A stretch of DNA of 64,000 nt from Sulfurovum sp. (lineage in GTDB: Bacteria; Campylobacterota; Campylobacteria; Campylobacterales; Sulfurovaceae). The notes beneath the pieces were generated by a model. It did no database searches and was not told the origin of the DNA. It saw only the letters and a program-made list of their open reading frames with translations. The stretch covers positions 1 to 64,000 of the forward strand of contig NZ_WGDD01000054.1 of the NCBI RefSeq assembly GCF_015493435.1, written 5' to 3'. The position numbers and the translations under genes are program-made. Below are positions 1-64,000 of the stretch, one piece after another (position 1 is the first letter of the stretch; every line of letters starts with the position of its first letter).

Positions 1-2
1 CG

Positions 3-533
3 ACCGGGGATTCAGCCATTATCGAGTTTTTGGACGGTAAAACCGTGATTCACCATTCAAAAGAGTATGATGTCATGACCAATTCGCCTGTCTTTGAAAA
101 ACAGCTGGCGCTCTATGAATACTGGAGTGAAATAGGAGGAAATACTTTTTTGCCGGGGACACGACGTTCAGCCGACCGTTTTGTTCGCGCAAAGTACTAC
201 AATAAAATGCTGCCAAAGCCAAAAAATTATCGGGAAGCTGTGGCGTCAATGATGTCGGTACTGAGAAACACCTCCTCGCCATTCGGCGATCCTGACCCCC
301 ACAAGCCAAATATCTCCATGACACAATGGCGTACAGTGAACGACCAGAGCAATCTGATTGCATTTTATGAATCGACAGTTGCCCCAAATGTCGTGTGGGT
401 CAAGATGAAAGTGTTTGATTTCTCAAAAGGTTCCGGGGTTAAAAGGCTGAACCTGGAGGACTATACACTGAGCGGCAATGTGACAAAAGCATTCAAAAAA
501 AGCGAACCGATCCGGTACGCTAAACCGCAATAG
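3..533 (+). CDS. Choloylglycine hydrolase / penicillin V acylase family protein, 3' part only
   Basis: C-terminal 176 residues of a linear amide C-N hydrolase (Ntn-hydrolase fold). The reading frame is open from base 3, so the start and the catalytic N-terminal Cys lie outside the window. Visible family features are GDSAIIEF near the left edge, then VIHHSKEYDVMTNSP, then WRTVNDQSNLIAFYES and a final strand pair with VVWVKMKVFDF. Members cleave amide bonds of conjugated bile salts, penicillin V or acyl-homoserine lactones; the substrate here cannot be told without the N-terminus. A TTG at 30 is in frame but is internal, because family sequence continues upstream of it. Confidence 0.85.
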   Translation, partial: TGDSAIIEFLDGKTVIHHSKEYDVMTNSPVFEKQLALYEYWSEIGGNTFLPGTRRSADRFVRAKYYNKMLPKPKNYREAVASMMSVLRNTSSPFGDPDPHKPNISMTQWRTVNDQSNLIAFYESTVAPNVVWVKMKVFDFSKGSGVKRLNLEDYTLSGNVTKAFKKSEPIRYAKPQ

Positions 534-542
534 CGGCAGGGT

Positions 543-578
543 GGTTTCTTGGCAGGATGAAACCGTCCGTATATACGG
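543..578. other. Two small inverted repeats after the acylase gene
   Basis: GGTTTC (543-548) pairs with GAAACC (559-564) over a 10-base loop, and a perfect 12-base palindrome CCGTATATACGG follows at 567-578. They lie between the end of the acylase gene and the LolD-like gene. They could form a weak terminator, but no T-run follows directly, so function is open. Confidence 0.3.
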
Positions 579-658
579 TGTCATATATACATCAACGCTT
601 TTTATCCATTCAGAACCGACAACAATCCTTCAGCCACACATAACTCATTGTCAATTTA

Positions 659-667
659 TGTTAAAAT
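659..667 (+). promoter_or_regulatory. Putative extended -10 promoter for the LolD-like gene
   Basis: TGTTAAAAT matches an extended -10 element (TG-N-TAAAAT) 27 bases before the ATG at 695. No good -35 hexamer is seen, which is common for sigma-70 promoters in Campylobacterota. The same nonamer occurs on the minus strand in front of prfB. Confidence 0.4.
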
Positions 668-694
668 ACCCCAATTCACAAAAAGGTGCATACG

Positions 695-1345
695 ATGTCC
701 CAACCTTTACTGGAAGCCACGGGTATCTCCCATAGTTTTGACTATCTGCTGTTTTCAGACATCCATTTCAGCATTGCAGCAAAGCAGTGTATCGCTATTG
801 TCGGGCGGAGCGGCAGCGGTAAATCAACCCTCCTGCATATTTTTTCTACCTTTTTGCAGCCTGATCATGGAAAGGTAACTCTGTTTGGACATGACCTCTA
901 TACATTGGGTGATAATGAGATCGAATCGCTCAGGCGCTATGATGTAGGGATTATTTTTCAGTTTCACTACCTTTTCAAAGGAATGAGCGCACTGGAAAAT
1001 ATCGATGTGGCGACAACACTTTCGGGTGAGGATATTGATTATGACATTCTTAAAAAGCTGAAGATCGACCATCTTATGGCACACAAAACTTCCGAGCTTT
1101 CAGGAGGTGAACAGCAGAGAGTTTCCATTGCCCGGGTACTGAGTAAAAAACCCCGTATCATTTTTGCCGATGAACCTACCGGAAACCTGGACAATGAAAC
1201 AGCCGAACTGGTTATGGATGTGCTGGCAGCGTATACAAGAGAACATGATGCCGCCCTGGTCCTTGTAACCCATGACGAAAGCATATCGGCACGATGTGAT
1301 ATGCTTTACCGGCTTGAAAATAAAGTACTGGAGAGACAGAGATGA
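695..1345 (+). CDS. lolD: LolD-like ABC transporter ATP-binding protein
   Basis: A 216-residue ABC ATPase of the MacB/LolD/FtsE type. In order: Walker A GRSGSGKST near residue 37, Q-loop in IIFQFHYL, signature LSGGEQQR, Walker B IIFADEP with the D-loop GNLD typical of the LolD group, and the switch His in VTHD. LolD powers the LolCE permease that extracts lipoproteins from the inner membrane for outer-membrane delivery. No permease gene lies next to it here, so a separate locus must supply the partner. The ATG at 695 is chosen over an in-frame GTG at 686 because AAAAGG (681-686) is correctly spaced for it. Another MacB-type ATPase role is possible. Confidence 0.85.
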   Translation: MSQPLLEATGISHSFDYLLFSDIHFSIAAKQCIAIVGRSGSGKSTLLHIFSTFLQPDHGKVTLFGHDLYTLGDNEIESLRRYDVGIIFQFHYLFKGMSALENIDVATTLSGEDIDYDILKKLKIDHLMAHKTSELSGGEQQRVSIARVLSKKPRIIFADEPTGNLDNETAELVMDVLAAYTREHDAALVLVTHDESISARCDMLYRLENKVLERQR

Positions 1346-1485
1346 AAATAGATATTATGCATGCGCTGTATACAGTTTCCATGATACTGCTGGCATTTGT
1401 TTCTGCCATAGTCATCACCAAAACCCTTTCCAGATGGCTGAAACTGGATGAAAAAGAAAAAAAGGAAGAGGACAAGGGTGCGTAA
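1342..1485 (+). CDS. Small single-pass membrane protein (47 aa)
   Basis: The ATG overlaps the LolD-like stop codon in an ATGA, so the two are probably translationally coupled. The product has one hydrophobic segment (about residues 8-26, ending AIVITKT) followed by a highly charged tail rich in Lys and Glu that ends in DKGA. I do not recognise a family. The coupling suggests a role with the ABC ATPase, for example as a small membrane partner, but that is inference. It could also be a Campylobacterota-specific orphan. Confidence 0.6.
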   Translation: MKIDIMHALYTVSMILLAFVSAIVITKTLSRWLKLDEKEKKEEDKGA

Positions 1486-1538
1486 TACCCACAAAAAATG
1501 TCCTTGGGGGTACGCAGCACAAAAGGTAGACAAAAAGT

Positions 1539-2633
1539 TTATTGTGCCTGCGAGATCAATACCCCTTCAAGCAGCTTGTCGATATCTCCGTCCAAAATAG
1601 CATCTACATTGGTGAATGCCTGATTAGATCTTGTATCTTTGACCTGCTGGTAGGGCTGCATCACATATGAACGTATCTGATGCCCCCAGCCGATATCGGA
1701 TTTTTCGATGCCGTCTATCTCTGCCTGCTTTTTTGCCATTTCATATTCGTAGAGGCGTGACTTGAGCATCTTCATGGCGGCAGATTTGTTCTTGTGCTGG
1801 CTTCGGTCATTTTGGCACTGTACGACAATACCTGTAGGCTCATGAGTAATACGGATGGCTGATTCGGTTTTGTTGACGTGCTGGCCGCCTGCACCCGAAG
1901 CTCTGTATGTATCGATACGCAGGTCTTTGTCCTCTATCTCGATATCGATATCGTCGTCGATCTCCGGGGAGACCATGACAGAGGTAAATGAAGTGTGTCG
2001 CTTGGCATTGGAGTCAAAAGGACTGATACGTACCAAACGGTGAATGCCGTTCTCCACTTTGAGATAGCCGTAGGCATTTTCACCCTTGATGATGAAAGAG
2101 ACATCTTTGATGCCTGCTTCTTCGCCCGGCTGGTAGTCCAGCACTTCAACCTTAAAACCGTGACGCTCCGCCCAGCGCAGGTACATACGGTAAAGCATGC
2201 TTGCCCAGTCCTGACTCTCTGTACCGCCTGCTCCGGGGTGTATGCTGACGATGGCATTGTTGCTGTCATGTTCACTGCTTAGCATCATTTGGACTTCAAG
2301 GGCATTGATCCTTTCGTTCAGCGAGTCAGCATCTTCAAAAAGCATTTCAAGCGTCTCTTCGTCTTTCTCTGCTTTGGCCATTTCAAAATACTCGATCGCA
2401 TCGTTCACTGCATCGTTGGCATTGTTGTACGTTTCCAATATCCGTTCGGTACGGGTTTTTTCCTGCGAGATTTTCCCTGCATTCTCCGTATCGTTCCAGA
2501 AGTCGGGATCCTGCTGCATCTGCTCGATCTCACTGAGACGGTTCCGGAGTTCGTCCGGTTTGACGATATTGGTGATATTCTCCATTTTTTTGGAGAGGTT
2601 TTTGAGCAGTTCGCCGTATTCGTATATATCCAC
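1539..2633 (-). CDS. prfB: Peptide chain release factor 2
   Basis: Class I release factor reading UGA and UAA. Seen: the SPF anticodon-mimic tripeptide in [12 protein letters not shown], the peptidyl-hydrolysis motif GGQ in [13 protein letters not shown], and the helical N-terminal domain. The GTG at 2633 is chosen as start: AAGGAA sits 7 bases upstream and the product begins [10 protein letters not shown], giving 364 residues, the normal RF2 length. An upstream TTG would add 15 unlikely residues. Unlike Escherichia coli, the frame is continuous from the start, with no internal stop near codon 26, so the classical autoregulatory +1 frameshift is absent. Transcribed divergently from panC. Confidence 0.97.
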
Positions 2634-2657
2634 GAAAAAGTTCCTTTTCTCTTGTAG

Positions 2658-2703
2658 GGTGCTGTGCACCACAGGCACTTCCTTCGGTTGCCCTCACAGC
2701 ACC
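2658..2703. repeat. Imperfect palindromic element GGTGCTGTG...CACAGCACC
   Basis: Nine-base perfect arms (2658-2666 and 2695-2703) enclose 28 bases. The core GGGTGCTGTG recurs, with variations, at 2739-2760 and at 61470-61495, all in intergenic DNA. This looks like a REP-type short interspersed palindrome, but three copies are too few to define a family. Confidence 0.45.
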
Positions 2704-2738
2704 AAAGCAATAATGGTACAATGAAAAATAGGCTTTTC

Positions 2739-2758
2739 GTGTTGTCAGGGGACAACAC
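2739..2758. repeat. 8-bp-arm hairpin GTGTTGTC/GACAACAC
   Basis: Perfect arms at 2739-2746 and 2751-2758 with the loop AGGG, followed by CCCTACAG. Read on the minus strand it begins CTGTAGGGTGTTGTC, resembling the element at 2654-2666 (TGTAGGGTGCTGTG). The two are probably relics of the same repeat type. Confidence 0.4.
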
Positions 2759-2764
2759 CCTACA

Positions 2765-2798
2765 GTAATATTTTGTTATCATTTTAACAAAATATTAC
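2765..2798. promoter_or_regulatory. Perfect 14-bp inverted repeat in the prfB/panC divergent promoter region
   Basis: GTAATATTTTGTTA (2765-2778) and TAACAAAATATTAC (2785-2798) are exact reverse complements around a 6-base centre. The element ends 18 bases before the panC ATG and contains, on the minus strand, the extended -10-like TGTTAAAAT for prfB. Symmetry and position suggest an operator shared by the divergent genes; an AT-rich hairpin in the panC leader is the alternative. Confidence 0.5.
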
Positions 2799-2815
2799 AA
2801 AATAGAGGGTTAGAG

Positions 2816-3640
2816 ATGATAATTGTGCGTACAATCAAAGAGATGCAAGAGGCAAAAAAAGGACTATCCGGCAGTATTGGGTTTGTTCCAACTATGGGAG
2901 CCCTGCATCAGGGACACCTCTCACTCATTCAGCAGGCCAAAAAGGAAAATGATCATCTTATTGTTTCGATCTTTGTCAATCCGACACAGTTTCTTGAAGG
3001 CGAAGATCTTGATGCCTATCCGAGAAGAGAAGAGGCCGACATAAAGATATGTGAAGTGGCCGGGGTGGATATTGTCTTTATGCCGGCAATTGGACAAATG
3101 TATGAGAAAGACGAACTTTGTATCGGTGCACCGGCAATACGCGGGTATATTCTGGAAGGAGAAAAACGTCCCGGGCACTTTGACGGGATGCTTCAGGTCG
3201 TGATGAAACTGCTGAATCTTTCCGGAGCGACACGTGCCTACTTTGGAAAAAAAGATGCACAGCAGCTTGTGCTCATAGCGCAAATGGTTAAAAACTACTT
3301 TATGGATGTACAGATCATTCCCTGCGAGATCGTCCGCGATGAAAAGGGGCTGGCGCTTAGCTCGCGCAATGTCTATCTCTCCGCAGAAGAAAAAGAACGT
3401 GCGCTCTGTCTTTCTCATGCACTTAAGCGTGCAAGCAAAATGGTGATGGCGGGAGAATTGACTGTTTCCGTCATTCGGAAAGAGATGCGCACTGTGCTGG
3501 ATGAAGCAGACAAAGTAGAGTATGTTGCGATCGTTGACAGGGCCTTTAACGCTTTGGAAGAAATAGAGATCGGCAATACGATCATTCTGGTTGCTGCCTG
3601 GGTGGGCAAGCCCAGGCTGATCGACAATATCTGGATTTAG
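2816..3640 (+). CDS. panC: Pantothenate synthetase
   Basis: Joins D-pantoate and beta-alanine with ATP to make pantothenate, the coenzyme A precursor, in the cytosol. Family signatures are clear over 274 residues: [11 protein letters not shown] (HIGH-like ATP-binding motif, about residues 24-34), [25 protein letters not shown] and the KMSKS-like stretch LALSSRN. The start ATG follows GAGGG at 2805-2809. panB and panD are not adjacent. Its 3' end meets the convergent gene at 3647 with only six bases between. Confidence 0.97.
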
Positions 3641-3646
3641 CCCGGC

Positions 3647-4465
3647 TTATTCCCATCCGCCTTTTGGTGTTTGGCTATTGTCCGGTGCGGGAGTAGACTG
3701 GGGTGTTTCTCCCGGAACCTGAAGTTTGAGAACAGAAGGTTGCTGTTCCGGCTGGTATCTGCCGCTTCCCATCGTTTTGAGAGAGTGGATGGTGTCATCT
3801 ATATTTTTATCATTTTTGTGTTTGGCATCATTCACAAGCCGGTACTCTTCTTCAAAATTCAAAGTGTCCCCATAGCCCATCGCATTGTTGCTTTTGTATT
3901 GGGCGATGGAAGATTTTGTTCCTCTCCCCACGGCACCATCTATCTTTCCGTGGTAATAGCCTTCGATCTTAAGCGCGGTCTGAATTCTTTTGCCTTTGGT
4001 TTTCTTATCGTTTCCTCCGGCAATCAGATATCTGTCAAATGTGAACAATGTTCCAAGATAAATCAGTGCATCTTTCTCTTCATTGCTCATTGCAGCACTT
4101 TGGCTGATCTCATAGGCTTTGTTCATCTCCTTGATCGCGGAACGTGTTTCATAGGAATTGACTTCTCCATCGATCGTACCATGGTAGAAACCCAGGCCTG
4201 CAAGGGCTTTTTGTATGCGTTTCTCATCGGTCATTCTCGGGGCAGCATGGTGTTGCTTTTTTCTTTTTGTTGATTTATGGGTACGATGATGCGTTGTTCT
4301 GCGGGTTTCATGCCGGTTGCTGTTGTATACTTCGTTGGTGATCACCGAACCGACAGCACCTCCCACCAGCCCGCCTACGACAGCATCTCCGAAATTTGCA
4401 TAGGAAACAGTACTTGTCAGAAGCAAAGCTGATACAAGAACCGATACACTTTTTATTTTGATCAT
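3647..4465 (-). CDS. Exported protein with glycine zipper and two peptidoglycan-binding-like repeats
   Basis: 272 residues. A Sec signal peptide (cleavage likely after VSYA) is followed by a glycine-zipper stretch GGLVGGAVGSVI, a very basic His/Arg/Lys segment, and two similar modules: RIQKALAGLGFYHGTIDG and RIQTALKIEGYYHGKIDG. These match the pattern of PG_binding_1 domains (IQ-A-L-x-G-Y-x-G-x-ID-G), which bind cell-wall peptides. The tail is rich in Pro and Gln. It probably acts in the periplasm on or near peptidoglycan. It opens a block of uncharacterised envelope genes. The ATG has a GGGAGGAAAAG ribosome binding site. Confidence 0.6.
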   Translation of the reverse strand: MIKIKSVSVLVSALLLTSTVSYANFGDAVVGGLVGGAVGSVITNEVYNSNRHETRRTTHHRTHKSTKRKKQHHAAPRMTDEKRIQKALAGLGFYHGTIDGEVNSYETRSAIKEMNKAYEISQSAAMSNEEKDALIYLGTLFTFDRYLIAGGNDKKTKGKRIQTALKIEGYYHGKIDGAVGRGTKSSIAQYKSNNAMGYGDTLNFEEEYRLVNDAKHKNDKNIDDTIHSLKTMGSGRYQPEQQPSVLKLQVPGETPQSTPAPDNSQTPKGGWE

Positions 4466-4770
4466 ATTCTTTTCCTCCCTGGGAATGAGATAAATTCTGA
4501 GTTATCGACAGTTATTTGAAAACTCTTCTATATCAATTCTAAGATATAAACCTTAAGATTTTGATAAAAATCCCAAAACAGGAAATAGAATGTTTAAAAT
4601 GTTCAAAGTATCCATCCATAATGGTTTAAACAATAGGCAAATGTTTGTCCCCAAATTTTTCGATAGAAAATAGCATTGCAAGGACTGCAGATTTTATAGT
4701 TCGAGAGAGAGGGTCTGATAGATTGATTTTTACACCATTTTAGGGGTATAATAAAAAAAAGGAGGGCAAA
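4466..4770. other. 305-base divergent intergenic region
   Basis: AT-rich spacer between the minus-strand peptidoglycan-binding-like gene and the plus-strand gene at 4771. It holds a good plus-strand promoter at 4723-4752, annotated separately, and ribosome binding sites at both ends. I see no RNA gene, coding frame or strong hairpin in the rest. Confidence 0.6.
4723..4752 (+). promoter_or_regulatory. Sigma-70-type promoter for the envelope gene block
   Basis: TTGATT (4723-4728), an 18-base spacer and a perfect TATAAT (4747-4752). Transcription would start near 4759, leaving a very short leader that contains the GGAGGG ribosome binding site (4761-4766) for the ATG at 4771. This promoter may serve the following four genes too, as the gaps between them are small. 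Confidence 0.65.
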
Positions 4771-5793
4771 ATGGGTTATTTTCCATGGCGTAAAATTTCA
4801 ATATATCTCTTATGGATGATGATCTTCAGTGCTTGGCTTCAGGCATCAGAGATCAAAGTTTCAGAATTTCACACTTCACGTAGTGTAGACAGCAACAAGA
4901 GCAAGGCAGTCGGTGTCGCTACTACCTTCGATACCGGGATCAGACGCATTTACGCCTCTGCAAAGGTGTACAATATTTTTCCCCCGACACAGTTTACTGT
5001 CAAGTGGTATTATTATAATGGACAGCACAAAGAAGTGCTTTACCGGTACAAGACAACCATAAGCGGTTCAAGGTTTATCTATTCGGCGATTGTCATACCC
5101 AAAGACACCTCACTGTCCGAAGGGAAATATTTTGTAGCTATTTCCGCACTGGGACATGTGATAGCCCGTACTTCGTTTACCATAGTGCCATCCAAAACAA
5201 AATCACAGGCCACAAAAGGTGAATGTATCAAGCCTACTTCGGCAGACAATGAGCTGTTGATTAAAGATATGCTTGCACAAGTTCCTTTGCCGAAAGATGT
5301 GCTGTCTGCTATGCGTCTCAGGCGCTTTCACGACAGGCAAAAACGTTTCAGCCTGCTGGCTCCAAGCGGATGGATCAGCAAAAAAGGTCTTGCTCAGGGT
5401 GAATTTCTGCATCTTGCCGATCCCCAAAAAGGAGCCGTAACGGTTTATATGCTATTGGAAATTCCAATAGACAAATCTTTTATTAAAAAACATTCACTCC
5501 AAGAGAATGTTTTGGTAGCGGCTGAGCTAATAAAAAAAGATTTGTTATCCAAAGGCGGCAAAATTGTGCTTGAGCCAAAAGTGTATGCAATGCCTGATTT
5601 AATGGCAGGTCGTATTATGTTTCATCATAGCAAAGGCAGAGTAGATATTTTTGAGTTGCACACACTTATATTTGATGGGAAATATATGTATGATGTCGTT
5701 CTTGTGACAAACAAAGAAGGCTTGGAAGTCAGCAAATTTCTTTCTTTACTTGCCTCTTATTCTTTTTGGACGGTTGAGTCGTGTCCGAAGTAA
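4771..5793 (+). CDS. Exported protein of unknown function with PsbP/Mog1-like C-terminal half
   Basis: 340 residues with an N-terminal hydrophobic signal (LLWMMIFSAWLQA). The first half (about 25-140) is beta-rich and reads like a periplasmic beta-sandwich. The second half (about 190-335) contains FSLLAPSGWISKK, an alternating beta pattern and a helix-rich AAELIKKDLLSKG segment, resembling the PsbP/DUF1795 fold. There is one Cys near the middle and one near the C-terminus (ESCPK). No catalytic motif is seen. It lies 21 bases before the first of three tandem paralogues and may be co-transcribed with them. The fold assignment is tentative. Confidence 0.5.
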   Translation: MGYFPWRKISIYLLWMMIFSAWLQASEIKVSEFHTSRSVDSNKSKAVGVATTFDTGIRRIYASAKVYNIFPPTQFTVKWYYYNGQHKEVLYRYKTTISGSRFIYSAIVIPKDTSLSEGKYFVAISALGHVIARTSFTIVPSKTKSQATKGECIKPTSADNELLIKDMLAQVPLPKDVLSAMRLRRFHDRQKRFSLLAPSGWISKKGLAQGEFLHLADPQKGAVTVYMLLEIPIDKSFIKKHSLQENVLVAAELIKKDLLSKGGKIVLEPKVYAMPDLMAGRIMFHHSKGRVDIFELHTLIFDGKYMYDVVLVTNKEGLEVSKFLSLLASYSFWTVESCPK

Positions 5794-5814
5794 TGAATGA
5801 AAGGAAGAGTTATA

Positions 5815-7674
5815 ATGGGCGATAGAATAAAAATGCTCTTTGTAGTTTTTCTTTTTGTGCCTTTTTTTCTTTGGGCAGAAGAGGTGCAGTTGAATTTGCC
5901 GGAGAGATTTGATGCGAAGATAATGAAAGGGCATTATTATTCTACAAATGGAAATTATCCTATAAAGTATGATAAAGAATTTTATGAACACGATCCACAA
6001 CCCGAGTCCTGTCGTATTATTCATTTTGTCAATGGAAAATTTTATTTGAATTGTAAATATGTCAATAGTTCCCAAAAGGCATTTCCACGAAAAAATGGTG
6101 CTTATGCCAAGGACTATGTAATTCTAAAGTTGGAAGGTACTTATACTAAAGATGGACTAATTAAAGGTTCATTTACTCATTACAGCAATGTATGGGAATA
6201 TAATACGAAATATACTATTCCGAGCACATTTAGCGAATATAAAGATTCTGAAAAGGGAGAGATAGAGGGAGAGATAAAAGGAGATAAAATATTTGTCAAA
6301 CAACACTATACCAAGAAAAAATATTATACAAATTATACAGAATATATAAGTGACACAGGTCTTTATAAAGTTACAGGGAAATGGAAGTTAATACATCCTG
6401 CAATTACGCCAATTAAAGCAACATATGATTTGAATATACTAGCTGAAATTAGTTCTCAAACAAGTACCCAAACAGAGCCCATCCCCAATGAACCCGAACC
6501 AATCCAACCACAAGCTAATACTAATATTTCACCACAAGACGATAAAGTAACCCTCAACACAGACACCCAAGAACAACCGGTCCAACCACAACAACCACAA
6601 AAAGAACAAGACCCCTGCACCCCACCCATAGACGATGCCTGGCAAGAGTACTGCGAAGCCAAAGCCTACAATGCAAAGATAAAAGAGCAAGAAGAAGCAG
6701 ATGCCAAAGCAGCTGAGCAGGATGCCAAAGAAGAAGAGGCGTATCAAAAGAGACTCGCTGCCTGGAATGAAGAGCAGAGGCAGTCAAATATAAAATTTGT
6801 CAAAAGCCGAAAGGCAGAAATAAAAAAAGTAAAAGAGATTTGGGATAAAGAAGATAAAACCTTCAATGACAGCATTGCCAAAGAGCAGGCAAAACGAAAA
6901 GCCAAACAGGCAGAGATAAAAAAGGCTCACGATATCATAGACAGATTCGGTGATGATTATGAAACCCAAAGAGCTGCCCATAAAAAAGTAGAAGCACTCG
7001 CCAAAAGTGCAGATACGCAAAAAGCAAAGAAAATCAAAAATGCCATCAGAAAACAGTTTTACGACTCAAAGCAGATAAAACTGCAAGCAGATGCAGAGTT
7101 CCAGGCAAATAGAGCCAAAGAGTTGGACAAACGTGCAAAAAGATTGGAAACTGTTAGAGATACAGCCGTTACGGCAAATAAAGTATTAGCCACAGTATAC
7201 GGCGGAGCTCTCATAGAAGGAATAGCACAAGTACATGAAAGCGCGACAAACGCCATAGATGCAGCCCAGAAAGATGGCTGGGAAGGTGCATTGGTAAGTG
7301 TTGTAAAAGATGGTGTAAACAGTAAAACCTTTAATATGGGCAGTAACAGTGTTGATATGATATTCCATAGCACTCAACTCCATACCAAAAAAGGAGCCAT
7401 GGTTCCTGAAGGTATGAAAGTCTATGACAAAAACGGTTACCTGGTAAAGCGCATTAAAGCCAATAAAAGATATTTCGATAAGAAAGGAAAGGATATCAGT
7501 TTTTCTGTCAAACGAAAAGTACTGACCACCAAATCCTTTATAGCAAGATCTGAAGATGATTTTAAAAAAGGGGATGTCAATAAAAAGGTAAACACATTCA
7601 TGGATGTATGGGGTACGACTACCGACATTGTCGGCACAGCTGTTGATTTAGTTGGAAAAGCGATCAGGAGATAG
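5815..7674 (+). CDS. Head-variable, stalk-constant exported coiled-coil protein, paralogue 1
   Basis: 619 residues. Signal peptide ending near WA|EEVQLNLPERFD; beta-rich head (about 25-205) with LEGTYTKDGLIKGSF; Pro/Gln/Thr linker; conserved CTPPIDDAWQEYC (a CX11C pair near 268-280); long Lys/Glu/Ala-rich helical stalk (about 285-450) that should form a coiled coil; then a C-terminal domain with VPEGMKVYDKNGYLVKRI and a small hydrophobic end. ATG at 5815 preferred over 5797 because GGAAG is well spaced for it. The two genes downstream share every part but differ most in the head. Probably periplasmic or surface-exposed. I recognise no named family. Confidence 0.7.
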   Translation: MGDRIKMLFVVFLFVPFFLWAEEVQLNLPERFDAKIMKGHYYSTNGNYPIKYDKEFYEHDPQPESCRIIHFVNGKFYLNCKYVNSSQKAFPRKNGAYAKDYVILKLEGTYTKDGLIKGSFTHYSNVWEYNTKYTIPSTFSEYKDSEKGEIEGEIKGDKIFVKQHYTKKKYYTNYTEYISDTGLYKVTGKWKLIHPAITPIKATYDLNILAEISSQTSTQTEPIPNEPEPIQPQANTNISPQDDKVTLNTDTQEQPVQPQQPQKEQDPCTPPIDDAWQEYCEAKAYNAKIKEQEEADAKAAEQDAKEEEAYQKRLAAWNEEQRQSNIKFVKSRKAEIKKVKEIWDKEDKTFNDSIAKEQAKRKAKQAEIKKAHDIIDRFGDDYETQRAAHKKVEALAKSADTQKAKKIKNAIRKQFYDSKQIKLQADAEFQANRAKELDKRAKRLETVRDTAVTANKVLATVYGGALIEGIAQVHESATNAIDAAQKDGWEGALVSVVKDGVNSKTFNMGSNSVDMIFHSTQLHTKKGAMVPEGMKVYDKNGYLVKRIKANKRYFDKKGKDISFSVKRKVLTTKSFIARSEDDFKKGDVNKKVNTFMDVWGTTTDIVGTAVDLVGKAIRR

Positions 7675-7686
7675 TTGGTGTATACT

Positions 7687-9570
7687 ATGAAATCTATAAT
7701 AATTGGTTTTATTTTGTTGAGTGCCGTTCTTTTAGCTGAAGAGGTACAGTTGAATTTGCCGGAGAGGTTTGATGTTAGTATTCCCGTAAAACCATTTCCA
7801 GGAATAGGTTCTATAAAAAAAATTCCTGATATCATTTTGCATGTTAATGGTGATCATTTTAGACTTTATCAACCAAGACATAAATATATACATGATGATG
7901 CTCCAACAGGTACAGTTGAGGGTAATATTATTTATACTCTAGATCGCTATATATCCTTAGAGGGAAGTGGAAGTTTTCATAATGGGGTATTTGAAGGATT
8001 TGCCATTCGAAAAAATCTTGGGTATATGAGTGCCACAGGAATTGCTACTTGTCCTCAAACATTAATAGATAAAGAGGTTGTCAAATTTAAAATTACTGGC
8101 AAAAGTAATTATAGTGGGCAAGCCAAGATAAAACTAATTTCAATAAAATATCTTGAATGCTTAACAAATAAAGAAGGTGGATGGAACAGAGACAAGAAGA
8201 AAGTTTGGTTTGGTCCACTTGTTCCATGCTATGGTATGGATCCAACTCCTAATTATACTTTACTCTTTTCATTTCAACTGCCTATAAACCAATCCCAATC
8301 CTCTCAAACCTTCATCCCAGACCCTCAAGCAGAACCAGAACCAATCCAAAAGCAGCCAGTCATCATCCCAAAAACAGATCTCACAGCCGAAGCAGGCGTT
8401 TCACCAGAAAACCAAATAGAAGAACCCACACTAACAAAACAACAAAACCCCTGCACCCCACCCATAGACGATGCTTGGAAAGAATACTGCGAAGCCAAAG
8501 CCTATAATGCAAAGATAAAACAGCAAGAGGAAGCAGACACCAAAGCAGCCGAGCAGGAAGCCAAAGAGGAAGAAGAGTATCAAAAAAGACTCGATGCCTG
8601 GAACGAAGAAGAGAGACAATCCAATATAGCCTTCATTAAAAGTCAGGAAGCAGAAAGAGAAAAAGCAGATAAGATCTGGCAAGAAGAAGACAAAGCTTTC
8701 AATGAGAGCATCGCAAAAGATCAGGCAGAGCGAAGAGCCAAACAGGCAGAGATAGAAAAGGCACATAAAATCATAGATAGATTCGGTGGTGATTATGCGA
8801 CCCAGAGTGAGGCTCATAAAAAGATAGATTACCTTGCCCAAACCGCCGATGCAAAACAGGCAAAAAGAATTAAAAACGCCGTTAGAAAAAGATTTTATGA
8901 CTCAAGACAGACGAGACTACAGGGAGAAGCAGAGTTTTATAACAATGTAGGCGATGAACTAGGCAAAAGTGCAAAAAGAGCAGAAACCATAAGAGATACA
9001 GCTGTTAATGCGGAAAAAGTGATAGCGATGGTCGCCGTTCCTGAAATTAAAGCTGTAGGTGAACTTGAAGGTATCGAAGGAGAAGCGATCAAGGAAACCG
9101 TTAAGCATGTTGAATTTGTTGCAGGTACGACAGAGAAGGCTATTAACGCTATCGGTGCTTACTCAAAAGATGGTTTAACCGGTGCGGTAGTCAGTGTGGT
9201 AAAAGATACTGCCAATGACAAAACATTCAATTTGGGAGGCGATAGTGTTGATCAGATATATCATAGTGCCCAACTCCATACAAAAAAAGGAGCTTTGGTT
9301 CCCGAAGGTATGAAAGTTTATGACAAAAACGGTTACCTGGTGAAGCGTATCAAAGCCAATGAAAGATATTTCGATAAGAAAGGAAAAAATATTACCTTTT
9401 CAGTAAAAAGAAAAGTACTATCTACCCAACCTTTCATAGCCCAGTCCGAAAAAGATTTTAAAAAAGGTGACGCGAATAAAAAGGTCAATACTGTGTTGAA
9501 TATTTGGAGTACAACTACCGGCATCGTCGGTGGGGCTATTGATTTAGCTGGGAAAGTACTTAGGAAATAG
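7687..9570 (+). CDS. Head-variable, stalk-constant exported coiled-coil protein, paralogue 2
   Basis: 627 residues, starting 12 bases after paralogue 1 stops. Signal peptide ends near LLA|EEVQLNLPERFD, identical to paralogue 1. The head (about 20-205) is strongly diverged, yet keeps LEGSGSFHNGVFEGF at the matching place and has extra Cys residues (ATCPQ, LECL, VPCYG). The linker, CX11C pair (CTPPIDDAWKEYC), stalk and C-terminal VPEGMKVYDKNGYLVKRI domain match paralogue 1 closely, also at DNA level. The segment before the C-terminal domain carries an insertion (GELEGIEGEAIKETV region). The ATG at 7687 is preferred over TTG at 7675, since the signal peptide begins there. Function unknown. Confidence 0.7.
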   Translation: MKSIIIGFILLSAVLLAEEVQLNLPERFDVSIPVKPFPGIGSIKKIPDIILHVNGDHFRLYQPRHKYIHDDAPTGTVEGNIIYTLDRYISLEGSGSFHNGVFEGFAIRKNLGYMSATGIATCPQTLIDKEVVKFKITGKSNYSGQAKIKLISIKYLECLTNKEGGWNRDKKKVWFGPLVPCYGMDPTPNYTLLFSFQLPINQSQSSQTFIPDPQAEPEPIQKQPVIIPKTDLTAEAGVSPENQIEEPTLTKQQNPCTPPIDDAWKEYCEAKAYNAKIKQQEEADTKAAEQEAKEEEEYQKRLDAWNEEERQSNIAFIKSQEAEREKADKIWQEEDKAFNESIAKDQAERRAKQAEIEKAHKIIDRFGGDYATQSEAHKKIDYLAQTADAKQAKRIKNAVRKRFYDSRQTRLQGEAEFYNNVGDELGKSAKRAETIRDTAVNAEKVIAMVAVPEIKAVGELEGIEGEAIKETVKHVEFVAGTTEKAINAIGAYSKDGLTGAVVSVVKDTANDKTFNLGGDSVDQIYHSAQLHTKKGALVPEGMKVYDKNGYLVKRIKANERYFDKKGKNITFSVKRKVLSTQPFIAQSEKDFKKGDANKKVNTVLNIWSTTTGIVGGAIDLAGKVLRK

Positions 9571-9582
9571 TTGGAGTATGTG

Positions 9583-11418
9583 ATGAAGGCTATAATAATT
9601 TGTTTTCTTTTATTGAGCGCTGCGCTTTTGGCCGAAGAGGTGCAGTTGAATTTGCCGAAGAAGTTTGATGTTAAGGTCTCTAAAGAATGGGTTACTAAAA
9701 ATAATAAAAAAATAAACGGTAACAAAATAGAAGAGCACCGTCCAAAAATTTTCCATTTTGATGGAATAAATTTTACATATATAGATCAAAAACATACACA
9801 ATATGGGCAAGGAGACTATATTTGGGGTATGGCTAGTGGTACTTTTAAAAATGGTATATTAAAGGGAAAATATAAGTGGAAATCTATTAGGTACTGCTAT
9901 GAAAATAAAAATCTTATTTGTCTCAAGACCGCCTATACTAGAAAGCTGAATGGTAGAGCAAATAGTGAAGGATTACTGCATATAGTTATCTCTTCCATTA
10001 AAGATCACTCTGTTGACTATCATTACATTAGAAAAAGAGATAAAAATGGACATTTAACTAATGCTTGGGATGATGCTACCCTAAAAACAAATAAATATAA
10101 TGCCAATAGCTATCAATATAAGCAACATTTCCTCCTCCAACTTCCAGTAGGAGAACTTCAATCCTCCCAAACCCCTATCCAAGATATTCCGGAAGAACCC
10201 AAGACAATCCAAGAGCAGTCAGCCGTCACTCCAAAAATAGATCTCACAACTGAAGCAGGTGTTTCGATAGGTAAACAAACAGAAGAGACACCACAACCAA
10301 AAACAAACCCCTGCACCCCACCCATAGACGACGCCTGGAAAGAGTACTGCGAAGCCAAAGCCTACAATGCAAAGATAAAAGAAGAGGAAGAAGCCGATGC
10401 CAAAGCAGCCGAGCAGGAAGCCAAAGAAGAAGAGGCGTATCAAAAGAGACTCGATGCCTGGAACGAAGAAGAGAGACAGTCTAATATCTCGTTCATTAAA
10501 AGCCAGGAAGCTGAAAGGCAAAAGGCAAGAGAGATTTGGGAAAAAGAAGATAAAGCTTCCAATGACAGCATTGCAAAAGATCAGGCAGAGCGAAGAGCCA
10601 AACAGGTAGAAATAGAAAAGGCACATAAGATCATAGATAGATTCGGTGATGACTACGAAACCCAAAGAGCCGCCCATAAAAAAGTAGAAGCACTTGCTAA
10701 AACTGCAGATACGCAAAAAGCAAAAAGAATCAAAAATGCCATAAGAAAGCAGTTTTATGACTCAAAGCAGATAAAACTCCAGGCAGATGCAGAGTATCAG
10801 ACAAGCAAAGCAAAAGAACTCGGCAAGAAAGAGAAATATCTCAATACCGTTAAAGAGACATCCCTTACTGTCAACAAAGTCCTTGCACGAATAGACTCAG
10901 AAATTGACCCGTTGAAAATAGGCAATAAAATAGTCGACCTTCAGGAAAACAGCTACGACGCCATAGACAGTTACTCCAAAGGAGGTCTGAGCAAAGTGGC
11001 TGATGACTTTATAGAAAAGAAAGCCAATGAGCTTAGCAATGACTGGGCAGGTGTTGCTAAAGAGAAAGCAGAAGAGTACAAACAATACCACAGTAAAAAA
11101 GGACTAAAACTCAAACCCGACGAAATCTACTACGATAAAAACGGTAAACAGCTCAAAAAAGTCAATGCCTACCAAAAAGTGTATGACAAAAAAGGAAATG
11201 AAGTCAGCTTCTCCTTTGGTAAAAGAATATTTAAAAAGACATTCAGCAAGCTCAACGATGATTATAATAGTATCCAAGGAACAGCAGAGCATATCAAAAA
11301 TATCAAAGAGGGCGTTATGAGCGGAGATATCAATAAGATTACTAATGAGGCGCTTGATATGACGGAGAAGGAGGATGAAGGAGATGAGAAAAAAGATGGG
11401 GCTAAAAAAATAGATTAG
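9583..11418 (+). CDS. Head-variable, stalk-constant exported coiled-coil protein, paralogue 3
   Basis: 611 residues, again 12 bases after the previous stop, with GGAG before ATG 9583. Signal peptide ends LLA|EEVQLNLPKKFD. The head is divergent but retains ASGTFKNGILKGKY, the counterpart of the G-x-F-x-N-G-x-x-x-G pattern in the other two. Linker, CTPPIDDAWKEYC and stalk are nearly the same as in paralogue 1. The C-terminal domain is homologous but clearly diverged (LKPDEIYYDKNGKQLKKV) and ends in a hydrophilic tail (KEDEGDEKKDG) instead of the hydrophobic end of the other two. It is therefore the most distinct copy. Function unknown. Confidence 0.7.
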   Translation: MKAIIICFLLLSAALLAEEVQLNLPKKFDVKVSKEWVTKNNKKINGNKIEEHRPKIFHFDGINFTYIDQKHTQYGQGDYIWGMASGTFKNGILKGKYKWKSIRYCYENKNLICLKTAYTRKLNGRANSEGLLHIVISSIKDHSVDYHYIRKRDKNGHLTNAWDDATLKTNKYNANSYQYKQHFLLQLPVGELQSSQTPIQDIPEEPKTIQEQSAVTPKIDLTTEAGVSIGKQTEETPQPKTNPCTPPIDDAWKEYCEAKAYNAKIKEEEEADAKAAEQEAKEEEAYQKRLDAWNEEERQSNISFIKSQEAERQKAREIWEKEDKASNDSIAKDQAERRAKQVEIEKAHKIIDRFGDDYETQRAAHKKVEALAKTADTQKAKRIKNAIRKQFYDSKQIKLQADAEYQTSKAKELGKKEKYLNTVKETSLTVNKVLARIDSEIDPLKIGNKIVDLQENSYDAIDSYSKGGLSKVADDFIEKKANELSNDWAGVAKEKAEEYKQYHSKKGLKLKPDEIYYDKNGKQLKKVNAYQKVYDKKGNEVSFSFGKRIFKKTFSKLNDDYNSIQGTAEHIKNIKEGVMSGDINKITNEALDMTEKEDEGDEKKDGAKKID

Positions 11419-11518
11419 GAGGTATACTGGCAAGTGTAAAGATGATATAAAGAGGAGAAAATTTAGGTGATTTTTTGAAAAATCTTAATAAAGATAAATT
11501 TTAAAAAGAGGAAATATC

Positions 11519-12346
11519 ATGTGGAAAAAAATATTGGGAACGGTTGTTGTACTGATAGTCTTGTTCATTGCCGTTATAATGTATGCCACCTCCGGAATGA
11601 CAGATGTGGCCAATACATTTTTCACCCATGCCAAAACAAAACATTATAACGATGCCTACAATATGCTTTCGGAAGATTTTAAAAAATCTGTTTCAGAAGA
11701 ACAATTGAAGAATTTTCTTGAGAAAAATGCTTTAACAGAGTATAAAAGTGCAAGCTGGAATAACCGCTCTTTTGAAGGAAATATGGGAAAACTGGAAGGG
11801 TCGATTGCAACACAAAGCGGCAGTGTGATCCCCTTGACGATAGAATTTGTCAAGAATACCGACGGCCAGTGGCAGATTTATTCTATCTATAAACGTGCCG
11901 GAGGCATAGGAACGGAACAAACAACGGATACCAGCAAGAAAGTCCAACAGGTTCAACCATCTGTTTCCGGGCAGAAAAAGACACTGCCTTCTGACAAGGA
12001 GATCAAAGCACTGGTTCAGGAAAGTGTCATGGTATTTGCTAACAGTGTCAATGATAAAAGTATGAAAAAGCTGTATGAATACAGTGCAGATGTATGGAAA
12101 AAACAGACCAGCATCAAGCAGCTCGATAAAATCTTTGATTCATTTTACAAAGCGGGGCTTGATCTGACCGTACTGAAAGATATCGTACCACAGCTGGATC
12201 AAAAGCCGGAAGTGGGAAAGTATGGAGAGATTACGGTTAAAGGCCATTATCCGACTTCTCCGGCAGTGGTCTATTTTGAAAACAGTTATTTTCCGGAGAA
12301 TGGAAAATGGAAACTGGTGGGTATTGATATTCAAGTCCATCGATAG
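11519..12346 (+). CDS. Membrane-anchored protein with two NTF2/DUF4878-like domains
   Basis: 275 residues. One N-terminal transmembrane anchor (ILGTVVVLIVLFIAVIMYA, residues 5-23) and a periplasmic part with two similar halves. Each half has the layout of a helix pair followed by a curved sheet: AYNMLSEDFKKSVSEEQLKNFL to GQWQIYSIYKR, then LYEYSADVWKKQTSIKQLDKIF to GKWKLVGIDI. This resembles lumazine-binding or NTF2-like DUF4878 domains. A Ser/Gln/Thr linker joins the halves. It has its own GAGGAAA ribosome binding site, follows the paralogue trio by 100 bases and converges on ftsI. Role unknown. Confidence 0.55.
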   Translation: MWKKILGTVVVLIVLFIAVIMYATSGMTDVANTFFTHAKTKHYNDAYNMLSEDFKKSVSEEQLKNFLEKNALTEYKSASWNNRSFEGNMGKLEGSIATQSGSVIPLTIEFVKNTDGQWQIYSIYKRAGGIGTEQTTDTSKKVQQVQPSVSGQKKTLPSDKEIKALVQESVMVFANSVNDKSMKKLYEYSADVWKKQTSIKQLDKIFDSFYKAGLDLTVLKDIVPQLDQKPEVGKYGEITVKGHYPTSPAVVYFENSYFPENGKWKLVGIDIQVHR

Positions 12347-12348
12347 AC

Positions 12349-14400
12349 TTAGAAAAGATCTTCTGCCGACATTTCCTGGATGATCTCTTTTTTGGCCGGC
12401 CGCTTGGTCGGAGATTTTGGTTTTGGTCTCTTTTTTATTTTTGGTTTTGCAGCGGTCTTCGGTTTTTTCTTTGCTTTGGGCTTTAGTTTGAAAAGATCGT
12501 TTATCGAAGGGTTTTTCCTTTCCTTGCCGTTTGAAACAGTATTGTTTTCTTCTTCTTTGGGTTTCTCTATTTTGATTGGTGCAAGAGAGTCGAGTATGCC
12601 GCCTTCGGGTTTAAGGTAGTCAAGTTCTACCAGAATGTCCACAATACGTCTGAACGTCGGTACCGCTGACTGGGAAGCAAAATATTTGTGGTATTTCTTC
12701 GCTTTGATCACCAGTACCCCGATGGTATATTTATGTCCTTTTTTGTCATTGGCAAAACCGTAAAAACTGCTGTGGTATTCTCTGACGTAATGACCGTGCC
12801 TGGCAATGTGGGCAGTACCTGTTTTCCCGCCGATCTCCAAGCCGGGATACTGCGCCTTGACACCTGTACCGCGCTTGACCACTTCAAGCAGGATATTGTG
12901 TATCTGTCTGGCTGCTTTTTTCCCTACGGCATGGAGGTCCCCTACGCTTGGATCAAGGGTATAATGACTGCCTTTTGCATCTTCAAGATAATCGACGATA
13001 CGCGGCGTTACAGCGATACCGTCATTGTTGAAGGCAGAGTAGGCTTTGAAAAGCTGGGCAAAGGTAACGAGCATACCGTAGCCGTAGGAGGAATTGGCAC
13101 GGTGCATATTGTTATTGAGGAGACGAAGCGGTTTGATCTTTCCGGGAACATCGCGTGAGAGATCAAGCCCCGAGGGTCGGGAGAGGCCGAATTTGATGAG
13201 CCCGTCCCTGAATTCCTGTCCCGTCAGTCTCCATGCGATCTGGGAAATTCCCACGTTGGAAGAGTGGACGATAATATCGGTGGCAGTAAGTGCATCGAAT
13301 TTCTCGTCATCGCTGATCCAGCGCCGTTTGCCTATCTGGAGACGGCCGTTGTGGGTATTGAACCAGGTATCGGGGGTGACTACCCTGTGATCCAGTGCAA
13401 CCGCAAGGGAAAGCGGTTTGATCACTGAGCCTGGTTCGTAGGCATATTCGGAAAATTTCGGGTCAAGTTTGGGTACATCTTTGTTTCTGATATGTTCGGG
13501 ATCATAACGTTCGGTACTGGCCAGTGCAAGGACTTTCCCGGTGCGGCTCTCCATAACACCAACCAGAATTTCATCGGCATCGATACTCTTTTTCATTTTG
13601 TCGATCATTAGCTCAACGCGTCTCTGAAAGGCAAGTGGAATGTTCAGATGCAGGTCGAGACCATCAACACGTTCACTTTTTATACTGTTCTTGTCATGAA
13701 TGACCGAAGCGACAACGTCTCTTTTGCCTTTGAAATAACCGTCTTTTTTGGAAGTGATATGTTTTTCATATTTTCGTTCCAGCCCCTTGATCCCTACCGG
13801 TCTTGTATATCGTCCGACATCTTTTTTTCTTACATATCCCAATACGGGACTGAGAACATCTGCAAGCGGAAATTCTCTGCTCTCCCCGTTCTCAATGATG
13901 TCCAGCCCGTAAAGGACTTCGATACCGGATTTTGTTTTGATGGTTTTGAAGGCACCGAGTCTTCTCAGCTTGTAGGCAAGTTCTTTCAGCTGCATGGCAG
14001 GCTTGAATGTGATATTTCTTGAAAGTACGATATTGCCTTTAATATCCCGGCCTTTTTTATCTTTGAATTTTTTGAGGACTTCAGCTTCAGGGATACCGCT
14101 GTAAATACTGAAAAGTCTGACGAAGGCTTCACGTTTTTTAGGGTCTATACTCGCACCGCGTATCACAGCCTGGTAGGTTTTCTGGGAGCGACTGAGTGTA
14201 TAGTCGTCAGCAGAAATGATGTTGCCACGCAGCGAACGGTCATGTATGACACTGTTTTGACTGGGAATACGTCTTTCGGAAAGAATGGTCTTCAGTACGG
14301 AAGCAAGAAAGATAGCCATGGCAATAACAAGCAGTATAAAAAGAAAGCTGATTTTGTTCTTTCTTTGGTGAAGTGCCAGATTTTCTCTATTTTTGTTCAT
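12349..14400 (-). CDS. ftsI: Septal peptidoglycan transpeptidase FtsI (class B PBP) with Lys/Pro-rich tail
   Basis: 683 residues. Transmembrane segment at about 17-37, pedestal domain, then the transpeptidase domain with SVIK (325-328, active Ser), SSN (380-382) and KTGT (526-529). It crosslinks septal peptidoglycan with FtsW, whose gene lies divergently 81 bases away. Odd feature: after about residue 605 there is a long extension with a strongly basic Lys/Pro segment (about 639-671) and an acidic end MSAEDLF. Such a periplasmic tail is not part of the usual FtsI. The final bases are two away from the convergent gene at 12346. Confidence 0.93.
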   Translation of the reverse strand: MNKNRENLALHQRKNKISFLFILLVIAMAIFLASVLKTILSERRIPSQNSVIHDRSLRGNIISADDYTLSRSQKTYQAVIRGASIDPKKREAFVRLFSIYSGIPEAEVLKKFKDKKGRDIKGNIVLSRNITFKPAMQLKELAYKLRRLGAFKTIKTKSGIEVLYGLDIIENGESREFPLADVLSPVLGYVRKKDVGRYTRPVGIKGLERKYEKHITSKKDGYFKGKRDVVASVIHDKNSIKSERVDGLDLHLNIPLAFQRRVELMIDKMKKSIDADEILVGVMESRTGKVLALASTERYDPEHIRNKDVPKLDPKFSEYAYEPGSVIKPLSLAVALDHRVVTPDTWFNTHNGRLQIGKRRWISDDEKFDALTATDIIVHSSNVGISQIAWRLTGQEFRDGLIKFGLSRPSGLDLSRDVPGKIKPLRLLNNNMHRANSSYGYGMLVTFAQLFKAYSAFNNDGIAVTPRIVDYLEDAKGSHYTLDPSVGDLHAVGKKAARQIHNILLEVVKRGTGVKAQYPGLEIGGKTGTAHIARHGHYVREYHSSFYGFANDKKGHKYTIGVLVIKAKKYHKYFASQSAVPTFRRIVDILVELDYLKPEGGILDSLAPIKIEKPKEEENNTVSNGKERKNPSINDLFKLKPKAKKKPKTAAKPKIKKRPKPKSPTKRPAKKEIIQEMSAEDLF

Positions 14401-14481
14401 TAATTTCCCCGGATGATATGCAATTTTAACAAAGTTATCTATTAAATTCGTTAAAATACTAATTAATATGGAGCAGAGACT

Positions 14482-15666
14482 ATGATAGACAAACCACTTT
14501 TAGCCGCCGTCATTGCACTTTTGACACTTTCTATGGTGATGAGTTATTCTCTCTCAACCTACACTGTGCTGCTTTTTCATTACAATGATTTTCATTTTTT
14601 TCTCAGACAGAGTATTTCGATCTTCATTGCGTTTATCGTGATGGTGATTTTGAGCAAGCTTGACCCGGACAAATGGTTCGCGCCTGTCGGACTGACACTT
14701 TTCTTTTCTTTTTTCCTCCTGATGATCGCCATGCAGTTCATGCCGGCTTCTCTCGTCAAAGCGGTAGGCGGAGCAAAACGCTGGATACACCTGGGACCCA
14801 TTTCTCTGGCACCTGTTGAATTTTTCAAGGTAGGCTTTGTCTTTTTTCTGGCCTGGAGCTTTGCACGCAAATTCAAAGAAAAGAACCATATGGGATTTAT
14901 GGAAGAATTGAAATCTTTTATGCCGTATATTATTGTTTTTCTTATTGCGGTGGTCATTATTGCCATATTTCAGAAAGATTTGGGACAGGTAGTGGTCCTG
15001 GGTGCAACGCTGATGATCATGTTCCTTTTTATCGGAAGTTCATGGAAATTCTTTCTCACCATGCTCACGGGTATTTTCATAGCCTTTATCGGACTGATCT
15101 TTTTTGCCCCGCACCGCATGGCAAGGATTAAAAGCTGGTGGAGTACGATACAGGACAGTATTCTTTCCGCATTGCCGTTCAAAGAGCTTCAGACACTGCG
15201 TGTGGAGACCACCGTCAAGGAACCCTACCAGATATCCAATTCCCTCAATGCGATACACAACGGTGGTTTCTGGGGGCAGGGACTGGGGAACGGTCAGTTC
15301 AAACTGGGGTACCTGAGTGAAGTGCATACCGATTTTATTTTGGCAGGGATCACGGAAGAACTGGGGTATCTGGGGCTTGCCCTGGTAACTTTGACCATCC
15401 TTTTTATCGTTTTTCGCATCTTCAAGATCGCATCGAAAGTGAAAAATCCCATGTATTACCTTTTTTGCATAGGGGTGGGACTGCTGATCTCTTTTGCCTT
15501 TATTCTCAATGCTTACGGTATTTCGGGCATTACACCGATCAAAGGGATCGCCGTGCCTTTTCTGAGTTATGGAGGTTCGCATATTATTGCTTCCTGTGTT
15601 GCCATAGGTATGGTACTGATGGTTTCGAAAAAAGTTCCCCGGGACAGTACGGGAAAAATGTTATAA
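14482..15666 (+). CDS. ftsW: Cell division lipid II polymerase FtsW
   Basis: SEDS-family glycosyltransferase with about ten membrane segments in 394 residues. Seen: AVGGAKRWIHLGPISLAPVEFFK, the conserved segment that opens the catalytic core, then the large periplasmic loop with LNAIHNGGFWGQGLGNG, and the C-terminal PFLSYGGSHIIAS helix. FtsW polymerises glycan strands at the septum and works as a pair with FtsI, encoded just upstream on the other strand. murG follows after 33 bases, so lipid II synthesis and use are clustered. The GAGCAGAG before ATG 14482 serves as ribosome binding site. Confidence 0.95.
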   Translation: MIDKPLLAAVIALLTLSMVMSYSLSTYTVLLFHYNDFHFFLRQSISIFIAFIVMVILSKLDPDKWFAPVGLTLFFSFFLLMIAMQFMPASLVKAVGGAKRWIHLGPISLAPVEFFKVGFVFFLAWSFARKFKEKNHMGFMEELKSFMPYIIVFLIAVVIIAIFQKDLGQVVVLGATLMIMFLFIGSSWKFFLTMLTGIFIAFIGLIFFAPHRMARIKSWWSTIQDSILSALPFKELQTLRVETTVKEPYQISNSLNAIHNGGFWGQGLGNGQFKLGYLSEVHTDFILAGITEELGYLGLALVTLTILFIVFRIFKIASKVKNPMYYLFCIGVGLLISFAFILNAYGISGITPIKGIAVPFLSYGGSHIIASCVAIGMVLMVSKKVPRDSTGKML

Positions 15667-15699
15667 TTGACAGAGAATCTAACAGTAAGGATAAGTAAG

Positions 15700-16716
15700 A
15701 TGAGCATCGTTATGACAGGCGGAGGCACAGGCGGACACCTTGCCATCATTAAAGCGGTAAAAGAGCAGATCATCCATGAAGAACTTGTCTATATCGGCTC
15801 AAACAACGGGCAGGACAGACAGTGGTTCGAGCACGATCCGGATTTTTCGGCGACGTATTTTCTTGAGACACGGGGGGTTGTCAACCAGGGAGCACTGGGA
15901 AAAGTGAAATCACTCTATATGCTTTCAAAAGCGACGCTTCAGGCAGTCAAACTGCTTCGAAAACATAAGGCAAAAGTGGTTTTTTCTGTGGGAGGGTTCT
16001 CTTCTGCTGCAACATCCTTCGCCGCCAAATATCTCAATATCCCTCTCGTCATTCACGAACAGAATGCCGCGCAGGGCTCTCTGAACCGTTTTCTAAGGCC
16101 TTATGCTGCGGTATTTATCTCATCCTATCTGGAGGAAAGCCCCATCAAGGCCTATCCTGTCAAAGAAATCTTTTTTGACAACGCACGTATACGCAAAAAG
16201 GTGCAAACAGTTATTTTCCTCGGCGGTTCACAGGGAGCAAAAGCCATCAACACACTGGCGCTGGAAATTGCACCCGTACTGAAAGAACGGGATATCAGGA
16301 TCATTCATCAGGCTGGAGAGAAAAATATTGACGAAGTACGCAGCGCTTATGAAGCGTTGGGTATAGAGGCGGAAGTATTCGGTTTTACCACACATTTGGC
16401 AGACTATATGAAAGACGCCGACCTTGCCATTGCACGTGCAGGGGCTTCAACACTCTGGGAACTTGCTGCAACTGCCCTGCCGGCGCTTTTCATCCCTTAT
16501 CCTTATGCAGCGGGAGACCATCAGTACTACAATGCTCTTTTCCTGGAAGAAAAAGAGTTGGCATGGATCATGCGGGAAGAAGAGGTCGATACGGAAAAAG
16601 TGCTTGCTCTGCTCGATGAAGACCTTGAAAGCAAGAGCAGGGGGCTGATGGAGATCGTGGAAAAAGACGGAAGCAAAAAGATCGCAGCATTGCTGACCGA
16701 CTACGCAAAAATCTGA
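15700..16716 (+). CDS. murG: UDP-GlcNAc:undecaprenyl-PP-MurNAc-pentapeptide GlcNAc transferase
   Basis: GT28-family enzyme making lipid II from lipid I at the inner membrane face; 338 residues. Seen: the G-rich loop MTGGGTGGHLAI at the N-terminus, VFSVGGFSSAATSF, HEQNAAQGSLNRFL, the second G-loop VIFLGGSQGAKAIN, and the UDP-GlcNAc binding segment ARAGASTLWELAATALPALFIPYPYA. ATG 15700 is chosen: AAGGA precedes it by 8 bases and the Gly-rich motif begins 7 residues in. The TTG further upstream would add 11 residues not expected in the family. Likely in one transcript with ftsW. Confidence 0.96.
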   Translation: MSIVMTGGGTGGHLAIIKAVKEQIIHEELVYIGSNNGQDRQWFEHDPDFSATYFLETRGVVNQGALGKVKSLYMLSKATLQAVKLLRKHKAKVVFSVGGFSSAATSFAAKYLNIPLVIHEQNAAQGSLNRFLRPYAAVFISSYLEESPIKAYPVKEIFFDNARIRKKVQTVIFLGGSQGAKAINTLALEIAPVLKERDIRIIHQAGEKNIDEVRSAYEALGIEAEVFGFTTHLADYMKDADLAIARAGASTLWELAATALPALFIPYPYAAGDHQYYNALFLEEKELAWIMREEEVDTEKVLALLDEDLESKSRGLMEIVEKDGSKKIAALLTDYAKI

Positions 16717-16748
16717 TATAATATGCGAAGAGCGGATAGTGGACTATC
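16717..16748 (+). promoter_or_regulatory. -10 box and small palindrome before the cytochrome gene
   Basis: TATAAT (16717-16722) directly follows the murG stop codon. A palindrome GATAGT-GG-ACTATC (16735-16748) begins about six bases past the expected start of transcription. It could be an operator or a leader hairpin. The -35 would lie inside murG and is not obvious. Confidence 0.4.
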
Positions 16749-16779
16749 TCTCACAGCTATAAAATCCGGAGGAAAAAAG

Positions 16780-17172
16780 ATGAAAAGATCATTGCTAACA
16801 TTTATGACACTCGCTGCCCTGAGTACAAGTCTCTATGCCTATAGCCAGGCAGACAGGATCAAAGATATGCGTACAATGGCACAGGCGCTTTCAGATGTAC
16901 AGAAAGGTATTTTGTATAACAATAAAAAACTGGTACATGAGGGGGTGTCCCACCTTAAAACCGCTTCAGGAAATATCCAGATCGCACCGAAAAATGCGAT
17001 GGATTACAGTTCTGTTTTTGCGAAAGACCAGGCAGCGAACATTGTCAAATATGCAGACAGACTTGATAAAAGCATGAAAGAAGGACAAAAACACGCGGCA
17101 CTGACAGAATACACGAGTGTCCTTAACCAGTGTGTTTCCTGTCATAACAAGATCAGAAAGTGGAATCGGTAG
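16780..17172 (+). CDS. Small periplasmic c-type cytochrome
   Basis: 130 residues with a signal peptide (MKRSLLTFMTLAALSTSLYA) and one haem-binding motif CVSCH very near the C-terminus. The helical body (DMRTMAQALSDVQKGILYNN and following) plus the C-terminal CXXCH resembles cytochrome c' type four-helix bundles. Such proteins bind small gases or transfer electrons in the periplasm; which applies here is not shown. ATG 16780 has GGAGG seven bases upstream; an earlier in-frame ATG at 16723 would place 19 unrelated residues before the signal peptide. Encoded alone between murG and two lipoproteins. Confidence 0.8.
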   Translation: MKRSLLTFMTLAALSTSLYAYSQADRIKDMRTMAQALSDVQKGILYNNKKLVHEGVSHLKTASGNIQIAPKNAMDYSSVFAKDQAANIVKYADRLDKSMKEGQKHAALTEYTSVLNQCVSCHNKIRKWNR

Positions 17173-17255
17173 ATTTTTCCATTTTCCACACAAATACGAC
17201 ACAATTTATGGGGATAATACCCTGAATACAGCAGTGTAAGAAAGAGGAGTGGATC

Positions 17256-17714
17256 ATGAAAAAAATAACAGCTTTTCTTGCTGTGGGTGCAGCGGTTTTT
17301 GCATTAAGCGGCTGCGGCAGCGGTTATGATAATGGCTATGACGATGGATACAATGACGGGTTTTATGACGGTACGCGGGTACCGGTCGATAATATGACGA
17401 CATTGTTCATACGCGATATTAATGGATTTTCGGCAGGCGGCGTGCATTATACCTGTGTTGATCCGGAGGGCTATGTGACAGATGATTATGTGACGGCACC
17501 CAACGGAGAATTTACTTTTTATCCCGGTGAACGTTGTACTTTCGATCTGTACGGATTTGGGGGTACTCCGGATGATCCTCTGTTCATAGAGGATGATACC
17601 GGATTCGGGAAAGGGGATATTCCATACGCATGTGACGGGGGAGACGGCGGACTGACCTACCCTGACGGCGGTTTTGAATACTTCCCGAATGATATATGCA
17701 CGTTTTATCTTTAA
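17256..17714 (+). CDS. Lipoprotein with internal duplication and Tyr/Gly/Asp repeats
   Basis: 152 residues. Lipobox LSGC makes Cys near residue 20 the lipidation site. It is followed by a GYDNGYDDGYNDGFYDG repeat. The rest consists of two similar halves: FSAGGVHYTC...FTFYPGERCTFDL and FGKGDIPYAC...FEYFPNDICTFYL, each with two Cys that could form a disulfide. Very acidic. Likely anchored to a membrane facing the periplasm or surface. I do not recognise the family; the Asp/Asn/Gly content suggests possible calcium binding, which is inference. Confidence 0.6.
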   Translation: MKKITAFLAVGAAVFALSGCGSGYDNGYDDGYNDGFYDGTRVPVDNMTTLFIRDINGFSAGGVHYTCVDPEGYVTDDYVTAPNGEFTFYPGERCTFDLYGFGGTPDDPLFIEDDTGFGKGDIPYACDGGDGGLTYPDGGFEYFPNDICTFYL

Positions 17715-17738
17715 AAAAATCATAAGTGGAGGAAAAAA

Positions 17739-18146
17739 ATGAAAAAATTGACAAGTCTGATAATGGGTGGAATAGCTGTGATAGCGTTGAACGGCTGCGG
17801 CGGCGGAGGAAGCAGCGGAAACAATCCTCCTCCTGTGACAGTAGAACAGGTTGATATATATGCTTTGCATGAAGGGTATAGGATCCTCGGACATGACAGT
17901 GATGACCGGGATGTCTCTTTTGACTACTGCAGTGACTATACTTACTTTTATTATCGTGGCAACAGCCGTTTTACTGGTACTTTTGACATAAGCGGTGATA
18001 CTGTTACCATTAATATGTGGGATGACCAGGGCGGCAGCTATGTGATAGATACCGGAGACGGGTATCTTCGTGTGGGTGAAGATTATTATATTTATGATGT
18101 CGGTGACGATATCATTGTTGATGAAATTCTTGAAATTGACTGCTGA
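17739..18146 (+). CDS. Small acidic lipoprotein
   Basis: 135 residues with lipobox LNGC (Cys about residue 20) followed by a GGGGSSGNNPPP spacer. The remainder is beta-rich with alternating residues (TGTFDISGDTVTINMWDDQGG) like a small lipocalin-type or META-like barrel fold, and it ends in Cys (EIDC). Two other Cys are seen only in the lipobox and near SFDYC. The GGAGG ribosome binding site lies 7 bases before the ATG. It follows the previous lipoprotein by 24 bases, so both are probably one transcript. Function unknown. Confidence 0.55.
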   Translation: MKKLTSLIMGGIAVIALNGCGGGGSSGNNPPPVTVEQVDIYALHEGYRILGHDSDDRDVSFDYCSDYTYFYYRGNSRFTGTFDISGDTVTINMWDDQGGSYVIDTGDGYLRVGEDYYIYDVGDDIIVDEILEIDC

Positions 18147-18351
18147 GTATTTTTTACATTCCCGCCCGCCCGTTTGCACGGATGCGGGGATATCTGTAAC
18201 CGCCTTCCTAAAATATCTGAAAAACAGAGCGTAAAGATGTGTAAAAAAGAACCATAAAAGCATAATAATGCGCTGCAGCACGCTACCCCTTCACCTCCAA
18301 ATAACAACATTTTAGATAAAATATCCCCACTTTATATGAGGATCATTTTTC

Positions 18352-20928
18352 ATGGATATCAGAAAATCATTTTTAGACTTTTTCCAGAGCAAAGGGCATA
18401 GGCTCGTACCGAGTTCACCGTTGGTACCGGACGATCCGACCCTAATGTTCACCAATGCCGGCATGGTACAGTTCAAAAACATTTTTACGGGAGAGGCACC
18501 CATCCCAAACCCGCCGAGAGCGACTTCGTCACAAACCTGTCTGAGAGCAGGCGGCAAACATAACGACCTTGACAATGTGGGCTATACGGCACGCCACCAT
18601 ACCCTTTTTGAAATGCTGGGAAATTTTTCGTTTGCAGATTACTTTAAAGAAGAAGCCATTGCCTATGCATGGGAGTTCATTACTTCTGAAAAGTACCTGA
18701 ACCTGCCTGAAGAAAAACTTTGGGTAACGGTGCATGACAGCGATGACGAAGCATATGATATTTGGAAGAAGTATATTTCTGAAGACCGCATTATGCGTTT
18801 TGGAGACAAAGACAACTTCTGGCAAATGGGAGATACCGGTCCGTGCGGCCCGTGTTCGGAGATATTCTATGACCAGGGTGAAGAGCACTTTCATTCCGAA
18901 GAAGATGTCATGGGCGGGGAGGGCGACCGGTTCCTTGAAATCTGGAACCTTGTTTTCATGCAGTATGAAAGAGACACAAAGGGTACACTCAAACCGCTGC
19001 CTAAACCGAGTATCGATACCGGTATGGGGCTTGAAAGGGTTGTGGCCATCAAAGAGGGTGTGCTCAACAATTACCACTCTTCACTCTTTATGCCGTTTCT
19101 GGACAAGATCGGTGAACTGGTAGGTACTCCGTATGATTTCAATGCCCCGGACTCTGCTTCCTACAGGGTTATAGCAGACCATCTGCGTTCTGTTTCTTTC
19201 CTGTTGGCTCAGGGGGTCAACTTTGACAAAGAGGGGCGCGGCTATGTGCTCAGACGTATTATGCGTCGTGCGATCCGCCACGGCTACCTGCTTGGTCTGC
19301 GTGAACCGTTCATGTATCAGCTCGTAGATACCCTGGTCGACTTGATGGGGAAACAGTATGACTATCTCGTCAGCCGCTCCGAAGCAATCAAAACAGCCAT
19401 GAAAATGGAAGAAGAACGTTTTTTTGAAACGATTGAATCAGGGATAAAACTTTTTAACGAAGAGCTGAAAAATACTACGGATGTCTTTGACGGAGAAGTA
19501 GCGTTCAAGCTTTATGATACTTTCGGTTTTCCGCTCGACCTGACGGAAGATATGCTCAGAGAAAAGAACATCAGACTCGACATCAATGCATTCAATGCCA
19601 AGATGGAAGCACAGAAAGCCCAGTCAAAAGCCAACTGGAAAGGTACCGGAGATGCTGCAACTACGGGTGATTTTAAAGCACTCAAAGAGCAGTTTGGAGA
19701 AAATGAGTTCGTAGGATACGAGAGTACAACAGCAGATGCTAAAATACTGGCACTGCTGGATGAAGATTTTAAACAGGTAGAGAGCCTTGACGGCAAAGGC
19801 TGGGTGATGCTTGACAAAACACCTTTCTATGCAGAGTCAGGCGGTCAGGTGGGAGACAGAGGAGAACTTGCAGGCCGGAGTGCCTCCACCCCAACAATCA
19901 AGGTTCTGGATACGAAGAAGTTTTTGGATATGAACTTGTCCGAAGTGGAAGGAAAACTTTCAGTAGGAGATGAGGTGGAAGCCGTGGTCGATCAGAGCCG
20001 TGCAGAGATCGAAAAACACCACTCTGCAACACACCTGCTGCATGCCGCACTCCGCACCGTACTCGGAGACCATATTGCCCAGGCAGGTTCATTGAACGAT
20101 GACAAACGGCTGCGTTTCGACTTTTCTCATCCCAAGGCGATGACAGCAGAAGAGATTGAAAAAGTCGAAGCATGGGTGAATGACAAGATCAGCCGTGCCA
20201 TCCCGAGAAAAACGGAGATCATGAGCATAGAAGAGGCAAAAAAGTCGGGTGCTGTAGCGCTTTTCGGCGAGAAGTACGGTAATGAAGTACGTGTGGTCAG
20301 TATGGGAGATGCTTCGGTTGAGCTCTGCGGCGGTACGCATGTGGATAACACGGCACAGATAGGGCTTTTCATGATCATGAAAGAGAGCGGTGTGAGTGCG
20401 GGTGTGAGACGTATAGAAGCGATCTGCGGCAGAGCAGCCGTCGAAAAAGTCAAAGCACTCAGAGAAGAACTCCTGCAGATCAAAGAAGAAGTGAAAAACC
20501 AAAACCCTATTGCCGGAATCGCCAAACTCAAAGAGCAGATCAAAATACTTAAAGGGGAAGTGGCTTCAGCTATGAGCGCTTCGCAAAAAGAGTTGAGTGC
20601 AGTTGAGGTAAACGGTGTCAATGTCATCATTGAAGAGGTGGAGAATGGTGATATAAAGTCGATGATCGATGAGGTCAAGAACAAATATGAAAATGTCGCG
20701 GTAATGCTTTTTCAGAAAAAAGGTGACAAGGTACTGTTGGCGGCAGGTTCCAAGCATACACCGGTCAAGGCGGGTGAATGGATCAAAGCGGTTGCACCTA
20801 TTGTAGGCGGCGGCGGAGGAGGACGTCCGGACTTTGCCCAGGCCGGGGGAAAAGACCCGTCCAAAATTGCTGTAGCTCTTGAAGAAGCGAAGACGTATTT
20901 GTCCGATCTGCTTGAAGGAGGCAATTAA
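18352..20928 (+). CDS. alaS: Alanine-tRNA ligase
   Basis: Class II synthetase charging tRNA-Ala; 858 residues, near the usual 870. In order: motif 1 and [14 protein letters not shown]-like N-terminus, [31 protein letters not shown], editing-domain [11 protein letters not shown], the zinc/editing signature CGGTHVDNT, a coiled-coil linker, and the C-terminal Gly-rich [15 protein letters not shown] of the C-Ala/DHHA1 domain. Start ATG is consistent with the conserved [11 protein letters not shown]. In Campylobacter jejuni alaS, maf and a PBP gene are neighbours (recalled); here two more genes are interspersed. Confidence 0.98.
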
Positions 20929-20929
20929 G

Positions 20930-21463
20930 ATGAAAAGTACGCTTGTCGGCATTTTTGGTACCTATGCCCATGAGATCATTTTTCTGCATGTACTGTCTGC
21001 CTTTGTGTGGGTAGGCGGAATGATGGCCATCCGTTTTGCCGTGCATCCGGCGCTTCAGCACATTGAAGATCCCCGTGTAAAACTGGGACGTATACTGGCG
21101 GTCACTGGAAAGTTCTTTCACTTTGTCATCCCGTTCATTTTGCTGATCATCCTTACGGCTGTCCTGATGGCGGTAGGATTGGGGTTTCGTATTGCAGCAG
21201 TCGATGAAAGCGGTCATATTATCAGCCAGTCTGCCTATGCCATCTATCAGGTGGTACATATAAAAGAGGTTATCTGGGTAGTCATGACAGCCAATTTTAC
21301 CTGGATGTACTGGAAACGAAGAAAAGCGCAAAAACTTTTCGATACAGGTGACCTTGCCGGTGCCGGGAATGCCGTATCACCACTGCCCAAGTACCTGCTT
21401 CCCATCAATATCGCACTGGGGATCCTTGCTCTTTGGCTGGGGATTACACTGAGAGGATTGTAG
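20930..21463 (+). CDS. Four-helix integral membrane protein, CopD-like
   Basis: 177 residues with about four hydrophobic helices. The first helix holds HEIIFLHVLSAFVWVGGMMAIRF, which resembles the His-containing first helix of CopD/HemJ-type proteins (LH-x-x-x-A-x-x-W-V-GG). Further conserved-looking His occur at KFFHFVIPF and VVHIKEVIW. Such proteins handle copper or haem at the membrane; the role here is unproven. The ATG lies one base after the alaS stop with GGAGG upstream, so it is co-transcribed with alaS. The true start is 20930, not the longer frame inside alaS. Confidence 0.55.
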   Translation: MKSTLVGIFGTYAHEIIFLHVLSAFVWVGGMMAIRFAVHPALQHIEDPRVKLGRILAVTGKFFHFVIPFILLIILTAVLMAVGLGFRIAAVDESGHIISQSAYAIYQVVHIKEVIWVVMTANFTWMYWKRRKAQKLFDTGDLAGAGNAVSPLPKYLLPINIALGILALWLGITLRGL

Positions 21464-21539
21464 GATGGTGTGCGGTTACAGTGCCTTTCCTGCCTTTGGG
21501 TGCTGCAAAAGTGCGAAATATTCTGCGGGGGAGGTATAG

Positions 21540-22097
21540 ATGATCTGCTTATGTTCTGCCTCTGATTCAAGGGCATTGTTATTGCGGAAGTTCAGTGTCT
21601 CTTTTGTACAAAAACCGGCTGATTTCGATGAAGACAGGATCATAACTTCTGTAGCAAAGGATTTTGTCTATCAGGCAAGCAAAGGCAAACTGGAAGCAGC
21701 ACAGAAGCTTTACGGGTTGGATATGCCGCTGCTTTGTGCCGACTCTGTGATTGCAGCTTCGGACGGTACAATCCTTCGCAAAGCCAAAAATGTGGAAGAT
21801 GCCAGACGCATACTGAAACTGCAGAGCGGATCTACTATCTCCATTGTTTCGGGACTGCATTACAAGACACAGAAAATGCTTTTCGTTGATGTCTCAGCCA
21901 CACATTACCGTTTTGCTCCCTTTGAAGAAAATGATCTTGAAGCCTATCTTGAGAGCGGACTCTGGCAGGGAAAAGCAGGCGGATGCATGGTAGAAGGATT
22001 TTGCAGGAAATATATTCTTTCTGTGAACGGGTATGAAAGCACAGCAATGGGACTGCAGGTAGAAACCCTGCTTCCGTGGCTGGAACAGGAACTCTGA
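21540..22097 (+). CDS. maf: Maf-family nucleotide pyrophosphatase
   Basis: 185 residues. Maf proteins hydrolyse non-canonical or modified nucleoside triphosphates, mainly dTTP/UTP types, and are linked to septum control. Seen: SASDSRALLL in place of the usual SxSPRR-type N-terminal loop, EDRI and ASKGKLEAA near residues 31-53, CADSVI corresponding to the ADTVV catalytic region, and AGGCMVEGF near the C-terminus for the conserved G-x-A-x-x-QG segment. Loop residues differ from the classical pattern, so substrate choice may differ. Three bases separate it from bioF, suggesting coupled expression. Confidence 0.85.
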   Translation: MICLCSASDSRALLLRKFSVSFVQKPADFDEDRIITSVAKDFVYQASKGKLEAAQKLYGLDMPLLCADSVIAASDGTILRKAKNVEDARRILKLQSGSTISIVSGLHYKTQKMLFVDVSATHYRFAPFEENDLEAYLESGLWQGKAGGCMVEGFCRKYILSVNGYESTAMGLQVETLLPWLEQEL

Positions 22098-22100
22098 GAA

Positions 22101-23195
22101 ATGTACGAACATGAATTGCTGGCACTGAAAAAAGCGGGGCGATTCAGAGAACGAAAACTTTTTGACCCTACGCTGATCGACCTTGCATCAAATGATTATC
22201 TTGGCTTGGCAGACAAGAAAGCACAGTTGAAAAAACTTTTCAGACTTTTGGAGCATTATGATGTTTTTGCACCCAAAGCAAGTATGCTTGTCAACGGCTA
22301 TCATCCTGTACATCAGCATTTTGAAGTATTGTTGGCATCACTGAACGGTTTCGAATCCGGACTGGTTGCGGGTTCCGGTTTTCTGGCCAATATGTCACTT
22401 ATTGAGGCACTGGTACGCAAAAATGACATACTCTTCATCGATGAGGAATATCATGCTTCGGGCATGATGGCTACAGGTCTGATCAAAGACCGTGTAGTAC
22501 GTTTTAAACATAATGATGCAGAAGATTTGCGTCAAAAAATGGCGAAGTATCGTGCAAAACGCAGGATTATTGCGGTTGAGGGTGTCTATTCTATGAGCGG
22601 AGAACTCTGCGATAGAACGATTTTCGATACCGCAGAAGCTTCAGGTGCTCTGATGATCGTTGACGAAGCCCACAGTTCGGGTGTGCTCGGTAAGACTCTT
22701 TTGGGTATTTTCGAACATTACCGCATCAGGCCGACTGACCGTCATATCAAGATGGGAACACTCGGGAAGGCATACGGCAGTTACGGTGCCTACATTCTTG
22801 CAAGCAGTGAGATTGTCTCTTTTTTGGAAAACCGTGCCAAGCCGGTCATCTATTCTACGGCTCCCTCTGTACTCGATACGGCCCTGGCACTTGTCAACCT
22901 GAAAAAGATTGCCCAAAAACCGGAAACGTATCGCCGCAAACTTGACAGCCGCCTTGCGATTGTTGAAGAGGTACTGGGTATCAAACGGGAAAGTCTTATC
23001 GTGCCTGTAGCGGTCGAAAACAATGAAACAGCACTGCACATACAGCAAAAGCTCATAGAAAAAGGCTATCTTGTCGGTGCGATACGCCAGCCGACGGTTG
23101 CACATCCGATATTGCGCATTATACCAAGGCTTGGTGTCTCCAAAAAAGCGCTCAGGAATGTGCTGCGGCTCATTAGCGATACTTCGCTACAATAG
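22101..23195 (+). CDS. bioF: 8-amino-7-oxononanoate synthase (alpha-oxoamine synthase family)
   Basis: 364 residues, fold-type I PLP enzyme. Seen: LIDLASNDYLGLA at the start of the core, SMLVNGYHPVHQHFE (the G-S/N-x-G-Y region), EGVYSMSGE, DEAHSSGVLG with the PLP-interacting Asp, and the PLP-binding Lys in MGTLGKAYGSYGAY. It condenses pimeloyl-ACP (or CoA) with alanine in biotin synthesis. Related family members use other acyl-CoA and amino acid pairs, so the exact substrate is inferred. Starts three bases after maf; not next to other bio genes here. Confidence 0.85.
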   Translation: MYEHELLALKKAGRFRERKLFDPTLIDLASNDYLGLADKKAQLKKLFRLLEHYDVFAPKASMLVNGYHPVHQHFEVLLASLNGFESGLVAGSGFLANMSLIEALVRKNDILFIDEEYHASGMMATGLIKDRVVRFKHNDAEDLRQKMAKYRAKRRIIAVEGVYSMSGELCDRTIFDTAEASGALMIVDEAHSSGVLGKTLLGIFEHYRIRPTDRHIKMGTLGKAYGSYGAYILASSEIVSFLENRAKPVIYSTAPSVLDTALALVNLKKIAQKPETYRRKLDSRLAIVEEVLGIKRESLIVPVAVENNETALHIQQKLIEKGYLVGAIRQPTVAHPILRIIPRLGVSKKALRNVLRLISDTSLQ

Positions 23196-23233
23196 TAGCG
23201 CACCTACCAAATAGGATCCATTCATTTATTATT

Positions 23234-25402
23234 ATGTTAAAAAGGGTTTATGTGTTCAGCAGTCTGATCAAAGGTTCCATCATTCTAATCATTATCTTCA
23301 TTGTTGCATTGACTGCGGCCTTTATATATGCGTATGAAGAGATTTCTCTGGATGCGGATAAACTCATCAACTATCGTCCGAAGATCTCTTCTGTTATTTT
23401 GGACAGAAACGGTAAAAAACTGGCTTATGTTTTTAAAAAACAGCACCGTCTCTATGCACGCTACGATGAACTCCCAAGCTATCTTGTCGAAGGGCTTATT
23501 GCCATGGAAGATACAAAGTTTTTTGAGCATAACGGGGTAAATCCGGATGCTATCATCAGGGCGATCATTAAAGATATCCAGGCAGGAAAATTCGTAGAGG
23601 GAGGCAGCACCCTTACTCAGCAGCTTATCAAGAATAAAGTTCTGACCAATGAAAAAAAACTTGCACGGAAGATCAAAGAGGCGATACTTGCACTGAAAAT
23701 AGAGCATGAACTGACCAAAGAGCAGATTATTGAGCGTTATCTCAATGAAATCTCTTACGGGAACAATTATTTCGGCGTCAAAACAGCTGCCAACGGCTAT
23801 TTTCATAAAGAGCTTTCAGCATTGACACTCAAAGAAACAGCACTGCTTGTAGGCCTGCCCAATGCACCGAGCTACTATAATCCTATTCGGCATTACAAGC
23901 GTGCCCTGAACCGTGCGAACAATGTGCTCTACCGTATGAAAAGCCTGGGATGGCTGACAGAGAGTGATTATCTCAAAGCGGTCAAGGAATCTCCCAAGGT
24001 CTACAAAACATCATTGACACAGAACATCGCTCCCTATGTAGTAGACGAAGTGATCAGGCGCTTTAAAAAACGTAATGAAGATATTTATACAGCAGGCTAT
24101 AAAATTTATACTACGATCGATATGAAGCAGCAGAAAATTGCCAGAAAGGCAGTAGAGTATGCCTATAAAAAAGTCTTGAAAAAATATAAGGAAAATCCAA
24201 AAACATCTACGATCAATGCCGCCTTTGTGGCAGTAGAGAACAAAACAGGTGATATATTGGCCATGGTGGGCGGTGTGGACTATAAAAAATCGGCTTTCAA
24301 CCGTGTGACACAGACACTCAGGCAGCCGGGTTCCGCCTTTAAACCTTTTATATACCAGACTGCACTGGATATGGGGTACAACCCTGCAACTCCGCTGACC
24401 GATCTTGCCCGGACATTCCAGTACTATAAGAACGGCAAACCCAAAGTATGGTCACCCAAAAACTATGAACGTGACTTCAAAGGTTTTATGCCGCTGAGAG
24501 AGGCATTGGTACATTCAAGAAACCTTGCGACCATCAATCTTGTTTCAGAGCTCGGGGTCAGTACCATACGCAAACGGCTTGCCTTTCTCGACGTACCGCA
24601 TATTCCAAGAGATATGTCCATCGCTCTGGGAAACCTGGGGCTGAGTCCTTTAAAAATGGCACAAATCTATTCTGTTTTTGCCAACAAGGGACACATGATC
24701 GAACCGAGGCTTATCAGCAAAGTGATTTCAAAAGAGGGTGCAGTCATTTACGAGACCCGGCCCAAAGAGATCGCTGATTTCACCACACCGGAACAAGCCT
24801 ACCTGATGACAGATATTTTGATGGATGTGGTCAAACGGGGTACGGGCAGAAACGCACAGGTGAAAGGCATAGAGCTTGCCGGAAAAACGGGTACGACCAA
24901 TAAGGGGGTTGATGCCTGGTTCTGCGGATATTCACCTACCATAGAAGCGATCTCCTGGTTTGGACGGGACAACAACAAACCCATCGGAAAAGGTGCAACA
25001 GGCGGTGCTATTGCTGCTCCTGCATTTGCCTATTATTTTAAAAATCTGCTCAAAGCATATCCTGAAACCAAGCGTACGTTCGATATCCCCGAAGGGGTTT
25101 TCCGGGGTGAATACAAGGGGAGGAGTGAACTCTATACGAAAACGTCTCCTCTGCCGGAAGAGAAGAAAAAGCCTGAAGAAAACACACCGGACATGATGGA
25201 TGTGTGGGATACGGATACACAGGTACAGAATGATGAAGATATGACAGATGTCAGCCCTGACGAAGAGAGTCCGTATGCGGAGACGATCAACATTGATGAC
25301 GAGCCGATCGATGAGGGACCTGTGGAAAATGATGATCCTCTGCATCCCAAAAGAACGGAACCGGTTGTCCCGGCGTCCAAAGACAGTGGAACACTTTTTT
25401 AA
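23234..25402 (+). CDS. pbpA: Penicillin-binding protein 1A (bifunctional, class A) with acidic tail
   Basis: 722 residues. Transmembrane anchor (about 13-33), GT51 glycosyltransferase domain with EDTKFFEHNG (92-101) and GGSTLTQQL (123-131), then a transpeptidase domain with SAFK (367-370), SRN (428-430) and KTGT (551-554). It polymerises and crosslinks peptidoglycan in the periplasm. From about residue 641 a long hydrophilic tail follows, strongly acidic at about 650-711 and ending SKDSGTLF. The ribosome binding site is weak. Gene neighbourhood alaS-maf-pbp is conserved in Campylobacter (recalled). The symbol follows Campylobacter use. Confidence 0.93.
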   Translation: MLKRVYVFSSLIKGSIILIIIFIVALTAAFIYAYEEISLDADKLINYRPKISSVILDRNGKKLAYVFKKQHRLYARYDELPSYLVEGLIAMEDTKFFEHNGVNPDAIIRAIIKDIQAGKFVEGGSTLTQQLIKNKVLTNEKKLARKIKEAILALKIEHELTKEQIIERYLNEISYGNNYFGVKTAANGYFHKELSALTLKETALLVGLPNAPSYYNPIRHYKRALNRANNVLYRMKSLGWLTESDYLKAVKESPKVYKTSLTQNIAPYVVDEVIRRFKKRNEDIYTAGYKIYTTIDMKQQKIARKAVEYAYKKVLKKYKENPKTSTINAAFVAVENKTGDILAMVGGVDYKKSAFNRVTQTLRQPGSAFKPFIYQTALDMGYNPATPLTDLARTFQYYKNGKPKVWSPKNYERDFKGFMPLREALVHSRNLATINLVSELGVSTIRKRLAFLDVPHIPRDMSIALGNLGLSPLKMAQIYSVFANKGHMIEPRLISKVISKEGAVIYETRPKEIADFTTPEQAYLMTDILMDVVKRGTGRNAQVKGIELAGKTGTTNKGVDAWFCGYSPTIEAISWFGRDNNKPIGKGATGGAIAAPAFAYYFKNLLKAYPETKRTFDIPEGVFRGEYKGRSELYTKTSPLPEEKKKPEENTPDMMDVWDTDTQVQNDEDMTDVSPDEESPYAETINIDDEPIDEGPVENDDPLHPKRTEPVVPASKDSGTLF

Positions 25403-25413
25403 AGGATAGCCCC

Positions 25414-26724
25414 ATGCACAGTTTTGCTCCGGAGATCATGCTGATCACGATTTTGAGTCTTGTGGTACTTTCAGATATGATCGCGAGTCGTCTGAAAATA
25501 CCTTCCGTATTTCTTCTTCTGTCAGGTTCCTACCTGATCTATGCCTATTTCAAGGCTGCTGTGCCTATAGATATGGCAGAACATTTCGATACGGTCATTC
25601 TTTTCTGTATCCCGCTTATCTTTATGGGAGATGCACTTCATCTGCATTTTTCCGATCTGAAAAAACACGGCTGGAGCATCTTTTATCTGGCAGTCATAGC
25701 AGTTGCCCTCTCCATTGCAGTGGGTGCAAGTCTTTACTATTTTGGTGTGTTTGCAGGTCTCAGCCTGGGAGCCTATGTCTCTTTATTTGCCATCAACATG
25801 GCGACGGATGCTGTCAGTGTACAGTCGGTACTCTCCCGTTTTGGCGGGATCAGTCATGATATTAAGGTATTGATAGAGGGTGAGTCCCTGGGAAATGATG
25901 CTACTGCGGTCATTGCTTTTTTCTTTATTGGTCTGCCGTGGATGATGAGCGGGCATATCGATCCGGTACATGCAACAACTGAGGCATTGCGCGTTTTTGC
26001 CGTCAGTATCGGTATGGGGCTAGCCCTGGGGTACGGCTTTTATATGCTGATGAAGCTTTTCTCTGACAAACGCGGAGAATTGTTCATGTTCATCATTGAA
26101 GGATATGCCGCCTATGTGCTGGGAGAAGAAATGCATGTAAGCGGTATTTTGACACTGATCACTGCGATCATTGCAAGCAAAGCCTGGATCGATATGGATA
26201 TTGCGCTGTCATGCAGTACAGAAAAGAAACCTGTAGCCAAAAGTTTTTTACGTAAACTGAGGATGGAAAATATTTGTGCCACAACTAGCGAAAGACTCGA
26301 CTATATTTATGAAATGGCAAAAGAGTTCGGCTATATTGCAGCTGTTATGATCTTTTTTGTGCTGGCCGAAATGGTAGATTTTGAAACCCTTTGGTCCTAT
26401 AGAAACGAAATCCTTGTAATGTTCGGGGTTACAACACTGATCCGTGCGGTCTCCATGGCAAAATTCGCTTTTTTCGGAAAAACAATAAACTCCATAAAAC
26501 CCGTAGGTGCAGAAGGCTGGTTTGTTTTGACCTTTTCAGGTATGAAGGGGGCCCTTTCCATTATTTTGGTGCATATGATACCTGCATCATATGAGTACAA
26601 GGTACTTTTTGAAGCGGTGACGACCGGCGTGGTGATACTCTCTATTTTTGTGTACGGGGCTATCCTGTGGGCGTATTTTACCTTTGTTAAAAAAGAGCCG
26701 GAGAAGAAGCTGTTTGTCCATTGA
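25414..26724 (+). CDS. CPA1-type sodium/proton antiporter
   Basis: 436 residues with about 12 membrane segments. Diagnostic stretches are FAINMATDAVSVQSVL (the ATD motif) and EGESLGNDATAVIAFF (the ESxxND motif with ion-binding Asn-Asp), both typical of NhaP/NHE-type CPA1 exchangers. A cytosolic-looking loop with CSTEKKPVAKS follows the middle helices. It would exchange Na+ or K+ for H+ to control internal pH. Starts 11 bases after the PBP stop, so it is likely in the same transcript. The name NhaP is not used because ion choice cannot be read. Confidence 0.88.
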   Translation: MHSFAPEIMLITILSLVVLSDMIASRLKIPSVFLLLSGSYLIYAYFKAAVPIDMAEHFDTVILFCIPLIFMGDALHLHFSDLKKHGWSIFYLAVIAVALSIAVGASLYYFGVFAGLSLGAYVSLFAINMATDAVSVQSVLSRFGGISHDIKVLIEGESLGNDATAVIAFFFIGLPWMMSGHIDPVHATTEALRVFAVSIGMGLALGYGFYMLMKLFSDKRGELFMFIIEGYAAYVLGEEMHVSGILTLITAIIASKAWIDMDIALSCSTEKKPVAKSFLRKLRMENICATTSERLDYIYEMAKEFGYIAAVMIFFVLAEMVDFETLWSYRNEILVMFGVTTLIRAVSMAKFAFFGKTINSIKPVGAEGWFVLTFSGMKGALSIILVHMIPASYEYKVLFEAVTTGVVILSIFVYGAILWAYFTFVKKEPEKKLFVH

Positions 26725-26771
26725 ACGGACTGGCGAAAAAAATGAATATGTTTTTAGAAAAAAAGAGAGGA

Positions 26772-26793
26772 TTCCCGAACCGAAGTCCGGGAA
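26772..26793 (-). terminator. Rho-independent terminator of glnA
   Basis: On the minus strand TTCCCGGAC-TTCG-GTTCGGGAA forms a 9-pair stem (one G-U) with a stable UUCG tetraloop, followed by TCCTCTCTTTTTTTC. It lies just past the glnA stop at 26800. Confidence 0.85.
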
Positions 26794-26799
26794 GAGGTA

Positions 26800-28233
26800 T
26801 TAGCAGGAATAAGTAGAAATATACTCATATGCTGTCGGACGTCCTTCTACAGGAACGACATGTCTGTCAAACATATAGTCCACATAGGTTTGAACATATT
26901 CTTCATCCATAATCGGTGCAAGGAAGTCATGGTCTTTTTCAAGACCTTCAAGTGCGTCTCTGAATGAATTCGGAAGCTCAGGGATTTTTCTTTCTTTAAG
27001 CTCATCTCTTGTAAGTTCAAACAAGTCTTCGTTAAACGGACCGACAAGGTCATAACCGCCATTTTTGATACCGTCAAGACCGGCTGTCATGAGTACGGCA
27101 AATGCAAGATACGGACACGAAGTAGAGTCTGGGAATCGTGTTTCAATTCTTGTTGCTTTTTCACCTGCACCATAAGGAATACGGCAGGCAGCAGAGCGGT
27201 TCTGGCTTGAATAAGTCAAAATTCTCGGTGCTTCAAATCCTGGCAGCAGTCTCTTGAACGAGTTGGTACTTGGGTTAGTAAAGGCAGCAACCGCTTCTTT
27301 ATGTGCAAAAATACCGCTGAGGTAGTCAAGGGCTGTTTTGGAAAGGTTTGCATAGGCACCTTCTTCATAGAAAAGGTTTGTACCGTCTTTCCAGAGTGAT
27401 TGGTGAACGTGCATACCGTTACCGTTGTCATTATAGATTGGTTTTGGCATGAATGTCGCTGTTTTGCCGTTCAGGTGTGCAACCATCTTGACAACATATT
27501 TGTACTTCTGGACATTGTCCGCAGCCGTAATGATATCGGAGAATACAATACCGATCTCATGCTGACCCTGTGCAACTTCATGGTGGCCAAGCACAACTTC
27601 CAAACCTACTTCTTCAAGAAGCATCATCATTTCAGCTCTGAGGTCTACAGCAGAATCTGTAGGCATAACAGGGAAATAACCCCCTTTGATCCTTGGTCTG
27701 TGACCCATGTTTCCGTACTCGCCGTAGTCTTCCGCATCTGCCCAGTGACCTTCATCTGTTTCTACTTTGAAAGACTGGTGATTGTCATTGTCAACGATTT
27801 TGACATCATCGAAAATAAAGAACTCATTTTCCGGTCCAAAGTACGCGGCATCGGCAACACCTGCATCTTCAAGTGCCTGAAGTGCTTTTTTGGCAATGGA
27901 TCTCGGACATCGTGCATAAAGTTCATTTTTGTAAATATCATAGACATCACAGATAACACATACAGTGCTGTCTGCTGTAAACGGATCAAGAAAGGCTGTT
28001 TCTACATCCGGCTTGAGAAGCATGTCAGATTCGTTAATCGGCTGCCAGTTTTCAATGGATGATCCGTCAAAAGGTATGCCGCCTTCAAGCATTTCGTCAC
28101 CTACAGCACTTCTTCTGTAGGAAATATGGTGCCATGCACCTTTGATATCTGTAAATCTAAAGTCTACGAACTCTACTTCGTTTTCTTCACAATATTTGTT
28201 AAACTCTGCAATGTTGTTTACGAATTTACCCAT
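26800..28233 (-). CDS. glnA: Glutamine synthetase type I, adenylylation Tyr replaced by Phe
   Basis: Makes glutamine from glutamate, ammonia and ATP. 477 residues, usual GSI length. Seen: FTDIKGAWHH at the beta-grasp domain, PFDGSSI (active-site cap), FGPENEFFIFDD (metal-binding ENE), NGNGMHVHQSLW, and NRSAACRIPY (substrate/nucleotide loop). At the place of the enterobacterial NLYDLP adenylylation site this protein has DLFELT, so the modifiable Tyr is missing. A comparable change (NLFKLT) is known from Helicobacter pylori. It is therefore expected not to be controlled by GlnE. Ribosome binding site AGGAG before the ATG; followed by a strong terminator. Confidence 0.97.
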   Translation of the reverse strand: MGKFVNNIAEFNKYCEENEVEFVDFRFTDIKGAWHHISYRRSAVGDEMLEGGIPFDGSSIENWQPINESDMLLKPDVETAFLDPFTADSTVCVICDVYDIYKNELYARCPRSIAKKALQALEDAGVADAAYFGPENEFFIFDDVKIVDNDNHQSFKVETDEGHWADAEDYGEYGNMGHRPRIKGGYFPVMPTDSAVDLRAEMMMLLEEVGLEVVLGHHEVAQGQHEIGIVFSDIITAADNVQKYKYVVKMVAHLNGKTATFMPKPIYNDNGNGMHVHQSLWKDGTNLFYEEGAYANLSKTALDYLSGIFAHKEAVAAFTNPSTNSFKRLLPGFEAPRILTYSSQNRSAACRIPYGAGEKATRIETRFPDSTSCPYLAFAVLMTAGLDGIKNGGYDLVGPFNEDLFELTRDELKERKIPELPNSFRDALEGLEKDHDFLAPIMDEEYVQTYVDYMFDRHVVPVEGRPTAYEYISTYSC

Positions 28234-28265
28234 TTAATGTCTCCTGTTAAGTTTTAGTATCCACT

Positions 28266-28271
28266 ATTATA
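28266..28271 (-). promoter_or_regulatory. Putative -10 box of glnA
   Basis: A perfect TATAAT on the minus strand, 33 bases upstream of the glnA ATG. No convincing -35 hexamer and no sigma-54 (GG-N10-GC) element was found in the spacer. Confidence 0.45.
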
Positions 28272-28305
28272 GCCACTATAAATTAAGAGTTTTCAGCACT
28301 TTTGC

Positions 28306-29094
28306 CTAAAAAATAACCAATTCTTTATCACGGTCTTTAAAGGTAACAGCCTGGGTATATCCTACTTCTTTGGCAAGCGTGCTTGCCGCCTCATATCCGA
28401 ACCCGACCTGTTCGATACTGTGGGCATCCGAAGCAAAGGTAATGGGGATGTCAAGGGCATAGGCTTCTTCAAGCAGGGCCCTGGAAGGGTAGATCTCGGC
28501 AATGGGTTTGCGCAATCCCGCGGCATTGAGTTCCAGTACCATATTGGATGTTTTGATGGCTTTGAGTGCCTCGGCAGCCAAGATACGTACATCCTGTTTC
28601 GGCAGATATTTGAACACTTTAATCAAGTCAAGGTGTCCTGCAATATCAAATTGTCCGGAAGCCGCCATAGCCGCAGTCGCTTCAAAATAAGCCTTCCATA
28701 TCTCATCTATATCTCTGTTTTCCCATCCGCTGATGAATTCCGGATTGTCAAAACTCCATTTGTCGATGAAGTGTACCGAACCGATGAGGTAGTCTACATC
28801 AGCATGGAGCACCCGTTCATCCATATGACCGGGCAGCCAGTCCACTTCATACCCCAGTAATATCTCTATCTCATTTTTATAGCGCTCCTTGGCATTCAGC
28901 ACATCGGTCATATATGCATCCATATCGCATAAGGGCAGTCTGTATTTCTCATCAAAGTCCATGGGGGCATGTTCGGAAAAACCGTAAATATCGATGCCCA
29001 GACCAATGGCCCGTTGGATATATTCATCGATGGTGCCCTCAGCATGGTTGCAGCGCGTGGTGTGGTTATGAAGGTCTATTCGTGTCTTTTTCAT
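28306..29094 (-). CDS. PHP-family histidinol-phosphatase (HisJ/HisK type)
   Basis: 262 residues. PHP phosphoesterase fold with metal ligands in RIDLHNHTTRCNHAEGT (HNH at the N-terminus), GFSEHAPM, LLGYEVDW (Glu), DYLIGSVHFID, DIAGHLDLIK and ITFASDAHS (DAH at the end). This pattern matches the HisJ histidinol-phosphate phosphatases that make histidinol in histidine synthesis. The start at 29094 is used since the motif begins four residues later; longer in-frame extension has no family match. No other his gene is adjacent, so another PHP phosphatase role is possible. Lies upstream of glnA on the same strand, with 72 bases between. Confidence 0.8.
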   Translation of the reverse strand: MKKTRIDLHNHTTRCNHAEGTIDEYIQRAIGLGIDIYGFSEHAPMDFDEKYRLPLCDMDAYMTDVLNAKERYKNEIEILLGYEVDWLPGHMDERVLHADVDYLIGSVHFIDKWSFDNPEFISGWENRDIDEIWKAYFEATAAMAASGQFDIAGHLDLIKVFKYLPKQDVRILAAEALKAIKTSNMVLELNAAGLRKPIAEIYPSRALLEEAYALDIPITFASDAHSIEQVGFGYEAASTLAKEVGYTQAVTFKDRDKELVIF

Positions 29095-29182
29095 AGCAGT
29101 GATTTTAGCATAAAAACTGTTCTTTACTACTAATAAGGTAAAATAAGTGCCATTATTTGCAGGACAAAAAGTTAGGATAAGC

Positions 29183-30520
29183 ATGACAGAAAACAACAAA
29201 GTAGAACTTTTAGCCCCGGCGGGGAACCTTGAGAAGATGAAGATCGCACTCAATTACGGAGCAGATGCCGTCTATGGCGGTACGAGTACTTTCTCGCTGC
29301 GTATCCGTTCGGGCAAAGAGTTTGACATGGATTCTTTTGCCAAAGGGATCAGCTATGCCCATGAAAGAGGTAAAAAGGTTTATGCGACGGTCAACTCTTT
29401 TCCTTTCAATTCTCAGATCAAGCTCTACGAAAACCATATCGCCAAGATCGCCGAACTGAACCCGGACGCACTGATCGTCTCTTCTCCCGGTGTGGTAAAG
29501 ATCGCCCACCGTATCGCGCCGGATATTCCCGTACACCTCTCGACACAGGCAAATGTGATGAATGCCATGGATGCGGAAGTGTATTACGACCTTGGGGTCA
29601 AACGTATTATTGTTGCCCGTGAGATCAGCCTTAAAGACTGTGAGGCGATCAAATCGGTCATTCCCGATCTGGAACTTGAAGTCTTTGTGCACGGTTCCAT
29701 GTGTTTTGCTTACTCGGGGCGCTGCCTCATCTCTGCCCTGCAGACGGGGCGTGTTCCCAACAGAGGTTCGTGTGCCAATGATTGCCGTTTTCCCTATGAG
29801 ATTTATGCCCACAATCCCGAAAGCGGTACGACCTTCAGGCTTGATGAGGAAGAAGGGATCGGAACTTACATTATGAATGCCAAAGATATGAATATGGCTT
29901 CACATGTCGATGAAATACTCGCTTCGGGTGTGATCGATTCGCTCAAGATCGAAGGGCGTACCAAGTCACCGTATTATGCAGGGGTGGTCACCAAGGCATA
30001 CAGGCATGCGATCGATGACTATTATGCCAGAGATTTTGATGCTTCGCGCTACCAAAGAGAGTTGAATACCACTCAGAACCGCGGATTTACCGATGCCTAT
30101 CTGATCTCGCGTCCTTTTGAAAAGAACGATGCCGAGTCACATGAATTTTCCATACAGTACGGTACGCACCAGGTAGCCGGACTGGTCGGGGAAGATGGTA
30201 CGACCTGGCGCTGCAAGGACAAAACCTGTATCGGTGATGCTGTAGAGATCGTTCTGCCTGTAGGGGCAAATATCGAACTTGTGGACAACGAATACGGAAA
30301 GATCGATGAAGTGAACGGACAGTATTGGATGACCTTCAAAAAGATCGTCACTGCTGAGGGCAAAGAGCTGGAGTGCGTACACAGCGGCAATTTGAATGCA
30401 TTATTGCTGCCGACACCTCTGCCGGGCTATACGATCCTCAGAAGAAAGATTGATGAGGCACTGGAGAAAAAAGGACTTACTGAAGCATCCACGCCCATGA
30501 AACTTGAACCAAAAGTATAA
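29183..30520 (+). CDS. Peptidase U32-family protein (TrhP/YegQ-like)
   Basis: 445 residues. Despite the family name, characterised members (TrhP, UbiU, RlhA) take part in oxygen-independent hydroxylation of tRNA, ubiquinone or rRNA and carry a 4Fe-4S cluster. Seen: VELLAPAGNLEKMKIALNYG at the N-terminus, the U32 signature around EVFVHGSMCFAYSGRC, and RGSCANDCRFPY; the four Cys in these two stretches fit cluster ligands. The C-terminal beta-barrel (GLVGEDGTTWRCKDKTC onward) matches the TrhP layout. It would be a single-subunit homologue acting on tRNA wobble uridine. ATG 29183 has AGGATAA upstream. Confidence 0.82.
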   Translation: MTENNKVELLAPAGNLEKMKIALNYGADAVYGGTSTFSLRIRSGKEFDMDSFAKGISYAHERGKKVYATVNSFPFNSQIKLYENHIAKIAELNPDALIVSSPGVVKIAHRIAPDIPVHLSTQANVMNAMDAEVYYDLGVKRIIVAREISLKDCEAIKSVIPDLELEVFVHGSMCFAYSGRCLISALQTGRVPNRGSCANDCRFPYEIYAHNPESGTTFRLDEEEGIGTYIMNAKDMNMASHVDEILASGVIDSLKIEGRTKSPYYAGVVTKAYRHAIDDYYARDFDASRYQRELNTTQNRGFTDAYLISRPFEKNDAESHEFSIQYGTHQVAGLVGEDGTTWRCKDKTCIGDAVEIVLPVGANIELVDNEYGKIDEVNGQYWMTFKKIVTAEGKELECVHSGNLNALLLPTPLPGYTILRRKIDEALEKKGLTEASTPMKLEPKV

Positions 30521-30528
30521 GAATCTGA

Positions 30529-30567
30529 TGATTTGTGATTTGTTGCAAAGCAATGAATCATGAATCA
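30529..30567. repeat. Imperfect 18-bp-arm palindrome between U32 gene and purE
   Basis: TGATTTGTGATTTGTTGC (30529-30546), centre AAA, then GCAATGAATCATGAATCA (30550-30567). The arms pair in three blocks with two 2-base mismatches at regular spacing. Each arm contains a repeated GATT/AATCA unit. It resembles a decayed mobile or REP-type palindrome, or a terminator without T-run. Confidence 0.4.
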
Positions 30568-30593
30568 CCTGACCTCAAAATAAGGAAATGAAA

Positions 30594-31088
30594 ATGAAAT
30601 TCGTATCGATTGTGATCGGAAGTAAAAGCGACTACGGTGTCATGAAAGAATGTGCCGAGACACTGCAGAAGTTCGGAGTACCCTATGAGCTTATCATCTC
30701 TTCGGCACATAGAAGCCCTGAGAGAACCAAAAACTATATTAAAGAAGCGGAAGAGAAGGGGGCGCAGGTATTTATCGCTGCGGCAGGTATGGCAGCACAT
30801 CTTGCCGGTGCTTTGGCAGCCAGTACGACCAAACCGGTACTTGGTGTTCCCATGGAAAGCGGTGCGCTTCAAGGTCAGGATGCTTTGCTCAGTACGGTAA
30901 TGATGCCCGGAGGAATGCCGGTAGGAACTGTGGCCATAGGCAAAGCCGGTGCTGTCAATGCAGCGTATCTGGCCATTCAAATTATGGCACTTGGGGATGA
31001 TGAACTGAAAATAAAACTTCAGGAAGACAGAATTTCCAAAGCCAAAAAAGTGGAACTTGATTCTTCCGAGATCGAAACAATTCTGTAG
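30594..31088 (+). CDS. purE: N5-carboxyaminoimidazole ribonucleotide mutase (class I PurE)
   Basis: Converts N5-CAIR to CAIR in purine synthesis; 164 residues. Seen: IGSKSDYGVMKECAETL (phosphate loop), SAHRSPERT (catalytic His), AAAGMAAHLAGALAASTTKPVLGVPMESGALQGQDALLSTVMMPGGMPVGTVAIG in the order of the family core. The ATG at 30594 is preferred to 30588, because AAGGA at 30582-30586 is seven bases away from the former and one from the latter. In Campylobacter jejuni purE also precedes glyQ (recalled). purK is not in the window. Confidence 0.96.
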   Translation: MKFVSIVIGSKSDYGVMKECAETLQKFGVPYELIISSAHRSPERTKNYIKEAEEKGAQVFIAAAGMAAHLAGALAASTTKPVLGVPMESGALQGQDALLSTVMMPGGMPVGTVAIGKAGAVNAAYLAIQIMALGDDELKIKLQEDRISKAKKVELDSSEIETIL

Positions 31089-31151
31089 ATAAACAAACAC
31101 TGCGGGGTGTCTAACCGTGCAACGAAAATAAATCATAGAGAGAAATGAGAA

Positions 31152-32051
31152 ATGAACAAAAATACAATAACTTTCAGTGAACTGTTATTAAAACTCCAAC
31201 AATTCTGGGCAGAAAAGGGATGCAATATTGTGCAGCCGTACGATATTCCGGCAGGGGCAGGGACATTTCATCCGGCGACACTGCTGAGAAGCCTTGACTC
31301 CAAACCGTGGGCAGCGGCGTATGTGGCGCCGTCACGTCGTCCGACTGACGGCCGTTACGGAGAGAACCCCAACAGGCTCGGTGCCTATTACCAGTTTCAG
31401 GCATTGATCAAGCCGAGTCCGGATAACATTCAGGAGCTTTATCTCAAATCCCTGGAATATCTGGGGCTTAACCTCCAGGAGCATGATATCCGTTTTGTCG
31501 AAGACAACTGGGAATCCCCGACACTGGGTGCCTGGGGGCTTGGCTGGGAAGTCTGGCTCGACGGTATGGAAGTGACACAGTTCACCTACTTTCAGCAGGT
31601 AGGCGGTATTGCCTGTGATCCGGTTGCAGTGGAGATTACTTACGGTACAGAAAGACTCGCCATGTATCTTCAGGGGGTGGAGTCGGTATTTGACATTGTG
31701 TGGAACAGGAACGGCGATGAGGTAACAACATATGCGGATGTGCATAAAGAGAGTGAATACGAATTCTCCAAGTACCACTTTGAAGTGGCGACAGTTGAAA
31801 AACTTTTTCAGCATTTTGATGATGCCAGCGAAGAGTGCAAACTCTGTCTTGAAAACGGACTGCCGCTTCCTGCCTATGACCAGTGCATGCTTGCTTCGCA
31901 TGCCTTCAACGTGCTCGATGCCAGAAAAGCGATCTCCCAGGCACAAAGGCAGAACTACATTCTGAAAGTGCGTGAACTTTCCATTGGGTGTGCACAGTTG
32001 TATAAAGAGCAGGAAGAGGAGCGCAATGCTCGCGTTGCGGGTAATTTGTAG
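31152..32051 (+). CDS. glyQ: Glycine-tRNA ligase alpha subunit
   Basis: Catalytic subunit of the bacterial alpha2-beta2 glycyl-tRNA synthetase; 299 residues. Seen: [19 protein letters not shown] and [21 protein letters not shown] at the N-terminus, [41 protein letters not shown] and [13 protein letters not shown], all highly conserved. The beta subunit gene glyS is not adjacent, as in Campylobacter and Helicobacter where the two are apart. A start ATG at 31152 is preceded by GAGAAATGAG, a weak ribosome binding site. Confidence 0.97.
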
Positions 32052-32195
32052 CTAATCGCATTGTTCTACAATGCTTCATCGAAAGATGAAAAAATAAAGT
32101 TTGCATATTTTAAAGATACGGAATTTCCTTGTTATCTGATTTGAGGCGTTGTTTCTCTCTTCATTTTTTTTAGAAAAAAACGAAGCAAAAAAATC

Positions 32196-32241
32196 GTCAT
32201 GGCTCTCGAATCGCTTCGCTTTCAAGGTCGTTCGCCATGAC
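32196..32241. repeat. Inverted-repeat element GTCATGGC...GCCATGAC before the nif3-like gene
   Basis: Perfect 8-base arms (32196-32203 and 32234-32241) enclose a GC-richer loop with TCGCTTCGCTTTC. The element is preceded by an A-rich tract. The layout is that of a REP-like intergenic palindrome; its loop shares the GCTTCGCTT character of the direct repeat at 45501-45601. Confidence 0.4.
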
Positions 32242-32272
32242 AGGCACACTGCGTGTGATTAAAGGAATAGAA

Positions 32273-33001
32273 ATGAAATTAGAGGAAGTATATGATTTTC
32301 TGGATAAAATCTCTCCCTTTGAACTCCAGGAAAAATGGGACAACTCAGGACTGATCGTCGGTGAAATGAACCGTGAAATTTCACAAATCGTTGTTTCTCT
32401 CGACATAGACAGCGATATGATAGAAGAAGCCGGGGAAAATACCCTTTTTGTGGTACACCACCCTCTGATCTTTGGTAGTCTTTCCCAGCTTGATTTTTCC
32501 AAGTATCCTTCCAATCTTCTTGAAAAGATGATACTGAAAAAACAGTCTCTGGTTGCGTTGCATACCAACTTTGACCAGACACATTTGAACCGTTATGTAT
32601 TTGAAAAAATACTGGGATTCAACATAGTGTCGCAGGAACCTTTTATCTGTCGGGCAGAAGGAAAGTGGCATTACCATGAACTTCTCTCTGCCGTGAAAGA
32701 AAAACTGGGACTTTCTACGCTCAGGGTGATCGGCAAAAAAGAGATCATTCATTCTGTAGCCATGACCACAGGTGCAGGTGCATCTTTAATGAATGAGGCA
32801 GAAGCAGACTGCTTTTTGACAGGAGATATAAAGTATCATGATGCCATGAAAGCGATGAGTGAAGATTTGATGATGGTCGATATCGGCCACTATGAAAGTG
32901 AGCGTTTTTTTGCCGAAATACTGTTGGATGAATTGAAAGTTTTACCTATTTTGGCTATAATGGCGAATTCTAAAAACCCGTTCCATATGGAAATACTCTG
33001 A
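32273..33001 (+). CDS. Nif3-like dinuclear metal-centre protein
   Basis: 242 residues of the NIF3/YbgI (DUF34) family, widespread metal-binding proteins of uncertain function. Seen: PFELQEKWDNSGLIVGE, SLDIDSDMIEEA, the metal-ligand segment VVHHPLIFG (two His), VALHTNFDQTH (His, Asp), and in the C-terminal part ADCFLTGDIKYHDAM and GHYESER (His/Glu ligands). The family has been linked to GTP cyclohydrolase-like and NIF3 activity, but no function is firm. ATG 32273 chosen for its AAAGGAA ribosome binding site and for the family start; an in-frame ATG at 32237 lies inside the palindromic element. Next to a zinc-ribbon gene, as in Campylobacter. Confidence 0.9.
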   Translation: MKLEEVYDFLDKISPFELQEKWDNSGLIVGEMNREISQIVVSLDIDSDMIEEAGENTLFVVHHPLIFGSLSQLDFSKYPSNLLEKMILKKQSLVALHTNFDQTHLNRYVFEKILGFNIVSQEPFICRAEGKWHYHELLSAVKEKLGLSTLRVIGKKEIIHSVAMTTGAGASLMNEAEADCFLTGDIKYHDAMKAMSEDLMMVDIGHYESERFFAEILLDELKVLPILAIMANSKNPFHMEIL

Positions 33002-33042
33002 AAGAGACGGGTTTACCCCTCAAAACTCCTAAAGGATAGAGA

Positions 33043-33762
33043 TTGAACAAACATTTAAATGAACTGATAGAGCTTTCAAAGATCGATCAGGCTATTGACA
33101 GTTATAACCCGCAGCTTGAAGCGGCAGACAAAAAAGTAGCAAAAGTACAAAAAAAGATCGATGCAGCACAGGCTGAAGTCGATGACCTTGCCTCTGCTAT
33201 TGCAAGCAATGAAGAGAAGATCATAGCGTTTGAAGAGCAGTTGACACTTTTAAATGAGCAGTTGGCTTCAAATGTTAAAAAATCCAAAGAGATTACGACT
33301 GAAAAAGAGATGAAAGCACTGTCTCTCGAAGAAGATATTGCCAAAGAGAAGATGACTTTTGCCAATGAAGAGATTGAAAGACTTCAGGGGATCAATGAAA
33401 CGAAAAGAACTCTGCTTGACGAAGCCGCTGTAAAAGCCGCAGTGCTTCAAGATGAATTTGATGCCGTCATGGTAGAAGTTTCTGCGGAAAAAGTAGAGAT
33501 CGGAAAGAGCAAAGAATCACTGTTTATCAAAAGAGAAGAGTTGAGCAGAGATATTGAACAAAAAGTACTTTCATTCTATGAAAAGATCCGTATCTGGGCA
33601 GGCAATACGGCAGTTGTTCCGGTTAAAAAACAGGCATGTTACGGATGTTTCATGAAACTTAATGACAAAACCTACTCCGAAGTGATCAGGGGAGACGAGA
33701 TCGTCAACTGTCCTCACTGCGGCAGAATTCTCTATATCGAGACACAGACGGAAGAAGCGTAA
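33043..33762 (+). CDS. Coiled-coil protein with C-terminal C4 zinc ribbon (CT398/DUF164-like)
   Basis: 239 residues. A long antiparallel coiled-coil hairpin (about residues 5-180, rich in Glu/Lys/Ala heptads such as VQKKIDAAQAEVDDLASAI) is followed by a zinc ribbon CYGCFMKL...CPHC. The family is common beside nif3-like genes and is thought to bind nucleic acid or act with flagellar or sigma-54 factors in Chlamydia and Helicobacter; the role is not settled. Start codon is TTG (33043), with AAAGGATAG upstream. No ATG fits the conserved start. Confidence 0.85.
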   Translation: MNKHLNELIELSKIDQAIDSYNPQLEAADKKVAKVQKKIDAAQAEVDDLASAIASNEEKIIAFEEQLTLLNEQLASNVKKSKEITTEKEMKALSLEEDIAKEKMTFANEEIERLQGINETKRTLLDEAAVKAAVLQDEFDAVMVEVSAEKVEIGKSKESLFIKREELSRDIEQKVLSFYEKIRIWAGNTAVVPVKKQACYGCFMKLNDKTYSEVIRGDEIVNCPHCGRILYIETQTEEA

Positions 33763-33816
33763 CAATCGAAGCGTTCAGCGTTTAGAAGAGGGCACAGCCC
33801 TCAATATGGGGGCATT

Positions 33817-34986
33817 GTGGATAGACTCTTTTTTCTTTTTTATTCCCTTGTTTCCATTCTCCTGTATCTCATTGCACTCCCATTCCTTTTTCTTTTTTCC
33901 TTTAAACAAAAATACAAACGATCCATTCCGGCACGGTTCTTTTTATGGAACAATCCTCCGCTAAAGGCAAACGGCATCTGGTTTCACTCCTGCAGTTTCG
34001 GAGAAGCCAAAGCGATCAAGCCTCTGGTGGACGCATTGCCGCAGGAGGCTTTGCGTATGAGTACCACAACGCAGACCGGATTTGAAGCCATCTCTGCTTA
34101 TACGGAAGAATCAAGATACCTTCCCTTCGAACCGCTGCTTTTTGTCTGGATGAGGCCCCAAAAGGTTCTGGTGGTCATGGAAGCGGAGTTTTGGTATCTG
34201 CTTTTTGCACTGGCCAAAAGAGGCGGTGCCAAAACCCTGCTTGTCAATGCACGTATGAGTGATCGCTCTTTCCCAAAATACCGAAAAATGACATGGCTTT
34301 ATAAACAGATATTCAGACATATCGATGAAGTGTATGCGCAGACATCCCAGGACAAAGAAAGACTGGAGTCATTGGGTGCAAAAAATGTGAGGGTTACAGG
34401 CAATATCAAACTTTCACAGCTTCCTATACCGACAAAACAGTTGAAAAAACCTGCGGGAATGCTTGTTTGCGGGGCAAGTACGCATGAGGGGGAAGAAGCA
34501 TTGATCCTTCAGGCCTATCTGTCTCTGAAGAAAGAAGAAAAAAATGTAAAACTGCTGCTGGTTCCAAGACATCCGGAACGTTTTGACAAAGTAGGCCATT
34601 TGGCTAATGATTTTGCAATACAGCATTCCCTCTGTATGCAAAGATATTCTGAGAACCAGACACTCACAGGCGATATTGTGCTGGTTGATGTTTTGGGCGA
34701 GCTGGTCAACCTTTATGCCATTTCTGATCTCGTGATTCTTGGGGGTGCGTTTGAACCTATAGGAGGGCATAATGCAGCGGAAGCGGCCCAGTTCGGATGC
34801 AGGATCATCTCGGGAAAGTACTATTTTAACCAGCGAGATATTTTTTCGGCCATAGAAGGGATCGCTGTCGTCGAAGCTTCCAACCTTGCCCGAAGAGTAC
34901 AGCAGTATGCCCAGCTGAAACCGACAAAGATCAAAGTGCGTACAGATCTATCTCCTATTGTTCAAAGTATCAAAAAAATGTTATAG
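33817..34986 (+). CDS. waaA: 3-deoxy-D-manno-octulosonic acid transferase
   Basis: GT30-family enzyme adding Kdo to lipid A precursor at the inner membrane; 389 residues. Seen: N-terminal membrane anchor (FLFYSLVSILLYLIALPFLFLF), IWFHSCSFGEAKAIKPLV with the catalytic Glu, VVMEAEFWYLL, LVNARMSDRSF, VTGNIKL, CGASTHEGEE, LVPRHPERF and GGAFEPIGGHNAAEAA. Start is GTG 33817, with a run of G residues upstream; no in-frame ATG precedes the anchor. The nif3-zinc ribbon-waaA order is the one known from Campylobacter jejuni (recalled). Confidence 0.95.
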   Translation: MDRLFFLFYSLVSILLYLIALPFLFLFSFKQKYKRSIPARFFLWNNPPLKANGIWFHSCSFGEAKAIKPLVDALPQEALRMSTTTQTGFEAISAYTEESRYLPFEPLLFVWMRPQKVLVVMEAEFWYLLFALAKRGGAKTLLVNARMSDRSFPKYRKMTWLYKQIFRHIDEVYAQTSQDKERLESLGAKNVRVTGNIKLSQLPIPTKQLKKPAGMLVCGASTHEGEEALILQAYLSLKKEEKNVKLLLVPRHPERFDKVGHLANDFAIQHSLCMQRYSENQTLTGDIVLVDVLGELVNLYAISDLVILGGAFEPIGGHNAAEAAQFGCRIISGKYYFNQRDIFSAIEGIAVVEASNLARRVQQYAQLKPTKIKVRTDLSPIVQSIKKML

Positions 34987-35047
34987 AAGCAATTCCCAAA
35001 AGCGGTTTAAGGAGAAAGGCTGCCGGCAGGACAGCCTGCCAAAGCAT

Positions 35048-35350
35048 TTATTGGTAGTGACGTCTTCCGTCATTCCCGACATAGTAAGTGTATCCGCGGG
35101 AATCTCTGTAGTATCTTCGGTCTTTTTTCTCTTCATTGTTCCCGATCGCTGCACCTGCAAGACCGCCGATCGCAGCACCCGCAAGTGTTGATCCGGTATT
35201 GTGACCAACTGCCTGTCCGAGTAATGCACCGCCGGCCGCGCCGATCAGTGCACCATCGGTTGTTTTGCTTGTTCCTGTTGAGGCACAGCCTGTCAGTGCA
35301 ATCATCGATGCTCCGGCTGCAGCTAATATCACCGTGTGTAATTTTTTCAT
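35048..35350 (-). CDS. Glycine-zipper lipoprotein
   Basis: 100 residues. Lipobox LTGC (Cys about residue 22), then two glycine-zipper helices: ALIGAAGGALLGQAVG and LAGAAIGGLAGAAIG, followed by a charged stretch and a Tyr-rich C-terminus (RDSRGYTYYVGNDGRRHY). This resembles Rick_17kDa/YMGG-like outer-membrane lipoproteins, often linked to envelope stability. The gene is on the minus strand within a plus-strand housekeeping run, so it has likely been inserted into this conserved order. GGAGGTAATTTC precedes the ATG. Confidence 0.75.
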   Translation of the reverse strand: MKKLHTVILAAAGASMIALTGCASTGTSKTTDGALIGAAGGALLGQAVGHNTGSTLAGAAIGGLAGAAIGNNEEKKDRRYYRDSRGYTYYVGNDGRRHYQ

Positions 35351-35440
35351 TGAAATTACCTCCGTTTTTTCTTTTAGTTACATTTTAATTGTAGCATAAA
35401 ATGCAGCTGGATGTTCATTTTTTTTTTGGATGTTAAGTAT

Positions 35441-35462
35441 TTTTTGCTATTGTTAGCAAAAA
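35441..35462 (+). promoter_or_regulatory. Hairpin in the leader of the YggU-family gene
   Basis: Perfect 9-base arms TTTTTGCTA (35441-35449) and TAGCAAAAA (35454-35462) with loop TTGT, ending 7 bases before the AAGGAC ribosome binding site. It could be an operator or a leader structure; the short spacing to the start makes termination less likely. Confidence 0.4.
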
Positions 35463-35480
35463 TATCACAAGGACAACAGC

Positions 35481-35765
35481 ATGTTTTATGAAATTCACGA
35501 GACAAAAGTCAGTCTGCGCATCAAAGCACAGCCTGCGGCAAGCAAGAATGAATTTTGTGAAATCTATGGAGACGAGGCTATTAAAATACGTATCAAAGCA
35601 CCTGCGGTTGAAGGTGCGGCAAACAAAGAACTGGTGAAATTCCTTTCAAAAAGTTTTAAAGTCCCCAAAAGTGATATAATTTTCAAATCAGGACAGAACA
35701 GTAAAATTAAAATAGTTGAATTCCCACTCACTGACCTATTTGAAACATGGCTTGAAAAAATGTAG
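35481..35765 (+). CDS. YggU/DUF167-family protein
   Basis: 94 residues matching the small DUF167 family: VSLRIKAQPAASKNEFCEIYG, then IKIRIKAPAVEGAANKELVKFLSKSF and the basic KSDIIFKSGQNSKIKIVEF. Fold known (beta-beta-alpha), function not established. Ribosome binding site AAGGAC before the ATG. The next gene begins 58 bases past its stop. Divergent from the glycine-zipper lipoprotein. Confidence 0.85.
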   Translation: MFYEIHETKVSLRIKAQPAASKNEFCEIYGDEAIKIRIKAPAVEGAANKELVKFLSKSFKVPKSDIIFKSGQNSKIKIVEFPLTDLFETWLEKM

Positions 35766-35823
35766 GCTGCTGTTTCCTGATAGCACCGGTACAAATTATG
35801 ATGGATTCAAAATAAGGACAAAA

Positions 35824-36561
35824 ATGGCAACAGATAAAGCATACAAGATACTGGCGCAGCAGCAGGGTATCTCGAACAACAAAGCAAAAGAGCTAATAGA
35901 CAGAGGGCTTGTTTTTGTAGATGACCGCAAGGTCAAGATCGCGAGAGCAGAGATCAGTACGGAAACGAAGTTCCGGATCGAATATCCTGAGGATATAGAA
36001 ATACTCTACGAAGATGAAGATATCATTGCTGTGAACAAACCTGCACAGGTGGACAGTTATGAAATCCAGGATGCCATAGCTGGGGCGGAACTGCTGCACA
36101 GACTGGACAGAGATACTTCAGGTGTGCTCCTGCTGGGGCGGAATGAAGCCTTTATCAAACGTGCTATCGGTGAGTTCAAAAATCGGCGTGTGGAAAAACA
36201 TTATGTAGCATGGGTAGATGGTGTCGTATATGAAAAGATGGAAATAGATGAACCTATTTTTACCATTAAAAAAGGCAAGGCATTCTCTGTGATCGATCCG
36301 GTACGGGGAAAAAAAGCACATACAGTCGTGACTCCGGAAGAGATTCAGGGAAAAAAATCCAAAGTGCATATTGAAATCAGTACGGGAAGAACCCATCAAA
36401 TCAGAGTACATCTGGCACATGCAGGACACCCTGTTATAGGGGATGAACAGTACGGAAGCCAAACACAGGCCAAACGCATTTTGCTGCATTCTGCAAAGAT
36501 GAAAATACTTGATTATGAGTTCAATGCCAAAGAGCCCAAAGATATTGCGAGATATAAATAG
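35824..36561 (+). CDS. RluA-family pseudouridine synthase with S4 domain
   Basis: 245 residues. N-terminal S4 RNA-binding domain (KAYKILAQQQGISNNKAKELIDRGLVFVDDRKV) and RluA catalytic domain with HRLDRDTSGVLLLGRNE (catalytic Asp in RLDRDTSG), RGKKAHTVVTP, ISTGRTHQIRVHLAHAGHPVIGDEQYG. It isomerises uridine in rRNA or tRNA; the target cannot be read. Smaller than the E. coli RluC/D. ATG 35824 with AAGGA upstream; an in-frame ATG at 35716 lies in the preceding gene. In Campylobacter jejuni a pseudouridine synthase gene sits between waaA and ffh (recalled). Confidence 0.92.
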   Translation: MATDKAYKILAQQQGISNNKAKELIDRGLVFVDDRKVKIARAEISTETKFRIEYPEDIEILYEDEDIIAVNKPAQVDSYEIQDAIAGAELLHRLDRDTSGVLLLGRNEAFIKRAIGEFKNRRVEKHYVAWVDGVVYEKMEIDEPIFTIKKGKAFSVIDPVRGKKAHTVVTPEEIQGKKSKVHIEISTGRTHQIRVHLAHAGHPVIGDEQYGSQTQAKRILLHSAKMKILDYEFNAKEPKDIARYK

Positions 36562-36662
36562 CGGACAAGACATTTTGTATTATCATTTTTTACCAAAACC
36601 ATATCTCAAAATGATAAAATAAACAAAAAAACAACAAATCTGTTTTACTTTCATTAAAAAAC

Positions 36663-36692
36663 TTGACATTAGTAAATGTATACTGATATAAT
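36663..36692 (+). promoter_or_regulatory. Near-consensus sigma-70 promoter of the outer-membrane protein gene
   Basis: TTGACA (36663-36668), an 18-base spacer and TATAAT (36687-36692), both hexamers perfect. Start of transcription would be near 36699, giving a leader of about 30 bases before the ATG at 36729. This is the best promoter in the window and predicts high expression. Confidence 0.85.
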
Positions 36693-36728
36693 AGTTTGTG
36701 TAAATATTAAAAATAAAAAGGAATTACA

Positions 36729-37379
36729 ATGAAAAAATTAACTCTTTCATTAGCAGCAATTTTTGCCATGGGTACATTCGCAGTAGCGGGTGGGGATATC
36801 GCACCGGTAGAGCCAGTAGTTGAAGCACCAGTAATTGAATCAACAGGTACATTCTATCTTGGTCTTGGTTACGGTTATTTGGATCAGACGATGGATAACA
36901 TCAACAATGCCAATATTGATCTTGAAGCAGAAACAGACAATATACTGCTACAGGCAGGATACCAGTTCAATGAGTATATCGCTGTTGAAGGTAGATACTG
37001 GATCGGTGTGGGTGATGCAACATGGAGTGCAAGCCAAAACTATCTGGGTATAAAAGGAGATCTTTCAGGTGATTATTCAAGCTGGGGAATCTATGTAAAA
37101 CCAATGTATCCGGTAACTGATGCATTTAATGTATATGCATTGCTTGGTTATGCATCAACAACATTGGATACAGATGCGAATAATGGTTACTATTGGGATA
37201 CAGATGAGTTCTCTTGGGGGCTTGGTGCTGAATTCGGTGTGACTGATAATATCTTCATCTTTGCAGATTATGTCAACCTTGGTTCACCAGACAGTGTTAC
37301 ATGGGATCCAACAGGTACTGATGTAGATGTAGATGGTGACATCTATACAATCAACGTAGGTGTAACTTACAAGTTTTAA
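36729..37379 (+). CDS. Outer-membrane beta-barrel protein (OmpA/OprF-barrel type)
   Basis: 216 residues. Signal peptide cleaved near TFAVAG, an acidic Pro/Val/Glu spacer (PVEPVVEAPVIES), then eight predicted beta strands with alternating residues beginning TFYLGLGYGYLDQTM and ending YTINVGVTYKF; the final Phe is typical for BAM-dependent barrels. No C-terminal peptidoglycan-binding domain, so it is a small porin-like or adhesin-like barrel. Codon use is biased to abundant tRNA codons and the promoter is near perfect, so it may be a major outer-membrane protein. It stands between rluA-like and ffh, an insertion compared with Campylobacter. Confidence 0.85.
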   Translation: MKKLTLSLAAIFAMGTFAVAGGDIAPVEPVVEAPVIESTGTFYLGLGYGYLDQTMDNINNANIDLEAETDNILLQAGYQFNEYIAVEGRYWIGVGDATWSASQNYLGIKGDLSGDYSSWGIYVKPMYPVTDAFNVYALLGYASTTLDTDANNGYYWDTDEFSWGLGAEFGVTDNIFIFADYVNLGSPDSVTWDPTGTDVDVDGDIYTINVGVTYKF

Positions 37380-37387
37380 TCTACTGT

Positions 37388-37412
37388 AACATTCCGCAGT
37401 TTGCGGAATGTT
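37388..37412 (+). terminator. Terminator after the outer-membrane protein gene
   Basis: Perfect 10-base arms AACATTCCGC (37388-37397) and GCGGAATGTT (37403-37412), loop AGTTT, followed by a T/C-rich stretch GCTCTCTTCACTTTTTTC. It starts nine bases after the stop codon. Confidence 0.75.
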
Positions 37413-37563
37413 GCTCTCTTCACTTTTTTCATATTTTCTTCATACTTATTTTACAGAGATGACTTTTAACAGCCATAGGCATTTAAGCCCAAGTTAGATA
37501 AAATCGCATCAATCAAATATTAAAATTCTTAATTTTTATATCCTATTAAAGGGGTGATAAACA

Positions 37564-38922
37564 ATGTTCGATACATTAACCGACAGTTTTAAAAATGCCA
37601 TAGGCAAAATCCGTTTTCACGATGATGAGAAAGCACTTAAGAAAGCGACAACAGAGCTTAAAAAATCACTTCTCAAAGCAGATGTTCATCATAAGGTAGT
37701 GAAAGACCTTATCAGCAGTGTTGAGCTGGAAACGAAAAAGAACGGCGTGGGGAAAGACAGTTTCCTTAAAGCGCTTCAGGACAAACTGACTGATATTTTG
37801 ACCATAGAAGGTGCACCAAAGGGTTTTACCTTTGCATCCAAGCCTCCGACTGTTGTGTTGATGATCGGTCTTCAGGGGTCTGGTAAAACAACTACTACCG
37901 GAAAACTGGCCTACTTTCTCAAAGAACAGAAAAAGAAAAAAGTGCTTGTTGTTGCAGCAGACCTTCAGAGACTTGCTGCGGTTGAGCAGCTCAGGCAGAT
38001 CACTTCACAGATCGATGTTGATCTGGTAGCCGATGAGAATGCAAAACCTGAAGAGATCGTCAAAAGAGGATTAAAGAAAGCGGAAGATGAGCTTTATGAT
38101 GTCGTCCTCATAGATACAGCCGGTCGTCTGGCGATCGATGATGAACTTATGGATGAATTGGCCGGAGTGAAAAAAGTTGCTGATCCTGATGAACTTTTTT
38201 ATGTGGCTGATGCAATGACAGGGCAGGATGCAGTCAGAACGGCGCAGACATTTAAAGACAAGATCGGTATTACCGGTGTGATCCTTACAAAGTTCGATGG
38301 TGATTCCAAAGGGGGTGTAGCGCTTGGTCTGACACAGCAGGTAGGCGTACCGCTTCGTTTCATCGGTGCGGGTGAAAAAATGCCTGATCTTGAGCAGTTC
38401 ATCCCTGATCGTATCGTCAGTCGCCTGATGGGTGCGGGAGATGTGGAATCACTTGCAGAAAAAGCAGCAGCGGCCATAGACCCCAAAGAAGCCAAACGTA
38501 TGACGCAGAAGATCAAAAAGGGCCAGTTCAATTTTAATGACTTCCTCGATCAGATGGAGCAAATGAAAAAGCTTGGAAGCATGAAATCCATTATGGGCAT
38601 GATTCCCGGAATGGGCAACATGGCAAAGCAGATTGGTGATATGGACCTTGAGAATTCCGAAGAGATCAAAATGATCAAAGCGATGGTCTCTTCCATGACA
38701 CCCAAAGAAAGGGAGAACCCTGATTTGCTGAACAATACAAGAAAGCGAAGACTGGCAAAGGGTGCCGGACTGGAGCAAATGCATGTAAACCGCGTACTGA
38801 AGCAGTTCAAATCCGCTGCTAAGATGGCAAAGAAAATGTCGGGCAAGGGCGGTATGAAGCAAATGCAGGATATGATGAAGCAGATGCAGGGAGGCGGCGG
38901 TTTTCCCGGCATGACACGATAG
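37564..38922 (+). CDS. ffh: Signal recognition particle protein Ffh
   Basis: 452 residues. NG GTPase domain: LMIGLQGSGKTTTTGKLAYFL (P-loop), DLQRLAAVEQL (DxxR-type motif with D-L-Q-R), DTAGRLAIDDEL, TKFDGDSKGG; then the methionine-rich M domain (MKQMQDMMKQMQGGGGFPGM) that binds signal peptides and 4.5S RNA. It targets membrane proteins to SecYEG with FtsY. Start follows AAAGGGGTGA. First gene of the ffh-rpsP-khpA-rimM-trmD-rplS group conserved in the phylum. Symbol ffs RNA was not found nearby. Confidence 0.98.
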   Translation: MFDTLTDSFKNAIGKIRFHDDEKALKKATTELKKSLLKADVHHKVVKDLISSVELETKKNGVGKDSFLKALQDKLTDILTIEGAPKGFTFASKPPTVVLMIGLQGSGKTTTTGKLAYFLKEQKKKKVLVVAADLQRLAAVEQLRQITSQIDVDLVADENAKPEEIVKRGLKKAEDELYDVVLIDTAGRLAIDDELMDELAGVKKVADPDELFYVADAMTGQDAVRTAQTFKDKIGITGVILTKFDGDSKGGVALGLTQQVGVPLRFIGAGEKMPDLEQFIPDRIVSRLMGAGDVESLAEKAAAAIDPKEAKRMTQKIKKGQFNFNDFLDQMEQMKKLGSMKSIMGMIPGMGNMAKQIGDMDLENSEEIKMIKAMVSSMTPKERENPDLLNNTRKRRLAKGAGLEQMHVNRVLKQFKSAAKMAKKMSGKGGMKQMQDMMKQMQGGGGFPGMTR

Positions 38923-39193
38923 ATACGCCGCCTGTCTGTCCGATGGTAACAGAGGCAGGATGAAAAGATTTTGCTATGCACAGCAAGTACGATCGGAGCG
39001 GTAAACCTGTATCTTTTGGATTTTAATAAAAAATTTATATCTATTATGGTAAAATCGCGTTCCAAAAGAATTTACAAAGTTTTGATGAGTACTTTACGTC
39101 ATTAAAAAGTAGTTGTCAGAACTTGTTACAGAAGTGTATGGCTTTTCCTCGGGACATACGCAAGCAAAAGAAAAATATTATTAAGGATAGAAT

Positions 39194-39424
39194 ATGACAA
39201 TGATCAGAATGACAAGAATGGGTAGAAAAAAGAAGCCGTTTTACAGAATCGTAGTAACAGACAGCAGAAAAAGAAGAGATGGTGGTTGGATCGAAGCGAT
39301 CGGTCACTACAATCCGGTATCTGAAAACAAAGAGCTGACACTTGACGAAGAAAGACTGAACTACTGGCTTTCTGTAGGTGCACAAATGAGCCCGACTGTC
39401 AAAAGACTTGCAGGTAAAAAATAG
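39194..39424 (+). CDS. rpsP: Ribosomal protein bS16
   Basis: 76 residues. [19 protein letters not shown] and the following [17 protein letters not shown] are the S16 signature. Part of the 30S subunit, needed for assembly. ATG 39194 is used; AAGGATAG lies upstream. The 270-base gap after ffh contains a GGTAAAAT -10-like element (about 39047-39054), suggesting a separate promoter with a leader of about 135 bases. Confidence 0.97.
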
Positions 39425-39429
39425 TTTTA

Positions 39430-39672
39430 ATGGTCAGAGATTTTCTTCTTGCCTATACCAAGCTTCTCGTGAACAATCCGGAGGATATTTCTCTGGAGAT
39501 CAAAGAAGTGGATGAAGGTTTCGATGAGATCACTATTTTTGCGAACAGTGAAGATATTGGTAAACTCATCGGCAAAGAGGGAAGAATGATCAATTCCATC
39601 AAAACAGTCATCTCCGGCTGTAAAGCAAAAGGCGGTAAAAACTACCGTGTCAATGTCAAAGCGGCAGGCTGA
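39430..39672 (+). CDS. khpA: KH-domain RNA-binding protein KhpA
   Basis: 80 residues. A single KH domain with the GxxG loop in GKLIGKEGRMINSIKTVI and an N-terminal helix (VRDFLLAYTKLLVNNPEDI). KhpA forms heterodimers with KhpB in other bacteria and binds many small RNAs. The conserved rpsP-khpA-rimM order supports the call. It starts six bases after rpsP. Confidence 0.93.
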   Translation: MVRDFLLAYTKLLVNNPEDISLEIKEVDEGFDEITIFANSEDIGKLIGKEGRMINSIKTVISGCKAKGGKNYRVNVKAAG

Positions 39673-39683
39673 GACAGAACGCC

Positions 39684-40208
39684 ATGAATGAAAAATTTTT
39701 TATCGCTCAGATTGGGCGGACCGTAGGACTGTGGGGTGACTTGAAATTCCATCTTCATACGGATTTTCCAGAACAGTTCAAAGTGGGAAACAGCTATCAT
39801 AGCAGCCGTGGCGAACTGACTATTTCTGACATCAACTTCAAACGCGGTACCATTCGTTTCCAGGGCTATGAGAGTATCGATGCGGCCAAAAAACTGACCA
39901 ATACAAAACTTTATGCTGATGAAACGCAGACCAAAAAGAACTGTACTCTTGAAAAAGGACAGCATTTCTGGTTCGACGTGATCGGCTGTACGGTAAAGCA
40001 GGATGATGAGGTACTGGGTGTGGTCGATGATATTCAGCGTTTGGCGGATGTTGATTATCTTTCAGTGAAGACGGATAAAGTGCTGGTAGACAGCGGACTT
40101 CCCAAAAATTTCCTGATCCCCTATATCGACCGTTATGTGATCAAAACGGATGAAGAAACAAAAACCGTCTATACGCAGGATGCCAAAGACATTTTAAAGG
40201 CAAGTTGA
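39684..40208 (+). CDS. rimM: Ribosome maturation factor RimM
   Basis: 174 residues: N-terminal RimM barrel ([26 protein letters not shown]) and C-terminal PRC-barrel ([25 protein letters not shown]...[24 protein letters not shown]). Assists 30S head assembly, binding S19. Its stop overlaps the trmD start by one base (TGATG), pointing to translational coupling. Confidence 0.95.
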
Positions 40209-40903
40209 TGCGTTTCTCCTTTGTCACACTTTTCCCCAATATCGTTGAGGGATATTTCTCCGACTCTATCCTGAAACGTGCTGTCGATGACGGGAAGATT
40301 TCCATTGACTTTTACAATCCCCGTGATTTTACTACAGACAAACACAGGCGTGTGGATGCACCGATGATCGGTGGCGGGGCGGGAATGCTCATGACACCGC
40401 AGCCGTTGATGGACACGCTTTCAAAGATAAAGAGTGACTCTCCCGAAGCGCATATTGTTTTCCTTTCTCCGGTAGCAAAACCTTTTCAGCAGAATGATGC
40501 AAAACGTTTGGCGAAAAAGAAACATATCGTTTTTGTCAGCGGGCGTTACGAGGGAATCGACGAACGTGTGATAGAAGCATATGCCGATGAGCTTTTTTCC
40601 ATCGGTGACTTCATTTTGACTGGCGGAGAGCTGGCAAGTATGGTGGTTTGTGACGCTATTGCAAGAAACGTGAAAGGGGTGCTGGGAAACAGTGTCTCCC
40701 TTGAAGTAGAAAGCTTTGAGTCCTCACTGCTGGAAGCCCCCTCATTCACGAAACCGCTGAATTATGAAAATAATGAAGTTGTTTCAGAGTTCTTAAAGGG
40801 TAATCATAGTAAAATCACGGACTTAAAAAGAGGGTTGGCTTTGTGCAAAACAAAGTTTTTTAGACCAGACTTATACAAAAAAGGTATAACCAATGAGAAA
40901 TAA
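40208..40903 (+). CDS. trmD: tRNA (guanine-N1-)-methyltransferase TrmD
   Basis: 231 residues. SPOUT-fold methylase making m1G37 in tRNAs, needed to prevent frameshifting. Seen: [55 protein letters not shown] and [22 protein letters not shown] in the trefoil knot. The last 11 bases overlap rplS. ATG 40208 overlaps the rimM stop; the preceding in-frame TTG is not needed. Confidence 0.97.
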
Positions 40904-41252
40904 ATACATTGAAAGCTTTGAAAAAGCACAGTTGGAAAACAGAAATATTCCCGAATTCAGAGCGGGTGACACTGTAAGAGTAGCCGTAAGAATTAAAGAA
41001 GGCAGTAAAGAAAGAGTTCAGAATTATGAAGGTCTTTGTATCGCGATCAGAGGTCAGGGTACAGGCAGAACTTTCATGGTAAGAAAAATGGGAGCGAACT
41101 CCGTAGGCGTAGAGAGAATCTTCCCGCTTTACTCAGATTCCATTGAAAGCATTGAAGTACTTAGAAAAGGTAGAGTAAGAAGAGCGAAGCTGTTCTATCT
41201 TAGAGAGCTCAAAGGTAAAGCCGCAAGAATCAAAGAACTGCGTAGAAAATAG
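40893..41252 (+). CDS. rplS: Ribosomal protein bL19
   Basis: 119 residues: [30 protein letters not shown] and [40 protein letters not shown] are the L19 signature. Located at the 30S-50S interface. Overlaps the trmD 3' end by 11 bases and closes the operon; a weak hairpin follows. Confidence 0.98.
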
Positions 41253-41268
41253 TCCTTTTGCCCGACTT

Positions 41269-41293
41269 GCACGCATCTTTGTGGGATGGGTGC
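41269..41293 (+). terminator. Possible terminator after rplS
   Basis: GCACGCATC (41269-41277) pairs with GATGGGTGC (41285-41293) with one mismatch over a 7-base loop. It lies 17 bases past the rplS stop at the end of the operon. A clear T-run is missing, so the call is tentative. Confidence 0.4.
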
Positions 41294-41426
41294 GGTCATT
41301 TACTTACGTAAACTCCCTTACCCAAACCCACAAACCTGCATACAATTCGAACAAAATCATCTATTTTCTATTACATTCTAACAACTTTCTTCAATTTGAT
41401 AAATATCCAAACTTATCAGAATCAGC

Positions 41427-41432
41427 TATAAT
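41427..41432 (+). promoter_or_regulatory. -10 box before the membrane protein pair
   Basis: TATAAT followed by TTTTTTCC, 36 bases upstream of the ATG at 41468. The -35 region is not clear. It would drive the two co-directional membrane proteins at 41468 and 42046. Confidence 0.45.
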
Positions 41433-41467
41433 ATTTTTTCCAAACATATACTGAGGATCTTATTGGC

Positions 41468-42043
41468 ATGTTATCAACTATGAAACAGAAAATCATAACA
41501 CTGCTGCAACTGCTGCTGGTCATCATCTTTATACTCTTTGAAGAGATCATATGGGAGGGGGTCGCCTATCCTGTCTACAAGTATGTACATTCGCTGAAGA
41601 TTCTGCAGAAAGTGGAAGCGAAGCTGCATGCGGTTAACCGCTATGTCATTCTGGTCATTTTCGTGGTGATGCTGGCCTTTGTGGAGGCTTTTGGAGTGTA
41701 TGCGGGGTATATGTTCGTCAGCGGGCATGTGCTTACAGGGCTTGTACTTTACCTTTTCAAGATTCCTATTGCCGCCTTCACCTTCTGGATGTTCCGTGTG
41801 ACCGAAGACAAACTGATGCGCTTTGGCTGGTTCAAGTGGATTTACGGGAAGATCATGGCTTTCATAGACTGGATCAAGACCCTGGATATCTATCGTGATA
41901 CGATGACAAAGATCAGGGGGATGAAAGAGCGCATCAAAGTTTGGATCAGGGCAGTTAAAATACAATATTTTTCCCGGGAATCCCCTTTTGTTGTGCACAT
42001 GAAAAAACTTTACCGCAGCATGAAACAGCTATTGAAGCAGTAA
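41468..42043 (+). CDS. Integral membrane protein of unknown function
   Basis: 191 residues. Three hydrophobic segments (LLQLLLVIIFILFEEIIW; YVILVIFVVMLAFVEAFGVYAGYMF; LTGLVLYLFKIPIAAFTFWMF), followed by a basic amphipathic C-terminal part (KIRGMKERIKVWIRAVKIQYFSR). The acidic EEIIWEGVAYPVYKYV in the first membrane region is notable. No recognised motif. It is followed after two bases by a second membrane protein with a similar style, so the two are probably a unit. Start is ATG 41468 or the ATG at 41480. Confidence 0.5.
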   Translation: MLSTMKQKIITLLQLLLVIIFILFEEIIWEGVAYPVYKYVHSLKILQKVEAKLHAVNRYVILVIFVVMLAFVEAFGVYAGYMFVSGHVLTGLVLYLFKIPIAAFTFWMFRVTEDKLMRFGWFKWIYGKIMAFIDWIKTLDIYRDTMTKIRGMKERIKVWIRAVKIQYFSRESPFVVHMKKLYRSMKQLLKQ

Positions 42044-42045
42044 CG

Positions 42046-42996
42046 ATGGGAAAACGTCCGGTCTGGTTCTGGCTTTTTACAGCACTGGTCATTGTTACAG
42101 GGCTTATGGTTGAAATCAACCCGGTTCGTGAGATACTCAGGCAGTGGATCTTGGATTTTTATGCCTTTTCCAAAGAGAACCTCGTCGCCATATTGACTGC
42201 ATTTTTTCTTGTCAAGGGCAAGTTCATTCTTAAGATCTTTCTCAAAAAAATCCTCTTCCTTTCTGCAACAGGATTGGGAAAACGCTACCTGATTGAACGT
42301 GTATTTACCTATCATTTCAAGATACACTTTCTAAACCATATCGCTCTGGACCTGAAACGCCTTTCAAGTCATATCAAAAAGAATTTTATGTCCTTTTCCC
42401 TTAGCAAAAAAATTATGGCAGGGTTCGCCTTTCTGGGTTCGCTGGGTTATGTGGGAAAATTCATGGGTACGATGTTGGCATTCAAAGTTTTTGTAGCAAA
42501 AATATGGAGTTTCCTGCTGGCCGTGGCGTTGAAAGCGGGTACTTCTATCCTCTATTTTTTCACTGATTATATCTGGGGAAGCTGGCTTGCGCCCGTCATT
42601 GAAGTTGTGATCTTTTCATGGCTTTTGGCTTTGCTGGAGAAAGTACCTTTTCTTACGGGCAGTATCCGTTGGATGTATCAAAAAATACGGTTTCTTTTTA
42701 CCTGGTTCGAAGAAACGATTGGAAAACTTTTTCATTACCCTGTACAGCGCAGTCTGCAGTGGCTTCTCAAGCAGACACGCCTGCTGATCTATAAATTTAT
42801 CGGGTACAAAAGAGTGCCTGCCTATCAACAGTTGAGAGAGCTTCGTGCCTTTGAACCGAACAGACAGCAGCAGTTGAAACAAAAAAGAGCAGATCGGAAA
42901 AAGAAAAAGGGAGAACGGATTTCGAGGTATCGAAAGTTTAAAGAGAAGAGATCGCAAGGGGCTGTGCCCGCACAGCACCAGGCAAGATCACTCTAA
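42046..42996 (+). CDS. Integral membrane protein of unknown function with basic tail
   Basis: 316 residues. N-terminal hydrophobic segment (FWLFTALVIVTGLMVEI), two further segments around 145-215 (FLLAVALKAGTSILYFF; LAPVIEVVIFSWLLALL), and a very basic C-terminal region (KQKRADRKKKKGERISRYRKFKEKRSQG). Motif YFFTDYIWGSWLAPVIEVVI resembles the EEIIW-type segment of its neighbour. No family recognised. The last four bases overlap convergently with smpB. Co-transcribed with 41468. Confidence 0.5.
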   Translation: MGKRPVWFWLFTALVIVTGLMVEINPVREILRQWILDFYAFSKENLVAILTAFFLVKGKFILKIFLKKILFLSATGLGKRYLIERVFTYHFKIHFLNHIALDLKRLSSHIKKNFMSFSLSKKIMAGFAFLGSLGYVGKFMGTMLAFKVFVAKIWSFLLAVALKAGTSILYFFTDYIWGSWLAPVIEVVIFSWLLALLEKVPFLTGSIRWMYQKIRFLFTWFEETIGKLFHYPVQRSLQWLLKQTRLLIYKFIGYKRVPAYQQLRELRAFEPNRQQQLKQKRADRKKKKGERISRYRKFKEKRSQGAVPAQHQARSL

Positions 42997-43454
42997 TACG
43001 AGCGGTTCTTCATCGCCGACTTGGCTTCCCGGTCGAGTGTTTTGGCTTTGAGATCAGCCCGCTTGTCATGCAGTTTTTTTCCTTTGGCAATGGCAATGCT
43101 CACTTTGGCGTAGTTTCGCTCATTGAAATAGATCATCAGAGGTACGATGGTCAGGCCGTCTTTATGCACTTTCACATAGAGCTTTTCAAGCTGTTTCTTG
43201 TGCAACAGCAGTTTTCTGGGGGTACGGGTATCCGGAGTAAAGTATTTGTTGGCTGTTTCAAGATGGGCAATATGGGCATTCATGAGGTAAAGTTCACCTT
43301 TGATAAAGCGGCAGAAGGCATCGGCAAGATTGGCACGTCTGGCCCTCAGTGCTTTAACCTCGCTTCCCTGCAGTACAATACCTGCTTCAAATTTTTCGAG
43401 TATCTCGTAATCATGTTTGGCTTTTTTATTCTGTGCTACGATATTGATGGCCAA
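42993..43454 (-). CDS. smpB: tmRNA-binding protein SmpB
   Basis: 153 residues. Binds tmRNA and directs trans-translation on stalled ribosomes. Seen: KKAKHDYEILEKFEAGIVLQGSEVKALR, FIKGELYLMNAHI, RKLLLHKKQLEKLY, LTIVPLMIYFNERNYAKVSIAIAKGKKLHDKR. The TTG at 43454 is chosen as start: AAAGG is six bases upstream and the resulting length is usual. An upstream TTG at 43502 would be within the promoter (TATAAT at 43482-43487, minus strand). The ssrA gene itself is not seen. Confidence 0.95.
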   Translation of the reverse strand: MAINIVAQNKKAKHDYEILEKFEAGIVLQGSEVKALRARRANLADAFCRFIKGELYLMNAHIAHLETANKYFTPDTRTPRKLLLHKKQLEKLYVKVHKDGLTIVPLMIYFNERNYAKVSIAIAKGKKLHDKRADLKAKTLDREAKSAMKNRSY

Positions 43455-43481
43455 TGTCTGCCTTTGTGCTATTTTTCCCGA

Positions 43482-43487
43482 ATTATA
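43482..43487 (-). promoter_or_regulatory. -10 box of smpB
   Basis: TATAAT on the minus strand, 28 bases upstream of the TTG start at 43454; its position argues against the longer frame starting at 43502. Confidence 0.5.
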
Positions 43488-43534
43488 GCATACAATATTC
43501 AAACACTTTGAATGTAATCATGTTATGATGTCAC

Positions 43535-43759
43535 ATGGAAAAGAATGAACACAGGAACAACCCGCTGCACGGCATCAAGCTCAAGCAGATACTCAATGAA
43601 CTGGTAGATAAATTCGGCTGGGATGAACTGGGGGAGCGTATTAATATCCGCTGTTTCAAACATGACCCTTCAATCAACTCCTGTCTGAAGTTCCTTCGCA
43701 GAACACCCTGGGCGCGTACGAAAGTGGAAAATCTTTATGTTAATGCAATCGTGAAATAG
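43535..43759 (+). CDS. VF530-like (DUF2132) small DNA-binding-like protein
   Basis: 74 residues. [60 protein letters not shown] matches the VF530/DUF2132 family, a small helical protein whose solution structure shows DNA-binding similarity; biological role not established. Eight bases ahead of the Crp/Fnr regulator gene, so they probably share a transcript. Confidence 0.85.
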
Positions 43760-43767
43760 GAGAAGAG

Positions 43768-44436
43768 ATGTCAAAATACGAGTTGCTTCCCTTCTCCGGT
43801 TTGGATGAGATGACCGTCGGCGAGATCAGCCGCCATACCAAACGTATCCTGTTCAAGAAAGGCGAAACGCTTTTCACGCAGGGTGAACTGATGCACTACT
43901 TTTACATTGTGCTCAGAGGGAAGATCAAGAGTTACCAGCTGAACCTGAAGAATGCCAAAGAGCAGACGATCTTCATTTTTCGTGAAGGTGATATGTTCGA
44001 TACTATCGTATTGCTTGACGGTAAGGAACATGATATTATGTATGAAGCACTGGAAGAGAGCGAAGTGCTTCAGATGCCTATAGAATTCGTCAGAGAGCTC
44101 ATCAGCACCAATAAGGAGTTCAATAGCAAATTCTTCCCCTATCTGGCCCAGCAGATGCGCCAGATGGAAGAGTTGGCAACGGACCTTTCTCTCTACAGTA
44201 CTTCAGAACGTCTCATCAAGCTCCTTTTGCAGAACCTTGACCCCAATAATATCATGAAATACAATCTTATTCAGGGACTTTCCCATACCGAGATTGCCAA
44301 GCTTATAGGCACGGTACGTCATGTGGTCGAACGGCATCTCAAAGCGCTTAAAGAAGATGGTGTCATTGAGGTGAAGAACAAAAAACTCCAAATTCTTGAT
44401 GCCAGAAAGCTTCTTGACAAAATCAACCTTTTTTAG
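43768..44436 (+). CDS. Crp/Fnr-family transcription regulator
   Basis: 222 residues. N-terminal cyclic-nucleotide-binding-type beta roll (KGETLFTQGELMHYFYIVLRGKIKSYQL...FREGDMFDTIVLLDGKEHD), dimerisation helix and C-terminal winged helix-turn-helix (GLSHTEIAKLIGTVRHVVERHLKALKEDGVIEVKNKKLQILD). No Cys is present, so it cannot carry an FNR-type iron-sulfur cluster; the cAMP-binding Arg/Ser-Ala residues of CRP are not seen either. Ligand may be haem or none. Downstream lies a perfect palindrome before two hsp20 genes, a plausible target. Transcribed with the VF530-like gene. Confidence 0.85.
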   Translation: MSKYELLPFSGLDEMTVGEISRHTKRILFKKGETLFTQGELMHYFYIVLRGKIKSYQLNLKNAKEQTIFIFREGDMFDTIVLLDGKEHDIMYEALEESEVLQMPIEFVRELISTNKEFNSKFFPYLAQQMRQMEELATDLSLYSTSERLIKLLLQNLDPNNIMKYNLIQGLSHTEIAKLIGTVRHVVERHLKALKEDGVIEVKNKKLQILDARKLLDKINLF

Positions 44437-44460
44437 TATTTCTGTCCCGAATTTTGTAAA

Positions 44461-44480
44461 AATGCAACTAAAGTTGCATT
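44461..44480. promoter_or_regulatory. Perfect palindrome upstream of the hsp20 pair
   Basis: AATGCAACT-AA-AGTTGCATT, 9-base perfect arms, 25 bases past the Crp/Fnr stop codon and 20 bases before the TATAAT of the hsp20 promoter. Size and symmetry fit a Crp/Fnr-type operator. No T-run follows, so it is not a terminator. Confidence 0.55.
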
Positions 44481-44500
44481 CAGATTCCCCCAATCTCTTT

Positions 44501-44506
44501 TATAAT
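44501..44506 (+). promoter_or_regulatory. -10 box of hsp20 gene 1
   Basis: TATAAT, 53 bases upstream of the ATG at 44560. A weak -35 candidate (TTCAGA, 44479-44484) gives a 16-base spacer and would overlap the end of the palindrome. Confidence 0.5.
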
Positions 44507-44559
44507 TCTTTTAGATTTAGTCAATAAGACTAAGAGTTTAAAATAGTAAGGAGTCAAAA

Positions 44560-44997
44560 ATGTTAATTACAAGATACAATCCATATAACGAAGCAAAAAA
44601 AAGTTTTGATCTGTTCAATTCATTGATGCAGAATTTTGATGTGGCAAGAGAAGAGGGTGCCATTGCCTCTTTTGTGCCGAGAGTGAATACGAGAGAGGGG
44701 GAGGATGCCTACTATGTGGAGATCGACCTTCCCGGTATCAAGAAAGAAGATATCGAGATTACCACGGAAGACAATGTTCTGACCATCTCCGGTGAGAGAA
44801 AGATGAAGGACGAGGTCAAAGAAGAAGACTACTACAAAGTAGAGAGTGCCTATGGAAAATTCTCAAGAAGTTTCACTCTCCCCGAAAAAGTGGACGTAGA
44901 GAACATTCATGCCGAATCAAAGGATGGGGTGCTTGAAGTGGTGATCCCGAAACTCAAAGAAGAAGAGAAAAAACCAAAAAAGATAGAGATCAAATAA
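44560..44997 (+). CDS. Small heat-shock protein Hsp20, copy 1
   Basis: 145 residues. Alpha-crystallin domain: VNTREGEDAYYVEIDLPGIKKEDIEITTEDNVLTISGERK then FSRSFTLPEKVDVENIHAESKDGVLEVVIPK, ending with KKPKKIEIK as the C-terminal I-x-I anchor. An ATP-independent holdase forming oligomers. Followed 41 bases later by a second, diverged Hsp20; the two may form mixed oligomers. AAGGAG before the ATG. Confidence 0.95.
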   Translation: MLITRYNPYNEAKKSFDLFNSLMQNFDVAREEGAIASFVPRVNTREGEDAYYVEIDLPGIKKEDIEITTEDNVLTISGERKMKDEVKEEDYYKVESAYGKFSRSFTLPEKVDVENIHAESKDGVLEVVIPKLKEEEKKPKKIEIK

Positions 44998-45038
44998 AAA
45001 AAGAATGAAACAAATATAAAATATGAAAGGAGTCAACA

Positions 45039-45464
45039 ATGGATGTAGTAAACAAAGCTAAAGAAGTAGCGAATACAGTAGAAGAAAAAGTAGAACACGG
45101 ACTTGAAGTCGCAAAAGAGAGTTTTGCCAATGTGGCCAGCCATCTTCCTTTTGCCAACCTTGCCAAAAAAGGGAATGACGCTTTCCGCATAGAGATTGAT
45201 CTTCCGGGTGTGGACAAGAATGACATAGAACTGCAGGTGGAAGACAATATCCTGACGGTCAAAGCGACGCGTAAAATGAAGAATGAGGTGAAGAAAGAGG
45301 ATTATTATCTCTGCGAGAGCAACTTCGGTCTGATCTCGCGTTCATTCGTCCTTCCCGAAGGTATCGACAAAGACAAGGTGGATGCAAAATATGAAGATGG
45401 ACGACTCTATATTACCCTCGAGAAAGAGGAATCCAGAAAAGCAAAAAGCATTTCTGTCAAGTGA
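45039..45464 (+). CDS. Small heat-shock protein Hsp20, copy 2
   Basis: 141 residues. N-terminal arm different from copy 1 (helical, NKAKEVANTVEEKVEHGLEVAKESFANVASH), then an alpha-crystallin domain (FRIEIDLPGVDKNDIELQVEDNILTVKATRK...FVLPEGIDKDKVDAKYEDGRLYITL) and an I-x-V type tail (KSISVK). Likely co-transcribed with copy 1. A good terminator follows. Confidence 0.95.
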   Translation: MDVVNKAKEVANTVEEKVEHGLEVAKESFANVASHLPFANLAKKGNDAFRIEIDLPGVDKNDIELQVEDNILTVKATRKMKNEVKKEDYYLCESNFGLISRSFVLPEGIDKDKVDAKYEDGRLYITLEKEESRKAKSISVK

Positions 45465-45475
45465 GACACGTAAAG

Positions 45476-45500
45476 AAAACGTGAACTGCTTCACGTTTTT
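45476..45500 (+). terminator. Terminator after the hsp20 pair
   Basis: AAAACGTGAA (45476-45485) pairs perfectly with TTCACGTTTT (45490-45499) over a CTGC loop; the stem ends in a T-run. Begins 12 bases after the stop. Confidence 0.85.
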
Positions 45501-45601
45501 AGTGTCGAAACCGGAACGGTCGTAGCGTAAGCGAAGCCGTGAAGGCCAGCACAAGAGTGTCGAAACCGGAACGGTCGTAGCGTAAGCGAAGCCGTGAAGG
45601 C
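45501..45601. repeat. Tandem 46-bp direct repeat
   Basis: Copy 1 is 45501-45546 and copy 2 is 45556-45601, identical as far as I can read, with a 9-base spacer (period 55). Each starts AGTGTCGAAACCGG and ends GCGAAGCCGTGAAGGC, and has self-complementary pieces (ACGG/CCGT). GC-richer than surrounding DNA. Non-coding; a REP-type or BIME-like doublet is likely. Confidence 0.75.
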
Positions 45602-45667
45602 AAGAAACAGTTTAAGTGACAAAATACTATACTACCTTCAATACTCTCCCCCTAAGGACAACGACGC

Positions 45668-46243
45668 ATGCAAAAATGGTTTGAAGACAATAAAGTAATG
45701 ATGCTGATGAGTGCGTTTGTGTTTATAGGAGGGTATTTCTTTCTCCGCCTTGCTTACCATATGAGTGACAAAATGCCGTTTACCCAGGAGATCATACTGA
45801 TCATCCTTGGAACGCTTGCAACCATTCTGATCACGGCACTGCTCCTGAATAAACAAACTTCTGTCGAGCTGGGGAAAGAGCAGAGTATCAAGTTTATCGA
45901 ATTGAAAACGGAAACTTACCAGAAGCTCATCGATACCATCGAAGAGATGGTACTTCATAAAAATATTACCTCAGACGATCTGACAAAGCTGAAATTCCAT
46001 ACACACCGTCTGGCCATATTTGCTTCGCCGGCAGTGTTGGAAGAGTATGAACATTTTCTGGATATTTTCGACAAAATGATCGCGGAGGACAGGCATGTCA
46101 GTATGGAAGATGAAGATATTCTCTCAGAGGCACTGGCGAAGCTGACGGTCTATATCCGTGCCGATCTTGTCGGCGAGTTGGATGAAGAGAGCGGCCATAC
46201 GGCCAAAGAGATCAGGGATCAGATCATTACGAATGCAACTTAA
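45668..46243 (+). CDS. Two-helix membrane protein with long helical cytosolic part
   Basis: 191 residues. Two hydrophobic segments (VMMLMSAFVFIGGYFFLRLAYH; EIILIILGTLATILITALLL) and a soluble, mainly helical C-terminal part (SVELGKEQSIKFIELKTETYQKLIDTIEEMV onward). No motif recognised. It runs convergently into ispE, overlapping its end by four bases. Downstream of the hsp20 pair but after a terminator, so probably separately transcribed. Confidence 0.55.
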   Translation: MQKWFEDNKVMMLMSAFVFIGGYFFLRLAYHMSDKMPFTQEIILIILGTLATILITALLLNKQTSVELGKEQSIKFIELKTETYQKLIDTIEEMVLHKNITSDDLTKLKFHTHRLAIFASPAVLEEYEHFLDIFDKMIAEDRHVSMEDEDILSEALAKLTVYIRADLVGELDEESGHTAKEIRDQIITNAT

Positions 46244-47013
46244 TCTTTGGGCCTGAAAAAAGTACTTCCGCTCCCGCTGAAAAACCAGCCTTTGGTATCC
46301 AAAGTCTCAAGCTCCGGATAGGCAGCAAGTGCAGCGGGATAAAGGTCATTGAGGGCGAGGGGATTTGCAATGAGCTTGAGAAGTGTTCTTGAATCCATGT
46401 TTTCCCATCCGAAGAATGATGTCAGGTTTATAGTCCTCAAAAGATATTTGTGATAGGTTTTGTAGACTTCAGCGGTATTGCATCTGATATTAGGCGTAAA
46501 GAGTTCCAGCGGCAGGGTCGGTTCTTCAAAAGGCTGTACGATCTCTCCGAAACCTTTGACGTTGGCGGAAGGATAATTGTAGACAAAGAAGGGTATATCC
46601 GCACCGATCCTGCTTCCTGTTTCCGCCAGTGCATCCGTCGGAATCGAGAGAGAACATACTTCATTGGCCAGGCGCATGAATGCAGCGGCATCTGAGCTCC
46701 CGCCTCCAAGGCCTGCCTGGCTCGGTATGCGTTTGGTGACGGCCACCTTGTGCTTCCTGAAAAAATTGATGACTGCATCATTCCCAGTAGTTTCATGCAG
46801 TGCTTTGTAAGCCCTGTAAATGGTGTTGAATTCAAGCGGTATACCTTCGCATCCCTCCAGAGTGAAACTGTCACATTCGCAGGGGATGAATTCGATGGTA
46901 TCGTAAAGATCATCTACTCTCATAAATCGTGAGACCAGGGTGTGGTAGCCGTCTTCATATCCGGTGATCTTCAAAAAAATGTTCACTTTGGCATGCGCGT
47001 CTATACGGTACAT
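46240..47013 (-). CDS. ispE: 4-diphosphocytidyl-2-C-methyl-D-erythritol kinase
   Basis: 257 residues; GHMP kinase of the MEP isoprenoid pathway. Seen: DAHAKVNIFLKITGYEDGYHTLVSRF, the ATP loop PSQAGLGGGSSDAAAFM, and SGSGSTFF in the C-terminal lobe. Start overlaps truB stop by 13 bases with GGAGGATAC as ribosome binding site inside truB. In Helicobacter and Campylobacter csrA stands between truB and ispE (recalled); here there is no room for it. Confidence 0.96.
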   Translation of the reverse strand: MYRIDAHAKVNIFLKITGYEDGYHTLVSRFMRVDDLYDTIEFIPCECDSFTLEGCEGIPLEFNTIYRAYKALHETTGNDAVINFFRKHKVAVTKRIPSQAGLGGGSSDAAAFMRLANEVCSLSIPTDALAETGSRIGADIPFFVYNYPSANVKGFGEIVQPFEEPTLPLELFTPNIRCNTAEVYKTYHKYLLRTINLTSFFGWENMDSRTLLKLIANPLALNDLYPAALAAYPELETLDTKGWFFSGSGSTFFRPKD

Positions 47014-47843
47014 GTATCCTCCTCGAATTTTGGTATGCGGTTGAAGCGGTATTTGACCTTGCCTTCTGCAATTTCGATGATCGAAAAAAAGTGAGCTGTC
47101 TTGATGAGATACACGCCGTTCTCTTTCTGTTCGAAATAGTCCACTGAAAGTTTTTTGCCCAACTCCAAATAGTCTTCATCACCCGTATAGACATTGGAAG
47201 GAATGGCAAGGTGGATAAACGGGTCAAGGGCTTTTTCATTGTCATAACGGAATTTTCCCTCATGAATACGATGCAGGGATGAGAGTGTCGCATCGACTCC
47301 GAGTTGGTCGGCGATGAGAGCTCCGAGACTTCGGATGTAGGTGCCCTCGCTGACGGTGGCTTCGAAATGGATGAAAGGATGGTTGTAGTTGATCAGTTTA
47401 ATGTCATCAATGGTCGAAGTGATCTGCTTGAGATCGATCTCCCTGCCCTTGCGTGCCAGTTCGTATGCCCGCTTCCCGTTGACCTTCTTGGCAGAGAATT
47501 TCGGGGGATAGTAGGTCAGTTCACCTTTGAGGGTGTGCAGTACCTCTTCTATGTGTTCCCGGGGAAGAGGGGTCACATCCCGGATGGAATCTACTTTTTC
47601 TATGTCCAGACTCGGAGAGTTCGCACCGAGCCAGAGTGTGGCTTTGTAGCTTTTGGGTGTTTTGTCAAGGTACTGGAAAAGTTTGGTGTACTGCCCGGTC
47701 GCAACGATGAGGCAGCCAGTGGCAAAAGGGTCCAATGTACCGGAAAAACCTACCTTTTTTGTATGGTATTTTCTTTTGACATAACCCATGTAGCCGTTAG
47801 AAGTACGAAAGATGGGTTTGTTGACGACGAAAAGACGGTTCAT
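47001..47843 (-). CDS. truB: tRNA pseudouridine-55 synthase
   Basis: 280 residues. Seen: LFVVNKPIFRTSN, KVGFSGTLDPFATGCLIVATG with the catalytic Asp, YKATLWLGANSPSLD, PPKFSAKKVNGKRAYELARKG, and EGTYIRSLGALIADQLG. Makes pseudouridine at position 55 of the T-loop in tRNAs. It lies 20 bases after uvrD in the same operon. Confidence 0.97.
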   Translation of the reverse strand: MNRLFVVNKPIFRTSNGYMGYVKRKYHTKKVGFSGTLDPFATGCLIVATGQYTKLFQYLDKTPKSYKATLWLGANSPSLDIEKVDSIRDVTPLPREHIEEVLHTLKGELTYYPPKFSAKKVNGKRAYELARKGREIDLKQITSTIDDIKLINYNHPFIHFEATVSEGTYIRSLGALIADQLGVDATLSSLHRIHEGKFRYDNEKALDPFIHLAIPSNVYTGDEDYLELGKKLSVDYFEQKENGVYLIKTAHFFSIIEIAEGKVKYRFNRIPKFEEDTCTV

Positions 47844-47863
47844 TTTTCTCCCGCACCTTACGG

Positions 47864-49930
47864 TTAAATCGATTGAACGAAAGAACTCAATATTTCTTTC
47901 TTGTTTCCGCCAAAATTGATAAGGAGTTTATATTCCCTGCCTGATTTGTTAGCGGCCTGTACACGCCCGATACCGAAGATCTTGTGTTTGACAAGGTCTC
48001 CTTTTTTGTATGCAGCCTGTTTGGTGATTTTGAGCGATGCATCCTGGATAAGGCCGGCTTCTCCGAGGAAACGGCTTTTGTCTATCATCTTGCGGCGGCC
48101 CTTGTAGAAACGGCTGTCAACATAACAGAGGGTCAGGTCGGATTTGGCTCTGGTGATGGCAACATAGCCCAGACGCCGTTCTTCTTCCATATTGCTGCCT
48201 TCTCCCAGCAGAGGGAAGAATTCTTCTTCAAGTCCGATGACAAAGAGATGTTCGAACTCCAGTCCTTTGGCGGCATGGATACTCATAATGGTAATAGCAT
48301 TTTCTTCTATCTGGTCCTGATCACTCTGCAGGGAAATGTCATTGAGAAATTCATCAAGGGTAAGATCGGGGTTTTTGATAACGGCATCCCTGAAATAGCC
48401 GTAAAATTCGTCAATGTTCAGGAGCCTGTCGAAACCGTCCACCATCGCTGCATAATGATCTTTCAGTTTGATGCGTTCTTCGAACAGGGTAATGAAGTTG
48501 CCCAAAGCATTTTGGGTTTCTTCTCTCAGTACACAGATATCTTCAAGCAGCTTTTCCAGTGCGGTTGAAACTTTTTTGCTGACGACATTAGGCAGTTTGC
48601 CGCTGAGACTCTGCTCGATGTATTCATAGAGTGAAAGATGGGCATCAAAAGCAGCTTTCTGCAGTTTTTCGATAGAAGCTTTGCCTATGCCCCGTCTGGG
48701 TTTGTTGATAATACGCATGAGTGAAAAGTCGTCATGCGGATTTGCCAATACCCTGAAGTATGAAATGATATCTTTGATCTCGGCACGTTCATAGAAACGC
48801 ATGCCGCCGATGAGTTTGAAGGCAAGCCCTTCTTTACTGAAGCCTTCTTCAAGGGAGCGGGAAAGTGCATTGATACGGTACAGCACGGCAATCTCATCCG
48901 GATCGGCACCGCTGTCGATGAGGTCGTGTATCTGATGGGCGATCGCCTTGGCTTCCATGGATTCATCGAGAGAGTGCAGCAGTTTGACTTCTTTGCCTTT
49001 GCCTTTGTGTGAAACCAGTTTCTTGCCCAGTCTTTTGGAATTGTGTTCAATGAGTGTATTGGCTGCTTTGAGAATGGGTTCTGTAGAACGGTAGTTCGTT
49101 TCGAGCTTAACGGTTTTTGTATGCGCGAAACGGTCGGCAAATTCGAGGATATTTCTGATATTCGCACCTCTCCAGCCGTAGATACTCTGGTCATCATCAC
49201 CCACAACACAAAGGTTGTCATGTTCGCAGCAGAGATGTTCAAGCAGACGGAACTGCAGTTCGTTTGTATCCTGATATTCATCGACCATGATATATTTGTA
49301 GCGGTTGCTGGTTTCTTTTCTCAGTGTTTCATTTTCATCGAGTATCTTATATGTCAGCATCAAAAGGTCGTCAAAATCGACAAGATTGTTTTCTTCGATA
49401 TTGGCCTGATACTGCGCATAGATATTTGCGACCTTTTTGTAGTCGGGCAGCTCGGCTTTCTGAATGGCTACTTCAGGGGTGAGCAGAGAATTTTTGTATT
49501 TGGATATCTCTGAAGTGATAAAAGAGAGATTCAGGTCGATCTTGAGTTCTTTGGCAATGGAGCGTAACAGTCTTTTTTTGTCATCACTGTCGATAATCAC
49601 AAAATTGTTATTCCGTCCGAGTTTTTCAATATGAAATTTTAGAAAAAGCAGGCCAAACTTATGAAAAGTACATAAAAGCGGAGGATAGGAAACGGTATTT
49701 GGCATCAGTTTCAATGCCCGCTCCCGCATCTCTGCTGCAGCCTTGTTGGTGAAGGTGAGCGTCAGAGTGTTTGCCGGGTCGATACCGACTTCACCTACCA
49801 GGTAGGCAAGTCTGGTTGTCAGCGTCTTTGTTTTTCCGCTTCCCGCACCTGCCAATATCAGAAGGGCACCGTCAATGTGCTCTACTGCGCTGCGCTGTGA
49901 GGGATTCAGTTCATTCAGTATCTGTTCCAT
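47864..49930 (-). CDS. uvrD: UvrD/Rep-family DNA helicase
   Basis: 688 residues; SF1A 3'-5' helicase. Motifs in order: GSGKTKTLTTRLAYLV (Walker A), TFTNKAAAEM (Ia), VDFDDLL, VDEYQDTN (II), GDDDQSIYGWRGANI (III), LETNYRST (IV), SIHAAKGLEFEHLFVIG (V), VAITRAKSDL (VI). C-terminal basic patch with KKGDLVKHKIFGIGRV resembles PcrA/UvrD tails. It acts in excision or replication repair; UvrD, PcrA or Rep cannot be told apart by eye. First gene of a uvrD-truB-ispE operon. Confidence 0.93.
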   Translation of the reverse strand: MEQILNELNPSQRSAVEHIDGALLILAGAGSGKTKTLTTRLAYLVGEVGIDPANTLTLTFTNKAAAEMRERALKLMPNTVSYPPLLCTFHKFGLLFLKFHIEKLGRNNNFVIIDSDDKKRLLRSIAKELKIDLNLSFITSEISKYKNSLLTPEVAIQKAELPDYKKVANIYAQYQANIEENNLVDFDDLLMLTYKILDENETLRKETSNRYKYIMVDEYQDTNELQFRLLEHLCCEHDNLCVVGDDDQSIYGWRGANIRNILEFADRFAHTKTVKLETNYRSTEPILKAANTLIEHNSKRLGKKLVSHKGKGKEVKLLHSLDESMEAKAIAHQIHDLIDSGADPDEIAVLYRINALSRSLEEGFSKEGLAFKLIGGMRFYERAEIKDIISYFRVLANPHDDFSLMRIINKPRRGIGKASIEKLQKAAFDAHLSLYEYIEQSLSGKLPNVVSKKVSTALEKLLEDICVLREETQNALGNFITLFEERIKLKDHYAAMVDGFDRLLNIDEFYGYFRDAVIKNPDLTLDEFLNDISLQSDQDQIEENAITIMSIHAAKGLEFEHLFVIGLEEEFFPLLGEGSNMEEERRLGYVAITRAKSDLTLCYVDSRFYKGRRKMIDKSRFLGEAGLIQDASLKITKQAAYKKGDLVKHKIFGIGRVQAANKSGREYKLLINFGGNKKEILSSFVQSI

Positions 49931-50051
49931 GGGGGCTGGTTACTCTCCTGTATATATAGTTTCTATTATAGCGTTTTATCTTTAACCCAAAATATCTGAG
50001 TAAAACAGGGTAAATACTTCTTGTCAGATGAAGGGGATATGTGAAAAAAAG

Positions 50052-50137
50052 TTAATATAATATTAATAAGATCAGCTTATGTTTACTTAAGAAAACTTTG
50101 TTATAATTTGCTGTAATAATTAATTGTGTAAATTAAT
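50052..50137. promoter_or_regulatory. LysR/uvrD divergent promoter region with palindromes
   Basis: TTAATAT-A-ATATTAA (50052-50066) is a perfect 15-base palindrome. ATTAATT-GTGTA-AATTAAT (50119-50137) has perfect 7-base arms and lies 17 bases before the LysR-type start codon. A TATAAT (50102-50107) sits between them. LysR regulators usually bind T-N11-A palindromes in their own divergent promoters, so these are candidate operators. Confidence 0.5.
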
Positions 50138-50153
50138 ACAATAAGGAAACATA

Positions 50154-51056
50154 ATGCTAAAAGATTTTGTAAAACTGGAAACATTTCTTACGGTTGCCCG
50201 TGAGAGAAGCTTTTCAAAAGCATCGGCAAAACTGGGAATTTCTCAGCCTGCTGTCACACAGCAAATTAAATTTATTGAAAAATATTTGGCTGTAAAAATC
50301 ATTGAAAGAAAAAAGAACGGTATCAAACTGACACCGGAAGGCGAAGAACTCTATAAAATTGCTACAAGACTGGAAAAAGAAATCCATTCGGCAGAAAAAG
50401 ATATTTTGAAGATCATCAATAAAGAGATGACTTTCAGACTGGGAGCTTCTTATACTATTGGAACGTATGTCATTCCTGGTGAGTGCCTCAACGCTATGAG
50501 CAAAACGATTCACAATGATGTAAACCTCAGTATCGATGTCAGTGTCAATATTATTGAAAAGCTTAAAGAGAGAAAGCTCGATGTCGGACTGATCGAGTCG
50601 CCTGTTATCGATAATGACATGATCTACAGAGAGTGGATTGAAGATGAACTTGTTGTTGTCAGTAATGTGCAGATACCCAAAATACTTAAAACAGAAGAAC
50701 TGTATAATTACCGATGGGTATGCCGAGAAGAGGCTTCTCATACCAGAAAAGTGGTTTCTGAAGTGTTTGAAGATCTTGGTGTTTCATGCAAGAGTTTTGA
50801 AGTGGTCTCCGAAGTGAGCAATACAACGGCAGTGCTTCAAACGATCAAGAAGAGTAAAAAAAATACTGAGAAACCGGTTGTTTCCATTATTTCGAGACAT
50901 GCGATTGCCGATGAGGTAGCCAGCGGAGATCTTTTTGAGGCAAGACTGAGAGGATATACGATGATGCGTAAATTCTACATTGTGTATTCCAAAGAGAATA
51001 AACACAATGCCTATGTTGACAATGTGGTGGATTATATTTTGGCAGGCCGTTGTTAA
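50154..51056 (+). CDS. LysR-family transcription regulator
   Basis: 300 residues. Winged HTH at the N-terminus (LETFLTVARERSFSKASAKLGISQPAVTQQIKFIEKYLAVKIIER) with the conserved A-x-x-L-x-x-S-Q-P-A-V-T-x-Q-I core, linker helix, and a two-lobed effector domain (FRLGASYTIGTYVIPGECL...KLKERKLDVGLIESPV...). A CysB-like role with the cysK in this window is possible but not supported by the sequence. AAGGAAAC before the ATG, with AT-rich palindromes upstream. Followed by a strong terminator. Confidence 0.92.
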   Translation: MLKDFVKLETFLTVARERSFSKASAKLGISQPAVTQQIKFIEKYLAVKIIERKKNGIKLTPEGEELYKIATRLEKEIHSAEKDILKIINKEMTFRLGASYTIGTYVIPGECLNAMSKTIHNDVNLSIDVSVNIIEKLKERKLDVGLIESPVIDNDMIYREWIEDELVVVSNVQIPKILKTEELYNYRWVCREEASHTRKVVSEVFEDLGVSCKSFEVVSEVSNTTAVLQTIKKSKKNTEKPVVSIISRHAIADEVASGDLFEARLRGYTMMRKFYIVYSKENKHNAYVDNVVDYILAGRC

Positions 51057-51062
51057 AGCATC

Positions 51063-51087
51063 AAAAGAAGCCTTTAGTGCTTCTTTT
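51063..51087 (+). terminator. Terminator of the LysR gene
   Basis: AAAAGAAGC (51063-51071) and GCTTCTTTT (51079-51087) form a perfect 9-pair stem with a 7-base loop; further T residues follow. It overlaps the last codons of the convergent gene that ends at 51074. Confidence 0.8.
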
Positions 51088-51523
51088 TGAGGAGTTTTTT
51101 GTTTTCAGGGTTATTCAGCAGGGCTTCCATGGAGCTTTTTGCTTTGTCCTCCTTCTTTTGCAGGCGTATCGGTTCGGCAAGGTTGATAACCATGGGATGG
51201 TCTTCTACAAAAAGCTGTTTGATCGCAAGCAGCGGAACCCGCACAATCGCACCGAAATTTTCACTTCCGAACCCTGCCTCAAAAACAAAGTCGCTTCCTT
51301 CGATCTTGGCACTTTCATAAGTATATCCGCTTAGAACAAAAAGTACGGTTTCATTAAAACTCTCGGCAATGGCAGAAGGCAGCTCGGGATCGAATGTAAT
51401 ATATTGTGTTTCACAGGCAATGGCAAATTCCTGGTTTTGCTCAAAAAGATAGGAGATCGTTTTTGTAATATGGTCTTCCATCAATGCCCTGTACTGCGAA
51501 GTCTGAAAAAGGTTCATTGTCAT
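51074..51523 (-). CDS. Possible SspB-like proteolysis adaptor
   Basis: 149 residues. The order and spacing of hydrophobic stretches, with GSDFVFEAGFGSENFGAIVRVPLLAIKQLFV, match the SspB core of E. coli (VRFNARFGG...VSVPLAAVLAIYA) when aligned by eye. SspB brings ssrA-tagged proteins to ClpXP. The N-terminal part (SQYRALMEDHITKTISYLFEQNQ) fits its two-helix start. The tail is basic (KKLLKKKH) rather than the usual ClpX-binding motif. The family assignment is a guess from pattern. ATG 51523 is chosen, with GGA five bases away; 51526 and 51517 are alternatives. smpB is in the same window. Confidence 0.45.
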   Translation of the reverse strand: MTMNLFQTSQYRALMEDHITKTISYLFEQNQEFAIACETQYITFDPELPSAIAESFNETVLFVLSGYTYESAKIEGSDFVFEAGFGSENFGAIVRVPLLAIKQLFVEDHPMVINLAEPIRLQKKEDKAKSSMEALLNNPENKKLLKKKH

Positions 51524-51543
51524 CATATTCCTTTTGGATACGT

Positions 51544-52128
51544 TTAGGTTTGAATGTTGAAGTGGTTTAGGATCTTAAATCCTATCATAGCATTCATTAA
51601 AGCTACTTGTGTATAGCCGGGCAATGCTTCTTTTGTAATGTCTTTTGCCGTAAGGAATCCTTCATCAAGGAGTTTCGCTCGCATCGTTCCGTGCAGAAGG
51701 GGTGTTTGGGGGGTCACCCATATTTTTCCGTCATAAAAAGCAATGTTGGAGATAGTGGTATCGGTCAGCAGTCCCTCTTTTTCAATGATGATCTCATCTA
51801 CATCCCTGTTCTCTTCCAAAAGCATAGTAAAACCTGTTCTGTCTGCATATTTGTAGCTGTAGTCCAATGCAGAGGAAACAACCCTCAGTGAGTGTATTGC
51901 TTTTGGAATATAAGGAAGATACTCGATATGACGTATATGTGTATCATAGATGACACGGCAGCGGTAAAGTCCTTTTCTGGGGGGCTTTATAAGCAGGGAA
52001 AGATCAAGTGTGTCCTGTGTCCCCAAGAGGGAGCTTCTGCTCTGGTTACATCGTTTCTGGTGATAGGGGAGATTCAGTATTTCCCCGTCTTCGGCTTTTA
52101 TGGTTTCAAGCAGAAGAGAGGAATGCAT
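51544..52128 (-). CDS. Class IV aminotransferase, PabC-like
   Basis: 194 residues, about 70-80 shorter than usual fold-type IV enzymes. Seen: LPYHQKRCNQSRS, YRCRVIYDTHIRH, DEIIIEKEGLLTDTTISNIAFYDGKIWVTPQTPLLHGTMRAKLL, the last being the PLP-phosphate region (T-x-x-S-N) and the G-T-M-R segment of 4-amino-4-deoxychorismate lyase. The usual catalytic Lys seems to be KYADRTGF-adjacent and cannot be placed with certainty. It would complete p-aminobenzoate synthesis for folate. The start abuts the cysK stop without a gap, suggesting coupling. Confidence 0.75.
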   Translation of the reverse strand: MHSSLLLETIKAEDGEILNLPYHQKRCNQSRSSLLGTQDTLDLSLLIKPPRKGLYRCRVIYDTHIRHIEYLPYIPKAIHSLRVVSSALDYSYKYADRTGFTMLLEENRDVDEIIIEKEGLLTDTTISNIAFYDGKIWVTPQTPLLHGTMRAKLLDEGFLTAKDITKEALPGYTQVALMNAMIGFKILNHFNIQT

Positions 52129-53049
52129 TTAAATGTCAAAGAGTTCGGTAGAGAGATAACGTTCTGCGGTATCACACAGAACAGTAACGATCACTTTGCC
52201 TTTGTTTTGAGGACGAGACGCTGCAAGAGAGGCGGCATAAAGGTTGGCTCCAGAAGAAATACCGATAAGCAGCCCTTCTTCTTTTGCTATTTTTTGTGCC
52301 ATGTTGAAGGCGTCCTCATTGCTGACGGTAATGACTTCATTGTAAATTTCTGTGTTGAGAATGCCGGGTACGAAGCCTGCTCCGATACCCTGTATCTTGT
52401 GGGCACCTGCTGCCCTGCCTGAAAGTACTGCGGAGTTTTCCGGTTCGACCGCAATGGCTTGCAGTGAGGGGATTTCCGCTTTGAGTACTTCGGAGGTTCC
52501 TGTAAGTGTGCCTCCGGTTCCTACCGCTGCTACAAAAATGTCAACTTTTCCGCCTGTATCTCTCAGAATTTCCGGGGCAGTGGTTTTGCGGTGAATATCC
52601 GGATTGTCCGTATTGTTGAACTGTTGCAGAACAATTGCATTGTCAATCTCCTTTGCGAGGGCATCGGCTTTCTCAATGGCACCGTTCATACCGTTTGCAG
52701 CAGGTGTCAGCACCAGTTCCGCACCAAGATAGGCAAGAAGTTTGCGCCGTTCGATACTCATGGAGTCAGGCATCGTCAGGATCAGTTTCAAGCCTCTGGC
52801 TGCACATATCGCAGCCAAACCGATGCCGGTATTGCCGCTTGTAGGTTCAATAATAGTACTCTTCTGCGTAATGTGGCCGTGTTTCATTGCTTCATTGATC
52901 ATATTGAATGCGATCCTGTCTTTGACCGAAGAGGTAGGATTCATGAATTCACATTTCCCCAGAATGGTAGCCCCTGTTTCTCTGGAAAGGGAATTGATCT
53001 TTACAAGCGGGGTATTGCCGATAAGATCTTCGATGCTGTTGGCGATCAT
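52129..53049 (-). CDS. cysK: Cysteine synthase A (O-acetylserine sulfhydrylase)
   Basis: 306 residues, PLP-dependent. Seen: NSIEDLIGNTPLVKINSL, the PLP-Lys segment NPTSSVKDRIAFNMI, the substrate loop PTSGNTGIGLA, AVGTGGTLTG (phosphate loop), and IQGIGAGFVPGIL near the C-terminal part. Makes cysteine from O-acetylserine and sulfide. No cysE is adjacent. Possible regulation by the LysR protein 1.1 kb away is speculative. Confidence 0.97.
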   Translation of the reverse strand: MIANSIEDLIGNTPLVKINSLSRETGATILGKCEFMNPTSSVKDRIAFNMINEAMKHGHITQKSTIIEPTSGNTGIGLAAICAARGLKLILTMPDSMSIERRKLLAYLGAELVLTPAANGMNGAIEKADALAKEIDNAIVLQQFNNTDNPDIHRKTTAPEILRDTGGKVDIFVAAVGTGGTLTGTSEVLKAEIPSLQAIAVEPENSAVLSGRAAGAHKIQGIGAGFVPGILNTEIYNEVITVSNEDAFNMAQKIAKEEGLLIGISSGANLYAASLAASRPQNKGKVIVTVLCDTAERYLSTELFDI

Positions 53050-53113
53050 TGGTACTCCTCATAGGTATATCGGGCAGAACCCGAACAGTATTATGCAAAA
53101 TGATACTATATTA

Positions 53114-53758
53114 TTACTTTTGGCTTAATGGTTTAAATTCAAAGTTTTCATCATCATACGATTCTATGGTGCCGTCCTCAAGGTTGTAGTGCCAGCCGTG
53201 AAGGAAGAGTGTACCGTCCTCAACACGTTTTCTTACAGCCGGATAGGTCAGCAGGTTGTCCAACTGGTAGATGACGGACATTTGTTCCGTATAGCAGTGC
53301 AGGACTTCTGTTGTACTTTCTCTATGTGCAAGAAGCGCCACTTTCTTTGCTTCCTGCCCGAGTTCAAGCCATTTGATGGTATGTATGTTTTCCTGGGTCG
53401 GTTCAATTTCTTTGTAGAGTGCGGCAATGGCACCGCAGTGGGAGTGTCCACAGACAATAATGTCGGAAACCTCAAGAATGCTGACAGCATACTCTATGGC
53501 AGAAGCGGTAGCATGAAAATCCGCATCGGGATTGAACGGTGCAACAAAGTTGCCTATATTTCTGACAATGAAGAGATCTCCGGGTTTGGAATTCGTGATC
53601 ATGGCAGGCATGACCCTTGAATCACTGCAGCCGATAAAAAGTGCTTTGGGCTGCTGGCCTTCCTCCACCAGTTTTCTGAAACGCTCTTTATTTTTGTTAA
53701 AAGCGATTTTCCTGAAAGCTTCGTGTCCGGTTTCAAAGTTTTGAAAGCGACTATCCAT
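53114..53758 (-). CDS. Beta-class carbonic anhydrase
   Basis: 214 residues. Zinc ligands and catalytic dyad are visible in ALFIGCSDSRVMPAM (Cys, Asp, Arg) and IIVCGHSHCGAIAAL (His, Cys). Interconverts CO2 and bicarbonate. Because many Campylobacterota fix carbon by the reductive TCA cycle, bicarbonate supply is a plausible role; it can also serve pyrimidine synthesis, and it overlaps pyrC by 8 bases. ATG 53758 starts MDSRFQNFETG; the longer upstream extension lies inside pyrC. Confidence 0.95.
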   Translation of the reverse strand: MDSRFQNFETGHEAFRKIAFNKNKERFRKLVEEGQQPKALFIGCSDSRVMPAMITNSKPGDLFIVRNIGNFVAPFNPDADFHATASAIEYAVSILEVSDIIVCGHSHCGAIAALYKEIEPTQENIHTIKWLELGQEAKKVALLAHRESTTEVLHCYTEQMSVIYQLDNLLTYPAVRKRVEDGTLFLHGWHYNLEDGTIESYDDENFEFKPLSQK

Positions 53759-54773
53759 GTCTGACTCCTTTAATGCTGTAGGCGATCTCTTCCGAGGCAT
53801 ACATAGGTACGACACCGTTATATTCAGCCGGCACACGGAAAGGTTCTTTCTCCAGTATCACTTTTTTGGAAAGCGGTGCTATGCCATAGATCTTCTGGGC
53901 ATTCCCCGAAATAAATGCCTGAATATGCTCCAATGACCGATGTGTGTCAAAAAGCTCTGTGAGCAATTGCAGCGCGATGGGGGCGGTAAAGACACCGGCA
54001 GCGCATCCGCATGTCTCTTTGGCATGTCTGGGGTGCGGGGCAGAGTCTGAACCGAACATAACTTTCGGGTGTGCTTCCAATGCAACTTTAAGTAAGGCTT
54101 CCCTGTCTTGGGGACGTTTGGCAATAGGTTTGCAAAAAAGATGAGGCTGAAGCATACCGCCTGCCACATCATCAAGAGTGATCAGCAGATGATGTACGGT
54201 GATCGTTGCATGAAGATTTTCAAATCTGTCCAGTGCTGCAACACTCTCTTTGGTGGTAATGTGCTCCATAATGATCTTGAGTTTGGGAAATGCAGATGCC
54301 AGTTTTTCATAAATAGAAACAAATTCAGCTTCTCTGTCCATGACGAATCCATTGGTTTCCCCGTGGATGCACAGAGGAATCTCCAAGTCGCTCATTGCTT
54401 CAAGTGAAGGGCGCAGTGCTTCGATATCAAATCCGCTGACACCTCCCTGGGAATTGGTAGTGATCCCGGCGGGATAAAGTTTGATAGCTGTGAGTTCTTC
54501 CCTGACTGATTCAAGGAAAGCCCGGTCATATTCCGATTTGAAAAAGAGGGTCATGTAGGGAGTGAAGTGCTCTTCTCCGATGGCTTCAGTGATACGCTTT
54601 TTATAGGCAAGAAGTGCTTCTTTGCTGCTGACAGGAGGAACAAGGTTGGGCATAATGAGTGCACCGCTGAATGTGGCAGCACTTGCCTTGGCAATGTTCC
54701 GGAGCATTACTTCATCTCTCAGGTGCAGGTGCATATCGAGGGGAGCATCAAGTGTTACTATGGTTGATGGCAT
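53751..54773 (-). CDS. pyrC: Dihydroorotase (class II)
   Basis: 340 residues. Metal and substrate motifs: DMHLHLRDEVMLRN, IKLYPAGITTNSQGGV (carboxylated Lys in IKLYPAG), CIHGE, HITTKESV, FGSDSAPHPRHAKE. Third step of pyrimidine synthesis. The ATG at 54773 is used (an adjacent TTG is in frame). Overlaps yidD by 26 bases at the start and the carbonic anhydrase by 8 bases at the end. Confidence 0.96.
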   Translation of the reverse strand: MPSTIVTLDAPLDMHLHLRDEVMLRNIAKASAATFSGALIMPNLVPPVSSKEALLAYKKRITEAIGEEHFTPYMTLFFKSEYDRAFLESVREELTAIKLYPAGITTNSQGGVSGFDIEALRPSLEAMSDLEIPLCIHGETNGFVMDREAEFVSIYEKLASAFPKLKIIMEHITTKESVAALDRFENLHATITVHHLLITLDDVAGGMLQPHLFCKPIAKRPQDREALLKVALEAHPKVMFGSDSAPHPRHAKETCGCAAGVFTAPIALQLLTELFDTHRSLEHIQAFISGNAQKIYGIAPLSKKVILEKEPFRVPAEYNGVVPMYASEEIAYSIKGVRHG

Positions 54774-55113
54774 CAAAATCCTTTATAACATAATAGTGGG
54801 ACCGTTCCGTATCTTTGGGTACGAACCAGTAAATAATCTTCATTTTGCCACATATTGCATTAAGTTTGCGTAAAGTGCTCTGTTTGGGGGGTGCAAAGAT
54901 GACTACTGGGTAGTCTATGCCGCCGGCAAAAAGCTGGTTACAGCGCAAAATACGAAGGGTGCTTGCCGCCAGTGCCTTATGCGGGGCATTGAATTCGAAC
55001 TGCCATTTGGCATATTCGGAACAGGTAGGATAGTACCGGCAGTTCGCCGGCAGCATTTTGGAAATATATTGATAGCCTTTGATGGGAAGAGTATAAAAAT
55101 TTTTCTTTTTCAT
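54748..55113 (-). CDS. yidD: Membrane protein insertion efficiency factor YidD
   Basis: 121 residues. PIKGYQYISKMLPANCRYYPTCSEYAKWQFE with the paired Cys is the YidD (DUF37) signature. The protein aids YidC-dependent insertion. The C-terminal half (about 80-121: VVIFAPPKQSTLRKLN...) is longer than in the short family members. Its ATG overlaps the stop of the BspA-like gene (ATGA), and its end overlaps pyrC. yidC and rnpA, the usual neighbours, are not here. Confidence 0.9.
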   Translation of the reverse strand: MKKKNFYTLPIKGYQYISKMLPANCRYYPTCSEYAKWQFEFNAPHKALAASTLRILRCNQLFAGGIDYPVVIFAPPKQSTLRKLNAICGKMKIIYWFVPKDTERSHYYVIKDFDAINHSNT

Positions 55114-57173
55114 TTTTGGTTTGGCAGGAGCAAATAGTTATTTAATGTATCGCTGTTTTTTTTGAGTTTAAGGAAAACACTTTCCATTGGTTGTATTTCA
55201 TGGGAAAAACCGGGTGTTCCCGCCGTACGTGCTTCATATCCCGTTGATGTTGTTCCGCTGCTGTTGTGGATATAGAGTGTTGCATCGCGGTAGGAATCAT
55301 TGGAACTGTCGGCCCATTCATTATAGGTACCGCTGGAATTTGTATGATGGCTGAAGAAAAGGTTGCTGATCGATATTTTAAGTGGAAATGCATTGCCGAT
55401 GAGGTAGTTTTGCTGATGTGTATCACTGCTTGCAGGCAAGTTGATACGTTTGACCCTGCTGAAAAGAGGGGAGCGGGTTGAGCCGTCTACTCCGTAGGCA
55501 GCATCATCTTCATCTGTTGTAAATGCCAATCCGCTTAAACTTGTATCTATGGACATGGTTTTATCCAGGGCGGTGATGATCCAGTATCCTTTGCCGGGAC
55601 TGACGGTATCACCGCTTTCCATCAAACGCATATCGTGGCTATTGCTTCCTGTTGTATCGACCTGTTCATACATAACCCAGTCGGCACTGTCACCGTAAGT
55701 ACCAAGTGACGTACCCAGAAGCGCTTCTATATCGTTACTGCCTGTATCGCAGGGGAAACTGACGGTTCTCCAGTTGTATGCGGTCAATGCCAGTGTCATG
55801 TCGGCACAGGGAACACAGTTTGCACCGCCGTCTTTAATGGTCCATCCGTTATTGTCAATCAGGGATGTTCTTGCATTGTCACCTTGGCAATACTGGGCAT
55901 CTGATGAGAGGGTAACGTTGTTTTGTATGCTTTTTTGACTCCAGCTGATCAGGAGGTCGTCATAGTTTGCTACAGTGAGACCGGTATTTCTAAAGAGGTT
56001 TTTCGCACTGGTAAGGTTGCTGATATCCCATGGTCCCAAAGAGCGGTTGAAAGCACTTGCTTCAAAGAACATATTGTTGATGGTTGTGACGCTGGAGGTA
56101 TCCCATCGGGATATATCTGGGTTTGCGGTAGAAGCATGATTGAACATGTATGCCATGTTAGTGACACTAGCGGTATTCCAGTTGCTAACATCCGGGTCGG
56201 CTATGGCTGCACCTGAAAACATCCGGTTGAATGTTGTTGCGGAGGAAGTATTCCAGTTGCTGACATCCGGGTTCGCCTGTATAGCATTGCGGAACATAGC
56301 ATAGAAGGTAGTGACCTGCGAGACATTCCAGTGACTGACATCAGGATTTGCAATGCCGGCACCGTAGAACATATGATTCATTTTAGTGACGCTGGATGTG
56401 TCCCAATGACTGACATCCGGGTTTGCGGAAGAAGCCGCTTGAAACATATGACTCATATTGGTAACCTTTGAAGTATCCCAGTTGCTGACATCGGGATCTG
56501 CCTGTCCTGTTGCACGAAATACTGCAGTCATGTTGGTGACTTGCGAAACATTCCAGGTACTTACATCCGGTGCCGCATCTGTACATCCCTGGAACATGGA
56601 AGAGAGATTGGTAATATGGGAAATGTCCCAGTTTGACACATCGGGGTTAACCTGGGTACAGTCCTGAAACATTTGCCGAAGACTGCTGACTTTGGAAAGG
56701 TCAGGAATGTCAGTAGCATTGACAGCAAGGTTGTCTGCCCCCCGGTAGGCTTGAACCATACTGCTCCAGATCGCAGTTCCCCATTGTTCTATGCTTAAGA
56801 GCTTTAAAACATCTGTCTGTGTGCTAGCATTGACATAGAAACGTATGCGTTTGAAACCTTTTTTGTTGCCGTTATTGTCCTTGACACGGATGGTGTATGT
56901 ACCGGCGGCCGGATAATTGCAGGTATAACTGTTGTTTCCTGTAATACCTGTTGCTTCGTCTATGCCGTCATTGTTGCAGTCCACGTTATATCCTGCACCG
57001 CTGGTACGTACCACAGGAACGGTGAACTGTGTATCGGAGGAGGCACCGGTATTGTCTGTTTTGATCTTTATGACATAATCATCTGTATCTGCAGCCGATA
57101 AAATCACGGGGGAAACAGACAGCACCATTAATCCGGTGACAAGAAGATGATATAAAGTAATATGTCTTACCAT
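55110..57173 (-). CDS. BspA-like (DUF285) repeat surface protein
   Basis: 687 residues. Signal peptide (LLVTGLMVLSVSPVILSA), a PKD-like N-terminal domain with Cys-rich DCNNDGIDE, then nine 25-residue repeats (called-protein residues about 166-390; 56004-56678) of the form MF-x6-PDVS-x-W-x-x-S-x-V-T-x-M, the BspA/DUF285 pattern of bacterial adhesins. After a DNARTSLIDNNGWTI stretch comes a beta-rich C-terminal domain ending in LLLPNQK, with no recognised anchor. Likely secreted and surface-active. Start chosen at ATG 57173 with AAAGGAAT; the longer frame overlaps lnt. Confidence 0.8.
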   Translation of the reverse strand: MVRHITLYHLLVTGLMVLSVSPVILSAADTDDYVIKIKTDNTGASSDTQFTVPVVRTSGAGYNVDCNNDGIDEATGITGNNSYTCNYPAAGTYTIRVKDNNGNKKGFKRIRFYVNASTQTDVLKLLSIEQWGTAIWSSMVQAYRGADNLAVNATDIPDLSKVSSLRQMFQDCTQVNPDVSNWDISHITNLSSMFQGCTDAAPDVSTWNVSQVTNMTAVFRATGQADPDVSNWDTSKVTNMSHMFQAASSANPDVSHWDTSSVTKMNHMFYGAGIANPDVSHWNVSQVTTFYAMFRNAIQANPDVSNWNTSSATTFNRMFSGAAIADPDVSNWNTASVTNMAYMFNHASTANPDISRWDTSSVTTINNMFFEASAFNRSLGPWDISNLTSAKNLFRNTGLTVANYDDLLISWSQKSIQNNVTLSSDAQYCQGDNARTSLIDNNGWTIKDGGANCVPCADMTLALTAYNWRTVSFPCDTGSNDIEALLGTSLGTYGDSADWVMYEQVDTTGSNSHDMRLMESGDTVSPGKGYWIITALDKTMSIDTSLSGLAFTTDEDDAAYGVDGSTRSPLFSRVKRINLPASSDTHQQNYLIGNAFPLKISISNLFFSHHTNSSGTYNEWADSSNDSYRDATLYIHNSSGTTSTGYEARTAGTPGFSHEIQPMESVFLKLKKNSDTLNNYLLLPNQK

Positions 57174-57226
57174 TGCCAACGATTCCTTTTCAATTGTTAT
57201 TATTATAACACAAAAGAAAGAATGGT

Positions 57227-58498
57227 TTATAATTTTTGTGCCTGGCCGTTCCTGATGATACATGAGGAGCTCATATTGACAGCATGATAAATGGTCGTGC
57301 CGTATTTTCTGCTGTAGTACTGTAGCAGCAGTTTCTGTAATGTCGGTTCTATGGAGGGAGTGAACCAGCCGTTATTGCTCAGTACGATCATTTTTTTTGG
57401 TCTGCCTTTGTAAAGTTTTTCGGAGGTTGCCTCAAAACAGATGGCATTGCGATAAGTGTTTCCGTCTATCTTATAGTCGGTGACATGGTTGTCAGCTTTG
57501 TAATCAACTGCACCGTCGTAAAAGACCTTGTTGACCCAGTCACTGAGAAAATCCGGAAGAGGATTGCTTTCTCCGAAAGGGACAAGCAGCACCTTGTTGG
57601 CGATCTGTATGGTGTTGTGTGTAAAGATATAGGTTGAATTTCTCGGTGTTTTTCCGTCCCAGTAGAGTCCACCGGTGACAATAGAAATATGTTCCGCTTT
57701 TTTTCTGAGTGCATCCATCAGTGAAGCAGAGCGGTTTAGGAAAAGGGGAAAAACAGACTCGGGAAGGATCACCAGGCTTTTGTTCTCATCGATCGCTTTG
57801 TCTATGGCCGCAAAAAGCATGCTGAACTGTTCAGGTTGCAGGGTTTTGTTCCATTTGTTCTCGACAGTGGTATGTGTGGTGACAATATCAATATCTTTCG
57901 GAAGTGTCGTCTTTGCCGTGGATAAAGGCTGCCAGGCGAAAAGCAGTATAAGCAGATAGGCATACTGTTTTTTCCACAGCGTCAGGACAATACCGGCAAG
58001 GATGATTGCAAACTGCCATTTTTCGATACCGAAACAGCTTTCGACAAAGATCAGCTCGGGTTTGAACCAGTCGAATCCGAAAGGGTGGATATAGCTCAGC
58101 CCCCAAAGGCCGAGGGCTTTAAGGGAAAGAGTAAAAAGTGCAGGAGGGGATGCTTCGCACCTGCCATACAGAGCATCGGAGCTTTTCGGGGTGAAGCACT
58201 GTACCCGGCAGGAGAGGTACTCAGACAGAAAAGCGATTGCCCAGAAAAGGATGGCATACAGCAGTCCCATAACGATCACAACAAGCGGAACGGCCCAGGG
58301 CATATGGTAGTGGTTGAAGCTCAAAGCGATCCACCAGAACCAGAAAATACCGGTGAAAAACCCTGCTGAGGCCCAGACGGCTTTGTCGGACGGAAGGAGC
58401 AGGTAAAGGCAGCCAAGACCCAGTATTGAGTTAAGCCAGAGGAAGGAAATTCCCCAGTGGTCGAGGTAAATAAAGGCAGAACCCAAAAGAGCGGTCAT
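57227..58498 (-). CDS. lnt: Apolipoprotein N-acyltransferase
   Basis: 423 residues. N-terminal membrane segments (about seven), then a nitrilase-fold domain with VILPESVFPLFL (catalytic Glu), PFGESNPLPDFL (contains the catalytic Lys region with LLVPFGE), and NAICFEATSEKLY holding the nucleophilic Cys. Adds the third acyl chain to lipoproteins; several predicted lipoproteins are in this window. ATG 58498 starts MTALLGSAFIYLDHWG; an upstream start would overlap yajC on the other strand. About 53 bases before the BspA-like gene. The C-terminus is a short soluble tail. Confidence 0.9.
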   Translation of the reverse strand: MTALLGSAFIYLDHWGISFLWLNSILGLGCLYLLLPSDKAVWASAGFFTGIFWFWWIALSFNHYHMPWAVPLVVIVMGLLYAILFWAIAFLSEYLSCRVQCFTPKSSDALYGRCEASPPALFTLSLKALGLWGLSYIHPFGFDWFKPELIFVESCFGIEKWQFAIILAGIVLTLWKKQYAYLLILLFAWQPLSTAKTTLPKDIDIVTTHTTVENKWNKTLQPEQFSMLFAAIDKAIDENKSLVILPESVFPLFLNRSASLMDALRKKAEHISIVTGGLYWDGKTPRNSTYIFTHNTIQIANKVLLVPFGESNPLPDFLSDWVNKVFYDGAVDYKADNHVTDYKIDGNTYRNAICFEATSEKLYKGRPKKMIVLSNNGWFTPSIEPTLQKLLLQYYSRKYGTTIYHAVNMSSSCIIRNGQAQKL

Positions 58499-58568
58499 CA
58501 AGCCCCTTGTTAGTACAAAGGTGCTAAAATGTCTACGAAAATTTTTCAATTTACTCAAAAGGATTCCT

Positions 58569-58859
58569 ATGGGAGCAGAACAAGGAAGCATGATAGGTTC
58601 ATTTCTACCGCTTATCATCTTATTTGCCATTTTCTATTTTTTGATCATTCGACCGCAGCAAAAGCAGGCTAAAACGCACAAAGAGATGCTTGCAAGCCTC
58701 CAAAAGGGTGACAGGATTGTCACAAATGGCGGTATTATTGCCACAATTGTAAAACCGGAAGACGATTTTATCAAAATCAAATTAAATGATGACACTATTG
58801 TAAAACTTGACAGGGCATTTGTATCAAAGAAAGTTGAAGTAGGCAATGAAAACGCTTAA
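58569..58859 (+). CDS. yajC: Preprotein translocase accessory subunit YajC
   Basis: 96 residues. One membrane helix (MIGSFLPLIILFAIFYFLIIRPQQKQAKTHKEML) and a soluble part with GDRIVTNGGIIATIVK, the standard YajC layout. It forms a complex with SecD-SecF-YidC. ATG 58569 has AAAAGGA upstream; overlaps secD by 14 bases. Divergent from lnt. Confidence 0.97.
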   Translation: MGAEQGSMIGSFLPLIILFAIFYFLIIRPQQKQAKTHKEMLASLQKGDRIVTNGGIIATIVKPEDDFIKIKLNDDTIVKLDRAFVSKKVEVGNENA

Positions 58860-60432
58860 TTTCAGACTGATACTTTTTATCTTTGCACTCATTTTCGGTA
58901 TTGTTTTCTCCATCCCTTCGCTCACGCAGAGTACAAGTGGGAAAAAGATCACGCTGGGGCTTGACCTTCAGGGTGGATTGCATATGCTGCTTGGTATCAA
59001 AAGTAATGTGGCGATCGCTTCGCGTACCAAATCCATAGCCGGAACGGTAAAATATATTTTTGACGATAATGATATTATTTTTGATGATCTTCGTATTGTA
59101 GATGGCGACAAGGTAACCTTTGAACTGCTTGACCAGGATGATGTACCAAAAGCAACAGCACTTCTGAAAAAAGAGATTACCGGTACTGTTCTGACACAGA
59201 ACGGTTTGAAATTCACTCTTCAAATGACACCCAAAGAGATGGCGCGAACCAAGCAGAATGCCATCAAACAGGCAGTCGATACCATTCGAAACAGACTTAA
59301 TGAATTCGGATTGGCTGAACCTACGGTAGCCAAACAGGGCGAAGACAAGATACTCGTTGAGGTTCCCGGCATCAAAACCCAGGCCGATGAACAACGTATC
59401 CGTGAGCTTATCGCCCGTGCCGCACATTTGCAGCTGATGGCTGTCGATGAAGGCAGAGCGGCAAGGGTTTCCACTATGAGTACGGCAGAAGCAAAAAGTT
59501 ACGGTGATGTGATCCTGCCGGATGTCTATCATCCAAAACAGCGTTATCTTCTTCGCCAGATCCCTGTACTGGACGGTTCTATGCTGACCGACGCCAAAGT
59601 CGGTTTTGACAAAGCCAATCAGCCGGTGATCAACTTTACCCTGAACGGGCAAGGTGCAAGAATATTTGGAGACTTTACAGCCAAAGCAGTCGGTAAACGT
59701 ATGGCGGTTGTTCTGGATAACAAAGTGTATTCGGCTCCGGTCATCAGGGAAAGGATCGGCGGAGGACATGTTCAGATATCGGGTAACTTTAAACTCGATG
59801 AAGCACATGACCTTGCGATTGCATTGCGTTCCGGGGCTCTTTTGGCACCGGTGTACGTCATGGAAAAACGTTCTGTAGGACCGAGCCTCGGTGCAGACAG
59901 TATCAGAGCCAGTTCCATGGCACTGGCACTCGGTTTCATTCTGGTCATTGCCTTTATGATGATTTACTACCGTATGGCCGGAGTCATTGCAAACGTTGCA
60001 TTGGTCGGAAACCTTTTCCTGATCCTGGCGATCATGTCTCTTTTCGGAGCGACATTGACACTGCCGGGGATGGCGGGTATCGTACTGACGGTCGGTATGG
60101 CCGTGGATGCAAACGTCATCATCAATGAGCGTATGCGTGAACTGCTGCATGAAGGGAAATCGATCCCCAAGGCAGTGGAAGACGGTTACAGCAATGCCTT
60201 TACGGCTATTTTGGATGCCAACGTAACGACCCTGATCGCCGCGGTTGTCTTGTACGCTTACGGTACCGGAGCCATTAAAGGATTTGCCTTGACAATGAGT
60301 ATCGGTATTTTGGCATCGATGCTGACAGCTATTGTCGGTACACACGGGTTCTACCAGTGGCTTATGCCGAAAATGGATAAAAAAAGATTGAATTTCTGGT
60401 TTGGAATTACAACTGACGAGGGGGTAAAATAA
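58846..60432 (+). CDS. secD: Protein translocase subunit SecD
   Basis: 528 residues. Seen: GLDLQGGLHMLLG near the N-terminus, large periplasmic P1 region, then the RND-like membrane core (ALALGFILVIAFMMIYYRMAG, GMAVDANVIINERMRELLHEG). With SecF uses proton-motive force to help export. Its stop overlaps the secF start by one base (TAATG). Confidence 0.98.
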   Translation: MKTLNFRLILFIFALIFGIVFSIPSLTQSTSGKKITLGLDLQGGLHMLLGIKSNVAIASRTKSIAGTVKYIFDDNDIIFDDLRIVDGDKVTFELLDQDDVPKATALLKKEITGTVLTQNGLKFTLQMTPKEMARTKQNAIKQAVDTIRNRLNEFGLAEPTVAKQGEDKILVEVPGIKTQADEQRIRELIARAAHLQLMAVDEGRAARVSTMSTAEAKSYGDVILPDVYHPKQRYLLRQIPVLDGSMLTDAKVGFDKANQPVINFTLNGQGARIFGDFTAKAVGKRMAVVLDNKVYSAPVIRERIGGGHVQISGNFKLDEAHDLAIALRSGALLAPVYVMEKRSVGPSLGADSIRASSMALALGFILVIAFMMIYYRMAGVIANVALVGNLFLILAIMSLFGATLTLPGMAGIVLTVGMAVDANVIINERMRELLHEGKSIPKAVEDGYSNAFTAILDANVTTLIAAVVLYAYGTGAIKGFALTMSIGILASMLTAIVGTHGFYQWLMPKMDKKRLNFWFGITTDEGVK

Positions 60433-61403
60433 TGGAACTGTTCAGAATGAAAAAACCGATCCCTTTGATGAGCCAAAGTAAACGGTTCGGAGCATTGTCC
60501 CTGACGGTTGTACTGATCTCGCTTATACTGATCTTTACGAAAGGATTCAACTACGGGATCGATTTTGCCGGCGGTACGCTCGTACAGGTCAAATATGAGA
60601 ACAAAGCACCCATAGAGAAAGTGCGGAAAGCGATCAGTGTAGACAAAAACTATGAAAGTGCAAGTGTTACCTATTTCGGTAATCCCGATGAGCTGATTAT
60701 CAGAACGAAAATGAGTTCAAAAGCACTGGGTGAAGATATCAGTGACAAAATGACACAGCTTTTAAAAGGGACAGGAAACTTTAAAATACGAAGAGTGGAC
60801 ATGGTCGGGGCCAAAGTAGGCTCCGAACTGCGTGAAAAAGGGTTGATGTCCATGTTCCTGGCGATACTCGGTATTCTGATTTATGTTTCTTTCCGGTTCG
60901 AATGGCGATTTGCCGTAGCCTCTGTTATGGCCCTGGTCCATGATGTGACCATAGCTATGGGGGCGGTAGTGCTTTTCGGCATCGAAGTCAACCTCGATAC
61001 ACTTGCTGCGCTGCTGACCATTTTGGGATATTCTCTGAACGATACGATTATTGTATTTGACCGTATTCGTGAAGGGATCAGAACGATCAAAAAACCTGAA
61101 CTGGCCTCGATTATTGATGAGTCGGTAACACAGACCCTCTCAAGAACAACGTTGACGTCACTGACCACATTCTTTGTGGTTCTGACTCTTTTCCTTTTTG
61201 GCGGAGAGATCATCAGAGGATTCAGCTTTACGCTGCTGGTCGGTGTTGTCGTAGGTACCTATTCTTCTATTTTTGTGGCCTCTCCGATCTTGATGTGGCT
61301 CGGTTTTGATGTTTCCGGTTTCAGAGAGAAAGAGGCAGAAAAAATCAAGCGGGAAAAAGAGAAAGAGAAAATGCGCTCCATGTACGAACAGGGAACACTT
61401 TAA
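60432..61403 (+). CDS. secF: Protein translocase subunit SecF
   Basis: 323 residues. Seen: GFNYGIDFAGGTLVQVKYE, and the membrane core with GYSLNDTIIVFDRIREG, TLTSLTTFFVVLTLF, SPILMWLGF. Partner of SecD. The C-terminal tail is very charged (EKEAEKIKREKEKEKMRSMYEQGTL), longer than average. Confidence 0.97.
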   Translation: MELFRMKKPIPLMSQSKRFGALSLTVVLISLILIFTKGFNYGIDFAGGTLVQVKYENKAPIEKVRKAISVDKNYESASVTYFGNPDELIIRTKMSSKALGEDISDKMTQLLKGTGNFKIRRVDMVGAKVGSELREKGLMSMFLAILGILIYVSFRFEWRFAVASVMALVHDVTIAMGAVVLFGIEVNLDTLAALLTILGYSLNDTIIVFDRIREGIRTIKKPELASIIDESVTQTLSRTTLTSLTTFFVVLTLFLFGGEIIRGFSFTLLVGVVVGTYSSIFVASPILMWLGFDVSGFREKEAEKIKREKEKEKMRSMYEQGTL

Positions 61404-61429
61404 AAATCTTTAATACAGGCAGTTGTAGA

Positions 61430-61449
61430 GTACTGTCTCCCGACAGTAC
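61430..61449. terminator. Hairpin after secF
   Basis: GTACTGTC (61430-61437), loop TCCC, GACAGTAC (61442-61449): perfect 8-base stem. Only CCGTAAAATAG follows, no T-run, so it may be a terminator of another kind or a repeat. Confidence 0.45.
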
Positions 61450-61469
61450 CGTAAAATAGTCTAAAGAAT

Positions 61470-61495
61470 AGGGTGCCGAGAGAACACAGCACCCT
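61470..61495. repeat. Palindromic GGGTGC...GCACCC element after secF
   Basis: AGGGTGCCG (61470-61478) and CAGCACCCT (61487-61495) pair with one mismatch. The CAGCACCCTGCA arm matches the GGGTGCTGTG elements at 2657-2703. Confidence 0.45.
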
Positions 61496-61546
61496 GCAAA
61501 ACCATTCTGTGTTATAATGGCATAGATAAAATAAGAAGGAGAAGTC

Positions 61547-61885
61547 ATGCAATGGGGAAAGGTATTTTATATATTTTTTACGCTGATGTCATTAACGACA
61601 TCGGCAGCATTTTTGTATGAAAATTCGACTGTAGCACTTTTTATTGCCGGTTCTGTCAATATTGTTTCGACTATTTTGAAGATTGGTGTACGAAATATTC
61701 TTTCAGCAGAGCTTCTTGCCGGATCGCTGGTTGCGGACCTTCACCTGATACCTGCCTTTTTTGCCCTGCAGTTCTATGGTAACGACAAGATCGCTGTTGG
61801 TCTGGTCATTGGTGCGGTGATCGCCAATCTATATACAATCTTCGTTTCCATGATCGAGAGTGCGAAAGAGAAAGCTGACTTTTAA
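61547..61885 (+). CDS. DUF6394-like small membrane protein
   Basis: 112 residues with three or four hydrophobic helices (VFYIFFTLMSLTTSAAFLY; VALFIAGSVNIVSTILKIG; LLAGSLVADLHLIPAFFALQF; VGLVIGAVIANLYTIFVSMI). It resembles the small DUF6394-type proteins I associate with Campylobacterota; the family name is from memory and the function is unknown. Charged LHLIP and EKADF end. AAGGAG before the ATG; ovoA follows after 21 bases, so possibly one transcript. Confidence 0.55.
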   Translation: MQWGKVFYIFFTLMSLTTSAAFLYENSTVALFIAGSVNIVSTILKIGVRNILSAELLAGSLVADLHLIPAFFALQFYGNDKIAVGLVIGAVIANLYTIFVSMIESAKEKADF

Positions 61886-61906
61886 GTCATCGGACCTGGA
61901 ATGTGA

Positions 61907-64000
61907 ATGGAAGCCATACTTCAAATGCCGACACTCACAGGAGAGGACATCGGGCAGAAACGCACTGAGATACAAACCTATTTCCAAAGCTGTTTCAAGC
62001 GTTACGAATCCTTGTTCAAGACATTGGCCGCAGAAGAGGCTTACTTCATGAAGGCAGATTCTCTCCGCCATCCGATCATCTTTTATTACGGACATACCGC
62101 TACGTTCTTTGTCAATAAGCTCAAACTTGCCAAGATCATTGACAGACGCATTGACCCGGAACTGGAATCTATTTTTGCGGTAGGTGTAGATGAAATGAGC
62201 TGGGATGATCTCAATGGCCAACACTATGACTGGCCGACATTGGCACATACCCAGACATATAGAAACAAAGTCTATGTTCTGGTCTCGGAACTGATCGAGA
62301 CCCTTCCTCTGACCCTTCCTATTACACAGGATTCGCCCTGGTGGGTGATCTTAATGGGGATCGAGCACGAGAATATCCACCTGGAGACTTCTTCTGTTCT
62401 GATCCGTCAGCTTCCCCTTAACATGGTGTGTGAAACGGATCTGTGGCACCACTGTGAAGTATGGGGGGAAGCGCCGGAGAATGTACTGCTTTCTGTTTCG
62501 GCCGGAAGTGTACAGCTCGGCAAAGGAACAGAGGGTGATTATTTCGGATGGGACAACGAATACGGACATCATCAGACCGAAATTCCTTCATTCCGGGCAT
62601 CGAAGTTCCTGGTATCGCATGCGGAGTACCTTGCTTTTGTAGAGGACGGTGCTTATGACAATGAGGCACTCTGGAGTGATGAAGGTGCAGCCTGGAAAGC
62701 GTATACCAAAACAAAACATCCGCTTTTCTGGAGAGAAGATGCACAGCAGGCGAATGGTTACCGTTTGCGTACCCTGACTTCCGAGATCCCTCTGCCGATG
62801 AACTGGCCTGTAGAGGTGAACTGTCTGGAAGCGGAAGCCTTTTGTCGCTGGCTGAGCAGAAAAAAAGGCAGGAACATTACGCTGCCTACAGAAGATGAAT
62901 ATATGCGTCTGCGACGTGCGGCAAACGTACCCGGGTATGCGGTCTGGTCTGCGCGTGGTACAGCCCCCGGCAATATTGACCTCAGAGATGCTGCTTCCTC
63001 TGTACCGGTCGACCGGTATGCACACAATGGATTTTACGATGTCATAGGAAATGTATGGCAGTGGAGCCGTACGCCTATCTATCCTTATGAAGGCTTTGAA
63101 GTACATTCTGTTTATGATGATTTTACGGTGCCCACTTTTGACGGGAAACACAATCTCATCAAAGGGGGTTCGTGGATCAGCTGCGGAAACCTGGCACTGG
63201 AGACAAGCCGCTATGCTTTCAGACGACACTTCTATCAGCATGCAGGTTTCCGCTATATCGAAAGCGGGTACGAAGAAAAGGTGGCGACCAATCCCTATAC
63301 GACGGACAGTATTATTTCGCAGTACTGCCATTTCGGCTGGGGCGAAAACAGGCTGGGGGTAGAGAACTATCCTGCCAAATGTGTCTCCCTGATTGCCGAA
63401 TATATGCAGAATAGGCCCAGTAAACGTGCTTTTGACATTGGCTGTGCCATCGGGAGAAGTACCTTTGAACTGGCACGAAATTTTGATGAAGTAATCGGGG
63501 TGGATTTTTCTGCAAGATTCATACAGGAAGCACAGAAACTCAAAGAGAGAGGTACTCTGTGCTATGTGATGCCCACAGAGGGAGAACTGGAATCTTTTCA
63601 TGAAGTATCGCTTGTGCAGTTCGGCCTCGAAGAGGAGAGGAAAAAAGTTGCTTTCTGGCAGGTGGATGCCTGCAATCTCAAACCGATCTTTGCCGGTTTC
63701 GATCTGATCTTCGCGGGCAATCTTCTGGACCGGCTGTACGATCCGAAAAAATTCCTCGACTCCATCGCTCCGCGTCTCAATGAACGGGGACTGTTCGTAC
63801 TGACCTCTCCCTATACCTGGCAGGAGGAATCTACACCCAAAGAGAAATGGATAGGCGGGTACAGGAAGGACGGAGAACATATGACCACTTTTGAGGGCCT
63901 CACAGAGATACTGGAAAAAGAATTCAGACTGATAGACAGAAAAGATGTCCCCTTTGTGATTCAGGAGACAGCGAGAAAACATCAGCACACAATTGCCGAA
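61907..64000 (+). CDS. ovoA: 5-histidylcysteine sulfoxide synthase / mercaptohistidine N-methyltransferase OvoA, 3' end cut by window
   Basis: 698 codons are visible without a stop. Three domains: DinB-like N-terminal domain with the iron-binding HX3HXE motif in GIEHENIHLE plus YYGH upstream; FGE-sulfatase domain ending KGGSWISCGNLALETSRYAFRRHF with GFYDVIGNVWQWS; and a C-terminal SAM methyltransferase domain with AFDIGCAIGRSTFEL and GVDFSARFI. OvoA joins Cys and His via a sulfoxide and then N-methylates 4-mercaptohistidine for ovothiol A, a strong antioxidant. The protein should end a few residues past the edge. ATG 61907 is used; 61925 is an alternative. The reading frame is not interrupted. 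Confidence 0.93.
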   Translation, partial: MEAILQMPTLTGEDIGQKRTEIQTYFQSCFKRYESLFKTLAAEEAYFMKADSLRHPIIFYYGHTATFFVNKLKLAKIIDRRIDPELESIFAVGVDEMSWDDLNGQHYDWPTLAHTQTYRNKVYVLVSELIETLPLTLPITQDSPWWVILMGIEHENIHLETSSVLIRQLPLNMVCETDLWHHCEVWGEAPENVLLSVSAGSVQLGKGTEGDYFGWDNEYGHHQTEIPSFRASKFLVSHAEYLAFVEDGAYDNEALWSDEGAAWKAYTKTKHPLFWREDAQQANGYRLRTLTSEIPLPMNWPVEVNCLEAEAFCRWLSRKKGRNITLPTEDEYMRLRRAANVPGYAVWSARGTAPGNIDLRDAASSVPVDRYAHNGFYDVIGNVWQWSRTPIYPYEGFEVHSVYDDFTVPTFDGKHNLIKGGSWISCGNLALETSRYAFRRHFYQHAGFRYIESGYEEKVATNPYTTDSIISQYCHFGWGENRLGVENYPAKCVSLIAEYMQNRPSKRAFDIGCAIGRSTFELARNFDEVIGVDFSARFIQEAQKLKERGTLCYVMPTEGELESFHEVSLVQFGLEEERKKVAFWQVDACNLKPIFAGFDLIFAGNLLDRLYDPKKFLDSIAPRLNERGLFVLTSPYTWQEESTPKEKWIGGYRKDGEHMTTFEGLTEILEKEFRLIDRKDVPFVIQETARKHQHTIAE

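Follow-up and report, generated by a model that had tools for sequence, protein, structure and literature searches.

What do three adjacent genes of one plan, at positions 5815-11418 of a 64,000-nucleotide stretch of Sulfurovum DNA (hereafter the window), encode, and are their divergent heads the mark of surface proteins under pressure to vary or with different binding targets, as a sequence-only reading of the window had proposed? Alignment of the three products confirmed the coordinates, lengths and shared segments underlying that proposal. Gene 1 (P0001; 5815-7674, + strand) encodes a protein of 619 residues, or of 625 residues from an alternative in-frame start at 5797, gene 2 (P0002; 7687-9570, +) one of 627 residues and gene 3 (P0003; 9583-11418, +) one of 611 residues, the gaps between these genes being 12 bp each. 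From N- to C-terminus, each protein harbors a signal peptide, the motif EEVQLNLP, a β-rich head of about 165-185 residues, a Pro/Gln linker, a CX11C cysteine pair, a helical stalk and, at the C-terminus, a region containing YDKNG. The cysteine pair (C268/C280 in gene 1, C256/C268 in gene 2 and C244/C256 in gene 3), which lies within the sequence CTPPIDDAW-x-EYC, was as invariant as claimed. It is followed by an E/K/A-rich stalk of about 150 residues, pair and stalk together occupying positions 6616-7104, 8452-8940 and 10312-10800 (all on the + strand) in genes 1, 2 and 3, respectively. The reported near-identity of the signal-peptide ends applied in part only: EEVQLNLP follows the signal peptide (A/EEVQLNLP) and is invariant in all three aligned proteins, and the signal peptides of genes 2 and 3 are 76% identical, but that of gene 1 is only about 25% identical to these. 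The signal peptides, together with the Cys pairs that the heads, too, have kept, fit an extracytoplasmic location. No lipobox was found, there being no Cys at position +1 (LLA/EEV, LWA/EEV), nor did the trio proteins display an LPXTG motif, an autotransporter domain, a C-terminal aromatic residue or a second strong transmembrane segment. Surface exposure is plausible, with no recognised anchor in the sequence.

That the proteins belong to no named family held true in searches of Pfam, NCBIfam, PHROG and PADLOC, which returned no full-length profile match above curated cut-off, and in a sequence search of the PDB, which returned no match; no description of proteins of this type was found in the literature. 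A faint TolA match (TIGR02794, E 0.0035) was far below cut-off and compositional. TolA has a long charged helical segment like that of the trio, but it carries an N-terminal membrane anchor and no β head, and its domain III is absent from the trio. Trimeric autotransporter adhesins of the YadA/NadA type similarly combine an N-terminal exported head with a helical stalk and concentrate their variation in the head; in contrast to these adhesins, the trio proteins lack a YadA-like anchor domain (no Pfam match at E<=1), their C-terminal module is another sequence, and PDB entries of the class were not matched. Slam-dependent barrel proteins (HphA, TbpB, fHbp) resemble the trio in that an antiparallel β barrel is predicted for the trio head, but the putative barrel of the trio precedes a stalk and comes with neither a lipobox nor a sequence match.

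Relatives were sought with profiles in 78 genomes of the genus, 175 of the family, 399 of the order and 397 of the phylum, with one genome compared per species. Within the genus, where the architecture was searched for and its copies counted, only the source genome contained it, in three copies, and a profile search of that genome yielded the three trio genes only. The sole relatives elsewhere were two genes, designated Q and Q2, of G512, an 81% complete genome from another genus of the family; scans of genome contigs, viral contigs, phages and plasmids revealed no relatives. Q (L068:4781-6616) is a full-length homologue of the trio, consisting of a signal peptide, VELNLPEKFDV, a head, a Pro/Gln linker, a CX12C pair, a stalk and a YDKDG region. 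Q2 (L075, minus strand) is cut by the contig end. It opens with its own signal peptide and a domain with eight Cys residues, continues with a helical part and then has the C-terminal half of the stalk and a C-terminal region of the type found in genes 1 and 2. Over 155 residues, Q2 is 39% identical to gene 1 (E=3e-23), while its N-terminal 280 residues have no match and its Cys-rich domain shares no detectable similarity with the β heads (best z 2.2). If membership is defined by the C-terminal half of the stalk plus the C-terminal module behind an exported head, the family comprises the three trio proteins and Q at full length, and Q2 in truncated form, and the alignments show stalk and C-terminal module to be its conserved base. 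Since Q2 bears an unrelated head on the common base, at least one exchange or acquisition of a head appears to have taken place, the evidence for which is Q2, a single relative cut short by its contig, from a genome that is 81% complete. The constant base and differing heads of the earlier reading thus find a further instance in a second genome.

An exported protein encoded at L068:6594-7087 of the same genome overlaps the end of Q and is cut by the contig end; it is possibly a second neighbour of the stalk-protein family. Separately, a 283-residue exported protein of genome G470 (L073:1492-2343), the sequence of which begins with ADEVNVNVDEKLEVK after the signal peptide and bears ADEVNVN there, matched the head end of the profile at a borderline E value of 0.002 and could be either a distant stand-alone relative or a chance match. 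Weak matches to PBP1A in G433, a ZnuA-like protein in G082, an Era GTPase in G251, a sequence in G555 and others were dismissed as chance, and a candidate stretch in G547 was discarded as full of stops.

The trio lies in an 8.7-kb insertion (3641-12348) between convergent panC and ftsI, two genes that in six congeners either share 4 bp or are separated by 11 bp. Besides the trio, the insertion holds a gene on the minus strand (3647-4465) for an exported protein that combines a glycine-zipper-like stretch with a pair of peptidoglycan-binding domains (PF01471), P0004 (4771-5793, +) for an exported protein of 340 residues, and P0005 (11519-12346, +) for a membrane-anchored protein with an NTF2-like domain (DUF3887/DUF4864-like, below cut-off). 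Relatives of the peptidoglycan-binding-domain gene occur in about a dozen congeners, mostly at 46-60% identity and at other sites, none of them at the panC-ftsI site in the seven loci read; the gene thus seems to have reached its present place beside panC by relocation. No homologue of P0005, which weakly matched phrog_20642, was found in 40 relatives searched, and none of P0004 in 59. P0004 ends 21 bp before gene 1, and it and the trio, with spacings of 12-21 bp, lie behind one promoter-like site (TTGATT-18-TATAAT; 4723-4752, +) that likely serves them all; the site is a consensus match only, from a scan whose count was not clearly above that of shuffles. P0004 and the trio are thus apparently expressed from one operon. 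In G512, a full-length homologue of P0004 lies directly upstream of Q2 (21% identity, two conserved Cys; BLASTP E=3e-14 over 370 columns), and no such gene lies beside Q. The comparison therefore shows a P0004-type gene to accompany the stalk proteins into a second genus, at one of two loci there, and points to a conserved unit made up of a P0004-type gene and a stalk protein. P0004 drew a faint match of PsbP type in Pfam (E 0.03), and Eag chaperones also adopt this fold. Eag chaperones serve T6SS effectors (PMC7773334).

To what extent the contrast between stalks and heads reflects pressure on the heads was assessed region by region. In an alignment of the trio and Q, trio stalks were 71-83% identical (83% for stalks 1 and 3), and trio heads (5914-6465, 7774-8298 and 9670-10164, all on the + strand) 13-27%. 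Homology was clear between heads 2 and 3 (z 7.6-8), weak between heads 1 and 3 (z 2.4) and not detectable by direct alignment between heads 1 and 2. Consequently, the earlier proposal that the three heads share one ancestor, well founded for heads 2 and 3, rests for the trio as a whole mainly on the shared flanks. Nor is the C-terminal region common to all three in the sense first suggested: those of genes 1 (7105-7671, +) and 2 (8941-9567, +) are 68% identical and, with that of Q2, constitute a type A, whereas that of gene 3 (10801-11415, +), only 26-30% identical to them, is of a type B common to Q. The closest pair switches along the trio, from genes 2 and 3 in the signal peptide and linker to genes 1 and 3 further along the stalk, where their nucleotide identity is about 90%, and genes 1 and 2 in the C-terminal region, and none of 5000 shuffles clustered the informative sites as strongly (runs test). 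Synonymous divergence reached its minimum (dS 0.56-0.89) in the segment comprising CX11C and the stalk, and most comparisons between heads approached saturation. These patterns show the trio to be a mosaic, the stalks of which were homogenised by recombination between tandem copies.

Comparison with Q bears on the age of some of these differences. The N-terminal stalk of gene 3 is far closer to both trio neighbours than to Q, the difference in identity (gene 3 to Q minus gene 3 to neighbour) being -0.33 [-0.43,-0.23] for gene 1 and -0.41 for gene 2. The C-terminal region of gene 3, in contrast, is closer to Q than to gene 1 (+0.15 [0.06,0.23]), with a firm topology of genes 1 and 2 against gene 3 and Q (other topologies, AU p about 5e-6). 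Head 3 is nearer to the Q head (33% identity) than to head 2 (21%), a difference of +0.11 [0.02,0.21], that relative to gene 1 not being significant, and no topology was resolved in the head phylogeny. Identities thus show heads and C-termini to retain differences that appear older than the genus split, as does topology for the C-terminus. In the simplest account of the alignments, that split came after the divergence of the two C-terminal types and, at the least, of heads 2 and 3, and the trio stalks were made alike later by recombination; alternatively, Q-like segments may have been transferred between genera instead of descending within them. Between genera, stalk 3 and the Q stalk are 50% identical, a modest gap to the 33% of the heads. 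Since trio stalks have been homogenised, the strong constant/variable contrast within the trio is partly a product of this homogenisation, and the pressure to vary that had been read into it does not by itself account for it. A diversity-generating retroelement was set aside as a source of the variation, the heads differing over their whole length, with indels.

The interpretation that we favour, by a narrow balance of probability, is that these exported proteins form a modular family, rare and so far undescribed, in which exchangeable heads are mounted on a conserved base and P0004 is a dedicated partner. Each protein would possess a cleavable Sec signal peptide and an exchangeable N-terminal head, usually β-barrel-like and in Q2 an unrelated Cys-rich domain, then a Pro/Gln linker, a Cys pair of disulfide size, a long charged helical stalk and the C-terminal module. 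The heads might bind ligands (protein, glycan, heme or metal) and the stalk would keep them at a distance from the place, in the cell envelope or at the surface, where the C-terminal module would dock, and P0004 may help in folding, export or docking; recombination between tandem copies keeps the trio stalks alike. A more ambitious version, which we put forward tentatively as a possibility, would have the P0004-type partner and the stalk proteins form a display system with exchange of heads that is restricted to this bacterial family and in which varied heads, either Cys-rich or of β-barrel type and then drawn from an AT-rich pool, fit one docking module on a recombination-homogenised base.

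Base composition bears on the origin of the heads. GC3 was 20%, 16% and 21% in heads 1, 2 and 3, lower than in stalks and C-terminal regions (31-41%) and in the core genes nearby (44-56%); upon matching for amino acids, 98 of 512 codons in the heads ended in G or C, compared to 196.5 expected from the other parts of the same genes. Low head GC was nevertheless rejected as proof of recent transfer, the Q head being as AT-rich (GC3 21%) though only 33% identical. The heads may either have come repeatedly from an AT-rich pool or be weakly constrained near mutational equilibrium. The latter would suit an envelope protein that evolves fast and was simply duplicated in tandem, with neither head exchange nor display function; its heads would drift under weak constraint while helical composition and gene conversion would lend the stalks their constant look. 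AT-rich silent sites in the heads of both genera are expected of weak constraint and AT-biased mutation, the head/stalk difference between genera is only moderate, and stalk homogenisation is seen in the trio; yet the Cys-rich head that Q2 carries on this base is unrelated, the heads keep their Cys pairs and a compact predicted fold, and all frames are open, so that we regard simple duplication as rather doubtful.

Returning to the modular family that we favour, the fold of its heads was approached by structure prediction. AF2 modelled the full-length protein poorly (pLDDT 43) and, with moderate confidence, the stalk of gene 3 as a single helix of about 104 residues (pLDDT about 53-75); stalk sequences had a helical periodicity of 3.4-3.7, above shuffles, without a clean heptad pattern. 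The head of gene 3 alone, predicted from three sequences as an all-β meander of antiparallel strands, reached a pLDDT of 74 and a pTM of 0.67, and only this head model was used in fold searches. Foldseek yielded nothing below E 0.2 in the PDB and nothing below 0.05 in BFVD. The best VIA-align row was the soluble barrel of the hemophilin HphA (Z 7.8), followed by OprH (7.2), a minimal transmembrane barrel (7.0), the TbpB barrel (6.7) and PagP (6.3), all within the background stated by the tool. The model thus makes a barrel-like head likely, with moderate confidence in the fold.

Three of these rows, OprH, the minimal transmembrane barrel and PagP, would accord with an OmpA-like plan, whereby the N-terminal β domain is a small outer-membrane barrel with its variability in surface loops, linker and helix traverse the periplasm, and the C-terminal module attaches to peptidoglycan or to the inner membrane. 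OmpA has a Pro-rich linker after its barrel domain, as well as the signal peptide and further C-terminal region seen in the trio, the trio head is predicted to consist of long antiparallel strands, and a helix of ~104 residues would span about 15 nm. However, a soluble barrel tops Z values that are within background, the end of the last strand provides no clear BAM signal, and the Cys-rich head of Q2 is unlikely as a barrel of that type; moreover, Pfam found neither an OmpA transmembrane nor an OmpA C-terminal, peptidoglycan-binding domain in the trio, and OmpA lacks its long helix and CX11C pair. We therefore judge an OmpA-like protein unlikely. Least probable are antagonism proteins of a bacteriocin-like or polymorphic-toxin-like kind, which would use the helix as a spacer in delivering their domains to neighbours, while P0004 or P0005 would confer immunity or act as an accessory: modular exchange at one end, by recombination onto a constant partner region as in polymorphic toxins and Rhs proteins, patchy distribution, orphan neighbours and the PsbP-like match of P0004 would agree with this, but the variable part is N-terminal and the constant part C-terminal, opposite to polymorphic toxins, the same partner accompanies different heads instead of a head-specific immunity gene, a Sec signal peptide is present, and Pfam, PHROG and PADLOC revealed no toxin, immunity or defence family.

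The modular family and its two-gene unit, if correctly delineated, are a new exported protein family and gene pair that go without annotation today, in a host group, the Campylobacterota of sulfidic habitats, whose surface interactions are little studied. Comparison of two genera made it possible to separate variable heads from stalks made constant-looking by gene conversion, two phenomena that are usually lumped, and the same caution applies to many claims of a constant stalk and variable head. Elsewhere in the window, between the murG region and alaS, two adjacent genes (17256-18146) encode small lipoproteins of 152 and 135 residues, each with a lipobox and a Gly/Asp/Tyr-rich N-terminus, which may be another local orphan pair.
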